Assembly (NCBI GenBank): GCA_022385805.1
Contig: MU277742.1
Span: forward strand, 1-41,070
Origin: Pilatotrama ljubarskyi
Taxonomy: Eukaryota > Basidiomycota > Agaricomycetes > Polyporales > Polyporaceae
DNA length: 41,070 nucleotides
Reading direction: 5' to 3'
The first letter of the stretch is position 1, and every line of letters begins with the position of its first letter. Below, piece by piece: positions 1-41,070 of this stretch. A program made the position numbers and the translations under genes. Under the pieces are notes generated by a model that was not told the DNA's origin, did not search any database, and saw nothing but the letters and a program-made list of their open reading frames with translations.

Positions 1-112
1 GCGAACTCCGAGCGCTCCGTCCTCTGTCACCAGGCCAGGCGGCGTCCCCATCGTCCACGAGACAGCTTCGCGCCGCCCTAAACCTCGCCTTCGCGCCGTC
101 ACCGCCCGCCGC
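1..112. repeat. Left arm of long-range inverted repeat
   Basis: Bases 1-95 are the exact reverse complement of bases 33716-33810. After a 23-bp gap present only in the right copy, about 15 further bases also match (97-111 against 33680-33694). The window edge cuts this arm, so it may extend outside. One reading frame across it is open from the window start, and the matching frame is open in the other copy on the minus strand, so the duplicated segment may once have been coding. Confidence 0.85.
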
Positions 113-573
113 CCGCCTCAGCCGCGAGCGCCGAGCACGCAGCATCGGTCAAGCGTCTCATGCTTCACGGTGCGAGCTTCTCGTCCATTCTTTGGCTCCT
201 TCCTCGTCACCTCATCTCAAATGCTCCCCCTCAGATGCTTCTGGATCCGCGCAAACGGCGCACAGTCATCTCGCTCACGTGCCCTGCTCGGGCCCAGAAG
301 CGTACCATGGCGTTCATGCGTTGCGGAGCATGTTGCTACAGCACCTTCTCCCGCCCATCATCTACTTTGTCAGTTGTCTCGCAGTCTCTTCGCTCTTCGT
401 GCGATAGAAGCCTGAGCGTAAGTAGTGCAGAGCTCACAAGTAGCTATCTGAGCTGTACGTATTCTGAGCGCAATGTTCGTGAAGGAGGTTTGAAGAGAGC
501 TAAGATTGGATCATGGCATAGCACTGGGTATCGTACATCATGCATCAACAGCAAAGTCAGGAAAAGGGGATTG

Positions 574-3034
574 CTAAGTGGAATCAGTATCGAACTGAGC
601 ATCGAGTCGCATGTACACATTCCGCATGAACTCCTGGAAGCTGTTGATCGCCTCTCGGCTCAGAGAGCGAGTGGAATCGCGTGTACGCTCCCCAGTACCG
701 ATAGGAGTCCCCGCGAAGGGACAGCGACGGCGGAAATGATCGGCGCCGTGGCATCCGGAACATCTTAGCCATCTGAGTCGCTGTCCTGCGCGGCAGAGCG
801 GATTAACGTAGGCAAGGTCTCCCAAGGCGTCCCTCCACATGCGCCACTCCGCGACGGAAGTCGTTGGGGATCGGCAGTAGACGTTCACTAGTAGGGGTCC
901 GTTCACGTATAACTCCAGGAAGGATATGCGAACGGAGTCGAGGATGGTCGTATGAATGGCATCTTCCGTCATGCCTTGGAATTCCGGATTTTCGAGTGCC
1001 AGAGACATGGTATGCTCCCGTCGCTGTGGAAGATGCAGGGCTCTGCGCACAGTCTCAAGTAGAGCGCGATGTCGACAGTGGGTGAAACCCTCGAGGGTGA
1101 ATAGGAGAGTGGGGATGGTGGGAGAGAGGTCGTACACGAAGAAGCTGATCGTCTCCGTCCTCCAGAACGCCAGTCTCTTCAGATTGTTGACCGCCGTTCG
1201 AGAAATGTTGTACACAAAATAGCAGGCTGGTGGTGGTTGGAGCATCGAGCCGTCCTCGGCACGTTTCGGGATCGGAGCCGCGATCTCGACCGTCCAGCAA
1301 CCAGTGACGGCACGAATGGCGTCCGCCAAGACTGAGATGCAGAGTCGCGCCTCAAGGTTCGTAGGGAATCCCTGGTCATAGATCTCGACCAATGCGGTGC
1401 TGCGCGGCGACCATTTCCGCCACTCCTGGAGCTGGAAATCCTCGACGTGCAAAACGACGTCCTCAGGATCGGCTCGGTGGACTATGGGAATGTTTAACGT
1501 CTCGTCTCGTGAAGCATGACGAGGCACGGCAGGAGCAGGAGAGTGTTCCATCCCAACACGATGTCGTGTCGATGACGCACGGGATGTTACTGTGCTCGGT
1601 TGCGGGACGGTGCAATAAGAAGAGGGCTCCGCGGACAGACGAATGCTATCACCGTCCTCCCGCGCCGCTTCTCCGATGAGTGCGGCGCCTTGCATCGCGG
1701 CGAAGGGGTCGCGACAGGCGCGAGGCGAGGACGCCGCAAAGATCGAGGGAAGATCGGGAGCTGGAGAAGGAAACGCTCCAGCCTCTGTCTGCGGCGGAGG
1801 ATGAATAGCGAGAGGAAAGGGATCAACGCAATCTGCGCTTGTGGGGAAGTTGGGGGCAGCGCGGTCTGCGGAAGAGGTGAGGACCGCGATCATAGGTCTC
1901 GGGCCAGCATTGCCTGCGTTTCCTGGGGTGTTGCCTGTGGTGGCTGTGAGCTTGTCCTGATCGTGTGCGACGTTCATGCTATGAGATTTTCCCGCTATCA
2001 TCAAGCACTGTCGCTCGTCTCTTCCATCGGCGAGGCAGCGTGCGCGGGCCGTGTCTCCCCGCCCCGAGTTTGAGGCAGTCGGAGGATGTTGGCAAGCGTG
2101 CGTCCGGGAGAGCACCGCGTCACGGTATGAGGGGACTTCTTGTGAGATGGCATCGAATGTAGGAGGCCTCCCCTCCGTCCAGAGATATGCCGGTCTTGAC
2201 TCCGAGTCGCAGTAGCCTCCTTTCGAAGGAACTTCGCCGGTGACGGGTGTTCGCGGTGGCGAGATCCTCCAGTCAGAGCGACCGTACAGTACAACAGGCG
2301 TCGGCCACGGCGACGGGAACGAGGAGTGGTTGTCCACAAGCACCGAAGGGGGGGTGTAGGAGAGTGATTGGCGAAGCGGCCGCCTACGGGCGCGTCCCCG
2401 CGCTGGTGAAGGAACAACTGGGGGACCTGAAGGGGTGACAAACGGCGAGCCCAATGTCGGAAGAGCTGGAGCATCCCTCGAGATGGGATCCAGCATGTCG
2501 CGCTCCGTACTCGTGAGCGCCGCCAGGACGCCCCCGTTCAAGGTGCATCCAGAGAGAGACGGCTGGACGGAGCTAGTGACGCGTTCCCTACAAGAGCCGG
2601 AAGTTGGGATATCAACAGGTGACCCGTGCTGCTGCAAAAGTGTCCTCGGTTCGGACGACGACGGGGCATCGAAGCTGCCGCCGCAGCCTCGAGAAACGTA
2701 CGGGGACGTGTCCTCGGTGTTGACCACATCTCTCTTGAACCGCTTAGGTTGGCTGGGATTGTGCAGCGGTCTATCTGCTTCGGGGGCGCTCTGGTGTCCG
2801 AGTCTCTCTGAAGCACGATACATTGAGCGGCTACGATGGTCATCACCGAATAAACCACTGACCAACGCTCGACGTAACGAAAGGCCTCGGTGATGGCGCC
2901 ATATGATCCATATCCACGGATCCGTCACGCTTTCGTTTGTAAGTGCTCGTTCCTGCAACACCATCTGGTGGTGGGTGACGGAGTCCTCCCGTCGCTGAGA
3001 AAGACTCTTGAAATGTACTGGGTCCAGATCTCAT
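574..3034 (-). CDS. Spliced 801-aa protein with CCHC zinc knuckle, retroelement ORF1-like
   Basis: Two exons: 2863-3034 and 574-2807, joined over a 55-nt intron (2808-2862; donor GTCAGT, acceptor TTCAG, phase 1). The start is the ATG at 3034, with a downstream frame open to the stop at 574. Residues 1 to about 490 are rich in Pro, Ser and Arg and look disordered. From about 495 to 760 the protein becomes ordered-looking and ends in a C-X2-C-X4-H-X4-C knuckle (Cys740, Cys743, His748, Cys753) preceded by a Trp/Arg-rich helix. That layout matches ORF1 (gag-like) proteins of basidiomycete non-LTR retrotransposons, which bind nucleic acid. No endonuclease or RT ORF follows downstream. The intron and the missing ORF2 make a captured host gene possible; an orphan ORF1 or a dead element is the alternative. 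Confidence 0.7.
2808..2862 (-). other. Intron of the CCHC gene
   Basis: Donor GTCAGT and acceptor CTTCAG with TGACC/CTCAA branch-like sequences. Without splicing, the frame beginning at ATG 3034 runs into a stop shortly after the donor, while the exon 2 frame stays open for 2.2 kb. Splicing joins the two best coding frames in phase. Confidence 0.7.
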
Positions 3035-4528
3035 TTGCTATAGGCCGTGGCGGACGAGTAAAACGGTGAGTCAAGGACGGCAGACAGAGATGCCGTGCTT
3101 TTATATGTGACCCACTCACGATACTCATGGCTAGTGCCTGCGCTCTATTCGCAACCGTCAAGCCGTTCAGCGCGCCCTCTATGAACTGAGCCCTTTCGGT
3201 TTGTTTGATGCTCTGCTTTGCCTGCCAGTGAGCGCGTCGCGGACATCCCATGAGAGCGACTCGGACGCCCCGCGAACATTGTTGACGTCGATGATGACGT
3301 CGACATCGATCAGCTGGCACCGCTGGCGTACGACCAGCGACTACTCTCTGCCTTAGCGGCGACTCGAGTATCGATGTGGATTGATCATGAACTGAAGTTT
3401 AATTTGGTCTGAGCCGGCTCCTCCTCCTAGGATCCATCCGGCTCCCGGCAGCGGCCGCACCACGTGTCGCAGCGCCAACTTACACCTCGCCCCAACGGGG
3501 TCATTTCGTGTGCTACTACTTCGTCCGAACTAAAACTACTACGCGCAGGCCGTTACAGATGACCGCCCTCGCGTCCTAATAGTATCCCTGCGCAGTTAAA
3601 TGACCAGATCCCGTGCGTTCTCGTATCCTCCTCTCCTATACATGTGTAGCACGGAGTCGTGCATGCGTGAATGTGTCCCGTGAGAGCGTGCCATCCCAAG
3701 AATGCTCTAGCATCGCCTCCCAAAGTCCACCGTAAGTAAGAGCGAGATCAATCATAGTAGTTGCCTGCGGCCGCCAGTGAGAGCTCGTGGCCCTGCATTG
3801 AGCACGTAACGTCGTCTTACCTCTCAAGATCTAATGCCGCTTGACCTTGTAGATTGGCGACCGAACCAGACGAACGGTTACTAGGCCGGTAATAGTAGTC
3901 TCGTCACCAGCCGTTATAGGAGGTCCTTCCAAAACGGGACGGTATAGAGAACGAGACGGAGGACACGACGAGACTAGGCCGGTAGAGCGCGAGGCCAACT
4001 GTCTTGCAGATTATTCATCATACCACCAGCCGCATCGCAGCGGGTCACGGGTATGCTCGTCCCTCTCTCCGTCATAGAGCACGTCGGAAGGTCTGCGTAG
4101 GAGAGACCAACGGCGCCTCTGAATGTGTACTACGAGTATGTGCACGTCTACCGGCAATGATTGAGCGTTCCGTCAGTTGGAGGGTACTCACCTCTCTGTC
4201 ATTCATCGCGATCACCAGGTTAGAGCATCCTCGATGAGGTCGCATGCACTTCCGATCATATAATGAATATTCTCTGACGCGGTTATGCGACTGAAAGTCG
4301 AGCGGCGCGCCTTGATGCACAGCAGGGGCTTGCCGGTTTGACGGTTCGGAACAGGCCACCGCCGTCTGGGAACCCGCAGTAGAACCAAGGAGAGTTCTTG
4401 CATTTTGGAGGCGTAAACAGCTTCACCTCGGTGCACAGACGGGGGAGTGAACTCATAACAAAATGTCATTAGGACGACGAGGGATCACGAGGCAGGAAGA
4501 GAGAGTGGTTCGTTCAAGTTGGAAAGTT
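3035..4528. other. Intergenic, no gene recognised
   Basis: About 1.5 kb between two minus-strand genes. Only short overlapping ORFs on both strands, none with recognisable motifs or convincing splice-joined coding. It should include the promoter of the CCHC gene (above 3034) and the 3' region of the zinc-cluster gene (below 4529). Confidence 0.5.
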
Positions 4529-6300
4529 TCAGAGACAGTCTCGTAACGCTTCTTCCTCGCTGTCCAAGGCGGCCCGAGGGGCGGACTCAGAGTTGTCGCC
4601 AAGGTCTGGGGTGAAGCACAGCACCGGGTGCTCGTCTGCCGACCCGTAGCATTGCGACATCGTCGCCTGTATAGTCGGAACCAGCGACCGCTCTATGTGA
4701 CTGTGACCTTCATTTCAGAAAACCATGTAAGCTCCCATATGAGCTGAATAATGGACTTACTCGGGACGAACATAATGCTGCAGGTCTTGGAAAGGCGAGT
4801 AAGGAAAGAGATGGGCTGGGTACATATACTGGAGCTGTGAAATGTTCATGTGAGGGGAAATACGACCGACGTCTGGATGGTCAGACGCAGGAACTGGAAT
4901 GAGAGTCGGGAGTGGTTGAGGTTGAGGTTGAGGTGCAGGAGACACAGGAGAGTTTGTCGACTGGCAGGCCGCGCGAGCGAGGATGGCCGGGATAGCTGCA
5001 TAGAGTCGAATCGGCTGAGGGTGATGTACGGGAGGACATTCCTTGCAATATCCTTCGGGAAACTCTTCCCTCGGGCGGCGGGACTCGTCGCTCTTTCCAG
5101 AATCAGTTGTTGCCCAGGCTCCACCAGGGTAGGGGGAGGGTCCAGGCGCGTGTTTTGCTTCGTTTTCAAAGTAGGGAAGCGAGAATGCGGCTGCTGTAGG
5201 CTGGAACGGGACAGGATCGACATGATGAGAAGGTCGTGATACAGTCTCATGAAGACTGTGCAAGATCGAATGGGACGCTTCGGAGGTGGCGTGGTCGACG
5301 GGAGGCTTCTCTTTGGCTGCATATTCGCACTCGATGTCGAGGAGAGTACAATGGCTGCACGCCGGAGAACCTATGTCGCACTACGGGACGAGATTTCCAT
5401 CAAGCGCAAATCCTCACAGGGCGAAAACGGGTCATACCTTCGCGTGGGCCTTTCGGCATCCATAGCACGCATCATATTGTAGACCACGATAACGCCTCTC
5501 CGTGTAGCTGCACACTTCGTCGCGAGTACGGCAATACTTGCAGGCTGGGATATCTCTGCTGCACTAAAATCAATGCCTACATCTGAGACTCTGACACCAC
5601 GGAAGAGCTGAGATCCGAACCTTGATGTGAAGTCTATTGCACGTATCGCAAGCCTTCCGTGGAAAACGAGGATTGGCGGGTGCGTGTTCCTTCCGCACTT
5701 CGTACTCGCATACGATTCCGCCGGAGCGGCATTGAAGACATGTCGGCTCTTCCTGGCTGCACTATCATGCATATCCGCATAAGTCGGTATCGCGTATGAA
5801 TAGGAAGAATAGGCACTTTGACGCGAAACTTGCGGCATGAGCTGCATGGTTGATTGACACGAGGGGGAATCGGTCGCTTCTGCATGTTAATCAGCCTGCG
5901 ATGCCTAGGACAAGGAGCGGGACGAGATGCGTACCGAGGCACGACGATTGGGACGCCTCGTGACTGTTGCTTCCGTTCTTTGTGGATCATCGGTGGAGGG
6001 CGAGCATAGGAGTAGGGATAGGCCTTCTTTCCCGGGGAAGGTGGCTGTATGATATCCTTCATAGTCCGGTCCCCACGGCACGTCGTGAGGGATGAGATTC
6101 CACTGGCCCACTGGAGCGATTGCCACGTCAGACGAGTTGTTTGCGGGAGCAGAGGATATGGTCGGTGGTATGTCGGAAGCCCAAGGTCCTGAAGCTTCCC
6201 CGTCCTCAGGCTGGGGAAGCGGCTGGTAGTGTTCGAATGTGATTTCTGAGGCAAGAGGGGAATGTTCCTCGTCCATGTCGACACTCGATGGCGCAGACAT
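4529..6300 (-). CDS. Triple tandem Zn2Cys6 zinc-cluster protein (495 aa, six exons)
   Basis: Exons, in order of reading: 6300-5935, 5879-5817, 5761-5621, 5563-5438, 5380-4761, 4700-4529. All junctions keep phase and give 495 aa. Residues 1-122 are acidic and Pro/Ser-rich. Three clusters follow, each exactly C-X2-C-X6-C-X6-C-X2-C-X6-C: Cys134/137/144/151/154/161, Cys181/184/191/198/201/208 and Cys223/226/233/240/243/250, with basic residues between the second and third Cys as in Gal4-type DNA-binding domains. The C-terminal half is low-complexity (a Pro-Gln run) and ends in an acidic Asp/Glu-rich tail that could be an activation region. I see no fungal-specific middle homology domain. Family knowledge: Zn2Cys6 proteins are fungal transcription factors and normally carry one cluster. 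DNA binding in the nucleus is inferred; targets are unknown. Confidence 0.9.
5381..5437 (-). other. Intron splitting zinc cluster 3 before its third Cys
   Basis: 57 nt, GTATGA...CCGTAG, phase 0, directly before the TGC codon of Cys233. The remaining introns of the gene are 5880-5934 (GTACGC...CAG, before cluster 1) and 4701-4760 (GTAAGT...CAG, in the C-terminal region). Confidence 0.85.
5564..5620 (-). other. Intron splitting zinc cluster 2 before its third Cys
   Basis: 57 nt, GTTCGG...TTTTAG, phase 0, directly before the TGC codon of Cys191, the same position in the module as in clusters 1 and 3. Confidence 0.85.
5762..5816 (-). other. Intron splitting zinc cluster 1 before its third Cys
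   Basis: 55 nt, GTGCCT...GATAG, phase 0, directly before the TGC codon of Cys144. The unspliced frame misses the third to sixth cysteines and the target frame has a TAG just upstream of the acceptor, so splicing is needed to complete the cluster. Confidence 0.85.
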
Positions 6301-6522
6301 ACAACCTGACTATGTGCTGAAGAGGCGCTATGAGCGAACAGTGGGGTAGTATATGCAGGTGCTTTTATGACTCGAGGTGCTGTAGATCGATTAGCATGAG
6401 CCAGAATTAAGAGGGGCCTCGTAGTAGGACGAGCAGCAAGACATGAAGGGAGACCGAGCCACAAATGCCCCGGGATGATCAATGAAAGCAGCGGTTAGTT
6501 CTGGAGTCAAGAAACTCCTTTT

Positions 6523-6813
6523 ATGGCATCGAACAGATGGCGAAGGTTCGAGGGGCATATCTGCACTTCAAACAGAGAAATCTTTGATATCTCTTCCTGT
6601 GTATCGATGGCGCTACAAATATACGTTACCATTTCCCTGGACATGGCTGAATGTGAGAAGGAGGGTTGTAGACATGAAACTACGATTCGCCGGCAGTGCC
6701 TTACATCGATCACGTTCGACTGTCCGTCCCTCCCATGGCGAGTGGACGTCCACCTTGATGCCCTAGCCCTCAAAAATCTGTGGGGCTCTCCCAAGAGTGT
6801 TTTCGTGCGATGA
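6523..6813 (+). CDS. Possible small protein, 96 aa, unknown
   Basis: An ATG-initiated frame divergent from the zinc-cluster gene, with its start 222 bp from that gene's ATG. It has six Cys, some in a C-X3-E-X-C arrangement, and no recognised domain. The antisense frame is also open, and codon use is not decisive. It may be chance; the 222-bp gap would act as a shared promoter if real. Confidence 0.2.
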   Translation: MASNRWRRFEGHICTSNREIFDISSCVSMALQIYVTISLDMAECEKEGCRHETTIRRQCLTSITFDCPSLPWRVDVHLDALALKNLWGSPKSVFVR

Positions 6814-7235
6814 GGTATCGGCACGCCGAGTGACAGCCATCTGCTCGCGAATAGCGCCCTAATTCACCACCGGCATGACAGTCCACACTGAGCGGATAAG
6901 GGCATGCATCATTGACAACGTCTCATGAGAAGGACATGTACAGTTGGTCGGCAATAGCTTGAAGGGCTAAACCCTCCTGGGTGCTGCGATATCACCAAAA
7001 AGAGAGCATAGACTCCATAACAAAGCAAAGCGTGAGCAAATGTGACGTGACACCTGTTCCCCGCAGCCTGACATGACAAGTTCATAAATAACTATGTACG
7101 AGAGAGACCCGAAATCATACCACAGGTTAGGTCAATGGCTCAGGCTATGAAGCCTCTTGAGTGATCGGGACGCTGGAGCCCATTGTGAGATCAATGGTTC
7201 CGTGGGCTGTGGGCGCGCCGCAACTGTCGGACTTT

Positions 7236-7435
7236 TCTCACGCGCATCGCGAGGCCTCCGGAGGCGCTAGGAGGCTCCGAGGCTGATAGCCTTCCGGAGG
7301 CGGGATATTTCTTCGGGAGGGCGGCCCTCCGGCAACCCTCCACCAGCCTCCGCATAGCCTCGCCACGCCGTGAAGCGAGCCGGAGCCTGGCGGAGGGCGG
7401 TCCGAGACTGTCTCGAGGGTAGCGCCCTCCAGATG
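7236..7435. repeat. GC-rich patch of short inverted GGAGG/CCTCC repeats
   Basis: The motif CCTCCGGAGGC and its parts (GGAGGC, CCTCCGG, GGAGGG) recur many times in both orientations, so the strand can fold on itself extensively. Composition differs sharply from the AT-richer flanks. No coding signal beyond a shadow frame. Confidence 0.6.
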
Positions 7436-8069
7436 CAAAATCACTTTTTCCGACAACAAAGGAACCCGGGAGAGCCTGAGCAAGAGTTTCAATATAGAGG
7501 TTAACTTCCTCGCCTATCAGGCGTAATTCAGTACGAACCCACCCGGGCGACTATCACGACTCGAGGCAATAGCCCTAGTCTCGTTCTCATCCCTTCTGGC
7601 GCTACTGTAACTGGTTCTACAGGTCTCTCTCAACTGGCGCTCTCCAGCCAGTGAGTTGCTCTTCGTTCTGATTGGTCCCTGGCTCTGAGCGTAGCGAAGC
7701 GTTGGTGAGTGCCGCTGAGAGAGACCTGGAGAACGTCTGGAGCCGAGACTACAATAGCCCAAGCTCTGGCCCGGAACAGGCAGGGGAGACGGGCGGAATT
7801 GTTCTCCTGGTTCTGGCGCGGAGACAGCCTGGGAATTCCGATAACAGAGCACAAAGCGCCGCATTGGGGTTGCTTGTTATCCAGTAAGTAATGGTACTTA
7901 CTAGTCTCCCCTAGGCAGACGTCGCGAAGTGCAAGCACAACGAGGTACTTACCCAGATTCCGGACCCGAACCAACTTGTAATTATAAACAGGTTGTCGAC
8001 AGGAGTCCAATTCAGGCCAAATTCCTGGCCTGTTCAGGAGCAGAGCACGGGCGATTTGAACCATAAAGA

Positions 8070-8141
8070 CATGTACCGCAGCAGAATCGAACCAGTGACC
8101 CCGATCAAGAGAAGCACCAGTACCAGCTGCGCCAAGAAGGC
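8070..8141 (-). repeat. tRNA-derived SINE-like fragment with Pol III A and B boxes
   Basis: On the minus strand the sequence begins GCCTTCT, then an exact A-box match (TGGCGCAGCTGG) and, about 41 nt later, a B-box match (GGTTCGATTCT), the spacing of a tRNA promoter. The acceptor stem cannot be closed by the 3' part and the T-stem pairs poorly, so this is not a functional tRNA gene. A tRNA-derived SINE head or decayed tRNA pseudogene fits best; the body may extend to about 7880. Confidence 0.55.
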
Positions 8142-8658
8142 TTTACTTAGAGGCATGCCTACGCAAGACCCTACCCTACTAGCTAAATGAGGGTACAGCG
8201 CTGAGTACGATCGGAAGAAAAGGGTCCCAAGGGACAGACGGGGACGCAAAACGGCGGGAGCACTGTAAAAGCGGCGACGAGCTCGTGCTCCTGCTCCACT
8301 GAGAGCTAGCGTCCTCCGCTGCGGACCTCTGTACTTTTCCTCTTCAGAATCTCCCCACAGATGCTCGCGTATACGTCGCGAGAATGTAGAACGCATACGG
8401 AAGCTACCCAGTGTCAAAAATCGCTCCTGCCTCTGCTGGCCGACTGGGAAGCCCTAGGCGACACAGATATATAGTCTCGGTTATGCATGTAGGAACGGCA
8501 TGAGTATTGTACACCTCGGCTCGCCATGAAGAGATTACAGATGGCTCGGGTCCACCTCCATTAGGCTGGTAGTCGCACGATCAAAGGCATTCAAGAGGGC
8601 ATAGCGAGAGCTTCCTTTTCGTGCTCTGAACAGCGGTCGGTGGTTGAGTTCATGTCAG

Positions 8659-10471
8659 CTAATAGAGCACAAAGAGAGGGACGAACAACATGATCATATG
8701 ACAAAACGACGTGTAGACGTCGTCAATCCAGTTGTCCCATTCATCGGAACTCATTCTATCTGCGACTCCTGATGGGTTCGATGGTGCGACGTCCTTCAAG
8801 CCTAGCATAACAGAGAAGACGCTCTGTCTGATAGCTTTCCAGAACTTGTTCCAGTCGTTTACACCGCATTCGTATGGGGGTGCGAGGCAATCGGGACTGT
8901 CGATCTGCATGATCGATCCATCGAGGCGTCGGGTAGGCTGCACAGACAGCCATTGCTCCACCCAGCGTGTGCGAGACGACCGGTGTATAGGTCCATTGTA
9001 ATCGAGTGAAAATGGAATCTGTTTGTATTCGTGAAGCTGAGATGACCGAGTCAGCAGAGGTTCATCGATCACGCGAAGATAGACGGAGAAGCGGACATCA
9101 GAGCACTGAGCAAACCACTGACCAAGTCTTCTACGATACCCGTCAAAACTATGCCCGCCCGGACGAGCTGCTTCCAGTCAGACTCTTGCAACACCAGCCT
9201 CTCGACGAGGTGGGAGAGGCCATATTTCTCCTCCACGTATGTTCGAGTGGCCGCTTCCAGGTCGAGTGTCGATGTCCTTGTCCTTGTCCTGATAAGTGGA
9301 GTTTTCTGCAGTTTACGAGGGTCAACGCGACGAGAAATCACAATGAAGTAGTCGTCGGCATCTCACGTCCTGGCGCGACAGCTGAGGGTGAACGACATTC
9401 GCCCCTAGTGCTGATGTATATGTGCTCGATGTTGAATTTGGCTGTAGTATCGCAGGCGATTCTCTCGATGACACGAAATCGCCGTCATGGTCATTATCTG
9501 AGAACGGCTCGTCTGTAGTCGAGTGGGGTGTAGCGGACTTCTGTCAGGGATATAGGTAATGAGCGTATACGGCGACCACTGCGAGAATATGGATAGGACT
9601 GCTCACCACGGTGTCGTGGAGTGAGGCAGAGTTGTTTCGCTGGGCATCGGATACTGCTCTGGAGGCTTGCATTTCTGAGTGAAGCTGAGAGACTCCGGTT
9701 AGAGATAACGCCACATTTCATAAGCGCGAGAAGGCCAAAGCAACCTTGAACGACCCTTGGTGAGGCGTGGTGGTGGAGAACGATCTCGACGACGATATTC
9801 CCTCAGCAATAAATGGGGACTGTGTCGTACAGTCTAGTCGGTCAGTGTGTGTACAAGAGCAAGAAAGCGATGAACTCGCCTGCGGTTGTTGCTGCTCAAC
9901 CATCTGAGAGTAGTCGGGTTCTCCAAAGGTGAAGTCGTCGGGGATTCCTAAAGACTGCGGTGTATGGTCCCCGTGATAGCGTTGAGCGCTATGTCCCGCG
10001 TGCGTGTACACGGGTCGCAAAGATGGAAGTTCTGGAACTTGCACTTCATCATAACGTCCCCCGATCGTGGCACTGGGTGCTTCTCGAAGTCGGCCGTCAC
10101 CACGAGAGGAGTATCCCCTGGCTGAGTGCGCGTCGTAGGAATGTTCTGCCTCAGGTGCGTCGGTGTAGCTTCGCTTATACTTCAGCATGCGGTCCATACG
10201 AGGAGATGCGGAACGACGACGTCCATCGCGCGCTAGTCTGTCTACATCTGTGGGAACGGGGCGCCTGCGCTCTCGCCCCCGAGAGTATGCTTGGTCCTGC
10301 TGGACCTCATCCGGATGCTTGCGGTCTCGTATTGGACGTCTCTCGTCCTCGCGGCTTCCTGATGAGGGCTGAACCACCCACTCGGGTATACGATGGCGAG
10401 AGTCCGAGGCCTGAGCGTTATCAGCCACATAACAACAAGAGTAGATCATTTGGAGTAACCTGTTCACTCAT
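8659..10471 (-). CDS. Six-exon protein of unknown family, about 509 aa
   Basis: Exons, in order of reading: 10471-10460 (coding only M-S-E-Q), 10410-9745, 9684-9607, 9540-9367, 9305-about 9165, about 9117-8659. The first four introns are 49-66 nt with GT...AG ends, several with clear CTGAT/CTAAC-type branch points, all phase 0. The fifth (about 9118-9164, GTCCGG...TCAG) is the weakest and its donor may differ. The N-terminal third is Arg-rich, with an RS-like stretch near an RRRSASPR motif. The middle is Ser/Thr/Gln-rich. The last 200 residues look globular, Trp- and Asp-rich, and end in a hydrophobic segment. I recognise no domain. A nuclear role would fit the basic N-terminus but is only a guess. 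Confidence 0.6.
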
Positions 10472-12239
10472 CGCTTCATGGCAGAGCGGTCGGCACTGAA
10501 ATCCGTGAGGGAAGGACTCGAGGAGGAATTTGCTAGACGTTCCATATATATGTGTAAACGTGCTAGCGCAGGGCTCGAGCACTCACTTTCCGACCGGCAA
10601 TAATCCAAGGAGCAAGTTGTGAATACGGCCTGGGGAGCGCCTGGAAGGAGCGATCAGCAGCTTGAAGGGCTCTATCGGAGACCCAGATGCACTCACCGGT
10701 TGATGACCGCCCTTTCAATGGGACAGCATAAGTCATGTCATCAATCTCACAATCAATCTCTTACGGCATAGTTGTAGAACGATAGACCCCTTTCGATCGA
10801 CCGACTTCAGGACTTCACCTACCACGCGACATCAAGAAGGCAACTTTGCTCTTTGCCTGCATCTGCGGTGGTGTCCTCTGAGGCCGAGGACGAGGGGGAA
10901 ATCCCTCCAACACAGTGCCTGCAGCACCATTTTACTAGCTCTAATTCCGGTCGCATCGTAGAGTAGCGTGGACATGCATTTCTGCCCGTGGATTATCGCT
11001 TTGCACGCTATTGTGAGGCGGAAACTGGGACGGGACTATTATCGTGACAGCGAGTGATCTGTCGTTCAGAGCAGGAACTGAGGAAGGAGAGGTCATGATG
11101 GACTGGGACCAAGTGTTCAAACGCTGGCCACAAAACATGGAATAACTTCCCATCTTCCCCTCCGATAAGCTTCAAACTTCACATACGCTCAAATTGTATG
11201 TTCCGATGTTGCTTTGGAATTTGGAGTAGGACCACGGAGGTAGAAGGTATCTAGAGGGCAGACTGCCGACAGATGCCGGATTGCATCTCCGACAGGGATC
11301 GCGAGCCCCAGACGTCGGCATCCCGGCCTCGCTGTCGGAGTTACACAACTAGCGATCGTCTTTTTTTTTTCTTTTTTTTTGATTGACATAATATTACAAC
11401 GCCGCGCGCCCGACAAGTTACTTGTACAGCCATCTCGTGTACGCTACCGAATGTCCCCGAAGGTCCCCAAGTCCCTATGCTGGGTGTCATACGGCCTATC
11501 AACGAATACAATCCTCCCCATTCTTTCTTGCGTTGGTGTTTCTGGCGGGACGGCAAAGCCTTCCAACGTGGGTGTGAGGTAGCATGACTGTGCCAGTGAG
11601 GGTGGGTAAGCCGCGCTGCTGCTGGGTTTCGCCTCTGTACCCGCCGAAGCAGGCCCAGTAAATGCGGCCGAAGCCTCCCCAAGCACCGGGGCAGGGCAGC
11701 GTACCAAAGTCCGTAACAAATGCCCATGATCCTCCACACAACCTCCCCATCCTCCTACGCATACCGCCCAAATTGTCTGTCGATCCCGCCGAAAACTAGC
11801 GATCGTCGGTGAGAATGATGATGATGATGATAGTAGGTTTGGTCATGGGAAATTACACTACGTCTGTGCTCGATACAGCGTCTGGTGTAAACATCCAATA
11901 ACATGGGAATCCAGCATAGATACCTCGACATGCATCGCATCCTGACCTGCCGTGTGGCTGGAGGGATAAACGTGTGTGGTGTGGTTCCCCACGGGGCAGT
12001 CCCACGTGCTAGGCACGAACTAGCTGCTGCAAGTCGCGTAGCAAGATAGTCTCGCATCTCGAGCTGCAACGTCATGTACCTCCCTCCGGTGAAGACAGTG
12101 CATGCCAAGCATCCTCCTGGCATATTCCAATAAGTATTCCGAGCATCACGTATTGGCCGGAAGGCCGCGTGGTCACTCAAGTCTTGAGCCAGGAGGACAA
12201 TCCCTCTCAACGGGCAGACAAGCGTCAGTAGCCCTGCAT
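10472..12239. other. Mostly non-coding; possible exon at 10941-11153 (-)
   Basis: A minus-strand ATG frame at 11153-10941 (70 aa) has a plausible coding composition, and a Ser/Asp/Glu-rich frame follows at about 10890-10810, but I could not join them with a convincing intron. A poly-T tract (T10-C-T9) lies at 11361-11380 and a GAT repeat near 11817-11832. The frame at 11444-11737 (-) looks reasonable but has no ATG. Confidence 0.3.
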
Positions 12240-12620
12240 GTAGTGTATATGGCAGAATTATTTTGGGGCAATTTCGCTGGCAGAATGGCTATTGCCATGG
12301 CCGGCGAATGGTGGCAGAATCGCTGGTGCTTACCAGCCACGGTCAGCCATCCTCCGAGGCTGGCTTGCTCTGTAATGCCCCAAAATGCCTTAAAAGTTGA
12401 AACTGGCTTGAATTTCAACGTCATAGGAGCCTCTGAAAGCCTTATGTTGCTGACAGACAGTCTGGGATGCTCCTTTGGTCCTTCCAAACCAGTTTGTATG
12501 TCTGGCCATCGATCATTCGGACCGGCACTTACCCAGCGCTACCGTCTTCTGCCATGTTCTGCCACCGACCCCGGCCGGCAGAATGGCAAATGCCTGCGGC
12601 GAAATGGCAGCATTCTGCCA
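12240..12620. repeat. Dispersed GGCAGAAT motif cluster
   Basis: The octamer GGCAGAAT occurs at about 12250, 12281, 12313 and 12573, with inverted or partial forms (ATTCTGCC, TTCTGCCA) near 12550-12620. Spacing is irregular, so this is not a simple tandem array. It may be the remains of a minisatellite or of repeated insertions. Confidence 0.45.
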
Positions 12621-12644
12621 AAAACACTACCTGCATGGGTTTGC

Positions 12645-13490
12645 TCATCCGACATTGTCTTGGGTTTGGCAGGAGAATCCACCATTGTACATATAAAATT
12701 CCAGTAGTCTGGAAGATTGGTGCTCACACATTGCAAAGTACATGGAGGGGTACCGCTGCAATGCATACCGCCCCTCACATGAGAATGATCCTCTTCTGCA
12801 TAGCATGACAGGCCATACCATGAGCAGATTCATGAGTGAAATCACAATGATGTGGTGTGTGTACAGGAGCACAAGGCTGAAGAGACAGCGGTAGAGCTTG
12901 AGCTCACATGACTTAGTGTAAGCGGAACACCACAGTGGCCAACACAGCTGAAGTGCCCATCCTTGTGGCAGGTGCCTGAGGTCAGGAGGTACATGCATGC
13001 AAGGTAGTCTTCTACTGGTACAGTAGGCATCTGCTTCGAGGGCAGGCGTCTGCTCGGATTGCAGGCATCCACATAATGTGGGCAGAGGAACACTGCTCAT
13101 CCTGGGACAGCGTCCGGCAGGGTCATCCGCTACGGCAGTGGGCATCTGGGCTTCGAGAGCAGCAGGAAGATCATCCGCTGTAGCAGCAGGCATCTGCGCA
13201 TGTATAGCTGCAGGAATGGGAGGTATTGCGAGCACCTAGGCTAGCAGAGGCCGACTGCAAGCCAGGAGATGTGCTGCATTCGCAATCCACAAGCGCCCAA
13301 GATGAGTGTCATCCACAGCGTTGAGATGCCATCCAGCCCATTGCAAGGCTCTACCAGCCTCAGAAAAGCGACAGGATGGCCCGCCAGTGGAGACGGTGCG
13401 AACTTGCATTGAGACGAGAGATAGGAAGCAGCCAGTGTATCCACCATCGGTGCACACAAGCTCGAGGCTGCTGGCTACGCAGCTGAGCAC
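12645..13490 (-). other. Degenerate open tract with 48-bp tandem duplication
   Basis: Two consecutive minus-strand frames (13490-13236 and 13235-12645) are open with only a stop between them. A 48-bp unit is duplicated at 13123 and 13171, which would encode a 16-residue repeat beginning A-Q-M-P. No domain is recognised. The tract ends at the edge of the 13494-14077 inverted-repeat element, which may have interrupted it. Confidence 0.25.
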
Positions 13491-13493
13491 ATA

Positions 13494-14077
13494 GTCTGCA
13501 GCGGATTACGGACCCTTCAAGTGGGAGGGGTGGATTTCATGATTTGTCAGCAATATTTTGAACTCCGATGCACGTCGACAGATGGATCAGTGCAATATAA
13601 TTTTACACAGGCGCAACAGGGCACAACGCACACTCGTACTCCTGCAGTCATTCCTGTAGATGAACGGGATGTGCCATTTTTGTATGCAGATAGGTATATG
13701 CACATGGGGAAGACAGCAGGCAACAAAGAATGGTGCAAATGAGGCTCTGCGATCCTACCTAGGTGCCAGTGAGGAGTCTCTGGAGAATCTCGATACATTA
13801 CCACGGCTCTCGAGGTCTTCTTCCTGCCAATACCTGACTGTGAGAATGGAGGTCGCGCACAAGTTGGTTTCTTCCAACGAGTAGCGCACATTTCGCTAAA
13901 TTACATAGATGAATGAGGGATGGAGACGCAGGATTGTGAGTATTGAAGCTTTGAAAGTGTGCGGGAGGGAGTCTTCAGCCACCCGGCATCTCTGCAATCA
14001 GTCGGCATGCCAAACTCCGCTGATCCAGGACGAGATTCTACCCCTCCCACTTGAAGGGGTCGAATTCAGTAGCAGAC
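13494..14077. mobile_element. 584-bp element with long terminal inverted repeats (MITE-like)
   Basis: Both ends begin GTCTGC read inward and share the inverted core ACCCTTCAAGTGGGAGGGGT (left about 13518-13537, right about 14040-14060, the right arm with one extra C). The arms together are about 45 bp, imperfect outside the core. The interior holds no transposase. I could not identify a clear target-site duplication. It is probably a non-autonomous DNA transposon. Confidence 0.6.
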
Positions 14078-15087
14078 GTCCATCGTGCTTGCACATCAGA
14101 CGTCTGCCTAGGGGGAGACTACTGAGCACAGCACTCAGTACTCAGGCTGCATCTGACTACGAAGACATAGCTTGATTGACAGTATATTATAAGCTGTCGC
14201 CTAAACATTATGCATTTGCCAGTGCACAAGCACCTACAAGGTTGAACAGGCGCCTAACTGCTGCTCCCCTTTCTGCAGGGTCTATCGCTGTAACTGAGTA
14301 ACCACAGTTGCCACGGGCACGAAATTTCCCAAGGGCGTGTATTCATGTGTGAAGAACTTGAAAATGGCATCAGAATATTGATACACAATGTGCATGCAGC
14401 TGTATCTCTGTCTCGAATGCTGGCAGCAGCCACAGTTTGCGAAATGTGAGTTTGGCTTTGTTTGGCCAGATCGTCTTCACCAGTAATGCTCGTTTCGCTC
14501 GCAATAAGTAGTACTGCTCATAATGGAGAGCTCCACGGAAGCGCATATAGCTGAAGAGCGCCCGCCGTGAATCGGACCCACATTGAGAGGCTGACTCCTG
14601 CTGAAGCACACATTAGGACAGGCACATGTTTACTGACCGGGATACATACAGGTTCACGTAGTTGGGCAATGGCATCGTGGCAGTTGGAGGTAAGCGGGCA
14701 GGCCTAGGTATTGTGTCCATTGGAAGGAGTCGACAGAAAGCCACTCCTCAGTGATGTTCTTTGGGAGCAACTTCTCCAGGGTGGCACGGAACGCAAGCAT
14801 CTCTGGAGGGCAGAACTGCCCATGCAGCTTGAAGCATCTATCAATCAACTGGACCTAGTGGATACAGGTCAGCTACCTGAGGGAAGATGTAGATGACGTT
14901 CCACCCACCTGCTCATCGATAGCATGGCGGAGCTTCTCAACCTGCTTGGCCCTCTCCGGGAGTCTGTCCAGGTAGTCCTCAGAAAGGAACACCTGCCAGA
15001 ACGCACCTACGCCGCTCAGAGGGGTGTCGACAGCGGCGTTGAGGCTCATGGTGAGTGTTACATCCTGTGCGCCCACCTTCTTCTCTG

Positions 15088-15290
15088 GTTTAACTCCGCA
15101 TTTTCCGGACTTAACTCCGGCCATTAACTCCGCATTTTCCGGACCTAACTCAGGACTTACTTCCCCATTCTGACTTCACTACATTCTTCCCATACTTGTA
15201 CTCCGCTTTTCCGGAGTTTTACTCCGCATTTTCGGACTACAACTCCGCTTTTCTGAACTAAAACTCCGCATTTTCTCCGAAGTTCAGTCT
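15088..15290. repeat. Minisatellite, unit about 20 bp
   Basis: At least seven imperfect copies of a unit close to AACTCCGCATTTTCCGGAC, with variants CTTTTC and TTCGG. On the minus strand it would encode alternating Lys-Cys-Gly-Val and Lys-Ser-Gly-Val repeats. Confidence 0.75.
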
Positions 15291-15484
15291 TATGTCTCAG
15301 ATTGCACCATTCCTTCACAATAGGCTTATTGTCTTCATTCCGGAACCCCTCTTCCGTCCTTCTCCTTATTGTTTGCATTCACAATAAGGCTTACTTCTAT
15401 ATATACCGAGCTGGTATGTCGTAGCTACTCAGTTCGGATACTTGTTGTATTTCTTGTCATTGCCATGATCCTGCAATCAACTTG

Positions 15485-15725
15485 TGTCTTGTCCTCAATT
15501 CCGCTCCTTGTCTCCAAGTCCGCTCCAACTCCGGGACGTACTCCGCTCCAACTCTGGACGTACTCCACCCCCATCCTCTAGTCTGAAATTGAGGACACCC
15601 CAGAAGGCTCTCAGGTGCGTTGCTAATAGCTTCGCGGAAGTCCTCACCCTTGCTGTGCCTCCGTCCGGATGTTCTCAACTCCGAAATCCGCATTTTTGAA
15701 GTCCGCACCCCCAACTCTGGACTTA
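15485..15725. repeat. Second, more diverged block of the ACTCCG minisatellite
   Basis: Copies of ACTCCG-type units (for example AACTCCGGGACGTACTCCGC) recur with a longer, irregular period. Clearly related to the block at 15088-15290 and separated from it by about 190 bp of unique sequence. Confidence 0.6.
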
Positions 15726-15984
15726 ACGCCAGCATGTCCCTAACAGCCACCCTGAAGTAGTCGGAGTAGTATCGCTGGTCTGTGATGATATGCTCAAGAA
15801 GGGCCATGTGATGGTGCAGAATCTCAGCCAGTCGAGTGCTGACATGGTCATCAGAATCGCCTCTGGAAGAAGAACAGAAGTAATGCATACTATGCGAAGG
15901 TGATTTCTGCGTGTTTGCTCTCGAGGCCCTTTCAGCTCTGATACACTGTCTCCCACGCTTCCCCATTCCCTGCAGGCACTGCAA

Positions 15985-16493
15985 TTAGTATCCGACGTGT
16001 CCTAAAAAGGGACGAACATGCCAAGGTAGTCGAGAACAGAGAGACTGTTTCCGATGGAACTGCGACTGCTGCAGCAATCCGAGATCTTCCATCGGCAGCA
16101 GGAAGGAGTTCAGATCCCCTTTGTAGAGGTCTGCATGCAATTTGAGAGTCAACGCCGCTTCAAGTCAGTTCTGGGACTGTAGGTGCATCTGCAGCGATTG
16201 GATCAGCCATGCTGCGGTGAATGTGAGTTGAGAGAGTTACACCGTACATTAATGAGCTGGTGGACGTATTGAATATAGATCTCGTCCCTTCCGATATGTC
16301 TTATGAAGTTCATTAGACGAAGCTGTTTGGGAGGCTTGTTAGCATTGAGACCAAAAGCAGAGCAAACATAATGTGCACTGTTGCCATAAGACGATTGTCC
16401 ACGAACTCCTCACCCTCTGGCAGTGTGCAAACGCTGAGAAGTAGCCCCAGGAAGACGTCAATGGCTCGCGCTTAGCAGGATCTCATAAATGAC
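15985..16493. other. No gene recognised
   Basis: About 0.5 kb between the decayed unknown ORF and the LINE relic. No convincing coding frame; may belong to the 5' part of the LINE. Confidence 0.4.
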
Positions 16494-17986
16494 ATGGACT
16501 TGGCTGACTACGATGTTCTAGCCATACAGGAACCCTATCTCAATTTTCGAGGCCTTTCCGCCAGCACATCCCACTGGTGTGTCATCTACCCCACCGTGCA
16601 CGGCACGGACTCTGCGCCACACACGCGCTCCATCCTCCTTGTCAACAAGCGGCTCTCTACCAACACCTGGAATCCAGTCCCGGTCCCTACGTGGATTGCA
16701 ATCACGACCGCACCCTTCATGCTGTGGCATGCGCTACCACAAGACTTCATGCAGGAGAGGACAGCGGGAGCCAGGAGATTATCTGGCTCGGAGATTTTAA
16801 CTGTCATCATCCCAGTTGGGACGACCCCGCTAATCATCACCTCTTCACTACAGACAGCCTACGGCGTGCAGAAGTGCTCATCAACCTCACCTCGCAATTC
16901 GACTTGGACGAATGCCTCCCGCCCGGCATCCCAACCCTCGAGGCCTCCCGGACAAAGAACCACACACGCCCTGACAACATCTTTTGTACAAGTGGCATCC
17001 AGGAACGGCTGCGCACCTGTGCGGTGGTAAGCGAGAAGGAGCCCACAAAGACTGACCACTACCTGATACAGACAGTCTTCGATGTCCCCACCACAGAGGC
17101 ACCCCGCCAGCCCCGCAAGGATTTCCGGTGCGTTGACTGGGCAGATTTTGATGCTGCACTCGCTGCGAAGCTCATCGCTCGCGCTTTCCCAGCTATGATA
17201 GCCTCTGCCGCAGTTTTCAACACCGTTCTCGAGCAGCTCATGGCTGATCTGCAGAGTATGATTGCAGATCACATCCTGGACACTCCTGCGACCCCATATG
17301 CCAAGTGTTGGTGGTCGGTTGAGCTATCGCAGATGTGCAAGCGCAAGGAACGGCTGAGCCGGCTGTCCCATTGACATCGTGCTTACCGCACACATCCTGC
17401 CCATGCTGAGTACCAGACGTTTCATAATACCTATGCTGATCATATCACAGCAGCAAAGAACGACTACTGGAAAAGCTGAATTGACTCCGTGGACAGCAAG
17501 ACCATTTGGGATGCGAATCGGTTTCTGAAGTGTGGTCCCACAGACGGCGGGAGTGCACGAATTCCTCCCATTTGGGCCACTGGTGCAGATGGACGCGAGC
17601 GAACACTAAATGCCAAAGACGAGAAGGGGGCCAAGTTCCACCGCACCTTCTTCCTCCCACCCAGCGCAGCTCCAGTCCCCCTCAGTCCCTACCCGCAACC
17701 ACGCTTCCGGTATCGGCCTATCACCGACGCGCAAGTTCACCAGGCGATCACGACACTTTGTTCCTTCAAGCTGCCGGGGCCGGATGTGATCCCGAACGAG
17801 GTCTATAAACACTGCACTGACACTCTCACCCCCATTCTAGGTTCTCTATTTCGTGCCACGTTCACGCTGGGGTACTACCCTGAGCGGTGGAAGGTCTCGG
17901 ACACGGTGGTCCTGCAGAAGCCTGGCAAGACGGACTATACCGTTGCCAAAGCCTGGCGACCGATCACCCTCCTCGATTGCATGTAA
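16494..17986 (+). pseudogene. LINE relic: AP-like endonuclease plus start of reverse transcriptase
   Basis: The frames 16494-16690, 16577-17374 and 17489-17986 together read as the 5' part of a non-LTR retrotransposon ORF2. Endonuclease/exonuclease/phosphatase motifs are visible: an I-Q-E-P-Y block near the start, G-D-F-N-x-H-H-P-S-W-D-D near 16790, and T-D-H-Y near 17055. The third frame holds the region before RT (K-x-P-G-P-D-x-I-P-N-E, then the W-R-P-I-T-L-L-D block) and ends at a stop before any catalytic Asp pair. At least two frameshifts and one 3' truncation make it inactive. Such elements insert by target-primed reverse transcription. Confidence 0.85.
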
Positions 17987-18323
17987 CACTCAACTCGGCG
18001 TTCATGGTTCAAAATTTCAAGCTCAAGCCGCGTCTTCGTCTGCTTCTTTTCATTGCGCCTAGCTCTATGCTCCTTAGCCTTCTCGCGAGTCCTTCCCTTT
18101 CCGCCTGACTAGGACTCCTCCGCGTCATCATTGCATTTGCTTCGCTGCCGGCAGAATTTATTGCTGATGGCGGTTGAGATCCAGATCAGGTAGTCAACGA
18201 TCGCACATTGGTGGCATCAGAGGAAGCCGCCGGTACTGGAGCAGGGGTGCTAAAAGGTCCATTGTGTTGAACTTCCAGGGTTGCATACTGGCCATACGCG
18301 GTCCGAAGGTCACACAGTGGCTG

Positions 18324-18803
18324 TGTTACACAGCATGGACGTTCCTACTTACCGTATATAGTTTCTTTTGTTCTTTGTACGATAGTTCCCATCTGGACAC
18401 TTCTGGACTTCTCCAGTGCGTTCTACGCTGTTCTGGATCCCTATGGACTCGTCTAGATAGTTCTAGTCAATGGTGCGATACTTACACCATCCTCGCACCA
18501 TTGTCTTACTCATCGTATGCTAGATCACATGCCCTCCTTTCTTCGCTTACTCATGTGTTCTCTGGACTTGTATATAAGGAGGACATTCTCTGCCCCTGCT
18601 CTTCAGTCTTCCACTCACAGACTGAAGAGTAAGTACTACACATCTATGCCTACATATATGGTTTACTCACCAAGTACTTGTAGCTCTCTTTGTGCGGCTT
18701 ACAGGTACTTGATCTATGCAATATAGTCTTTCGCTCACAGACTGAAGACTCTCTTTGTGCGGCTTACAGTCGTGCTCCGCCTCTAGGTTTAGAGTTCATC
18801 ACA
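18324..18803 (+). mobile_element. Probable solo or remnant LTR (480 bp)
   Basis: Starts TGTTACACAG and ends CATCACA (TG...CA). It contains a TATATAAG box at about 18571. It is followed at once by TTGGTATGG, which resembles a primer-binding site. Two internal segments are duplicated: a CTCACAGACTGAAGA block (about 18610 and 18733) and a CTCTCTTTGTGCGGCTTACAG block (about 18682 and 18751). Plus-strand orientation, opposite to the adjacent gypsy relic, so it belongs to a different insertion. No second LTR was found in the window. Confidence 0.5.
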
Positions 18804-19309
18804 TTGGTATGGCGCTCTGCTGATGTATGTCTGCTGATCACTTGGGCCATTGTCCAGTGGGGTTATCTGATACGGTTCCACAGTGGTTGCATCCGAGGTA
18901 TCGACAGTAAGGCTACCATGTGGCTGGGAGGTAATTCCCTTCCTGCTCGCGCCCTGGTCTGTCTGCGCACGGGGTCCAGGAACATTGAGACGGTGGACCC
19001 ATGTAGCGAATTTACAAGAAGTCTCCAATATCGGGAAGCGCAGCCTTCGCCACCGCACTGGGGCAGACGGTGGCCCTGCAGGTGCAGCCTCAGATGGAGC
19101 GACGGAAGGAGGCCTCAAACTCGTAGGGATGCGCGCCCGGTGGTGCGCGCGGAGATAATAGTATGCGCAGCAGCCGGCGTGGACCGCACCTGCAGTATAC
19201 GAGTGCGCACGGGGGTCATGCATCCAGGAGCGGCGCTGATGGAGAGTGCCTTACAGCGGGTGCTGACTTGGGCAACGCATCATGCACCCGCGGGTGCATC
19301 ATTTGTTAT
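18804..19309 (+). other. Possible leader/gag remnant of the LTR element
   Basis: Several short plus-strand frames follow the LTR, without recognisable gag motifs. A perfect palindrome GCACCCGCGGGTGC lies near 19284-19297, close to where the minus-strand gypsy RNase H relic begins. Confidence 0.25.
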
Positions 19310-20020
19310 AAGTGCGTGACAATGCGTCCACTAACACGTTATCGACTCCAGGGACATACTCGACCTCAAAGTCAAACTTAGCAATCTTCTTGTGCTAGCG
19401 TGCTTGCCACCCAGACAAATTACGTTCCGCAAGAAGTTGCGTAAGGCCTCTGTGGTCGGTCACCCACGTGAAACGACAAGCATGCAGGATATTGCGATGC
19501 CGAAGCATATAGATCCGATGCCGGCAAGCATCTCAATCTCATGGACATGATAGTTGCACTGCGCCGGGGTCAGCGTGGCCGAGAAGAAAGCGGCAGCACG
19601 ACCCGCCCTCCACTCGGCACCTTGGGACACTACGACAGTGATTCCGGCCATAGACTTATCGGTGACTATCCACATATGCGGTGCTTACACGCAATAAGGG
19701 GCTGACGGCTGTGTGTACGGTGTGCATGCACCAAGCGCTTGACCTCATCGACAGTGCACTCATAGCTAGCCTCCATCCCGGCCAAGCGGGAGAGCACCCC
19801 AATCGGGACCTGCACCGCAACAATGTCATCTGCCACGTGCCTGACTTCAAAGGAGGCACCTTCCAATGGAGAACTGAGCTGACTTCCTCTGGGTCCCTCA
19901 GGATTCCACTGCAGTGCATTAGTAGCCCGAGGATCAAGAAATTAAGCTTGGTGGCACTCAGGTAGAATTTTTCCCAAGTCAGAAGGTCAATCATGAGCTC
20001 GCAGTGCGTTATGTGCTACT
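19310..20020 (-). pseudogene. Gypsy RT connection and RNase H relic
   Basis: Frames 19994-19656, 19866-19666 and 19675-19460, plus the tail to 19310, show W-E-K-F-Y-L-S-A-x-K-L, the L-A-D-D-I-type block, V-T-D-K-S-M-A-G, F-F-S-A-x-L-T-P-A-Q and V-T-D-H-R-G-L, ending with D-A-L-S-R. This is the conserved end of gypsy RT/RNase H. Frameshifted at least twice. Nothing of integrase follows. Confidence 0.8.
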
Positions 20021-20299
20021 CCAATGTATCCCAATACACGGCCAGAAGGAAACCTGCAAGACTCTTGAGATTTGGTCTTCGCGAGCGATCACAAGGCCGA
20101 GATCTTAGAAATGATGGCCGTAGCAAATGGGTTCGTCTTGAGATTCCCCTCCCTGAAGAAACTTTGTGATAGCTCTGCAACGTTCGCCAGATCTGCGTAC
20201 GTGTCACGGCTGGTCCTGCTCGCCAGGCGCCAGAATGGCGCAGAGTTGGAAGGTGGTTCGCACAGTCCTTGTGCGGCACACCGGCGAAGCAGTAGGGCC

Positions 20300-21170
20300 G
20301 GTTCCAGAGGGTTCAGTGTGATATGGCTCCGTCACAGGCGCTCACAACCCCATTGCCCGCCGCCTGCCACGCAAGCGCAAGTTGGACTTTGACTTCAATG
20401 TTCACGATGTCCATGCTCGAGCCTCTCAAGCCCTCCTCGGGCTCAAGGTGTGCTTTGCTTACCGCCAGACCTCGTCCCTTGCTTGTCTCCCTGCATGTCA
20501 TTCTCCCTCTGCTCACTGCCATTCATCTCTTCTCGAGCTCATCGAACGGCCTGCCGGGCTCATTCACCTTTGCACTCGGTCATAGCAGCCCTTGGTTGTC
20601 TGTGCTCTCAGTCGTCGCTGCCCTCCTTGTGCCTGCTCTCACCCATCCTCCAGAAGACCAGGTGAGTCAACCCACTGACAAGCTCTCTCTACGGCATTTC
20701 AAGTGCGAGGAATGTGGTTCCTCCACGCATCTCGCAGTCACTCAGGTGTGTACAGTTGTTGACCCTTCCAGATGCTGCCTGGGCACTCATTCTGTTCCTG
20801 CAGCTCGCTCAGCCTAGATGCCATCGTGAGTGCCCCGCCCCTTTGTTGTGTAACCTGGTGTCCTTCTCGGGACCGGTGCTTCAAGTTCAGGTGAGCGTCC
20901 CCCATATCACAGTAGGTAGTCCAGCACATACAGTAGTAGGCATGTGTAGATCCATTGTCGAGTGTGGTGAATATATACAGCATATTCATTCTGCATAAAC
21001 GACCTGAGTGTGCAATGCGAGGGGGGCATCAGAAATAATCGGGATTTGTCAGAAAAACAAGGACAATGCTGTATGGGAATTGCTCCCTTGGCTGTGATCG
21101 GGCGGAGCCACTCTTGTGATGCTCTCAAGATCTGGCCTCTCTGAAGATCCTCTTACGGGCCCCCAAACGT
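20300..21170. other. Unidentified insert between the two RT pieces of the gypsy relic
   Basis: The RT palm motif at 21.25 kb and the following RT connection at 20.0 kb should be nearly adjacent in gypsy pol but lie about 1.2 kb apart. The intervening DNA has a plus-strand frame (20323-20817) with a Cys pair but no recognised domain. It may be an inserted element fragment. Confidence 0.4.
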
Positions 21171-21179
21171 GATTCACTT

Positions 21180-21568
21180 AAGGTGGCCTACGAGAAATCG
21201 TTGAGGTCCAATTTCTTAAGATTTTTCACAGTTGCTGCTCCGCCCGTGTAGGTGACGATACTATCAAGATAGACGTCCATGAAGGACCCGATACGGGAGC
21301 CAAAGATGGTGGTTCATCAGGCTTTGGTAAGTGGCGACCACGTTCTAGTTGCCCTGCGGTAATACAAGACTAACCATATTGCTACCTGGGGTTTCATCAC
21401 CATGCGCTCGATGTACGCACGTTCATCCCGTATCTCTTGGTAGGTGTTCGTCCTGTCAGTCAGGCTGCGATACGGTTTGCGTGAGACCCTTTGGAGGATC
21501 ACATCCATATTACGGAGCGGCGGCATCCTGGAGATGGTGTTTGCATTCCGCTCACGCAGGTCGCGCAC
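21180..21568 (-). pseudogene. Gypsy reverse transcriptase relic (fingers/palm)
   Basis: The frame at 21568 carries P-P-L-R-N-M-D-x-I-L followed by the R-K-P-Y-R-S-L-T-D block, the conserved region before the first catalytic Asp. Near 21295 comes Y-Q-S-L-M-N-H, then the YxDD-box region, which here reads V-Y-L-D-S-I-V, so the second catalytic Asp is lost. Confidence 0.75.
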
Positions 21569-21959
21569 AACATGCAGTCGATGAGGGTCACCCTTCGTAC
21601 CTGTGCCAAGCTAAGTCGAGAGCAGCAACGGTGAAGTATTTCGTGCGCTAGTCATTCGCCAAGGCCAGATTGAAGATAAGTGTCGCACTCTCCAAGTCAT
21701 AGGTAGCGTAAAGCATAGGGACACTTTGACGCACGCCAAGAATAGATCTGGGAGGGATCCTTCACCGGGATGGTATGGTTGATCGCCCGTAGGGGTGGGA
21801 ATGGAACGTCACTAGCCTTGCAACATCTCGATGCAGAATACACACCGGGGCTTCGCTTTTGCTTTGTACCTCAGAACAAGTTAGAGAATTGGGTCGAAAA
21901 TTGGATATTCTGCGCTCATGATAATACCTATCATCTTATACATTCTCGGAAGGGGAGAA

Positions 21960-22160
21960 CGTGATACATAATTTGAAAATTTCTTTCCTATTCTGTGGTC
22001 CAGAAAATAGCAGCGCCCACCGAAGAACAGCGGGCGATGAGCGGGCGACCTGCCAGAAAAGAGCGGGCACTCTTATTATCTGGCCCACAGAACAAGAAAG
22101 AAAAGTAGAAATTCTGTGTCCCAGAGAATACCTATTGTCTAACACGTTCTCGTGGCCGTA
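21960..22160. repeat. Foldback (inverted repeat) inside the gypsy relic
   Basis: The arm at about 21977-22010 (AATTTCTTTC..TTCTGTGG.CCAG) is the reverse complement, with a few mismatches and indels, of the arm at about 22080-22114. The loop of roughly 70 nt is GC-rich with GCGGGC repeats. A direct repeat (ATACCTAT...TTCTCG) also flanks it at about 21925 and 22127. Probably a small foldback or MITE insertion. Confidence 0.5.
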
Positions 22161-22285
22161 GAATCAGATAGATGATATATAATTTTTGTTCCGTTTCTCT
22201 AACCCCTTCTTGGGTACGAAGAAAAGGCGAGACCCCGGTGTGTATATAGTCTTGCAGCGCTGTGCGCGCTTCGTGGAGTTGAGCT

Positions 22286-22719
22286 TCAAACACATTGGCG
22301 GCGTGAGACGCTACGAGAGGCTTCCGGGATCGATGATGATCGATCCACCGCGGCTGAGACACTGACAACACGCCCAATCACCACTTTGGCTGGATTGAAG
22401 CCGAGCAGTATCTGATGCTCACTCAGGAACGGAGTGCCGAGTATCAGGTCGTGTGTGAGTAAGTTCATGATATCGAGATAATTCCTCGTCACCTCGTTGA
22501 TGGTCTGATACTCGATACGTGCGTCGCACCGTAGTTGATCCTTGCTCGGGATCCCTGGATGGCGAGCCGGACAGGTAAGAGTTCTCCAATTCCATGGCCT
22601 TGCTGGCTAAGGAGCTGTACCAGCCGAGACGAAATGAAATTCGCAAGGGAACCTGAGTCCAGCAACACGTGAACGGGATGACCGTTCACATGTCTAACAA
22701 CCGCGATTTGTTCCAGCAC
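22286..22719 (-). pseudogene. Gypsy retropepsin-type protease relic
   Basis: The active-site triad region reads L-L-D-S-G-S-L-A-N-F-I-S near 22660 (normally D-S-G/D-T-G), and downstream D-L-I-L-G-T-P-F-L near 22440, the C-terminal retropepsin block. The two lie in adjacent frames. Part of the gypsy pol. Confidence 0.8.
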
Positions 22720-23980
22720 AACGCGACGGAATTCCTTGCAAGAGCATTATGCTGAATGAGTTTGGACTCAATACAAGCTCGTGAACGAGTCGCGTTTAGC
22801 GCGATTCCGCACAGACGAGGTTTGCAAGCATCAGAATCCAGGAATAGCAAAGCTAATCGTCTTCCAGACCCTCAGATCCTCAAACCTGAAGTTTGGCTTG
22901 GCAGGCAGTCACGCACAGTTCTTCCCTACCACCCGACAAGGTGGAAACGAGGTAAGGTATGCAGTACCGGTGGTAAATCACAGGACAGTGCAAGGTGCTG
23001 ATTCTCGCTCAGCAGGACGTCGCCGTGATGGAAAACCGAAAAGCGGAGCAAGCCCAGGTCTTCAGGCTCCATGTAGCAGGACAGCCAAGGTAATCAGTCG
23101 TTGAGAGTCTGCCCCCATATCTCCGAGAGCATCTCCCCGACGCCCTCCGAGCTATCGCCTACCACAGGCCCAAGCCCCTTTGGTAATACGGCTGTCAACG
23201 CCCGACGGACCCTCCAACGATGTCAAAGCTGGAATGCGCCATCAGACATCGTCCGAGGGCTATGAGCAGTATGTCCTCGAAGCTAACATCTGCGTTATCA
23301 GTGTACTGAAACTGTAACAGTTCAGCGTTGCCGGGATGCTGGAATACGTTGATGACTTCGTCTTCAACGCGAACGTGAGCCATTTCCAGTCCGCGTTCAT
23401 GATGAACGTAGAGGCCGGCACCCAGCGTCCAGCCGAGCGGCGAGCGCATGGCTCCCGCGTAGTTTTTCTTCCTCTACCATACCATCGCCCTCACGCTCGG
23501 CTTGTCGACTTGTCCACGTACCCGACAGCGTATCTGGGTACATCTAGTATCTTTCTCGCCCCACCCCCCTCTCCCTTTTCGCTTGCTGAAGTTCTTAGTA
23601 AGCACTTTACGGTCATCAAGGCGCGTGCAAGCCACGCGACACCAGACTCCAGGCATTAGGGTGGCGACAGGATACCGAAACGAGCGAGCCACTCAGCGAG
23701 CAGACGAGGGTGGACAGAATGTACATAGCTCGACGCTCATACATGCCGGGCCCTATGTAGCAGAGCTGACAACGCCGTCCACTCCGTAGCCGATGTTCCC
23801 GATCTGTCAATGGCAGAACTAGTCGGGACTGTTGGGTCCGTTCGCCATGCAAGATGTACCCCACAGGGTCACCAGCAGTCGGGCTCGCAGGATCTGCGGT
23901 CGTCACCGTCCCCGCACTGGGATGAGCTACACTCAAGACCAGGATTGGCTCCGTTCCCGCCGTACGCAGACTGTGAATGT

Positions 23981-24940
23981 CTAGAAACTAGGTAAGCTGT
24001 CCGTATCAGACTCCGTAGCGGGCAGATCAGCTAACCCAGTGTTGCTGAATTCGATCTCCTCCATGTGCGCGGCAGATTCCGCCAGAGAGCGTAACTCCTC
24101 AGCGTCGCTCATCTGTACCTCAACACTATAGGTGGGCACTCCGGGCGGCTTTCCTTTGCTGCTGGAGCCAAACGCGGTTTCGCGTGGGGCCATTGCGCCA
24201 CAAGTGGCCGCTTTCTTTGCGGATGAAGCACTTACCCGCGGCGTGTGTGCTACATCTCGCGGTCCGACATCTTCGGCGCTGACGAGGTATTCTTAAAGGC
24301 CCCGCTCGAGCTGGAGCTCCCACTGAAAGGCTGCTCTCTTGGACCATGTTCGCGATGTGGACCAGGCCGCGACCCATCACCATTTCGGTGTGTATGACTT
24401 GTCTGACCGCCGATGGCGGTCTCGCTCACGCGGCCGAGCCTCGTCTCGGGAACAGTCCGAGGCCGAAGCAGCATTTGAACTAGGCTCACCGCTATGTCCG
24501 TGTCTTCCCGCTTGCCATTCGGCGGTCTTGCTCGCTGCGTGCGCAAGCTCAGCAATCTCCGCCGAGGCCTGCACGTCCTCCCAAGTTGAAGGAGAAACGA
24601 TCGGGGAGAGACGTGCTCGGTACTGTTCAGCTTGTTGCCCTTTAATCGTACCAGAGCTTCTCAACCTTGGCTCCTTCTCTCAGATCCCCTACCATCAACA
24701 AGAGCCCTTGAATTCATACACGTACTCACGGATGAGACGTCCACTTTGCGAAGCCCTCGCGTGTCTCTCGAGCATTCGCTGACGAAAGTCGACAGGGAAG
24801 CAGTAGTTGAACAATTCCACAAGGACCCGCCGCAGCGTTCATGTCCCGTGGTTCCCGGTAACGGTATCCAGATAGACTTCGTAGGCCTTGTTGGTCAAAA
24901 AATAAGACATACCGATCGCGTGGTTATGCGGTGTGATCTG
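23981..24940 (-). pseudogene. Gypsy gag relic
   Basis: Contains the basidiomycete gypsy gag signature F-N-Y-C-F-P-V-D-F-R near 24810 followed by helical capsid-like sequence in frames 24664-24377 and neighbours, then a decayed zinc knuckle near 24215 that keeps C-F-I and G-H but has lost the second and last Cys, then a K-P-P-G-V-P block near 24150. Several frameshifts and stops. Confidence 0.75.
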
Positions 24941-25562
24941 TTGCTTGTCAATATACTCGTCCATTTCCTGCGTAATAGTGCTACACCGCGGTATATCCTA
25001 CGCTAACGCGGCTTCAATACAACGCACTACGGGTTGTGAGACCCGGTGCTCTCGGCGGCAGTCGCACACATGGCGTCGTCTGTTGTCTGACAAGGAGGAC
25101 GAGCTGGAGGACGAGTCCGATGGGTCATCGAGCCATCCGCAGGAGTATGTACTAGTAGGCGGAGGGGACCGGTGTAGCTTCCCGCAGTTATGCCGGTCAG
25201 CATGTCGCGGAACGCGTGTCCGAGGTAGCTCTGAGGTTGCACCCGAGAGGCAGGCTGCGGCGTGCCAATGTTGGAGCCCCACCGAGGGCCCTCGCTGCTG
25301 GAGTTTCGGTCGCACGGCGCAGCGCGAAATCTAGCACGGCTTCTGCTAGTCCGCCGGTCTTGGTCCTGGCACGGGCGCTTGTGTGTCAATGCTGGTCCAG
25401 CGACGCTAGTTGAACGGTACGAGGCTGAGCGGGCATCTTCTCCTGAGAACACGCGCAAGCTGTCAGCCCTTGGGTAGCCCGATAGTACACAGACAAAGAC
25501 AGACAAAGTGAACCGGAACGTCGACTTCCTCCAGCTCGCAGACTACCGCTGAGACGAACGCC

Positions 25563-25856
25563 ATGACCCCAACGGCGGGCATCAACCTTGACCGACCGCC
25601 GGAGACTGATCATGGGCGCGCCGAAGTAATACCCAGTCAGATGGAGGTTCTCCGTCTCGAGTTTTCTAGACTACAGCTCAAAGGACTGGACCCTCCGCCG
25701 CGAGCTTCGCCTCAGGCGAAAGAGGACAGCAGTCCCGACACTAAGGGTACCTCAGGATCCGTCTCAAATCCGACCGTAGCCCAGTTCGCAGGGTCGACGG
25801 CTTTGCCCTTGTGGAAGGTTTTCATATCCCACGAGCCCTCGCCGGGCAAGTACTAA
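25563..25856 (+). CDS. Possible 97-aa protein, unknown
   Basis: An ATG-initiated frame with a plausible composition: a short amphipathic helix (M-E-V-L-R-L-E-F-S-R-L) then a Ser/Pro-rich region. It lies between the gypsy gag relic and the LINE relic, both on the other strand, so it could be a chance frame or a retroelement N-terminal fragment. Confidence 0.25.
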   Translation: MTPTAGINLDRPPETDHGRAEVIPSQMEVLRLEFSRLQLKGLDPPPRASPQAKEDSSPDTKGTSGSVSNPTVAQFAGSTALPLWKVFISHEPSPGKY

Positions 25857-25859
25857 CGG

Positions 25860-27996
25860 GCTGGTCATCACACTTGCACGCGAGGCAGCGTGGACGGGGT
25901 CCCATATGCCGGCGTACCTCTAAAGTGTAGCACGTGGTGATGCAGGACAGGAAGGCGGCCAGACTGCATGGTCGTGAGGTGAAGATGCTCCGCCAGGGAG
26001 GCCTGCGGATGAGCACGAGCTGATCGGACAGCGTCTGAGGAAGGAAAGTGGCCTACCAAGAGTATGACCGGCACAGGTAGCGCAGCGCCCACTTGAGGTC
26101 CCCCCACCAAGCTAGCAGTGAGCTGCTACTGTTCAGAGCAGGCAGCGCGCAGCAGCGGTGGACACGTGTCGGTGAGGATATACAGCAGGACACGGAGCGC
26201 GAGGTCGTAGCGACAGTAGCGGAGCGGCCAGGTGCCCGTCTCGGGGAAGAGGGGGGAGTGCTGTGCTCGGCTGCTCACATGCAGAGCGCGGCGGAGATAT
26301 GTGTGCTGTACATCTCGCAGGGCAGCGAGTGAAGTGAGGCAGCTGTCGAGTGCGACTTCGCAGCCCGCGACGAGTTGTGAGTTCACGTGTGTGCGGTATA
26401 GCTTCAAGGCAATGCCGGGAGGGAGTGGGCCAAGGTATGACTTCAGGGCAAGGGACGCATTGGCAGCCCGTTGCGCTGCAGCGTGCTTCTTCAGGTAGTG
26501 CTGCAGGAAGATGTCGGGGTCCGTCCCGTCATGCCCACATACGTCGCACTTGCAACATACTGCAGAGGCTCGCCATAGAGCATGAGTGGAGGCAGAGGAC
26601 TTGGGACATTCACGAGAAGGAAAGATGTCGCGCAGTAGTGGTTGAAGTAGTCGAGCTTGTTCTGCATTCCAAACACAAAGAGGCTGATGAACGCCATGTC
26701 GTCTGCGAGCTCCAGGTGTGACACCACCCAGTCAGAGAGGGAGAGGTCATCTGGATGGCCGGGTAGGTCGAAGTCGGACTGGAACAAGATCCACAACATG
26801 GGGAGGCCGGGTCGCCAATGAGGATCCCCATAAACGCTTCGAAGCACTCTGTGGTATCTCCACCAAAGCGTACCATGTAGCGGAGGTGTGCGTAGAGCAT
26901 GCGCAGCCAGTCGAAGAGCGGACCACAGATACCCGAGCGAGCGAGCTTCGCCCATAGCGCGGGTTGATCAACAGAAGGGAACGCGTTGGCGAGGTCGAGG
27001 ATGACAATGAACAAGGCACCCCCGAGCGCGCGGGCCTTCTCAATCGCTGCACGAAGGATATAGGCATTATTGGGGGTGCAGTGCCCTGGTCGGAACCTAC
27101 TTGAGAGTCAGGGAGGCGCCCAGTATCCGTAGCCCACGGGCGAAGGCGCCGCTCAATGAGCACTGTGAGCGTCTTGAGGAGGCAGCTCTCGAGGCCAATG
27201 GTTCGGTAGCTCTCAGGCTCGCAACCGTCCTTCTTGAGCTTCTTGACAGCGGCTACGATGGCGGTAAGCCGGGCAGAACGGGCTTCGCAGCGGTTGATGC
27301 ACTCCTGGAAGAGCTCCCGGGCAGAGTGCAGATTGCGTGAGCGAAGGTGTACTTTGACATTGTCGACCTCCTCAACGGTGATAGGGCGGGAGAAGTGGCG
27401 CCCAGCTGAGGTATCTGTAGTGCTATGTGGGAGGTTGTGTACATGGAGACGACTCAGGGCATGGGCGGTGGGCCGTGACGAGCAGTCCACGAGGCTAATC
27501 GCCTGTAAGCTCGCGGAGTACGCCAGATCTCCCCCGGTGAGGCAAGGAGCAGGCGCTCGAGGGTGACGCGGGCGTAGACCAAGCAGTGGGGGATACTCCG
27601 TACCCGAGCCCTCCCAGCGTAGCTCATCCAGCGCGGGGAATGAGCAAGGAGGGTCGCGGAAAGGGCGAATTTTTGCTGTGGAGGGGCCGTCCACGGGCAG
27701 ACGTGGCAGAATACGAGGTAGTACCGGCTGTAGTCGTGAGGCCACACTGCGCTGGAGTCAGAGAACAATACCGACGCTGTCCGAAGGACGACCTCCGTAC
27801 GTACTATAGGCTGGGTTTCAGCAGCGGCGAGCTGCTCTGACGTGTCGCGGACGACGTCAAGGGGCCATTGTCTCGTGGATTCGCCAACGCAGGGCAGTGG
27901 ATGAAGCTGAAGTGGTGATCTGTTGTCTCGACAGCGTTGCATCCAGAAAGACACCAGGGCGTACAGCTGGTCGCTATAACGCGGAGCTCGAGTCAT
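25860..27996 (-). pseudogene. LINE relic: reverse transcriptase region
   Basis: Minus-strand frames read in order: an N-terminal tract (27996-27454), R-P-I-T-V-E-E-V near 27380, the fingers region with E-S-Y-R-T-I-G-L near 27220, F-I-V-I-L-D-L-A-N-A-F-P-S-V-D near 27000 (first catalytic Asp), L-A-D-D-M-A-F-I near 26690 (the A-D-D catalytic pair), Y-V-G-M-T near 26530, then a C-terminal tract to about 25860. At least two frameshifts (near 27090 and 26520) and a probable internal deletion break the ORF. The catalytic residues are still recognisable, so the copy is younger than the LINE at 16.5 kb or under less decay. No endonuclease domain is seen here. Confidence 0.8.
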
Positions 27997-28146
27997 GAGG
28001 GTAAGGCAGAGAACGGATAACGCATGAATTAGGACCGACTACGCTACAGTACAGCACAGGATGGGAAATTGTTATCTACTACCTCGCCGGCCCTGGAGAG
28101 ATCATGAAGTGGTACTAATCAAAGGTAAGCGGAGTTGGCGGGGTGC

Positions 28147-28173
28147 GAATCAAGATAATCGAATCAAGATAAT
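28147..28173. repeat. 13-bp direct repeat
   Basis: GAATCAAGATAAT occurs twice, separated by a single C. Located in the non-coding stretch between the LINE relic and the Plavaka relic (27997-28348), which has no other recognisable gene. Confidence 0.8.
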
Positions 28174-28335
28174 AAATGGTGAAGATGATGAGTGGTGCCG
28201 CTTCCCGCCCTTATGGTGGGGGACGGAACTTCATGTCAAGTGGCCACACTCACTTTCACGCCGCCAAAATGAAATCCTACATACAAAACCACCCCTATTT
28301 AAGCCCAAATCTCGACGTACAAGAAATTCTGAGCG

Positions 28336-28351
28336 CCTAACCCTAACCCTA
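28336..28351. repeat. Interstitial telomere-type repeat (left)
   Basis: CCTAACCCTAACCCTA, about 2.7 units of the fungal telomere repeat (TTAGGG on the other strand), at the downstream edge of the truncated Plavaka ORF. Confidence 0.75.
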
Positions 28352-29979
28352 GAAAATGCGCCAAATTGGCCTGGGGTCAATGCCATCATAAGCGCCTGGT
28401 AGGGTATAGGGAGCGACCCTCAGTAAAGGTCCTAACAAGTGTATGGCTTCTTGATGCAGTTGATACAACATATGATACATAAGCGCTCGACGCGTGCCTT
28501 TTCTCAGAGTCCCCCGCTTCCCCCCGACGTGGTAGAGGCCCGGAAAGATGAAAGAGTCGATGTTTTTGGGCTTTTTTGGTCCTCCGATGACCGCGCCGGG
28601 GAGAACGTAGCGCTTCTTGTATCGAGCGTCCGGTGGCAGGTCAAACAAGACCCACACGTAGAACCAGCAATCAGAGGCCTTGGACTCGTACAGCTGTGCA
28701 CCGTCGATAGAGAACATGAGAACCATCTCATCGTTCCTGATGGGATTGGCCTCGTCCTGCACTGCATCGAGGTATGCTTGGCCGTAGTAGACGTCGTCAT
28801 AATCAGGGACTGTCTGGGGATTCTGGCGTCCTTGGGCGAGGATTCTTGTCGTCTCCTGCGCCCGGTGCTTCATGAGACGTGCATTCTCCGTGGATGCCCA
28901 CATCGCCTGCAGCTGTGGGCCGAGCGGGTAGGTCTGGAAGGTACGGCGTGCGACCTCTTTGCTGTGTGCGAGTGTCCAGGCATCGTACCGGGGCTCTCCG
29001 CAGTAGGGACACTGCTCGTAGACGGCGAAAGGCCCCACATAGGCCAGACAAGTGTTGACACACATGTCAGTCCGAATCGCGTCGATTCCAGTAATGTCTG
29101 CCACGAGACGCTTGAGCTGCTCGTATGTCGGGATGCTGTCCTCTGGGTGCAACTCCATGAAAGCCATACGATTGTCGGCATAATTCCCTTCGGATGCATC
29201 TCCGCTAGCAGTGAACATACGTAGGGCAGCCCTTTGGTGTGGAGTCACTCATCCGGTCGGTTCGCGTGGTGGGTCGCGCAAGCGTCGGAGGGTTTCGGCG
29301 CTCAGCCCAGAGTCTTCGAGCTTGGCTGCTTTGAGCTGTCGGATGAAGGCCCGCGCATCGCGCACCTCCTTACGGCGCGGTTCGGGAGGCGCGCCAACAT
29401 CCTCGGTGTGACCGTACTCCGGATCCGGCAGCGGCACCTCGGGCTGCGGGTCCTCGCCCTCTACTTCATTGTCGTCGTCCCGCTGGAAGAATACTATGTG
29501 GTTCTCCGGCTCCGGACTGCTGCGGGGAGAGCCGGTAGCGGGAGCACCTGAGGTAGGACCAGTTGGCACGGAGCGAGAGACAGAAAGATCGATGTCTTCA
29601 TCTTCATCGTCTCCGTCGTTAGCGCCAGATCCGCCATCCGCGTCAGAGTCCGAGCTCATGAGCCCGGGCATCATCGGGTCGAGCTATAATGCAGTGGTGT
29701 AAGCAGACATTTATGCATGAGGCGGTATAAACTACTGACCTGAACAGCGGTCGCACGCCTCTGTAGCGGTAGTGCAGGATCAGGCAGCACTGCTCGAAGA
29801 TGTTGTGCAGGCGGCACCACGGGGTGTAGGCGAGCGAGCACATCCTCTGGTCGCGTCCTCCAAGGGGCATGGAGGTCGTACTTGCGCTTGCTGACTTGGC
29901 GTAGAATGCCCTTACAGTGCTTGAGGCAATTGCACCTCCATGGTGGTCCCTCCGGTGCAGGATTGAGGACGGCGTGCAT
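28349..29979 (-). pseudogene. Plavaka/Tnp2-type DNA transposase, truncated
   Basis: Exon 1 (29979-29740, start ATG 29979) joins exon 2 (29683 down) over a 56-nt intron (29684-29739; GTCAGT...TATAG). An acidic Asp/Glu/Ser linker follows, then an in-frame TGA at 29249, then the conserved transposase region: D-M-C-V-N-T-C near 29065, C-P-Y-C-G-E-P-R near 29000, the F-S-I-D-G-A-Q-L block near 28715 and F-I-F-P-G-L-Y near 28545. The family continues for many hundreds of residues; here homology ends at about 28525 and the frame runs into unrelated sequence to 28349. Cut-and-paste transposases of the CACTA-related Plavaka group are common in mushrooms. The stop and the deletion make this copy inactive. 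Confidence 0.8.
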
Positions 29980-30667
29980 AGGGATGGGAAGTTGACGGAA
30001 GGGAAAGGAGTGGCCTTGCATTTCGGCTACGGCTCGTACAATGAGTAGGCGGTTGTCTGATATGAACAGCGTGCATTGTCGTGTGCTTATATACATGGCT
30101 GCTGCATGCAAAATATACAGTATACGATGACCAAGTGACCACATCGTATACGTTACCTGAGCGACTGGAGCGGGTGGGTGTTCTTGATATCAAGCGGAAC
30201 GTCGTTAGATGGCATGTCGCATGAGTGGATAGATTGATTGATACAACGAGATGGAAAACGCACCGCTGGACGAATGAGAGAGGTCAAAATGCATTTGGGC
30301 ACCAGATAGAGCGCATACCGCTTTCCATCTCCAGAGCAAAGAACGGACGAAGCCTGGCGGAGGAGGACGTAGTGACAGTGAAGCGTAGGCCTCCGCAGCG
30401 ATGGTGCCCACATCCAGGAACATATCATAACGGTCGCAAGGAGACGGAGATATCACAGTCGCTGGAGTCACGTCAAGCCATAATAGACTGCATGAGTAGG
30501 AAGTCGTCGATGGTAGTCGTATTGACGAAGGCAGCAGCAGCGCGTCCGTTCACGTCAAGATCGCGCTCCAGATCGGCCGGGAAGGCGCCCAGATCTTGCT
30601 GGATATATATGGATCGTGAGAGATCCGGCTGGATACAAGCGATTCTCACTGGGCATAAGCCCTGAGT
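29980..30667. other. Region between the Plavaka relic and the JmjC gene
   Basis: No gene recognised. It presumably holds the 5' end of the transposon and the promoter of the JmjC gene. Short ORFs on both strands lack motifs. Confidence 0.4.
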
Positions 30668-30682
30668 AAACCCTAACCCTAA
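30668..30682. repeat. Interstitial telomere-type repeat (right)
   Basis: AAACCCTAACCCTAA, in the same orientation as the block at 28336 and 54 bp upstream of the presumed JmjC ATG. It contains the string AAACCCTAA, which is called a telo-box in plant promoters. Confidence 0.75.
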
Positions 30683-30736
30683 GTCGCAATCTCGACGAGC
30701 GTTCGACTTTCGGCATATACCCCGGCTGCGAGGACG

Positions 30737-33261
30737 ATGCATCATCAACAGACGGGTGCCCCATCAGGCGAGCTTTGTATCTCGCCTCAAAGTTCGGTGC
30801 GCCTACTCAGGCAACTCGCAACTGGCCTCTATCGAGTCTTCGTGACAGGCGGTTTTGAAAGTCAGAGCTCAAAGTGTACGTGGTTCTGGGATACGGAGAC
30901 TCGATCTAAGTCTCTCAATGCCTGCGCAGGGTGGAATACTACTGCCCGCATGACAAGCATGTCTTCCACAACAACAACCATCGAAGATCAGAATGCCCTC
31001 TGTTCCAGTATTGTGAGACGTATGGCACGTTTGGGTCTGGCTATACCAAAGTGTGCGCGGTGCACTGCGGATGCCAAAGCGACGAGGGATGACTGCCTCT
31101 TCCTGCGTAAGTGTCATATTGTCCCTTGGGCTTTCGAACAAACCGCTGACCTGTGGATGCTTGAACAAGATTTGAGACGTTTAAATTATGAGGCTTCCAG
31201 CGGCGAAGTCGATATCACCTTCGTCGACCGGACTACGGTCGTTTCCCCGGACCTACGCGAGGTCTTCAGCAGCAAGCACACACGTGATTCCCTAGCCAAA
31301 ATAAAGGCTCGTCTCATATCTTCCCGCGCAGATCCGATTCACTGAAGCTATTCCTACATGCAGAGGGAGTGCATACACTTCTTGCGACCTATGTTGCTCG
31401 AGGAATTGGAGGTCCTCCGGGGCTTTGAGGACTGTGACGGGATTCTCTTCAAAGGACGGGAACTCACATTCAGAGTATTGTGTGGCAAGTCGCTCAATGA
31501 CTGACAAGATGCTGCCCAGCTCACGTCAGATTTTCTTCGCAGATTTTTGCAATACGACACTATTCTTGCACGCGTGGTTCTGCTCAACCTGCGGACAAGA
31601 AGCGTGTCCGCTGTGCTATCACTCTTGGGCGATAGAGGACAGCTGTAGGCCACCGTGTCATGAGCGAACGGCCTTCCGCCCGGTATCTCGGTTTACATTG
31701 GAAGAGCTTCAGGCCGTGCTTGCCGCCATGACGCAGGCTATGTCCCTGTCGTAAGTCTTTCTGAGTTGCGCTCTCCCCTTTCTTATGCATAGCCGTCCGT
31801 AGCACTGCAGCCACGTACCCCTTTCCAAAGGGTACCTCGTCTCGTCATCCTCGTCGCGTCGGACACTCTAGTCTGTCCCTCGGGTCTTTCCAGCAGATCT
31901 GGTCAGAGCGCGCCCCATTCGTTGTAACTGGTCTGGATAGCGCGTTCCAGATTTGCTGGACTCCAGCCTATTTCGTCCGAAGATTCGGAACCCAAGAATG
32001 CGAGGTGGAAGACTGCCGAACGGGTCTTTCTCGACCGTCTACGGTCGGCTCCTTTTTCTCTCTTTTCGATGTGCGTCCTTCCTCTAGCACCGAAATCAGC
32101 AAGTTGAAGGTCTGTTATGCCCATGGCTCCATTTCTAGCGCGAGTGAGATGACCACCACAATGCAGGATTGGCCCACGGAATCTTTCTTCCAGACGGAAT
32201 ACCCGCAGCTCTATGAAGACTTTGTGAAAGTTCTTCCTGTCCCAGAATACACTGCCTCGAATGGCATCTACAATCTAGCCGCATACTTCCCCCTCAACTC
32301 GATCCGTCCTGACCTCGGTGAGTCTCCTATATCCGCCACACGACCTCTACCTTCTGAACCGTTTCTCAGGGCCGAAGATCTACAGTGCGCTGGCGTGTCC
32401 GTTCGACGAGGATCACTCCGGCAGCACCAGACTCCATATTGATCTGTCCGACGCCATCAACGTGATGACCTACGCTGGGACGTGTTATGACGGTGCCCCT
32501 GGTTATGCTCTGTGGCACATCTTCGAAGCTTGCGATGTGCCTGCGCTACGCGATTTCATGCAGTTCAAATTTCCTCCGCATAGCGGCGACGTGATCCATA
32601 ATCAAGAGATATATCTGACACCTTCATTGCTCAGAGAATTGGACGACACTCGAGGTGTCCGTCCCTACCTCATTCACCAGCGTGTGGGAGAAGCCGTCTT
32701 CATACCAGCTGGCTGTCCGCACCAGGTTGAGTCTACTTCACCCCCTTTCCAGGTTTGCGCGCTGACTTCGCCGCTCAGGTGGCTAACCAAGCCAATTGTA
32801 TCAAAATCGCCTGCGACTTCGTCAGCCCGGAGAGTATAGGCGTATGTCTAAAACTCTCCAGTGAATTCCGTGCGCAACGTATCGCGCGCGGCTGGCCTCT
32901 CGACGTTCTCCCGGTCGTCAGCATGCTCTACTATGCCTGGACGTCTTGTGACTCTCTCAACGTCAAGTGAGTTCCTACAAACACGATACTGCATGCTTGT
33001 TGACGGCTATGCAGTCTGCCTGTTGAGGAAGACAATGCATTTCTGGGAGACGATCACCGAGAGACCATCGCTGCTTCTACAGGGATTGCCAGTGAGAATA
33101 AGCCTCGTCTCGGCAACAAAAGCGAGTCGTCACTCTTCCGCTCTTCCCGATGCATTCAAGCTCACTATCATAGCAGGTCAACGACAAGCCAAAGGACCGT
33201 TTTACTGTCCCTTCTGTGGGCAGGGACGGAGTACATTCGGCCAAGCTATAGCCGTCATTGA
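30737..33261 (+). CDS. JmjC-domain protein, KDM3-like histone demethylase type
   Basis: Exons read: 30737-30873, 30930-31050, 31112 to about 31320, 31364-31474, 31530-31750, one short exon near 31811-31840, 31897-32109, 32167-32317, 32370-32725, 32779-32966, 33015-33261. Most introns are 48-61 nt and phase-consistent; the junctions near 31320-31363 and 31751-31896 are not settled. A Cys/His-rich block lies in exon 2. A KDM3-type zinc finger (C-S-T-C-G-Q-E-A-C-P-L-C) is in the 31530 exon. The KDM3 pre-JmjC segment (W-T-P-x-Y-F) is in the 31897 exon. The JmjC core carries the iron ligands H-x-D (R-L-H-I-D-L-S-D) near 32435 and the distal His in I-P-A-G-C-P-H-Q near 32717. JmjC enzymes use Fe(II) and 2-oxoglutarate to oxidise methyl-lysine. 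Activity on H3K9 is a family inference. The start ATG is uncertain. Confidence 0.8.
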
Positions 33262-33679
33262 TCACGCGTGGGTCTGCATACATCCTCTGCATTACATGTC
33301 ACTTAGACGCCCGCGACAGCGTTTCATGCCACGGCCTCGAATTGAATACACGCCACAGGAAGGCATGCCGGAAGTATCACTGCCCTGTTGCCCTGGCCAA
33401 ATTCTTGGAGTGCCTAAAGCAGTAACTCTGACATGTACACAAAATGTCGCTGAGGCCAAGTAATAATGCAGATATGTCGTAGACAGAGGCGAAGCCTCGC
33501 GCGATCATTGTGAACCCGTCTAGCACAAAGCTGATTAATCATCAGCGAAAGAGGGTGTTGACTACTCATCTATTTATGGGAGGTCTCAGACTTTCATGCG
33601 TATGCAACGCTGCCATGAAAATGAATGGGTGTTCGTGCACAAGGCGGACGGCGGGAGGGCAAGGATGCGGGAATCGGGT
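33262..33679. other. 3' flank of the JmjC gene; alternative last exon possible
   Basis: A plus-strand frame open to 33463 contains C-P-F-C and a later W-V-C-I-H and could be an alternative 3' exon, but joining it needs a non-obvious splice. Otherwise nothing recognised. Confidence 0.3.
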
Positions 33680-33810
33680 CGGCGGGCGGTGACGGCAGTG
33701 CACCGTCGCAGGCGACGCGAAGGCGAGGTTTAGGGCGGCGCGAAGCTGTCTCGTGGACGATGGGGACGCCGCCTGGCCTGGTGACAGAGGACGGAGCGCT
33801 CGGAGTTCGC
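33680..33810. repeat. Right arm of long-range inverted repeat
   Basis: 33716-33810 is an exact reverse complement of window bases 1-95. A 23-bp segment at 33695-33717 or so is present only here, and 33680-33694 matches again. Beyond 33810 the matching partner would lie outside the window. Confidence 0.85.
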
Positions 33811-34182
33811 GATGCTCGCCGTGCTGGACGGTACTCACAATACTTTATTCGCGGATGTCGAGGAGAACGGCGGACGCGAGCGCCGAGCTTGGGGCTTGGC
33901 GATGGCAGTCTGCCCTGAGACCTCACCGAGCACGTACGAGCGAAGACTCGTCCGGGTCAACGCTCGGGTCGCAGGCCGTAGCTGCGGCAGTGTCTTTCTG
34001 TGGCAGAGGCGACGAGACATGCGCGGCCCCAAACATGAGTCTGAGTTTTCCCGGTTGAAGAAGTTCTCAAGTTCGTATTCAAGTTGCTTGCCGCACATGC
34101 GAACCCGCTCACAGATAGACAGAGATCTGCGGCCAAACCCGCGTAAACATGCTACACGTGGGCTCGCGCGCTTGTTCCCGAC

Positions 34183-36140
34183 ATGGTAATCTGCAGCTCC
34201 AGCTTGTTCGAGTCGCTCCCTCTCCCTCCACTCGCCCTCCTGCACCTCCTCCGAAACCGCACCTCCTCCTCCTCCTCCTCCTCCTCGCTCACACTCCGTC
34301 TCTCGCCCCCCTCACTGTCTCCCATGCTCTCCCTCGCTGTCCTGCACGCGGGCAAGGCTCTGGTCGACATCTACTGTCGGCGATCCTTGCGGGGCCCTGG
34401 TTGGCTATGCGTATTGCGGGCCAGCGATCCCCACCGCGTGCATGATGTCGGTCGCAGCCTCCGCTCGACCCTTCATCCCTCCTCTGCACTCGACTCTCGT
34501 CCCTTCTCGCTAATCGTCTGGGGTCGGTGAGCCCTGCCGCTCTCACCGTCACGCTGGCCGCGCACTGGCGGGCTCGTTTCTCGCTCGTACACCGCCTCGC
34601 GCTCGATTTGTCTCGATTCTCAGCCTCAGAGACATCGTACACCCCTCTGGCGTGCAGGCCGGGCTCACGGTGCGTCCCCATCTGCCCCCCACTCCGGTAT
34701 CCCTCCGTCTCAACGTTGCGCGGCAGGGACACCGTCTCCGCGCTCGCTCCTCGGATCGACGGATGTCGTCGTACCTCAACGTCAACCTTCGGCCTCGCAG
34801 CGGTTGTCGAGGTGTCTTGCCCTCGGTTATGGTATTAGTACTTGCTTTCCCGTTCGGTCGGGCTAAGTATGCTATGACAGCTCACCACGATGTGCTTAAA
34901 ACGGATCGCAAAGGGTGCTGTCAGTTCTCGTACCACACTCCTTCCTCTGCCAATGCAGGGTGTAGAGGCTTCAACGTGATCGCTAAGACGAATATCTTCT
35001 TGCGTGTGAGCCACTCCGCCCTTTGCTGTGCGCTTTGATGTACGTCAGTACTCGGACGCTGTCGCAGCTCTCATTGAGTGATTCATTGTGTTCAGTACAG
35101 ACTTCTAAGATTTCTGCACGGCTGCTCATGCAGTCCTACAGTACTTTCGAAGAGTTACTCCTGTGTGGCAGTTCCTTATCGCCATCGACTCCAGGGCATA
35201 TCGATCGTCCTCATCCCCTCTGCGGTACCGCTCTGACCAAATGATTTGCAACGGTCGCTCCGCTCCGGTGAGTCCTCATCGGCCCATCTCAGTCTCATTA
35301 CGCTGCTAGTCCACTGGTGAGCGTGGATGCGTGCCTCGCGCGCTACTCTTTCGTCTCCTGGGCATTGCTTATGCACGCTCTCGAGCATATGAAGGGAGCC
35401 TGCAAGCAACTCTCGAGCAAACATGCGTCACACGTAGTCGCCAAGTCTTAGAGTAACAATATGGAGGCTGGAGCATTGCTAGTTTCCGCGCGGTGCGTTC
35501 TGCTTCCGGCCGGTACGCTGAGCTCTCCTCACTCACTGAGTACGATGTTCGCGTGTCGGCGTCGATCGCGCGCATTACTAGGGTCCCCGATGAGCAGCGG
35601 TCCTCGATGAACCTAGACTAGTGCTGATGGGCGGTCGGCGGGATGAGCGAGCAGCTCGTCCGAGTTCCTCGCTAGTGGTTTCCGCGAAGCAGCGGGCTCA
35701 GTGCTCAGATTCCAGTCGTGGGCCACACTTCGCATGACTTAGTACTCACTCTGGTCTCTCCTGATGCAGCCATTCACAACCGTCGATGTGGACTCGCTGC
35801 AGTTTGAGCAGTCGGCTTGTCCCGGGGTTGTACCCTGAAGCCAGTCATCGCTCACTCACGCCACGCCGTCAGATGGAGCCGAACAATTCTAATCGCATCA
35901 AACAGATGGTCCCCTCCAGAAGGTCGTGTACAACCGATAATGCGCAAACAAGTACTCCACAGCCACTCCGGTCGCAAGCCAGAACGCGCCTTCGCAGAAA
36001 CTGAGGAAGGGCGGGCGCGCTCATACCTCGGGCGCTCGAAACGGATGGGGACGAGCCTGTACAATCGGGGTTGATCGCCTTTGCGACTGCGGGGGCCAAG
36101 TACCTACTTCTGCCAGAGCCGGGCCTCGTAATAACGTGAG
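34183..36140 (+). other. Probable multi-exon gene(s) with very short introns, unresolved
   Basis: Several plus-strand blocks have strong coding character and sit next to good splice sites. Examples are 34340-34526 ending at GTGAGC; a frame at 34735-35003 ending at GTGAGC; 35109-35267 ending at GTGAGT and joining in phase across a 42-nt intron (35268-35309) to 35310-35452; then 35483-35618; then 35769-35824 joining across about 46 nt to a block starting with ATG at 35873; and a last frame near 36005-36138. Some joins would require introns of only about 30 nt or cross a stop, so this may be a gene in decay or two genes. No domain recognised; the blocks are Arg/Ser/Leu-rich. Confidence 0.4.
34262..34286. 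repeat. (CCT)n microsatellite
   Basis: About eight CCT units inside a longer pyrimidine-rich stretch (34195-34345). Confidence 0.9.
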
Positions 36141-36496
36141 GGTGCATATATGCAGACCAACTGCTCGCTCATTTCCTGGTACGTAGCCCGTTATATTTCT
36201 TGACCTCGGAAAGCGAGTGGGGCCACCGTCAAGGCAAGTCCGCTCTGTGTTGACAACGCTGCTTCACAATAGCTGTTATACTGTACATCTCTTCCATACC
36301 GCTACCTACGGGCTGAGACACTAGCCCGCATAGCCATGATAAGCCTGCTGCCTCCGAGGCACTCCGTACGGCCGCACTGTTACCCGTCCAGGAACTTTAT
36401 GTGGGAAGTCTATGGACGACGACAGAATAAACCCCTGCAGTCATACCTGGCGTCTCGCGTATGCATTACCATCAGTATGACCCGAATCATTTGGCT

Positions 36497-37183
36497 CTAA
36501 TCCGAACTTTCACTTTGCCCATCGGTCAGTACCGTGTTGCATGGAGGTGCATGGAGAAATACCGTAAGATTGAGGCGCAGTTTTCTAGGTATACGAGTCC
36601 GTCGCTGGACTTCCATCATAAACCTGATACCACCGGCCGCAGCCAGAGTAATCCTGAGCTCAGGTCAAGGAGGACAGGAGAACGTACTCACTGCCGGACG
36701 ATGCGGTGAATCGTGGTTACGTCGCCTCGCTTGAGGTTGATGTGGTAGCCGGTACCTCCTTGCGATACCCGTGCGACGAGAATCTGGCCATGCCAAGGCG
36801 CTATGGTCCCAGAAGATGGTAGTGATACGTTGGAAGGTTGTTGTGCATGCCGGGTGAAATAAACCTTGAAGAAGTTGATAGCGCGACCATTTACAGCTTC
36901 GATGTCGCAGTCGTGAATGAATACGCCCACTCCTAAAGCCTCCTCGGCCAGAGTGTACCGGTATGGGGGATGGTCCTCGGTAATCGGCCGATAGAAAAGC
37001 TGGGGCACCTTGACAGAGCGAGCCTTGTCCGTAGCATAACCGTATAAACGGCATTTGGTACAGATGCGGATGGCCTGGATACGAGTGTGAATGAAAGATT
37101 GGAAGGCGGGTAGAACTCCTTCTGCTTACGGGTGCGTAGTGACGGCGGAGGGAAGCAGGTGGCAATTTACGGGAAGATGGCAT
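36497..37183 (-). CDS. Small protein with CxxC motif, unknown family (146 or 197 aa)
   Basis: Exon 1 (37183-37130, 18 residues, basic) joins exon 2 (from 37074) over a 55-nt intron (37075-37129; GTAAGC...TCCAG, phase 0). Exon 2 opens with C-T-K-C (Cys23, Cys26) and continues as a compact mixed alpha/beta-looking sequence with R-P-I-T-E-D, G-V-F-I-H-D-C and G-R-A-I-N-F-F-K-V-Y. It stops at 36688 (146 aa) unless the GTGAGT donor at 36691 is used, which joins a third exon (36653-36497) and gives 197 aa. I do not recognise the family; it resembles lineage-specific polypore hypotheticals in style only. Confidence 0.6.
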
Positions 37184-38110
37184 TCCGGGTGCGCCGAGTA
37201 AGACGTTGTGACAGGCGAGGCTCAAGCTTGTTATATGTTAATCGCGGCCACGCTCAATCTGGACTACCAGAACCGGCCAATACGACAGCCAATGAATCGC
37301 AATGGACGAAGTCGGGACTCTGCATGCCAGTGGGGTCGAGTGGGCACACGAGCTATCCCCGGAGACAACATGGATCAATCATGATCACCAAAGGCCTTGC
37401 CACACTTGCAGAAGAGGGCGATTGATGCCTGTGGTAAGGAGAAGTGGAGGAGTGCGGATTCGGACCGCTGGGTCGGCTCCATGCGCGGGCCCACGATGGG
37501 CCTGGATGGGATCTGACGCGATTGATAGCACTTAGACAGCTCGCGCGCGTACATGACGGGCACCCCGGTATTGCACACCGTCCAAAAATGGTCGAAAAAC
37601 GAGACAAAAGGGGTACTTTTGTCCGGTTCCGCGGTGACCAGACAAAACTAGAAGTTGGAAAGTGGGCTGAACCAAGACTAAAGAACGGCGAAAGGTAAAC
37701 CTCTTGTCTCGACTTTTTGCCGGTCTTGGCCTGCGGGATGCCCGTCGGATTGACTGGTTTTCGAGTGTACATCGAACCGGTTATTGCAATGAGCTGTTTG
37801 AACAAGGGATACCGTCACGTTGCCGTCAATTCGTTGAAGGCGTCGAGACGCTGGCCCAGCTTATACTACTTGCTTGAGTTATGGGCCGACCAATCGCAAT
37901 CTGTACTAAGACTTCGGATCTCAGATCTGGCCATGCAGAGTACTGTTTTAGTGAAGTTCGCGGTTCGCTCGCGGTGAGATTCGCGTTCATGATTACACAG
38001 GCATGCGGGGCCGTCTAGTACAAGCCTACCGAATATTACTTAGTCTGGTTCCCATCCGTTCTGGCAGCGAGCGGCTCTACATGTGCTCTCTGAACGCGCG
38101 CTTACCACTT

Positions 38111-38137
38111 CTTGTGAGAACTTTTCGTTCTCGCAAG
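38111..38137. other. Hairpin, 11-bp stem with 5-nt loop
   Basis: CTTGTGAGAAC-TTTTC-GTTCTCGCAAG, one G-T pair, flanked on both sides by GCGCGC. It lies in otherwise gene-free DNA. Confidence 0.65.
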
Positions 38138-38182
38138 CGCGCCTGCTAGAGAGCCTGTCGAACGTCTGGAACTAATTATCAC

Positions 38183-38208
38183 TCCTCCTCCTCCTCCTCC
38201 TCCTCCTC
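38183..38208. repeat. (CCT)n microsatellite
   Basis: About eight uninterrupted TCC/CCT units, in the same orientation as the tract at 34262. Confidence 0.9.
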
Positions 38209-39591
38209 GTCGATACTGCTCCGGGAGGATTGATACGCGACGAGCATCCAGGGAATGCCGACCATGACAGTTCATATCGAAAGCTGTCCCGAAGTGCTTG
38301 AGAAAAACTCACCAATGGATCGCAGAGTCCTATAGGCTGAGAAATCCTTCAGACCTTCGACCATCCGCAAAGTAGAAAGGCGGGCATGACAGATCTATAC
38401 GAAAACCGAGCTGACTTTGGTGAAATCGCAGGTGACGTTGGATTGTACGCACTGATTAATACTGATTCCACGCTCGTTGTGGTGACATCTCTGGTGTGTG
38501 ATCTGGCAAGCGAGAAAACATAGAGGGGAAAAGGCCGTAGTCCGGAAGAGAGACGGCGGGACTGGGCTGGAAGAGCCGCAGTGACGCGAACATTGACGCC
38601 TCAGGTTTGCTCACACCATTATCCGCGCTGCTGCGATTGGGCCGCGCGGGACGCCGTACGATCGATGATGGGTACGCGGGGAAGGACGAGCGAAAGGCCA
38701 ACAAAGTCCAGTATAACGGCCGAGAAGGAAGGCGTACCGGAGTCCGAGCACTGCGAGAGCCAACGTCGCGACTCGAGGAGAGTGCGCGCAACACCCGCTC
38801 AGCGCCGCGGACCCCCTATTAGTGCGAGAGTCTTGTTCTTGAGCGCGAGGACGTGTCGCTAGTAACTTGCCTGGTGCTCGAGATGCTCCCGGTACTGGGG
38901 TGGCAAGTGAGCCCAAGCCGCAGCCGGCAGCTCTGTGTATTGTATATCGTCGACAACCGTAGGAGGGGGATAGGACTGTGTCAGTGCACCCAGGACCAGT
39001 TGGTGCCCGTTGGTCATAGCCGATCAGGTGATTGATGCTCTACTAGGTGGGTAGGTGCTTGAGACACATTCCAAAGCGGAGGAGCACATCGCCGGCGAAG
39101 GCTGTCTAACTCACAAAAGCTAGTGCAGTATACCGAGTTGGCGTTTCCGAACGACACAGTACTCAGGGGTCTACACTGTCGCAGCAGAAGCGCTGCTGCC
39201 GCCCGTTCACCAGTGACGTCTTCCGGTCTCGAAGACGCACAGAGCAAGTTCCAGCCGACGAATCAACCATTATGACAGACCGGCCTGGGGACGATAGACG
39301 CAGTATGCTAAGCAAAGTCTTCTCCACGGTGCAGGAGGCAGCGGTCCGATAGGGACGTCCGCATTGTCGTCCGTATCGACGGAAGACTCCACAGTATCGA
39401 GGTTAGCGCGAGGAAGAACTCAAGCACGAAGGCTCCATATCACATACGTCGAACAGTCCTTCATCTGCGCGCTGAGCAGGATCTTGACTTGCGCGAAAGA
39501 GCCGAAGACGGGTTGCTAGCATCTCTGCGGATCCGCGAAAGGGGAAAGGCTCTTGCTGAAGGGCAGCCAGCGATACTCGTATAGGTTCACG

Positions 39592-40460
39592 TCATGGGGT
39601 CGGCCTGGACCGGAGAAAACAGGGCCATATAGCGACACCGGAGCCTGCGTGACCTTCACACAAGTCGTCGTAGAGAGCGAGCTCTCCCGATGCAATCCAA
39701 GGCGGTCCTGGGCTGATCGGTGACAGGTATTCAGGACCAGGGACAGGTAGGTCACCCGTGTCCACCATCAGCGCCTGCGTCGGGGCGGTCCATCCGGGAG
39801 CACCTGCATTGCAGCGTTCTGACGCGATTCCAGGAAGTGGGGCCGGATCGACGCTAGGTCGGCAAAAAGCCGAGCTTGCACGCAGTGATGATGGTATTTC
39901 CTGTGTCCATACGGTTGCACCGTAGGCTGCGGAGCCCGCGTCAGTCCTTTGAGATCGCGATAATGCACCAGGGCTACGACTCATCTCGACGTACCGGGCT
40001 TGAGCGAGCATCCGGCATCGCCAACCTTCGTATTACCACGCCGAGTACGCCCAGGCTCCCTGCGACGCGGACGGTAGACGTAGTCTGGATATGTCTTCAT
40101 GTGTTCTCGGGTCGCTTTGTGAGCCAAACCATCCCAGTAACGCCTTTCAGTCTGAGACAGAGCTCTCCATTCTCGAGCGATGATGACAGACAATTCGCTC
40201 TGGCGCGGTCTACCCTTGAGGCTCCCCGGCGGCCGACTATCATCGAACGTCGCATATAGCTTCGCTTGGAGACGTTTACGGAACAATATGAAGCTGTTGG
40301 GCGGTCTCTTGACGTAGCCCGTGCGACGAAGTCGACTGTTATCCGAGGGCCCCGAGGAGCGCAGGGGACGAACCGAAGGCGCATGTGTCAAACCTGGGAC
40401 GGCGGCACGCGCTACCAGAGCCTGGCCCTCGCCGTGGGTATGCGAAGGTGCCAATCGCAT
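39592..40460 (-). CDS. HMG-box DNA-binding protein (266 aa)
   Basis: Exon 1 (40460-39995) and exon 2 (39926-39592) join over a 68-nt intron (39927-39994; GTACGT donor, ACTGAC branch point, CGCAG acceptor, phase 1). The start is the ATG at 40460; an in-frame TAG lies a short way upstream and the codons between lack ATG. Residues about 49-130 form a MATA/Ste11-type HMG box: Y-V-K-R-P-P-N-S-F-I-L-F, then S-E-L-S-V-I-I-A-R-E-W-R, then Y-P-D-Y-V-Y-R-P. This family binds AT-rich sites in the minor groove and includes fungal mating and sexual-development regulators, but no mating-locus partner is visible here. The C-terminal part is Pro-rich. A further intron could shift the last residues to a frame ending at 39516. 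Confidence 0.85.
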
Positions 40461-41070
40461 TCGCGCCGCAGGAGAGCGAGGCTCGGGCAAGAGCTAAAGG
40501 TCTCGACCAGCTGGTCTAATGGGTGCTGACAGGAGCAGCGTTTCGAGTGGGATGCGAGACCGACGGACTGTCAGAGCACCCACGCCTGATGATAACGAGG
40601 GAAGAGACAGCAGAAGAGGGGGAAGGAGGAGACCGCAGAGAAGATCTAGAGTCAAGCTCTTGCCCAACGGTCGATATATGGGCTCGTCACTTGAGTCACC
40701 GGGGTGAACTGCGGTTCACCTAGCGTAGACCATAAGGTCCAGGTACCAATACCATCATGATTGATTACAGGCAGAGGATGGTCGGACTGACCACCTGGAA
40801 GGCACAGCACGAAACCAAGGAGGCGGCGTCAGATTGTGATTGTGGTGCTCGTGCAAGGATGCGCTACGACGGGGCACGGACGCCCTGCGAGAGGGAAGTG
40901 ACAGGTCATCAAAGCGATCGTAGAAGCGACCCACGTGTATCCTGTTATTCTTCCGCGGCGGCGGCCGTAGGAACGGCGGGAGGACGAGGACGGCTGAGAG
41001 GTGACACCGCTCGCAGGACCTGTGTGCTGTTCATTGATGAGCAAAGGATCGGTGAATCCGTATGGGGGGG
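40461..41070. promoter_or_regulatory. Upstream region of the HMG-box gene
   Basis: No gene recognised in the last 600 bases; short frames only. It should contain the promoter of the minus-strand HMG gene, but no specific element stands out. Confidence 0.3.

Follow-up and report, generated by a model that had tools for sequence, protein, structure and literature searches.

The window, by which we mean the whole 41,070-nucleotide stretch analysed (C73:1-41070, on a contig of 142,972 bases in a genome assembly of 33.1 Mb and 173 contigs), carries near its start a gene on the minus strand, running from 6300 to 4529. Its six exons of 366, 63, 141, 126, 620 and 172 nt yield a predicted protein of 495 amino acids followed by a stop, with three zinc clusters, each divided by an intron at the border between Lys and the third cysteine (Cys3):

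Exon 1, 5935..6300, minus strand: start codon at 6300; open frame; N-terminal region shared with a paralogue on contig C61 (W-N-L-I-P-x-D-V-P-W-G-P...), from BLASTP and tblastn
Intron 1, 5880..5934, minus strand: 55 nt, phase 0; one among many open alternatives
Exon 2, 5817..5879, minus strand: first half of cluster 1 (CSSCRKFRVK)
Intron 2, 5762..5816, minus strand: 55 nt, phase 0, at the Lys/Cys3 border of cluster 1
Exon 3, 5621..5761, minus strand: 141 nt, phase 0 at both ends; completes cluster 1, spans the linker of 19 residues and supplies the first half of cluster 2
Intron 3, 5564..5620, minus strand: 57 nt, phase 0, at the Lys/Cys3 border of cluster 2
Exon 4, 5438..5563, minus strand: 126 nt, phase 0 at both ends; completes cluster 2, spans the linker of 14 residues and supplies the first half of cluster 3
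Intron 4, 5381..5437, minus strand: 57 nt, phase 0, at the Lys/Cys3 border of cluster 3
Exon 5, 4761..5380, minus strand: completes cluster 3, followed by a C-terminal region rich in Pro; no Pfam hit other than Zn_clus
Intron 5, 4701..4760, minus strand: 60 nt, GTAAGT...CACAG, splice consensus
Exon 6, 4529..4700, minus strand: C-terminus and stop; open frame

The positions of introns 2 to 4 are fixed, as the clusters themselves dictate them, and exon 1 and the reading frame are supported by the BLASTP match of the N-terminus and cluster 1 to the C61 paralogue (E 2e-19). Intron 1 was selected for its usual length and branch-like CTGAT; it joins two frames and agrees with the residue numbering of the original prediction, while intron 5 and exon 6 were placed by splice consensus and open frame only. 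A start at a downstream ATG (6062) without intron 1 also leaves an open frame, of 434 amino acids, and was dropped because exon 1 is clearly homologous to C61. Three separate genes were ruled out, because a single open frame extends without interruption through exon 3, and likewise through exon 4, from one cluster into the next.

Elsewhere the window contains:

1..3419: repeated at C73:82144-85504 on the same contig with 98% identity
577..3030, minus strand: open frame of 818 codons within this repeat, 100% identical in both copies; C60 and C45 carry weaker relatives, and Pfam gives no match at E 0.01
7614..7734: inverted repeat with 19-nt arms, 95% complementary and 83 nt apart
26613..27107, minus strand: fragment resembling a reverse transcriptase (Pfam RVT_1 at 26.1 bits, short of the 29.6-bit cut-off); several contigs carry relatives, of which the best is 90% identical
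39984..40493, minus strand: HMG-box open frame (Pfam, 43.8 bits)

The repeat at 1-3419 represents either a recent duplication or an assembly effect. Rfam returned 0 matches at gathering scores in the window, and a bacterial promoter scan yielded nothing useful.

Three zinc clusters in one chain

The spliced protein holds three C-X2-C-X6-C-X6-C-X2-C-X6-C modules at exactly residues 134-161, 181-208 and 223-250, with starts 47 and 42 residues apart and linkers of 19 and 14 residues. Cluster 1 reads CSSCRKFRVK/CSQEEPTCLQCRSGGIVC, cluster 2 CDTCNRLHIK/CSRDIPACKYCRTRDEVC and cluster 3 CYGCRKAHAK/CDIGSPACSHCTLLDIEC, the slash marking the intron of 55, 57 and 57 nt, respectively. The tandem of perfect modules and the phase-0 intron of 55-57 nt directly before the TGC codon of Cys3, both put forward in the original prediction, are hence confirmed. 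Each module has the spacing that we take to characterize the Zn_clus family (PF00172), C-X2-C-X6-C-X5-12-C-X2-C-X6-9-C. Indeed, three Zn_clus stretches were recovered from the whole 495-residue protein (E 1.6e-19), the number anticipated for such a scan, and the modules taken singly reach 35.8, 36.0 and 37.5 bits against a curated cut-off of 21 bits. Single modules also gave matches to Opy2 and FAM221, which were weak and below their cut-offs. As Pfam finds only Zn_clus up to E 0.1, the middle homology domain (Fungal_trans), a usual feature of GAL4-like factors, is absent from the protein, in agreement with the original prediction.

The case for three clusters rests on profile and homology, because the bare cysteine spacing is no better than chance: a scan for second cluster halves returned 8 matches in the window versus 3.74 expected, and 6 of 100 shuffles reach 8. 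When the genome was searched in six frames without splicing, two second halves out of the three appeared among the Zn_clus matches listed, weakly and short of the cut-off (19.1 and 17.0 bits).

Comparison of the modules with each other revealed that the cysteine columns are invariant at 6 of 6 positions versus 2 of 22 for the remainder (Fisher 7e-5), while nucleotide identity between modules amounts to 48-57% in the coding halves and 27-36% in the introns (ungapped). The copies have thus diverged to near saturation with all 18 cysteines kept. The low identity points to an old duplication, and the retention of the cysteines despite the divergence argues for selection on them, and hence for a protein that is used.

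Single-cluster relatives and the shared intron

The C61 paralogue (G000:C61:145.7-146.9 kb; L017, start codon at 4886, minus strand) shares with the window gene the N-terminal region and cluster 1, at 36% identity over 126 columns, as well as a phase-0 intron of 63 nt at the same position before Cys3. Its only cluster also matches cluster 3 of the window gene with the downstream flank (E 4e-8) and cluster 2 with the upstream flank (E 7e-7). In contrast to the window gene, however, it has a single cluster, lacks an intron separating that cluster from the N-terminus and carries Lys at GAL4 position 18, and its GC3 is higher (0.72 in the partial coding sequences of C61 and of the C83 relative, versus 0.55).

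To place the intron in a wider frame, zinc clusters across the genome were considered. The many Zn_clus genes with short introns suggest that the genome is fungal. At least 57 Zn_clus matches were listed at E up to 10 (58 candidates scored); two of these are the window gene and two a single place on C26, so that with a place on C9 (390.9 kb) 55 other cluster places result. Splicing was resolved at 43 of the 55, 10 with an uninterrupted cluster and 33 with one or two introns in it; some of the intron solutions (C115, C26, C3:233k) look doubtful. The exact Lys/Cys3 intron occurs at five of the 43 resolved places, C61, C83, C9:390k, C57 and C17:298k, with approximately 580 bases read for each of the last two. 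One codon earlier, an intron is present in six clusters of five genes (C40:70k, C13, C8, C92 and both clusters of C3), and the remaining introns lie elsewhere. The Lys/Cys3 intron is therefore a minority class, and at least three of the relatives sharing it are single-cluster genes. A position common to the three modules and to such relatives fits duplication after the intron was already present. In viral contigs, the search for relatives gave no match; one pattern match is unconfirmed.

Pfam detected only Zn_clus and no middle homology domain in C61 (368 amino acids), C83 and C9:390k, each scanned up to the last exon or exons. As these three single-cluster relatives show none either, the lack of the domain in the window gene is ordinary, and it is uninformative on the non-DNA role that had been raised as one option for the three-cluster protein.

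Two-cluster genes in the same genome

Zn_clus proteins with two clusters are known from fungi, and the original prediction, which had presented the three-cluster arrangement as exceptional, is at odds with two further genes of this genome that follow the same pattern with other intron positions. Like the window gene, both have more than one cluster with every cluster split at the same place or places, but they have two clusters. In the C66 gene (G000:C66:160.5-161.5 kb; L024:5488-6480), two clusters approximately 215 residues apart are each split by a phase-1 intron after Cys2-Arg. Analogously, the two clusters of the C3 gene (G000:C3:554.2-554.8 kb; L070, minus strand) are each split twice, by a phase-2 intron within the Arg after Cys2 and a phase-0 intron one codon before Cys3. 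Pfam recognizes two Zn_clus stretches in each protein, the scanned C66 protein beginning after the intron of the first cluster, with Ala in place of the spliced Ser at residue 1. The C66 clusters pair in the tree (77/74), those of C3 do not (38 rows). The double splits of C3 leave a tiny exon in the contact loop, and approximately 3.6 kb upstream of the C66 gene, on the same strand, lies another cluster whose intron occupies the same position (L024, approximately 1870-2090).

The intron position is accordingly shared within each gene (3 of 3 in the window gene, 2 of 2 in C66 and 2 of 2 in C3) and differs between genes. Such within-gene agreement and between-gene difference is the pattern that independent internal duplications would produce.

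Origin of the three clusters

The ancestor would have been a single-cluster gene similar to the C61 paralogue, with the phase-0 intron before Cys3 already in place. A coding block including this intron would then have undergone two rounds of in-place duplication, the breaks falling within the linkers, which left each cluster with its intron. Taken together, the shared intron position, the gene-level homology and the flanks make in-place duplication of an intron-bearing gene the best reading of the origin of the three clusters. The duplication of an exon-intron-exon unit proposed in the original prediction therefore stands as the preferred account, with the same intron in C61 and all modules aligning to the C61 cluster; it is unproven, as the trees neither support nor reject it. 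The modules are not united with support in any tree, and a single clade of all three obtained AU p values of 0.425 (27 rows) and 0.303 (all 38 rows). These trees are built on approximately 30 residues with very long branches, the 27-row version leaving out 11 of the 38 rows and starting from the first Cys.

Alternatively, clusters 2 and/or 3 could have been copied from other genes with the Lys/Cys3 intron by exon shuffling, rather than from cluster 1. The best BLOSUM scores of clusters 2 and 3 are indeed with C17:298k and C13 and not with each other, C17:298k carries the same intron, and a draft FastTree groups cluster 2 with C17:298k at a support of 0.938, the leading residue being unchecked in several rows. 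A tree with this pairing is also not rejected (AU p 0.297, 38 rows) and fits about equally well as the one-clade tree. Against shuffling, clusters 2 and 3 have flanks that match C61, two maximum-likelihood trees lack a direct pairing of cluster 2 with C17:298k, and, with so few residues and such long branches, the three-module clade is likewise not rejected. We consider shuffling unlikely.

Contact loops and predicted function

Zn2Cys6 factors form a very large class of fungal regulators, which usually have one cluster and pair to read two triplets. By sequence, the relatives with solved structures are the DNA-binding domains of GAL4, LAC9, PUT3, HAP1/CYP1 and PPR1, and weakly Cep3. Compared with the usual Zn_clus protein, the window gene deviates in having three modules per chain and unusual residues at loop positions 17 and 18, where Lys17 and Lys18 of GAL4 have roles in the contact loop. 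Clusters 1, 2 and 3 have F/R, L/H and A/H at these positions. Contact loops were readable at 49 of the 55 other places (six had no readable loop); among these, Arg or Lys occupies position 17 in 32 and Lys position 18 in 43. Lys at position 18, usual for Zn_clus though not strictly defining, is hence found in none of the three modules. The six exceptions at this position include C57 (Gln) and C17:298k (Asn), both relatives with the Lys/Cys3 intron, so the departure is not confined to the window gene.

With the residues they have at positions 17 and 18, clusters 2 and 3 may bind DNA differently or no longer at all. If none of the clusters bound DNA any longer, the protein could serve as a zinc-dependent scaffold for protein contacts or as a titrating partner, congruent with loops that deviate from what is usual in this genome, at GAL4 positions 17 and 18 in every cluster and at position 15 in cluster 2. 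However, Lys20 is kept in all three, Arg at position 18 recurs in C47 and C65:71k, and PUT3, which binds DNA, has His at position 18, so R or H at this position need not abolish binding. The PUT3 loop CLSCRKRHIKC (PDB 1AJY, 1ZME) is moreover resembled by that of cluster 3, C-x2-C-R-K-x-H-x-K-C. We therefore regard a complete loss of DNA binding as quite unlikely.

Rather, extrapolating from the family, the product would be a regulator that binds DNA and recognizes a composite site with a single chain; the multi-site recognition suggested originally is retained in this predicted form. The three modules and their linkers would constitute a covalent array, in which one chain contacts two or three adjacent DNA triplets and works without a coiled-coil dimer of the GAL4 type. 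In this respect it would differ from PUT3, which we take to have one cluster per chain and to bind as a dimer. Cluster 1, nearest to the single-cluster relatives, would be closest to the ancestral specificity; the loops of clusters 2 and 3 are altered, in part towards PUT3.

A pseudogene in decay, or a wrongly spliced model that overstates the number of clusters, to which the weak donors of introns 2 and 3 (GTGCCT, GTTCGG), the low GC3 and the reverse-transcriptase fragment and 3.4-kb repeat on the same contig could point, is highly improbable, considering that all exons are open, that 18 of 18 cysteines are kept while other positions diverged, and that the donors of C61 (GTACCG) and C83 (GTTCGT) at the same intron site are similarly unusual. 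Aggregated, the sequence data favor, as the probable reading, that 6300-4529 on the minus strand is a real gene for a three-cluster nuclear regulator of the fungal Zn2Cys6 class, derived from a single-cluster gene by in-place duplication and acting as a one-chain array.

The exon arrangement has a further potential consequence. Exons 3 and 4 (141 and 126 nt) are phase 0 at both ends and extend from mid-cluster to the middle of the next cluster; being phase-symmetric with borders inside clusters, they can be skipped in any combination with the frame maintained and a complete chimeric cluster built, one module contributing the DNA-contact half and a second module the zinc-closing half. The three possible chimeras score 32.4, 38.4 and 41.5 bits against Pfam Zn_clus, all above the cut-off. 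Skipping could thereby generate four proteins, with three, two, two and one cluster, and splicing would operate as a combinatorial switch of DNA specificity. Exon skipping is rare in fungi, and we assign such a switch only a slim chance. With these symmetric cassette exons, a change of DNA specificity through splicing can be tested directly.

That this genome has three multi-cluster genes, and that the clusters of each share an intron position particular to that gene, suggests that clusters have been multiplied repeatedly, and the intron position provides a clean marker to date and trace such multiplication. For this regulator class, a three-cluster chain could substitute covalent linkage for pairing.
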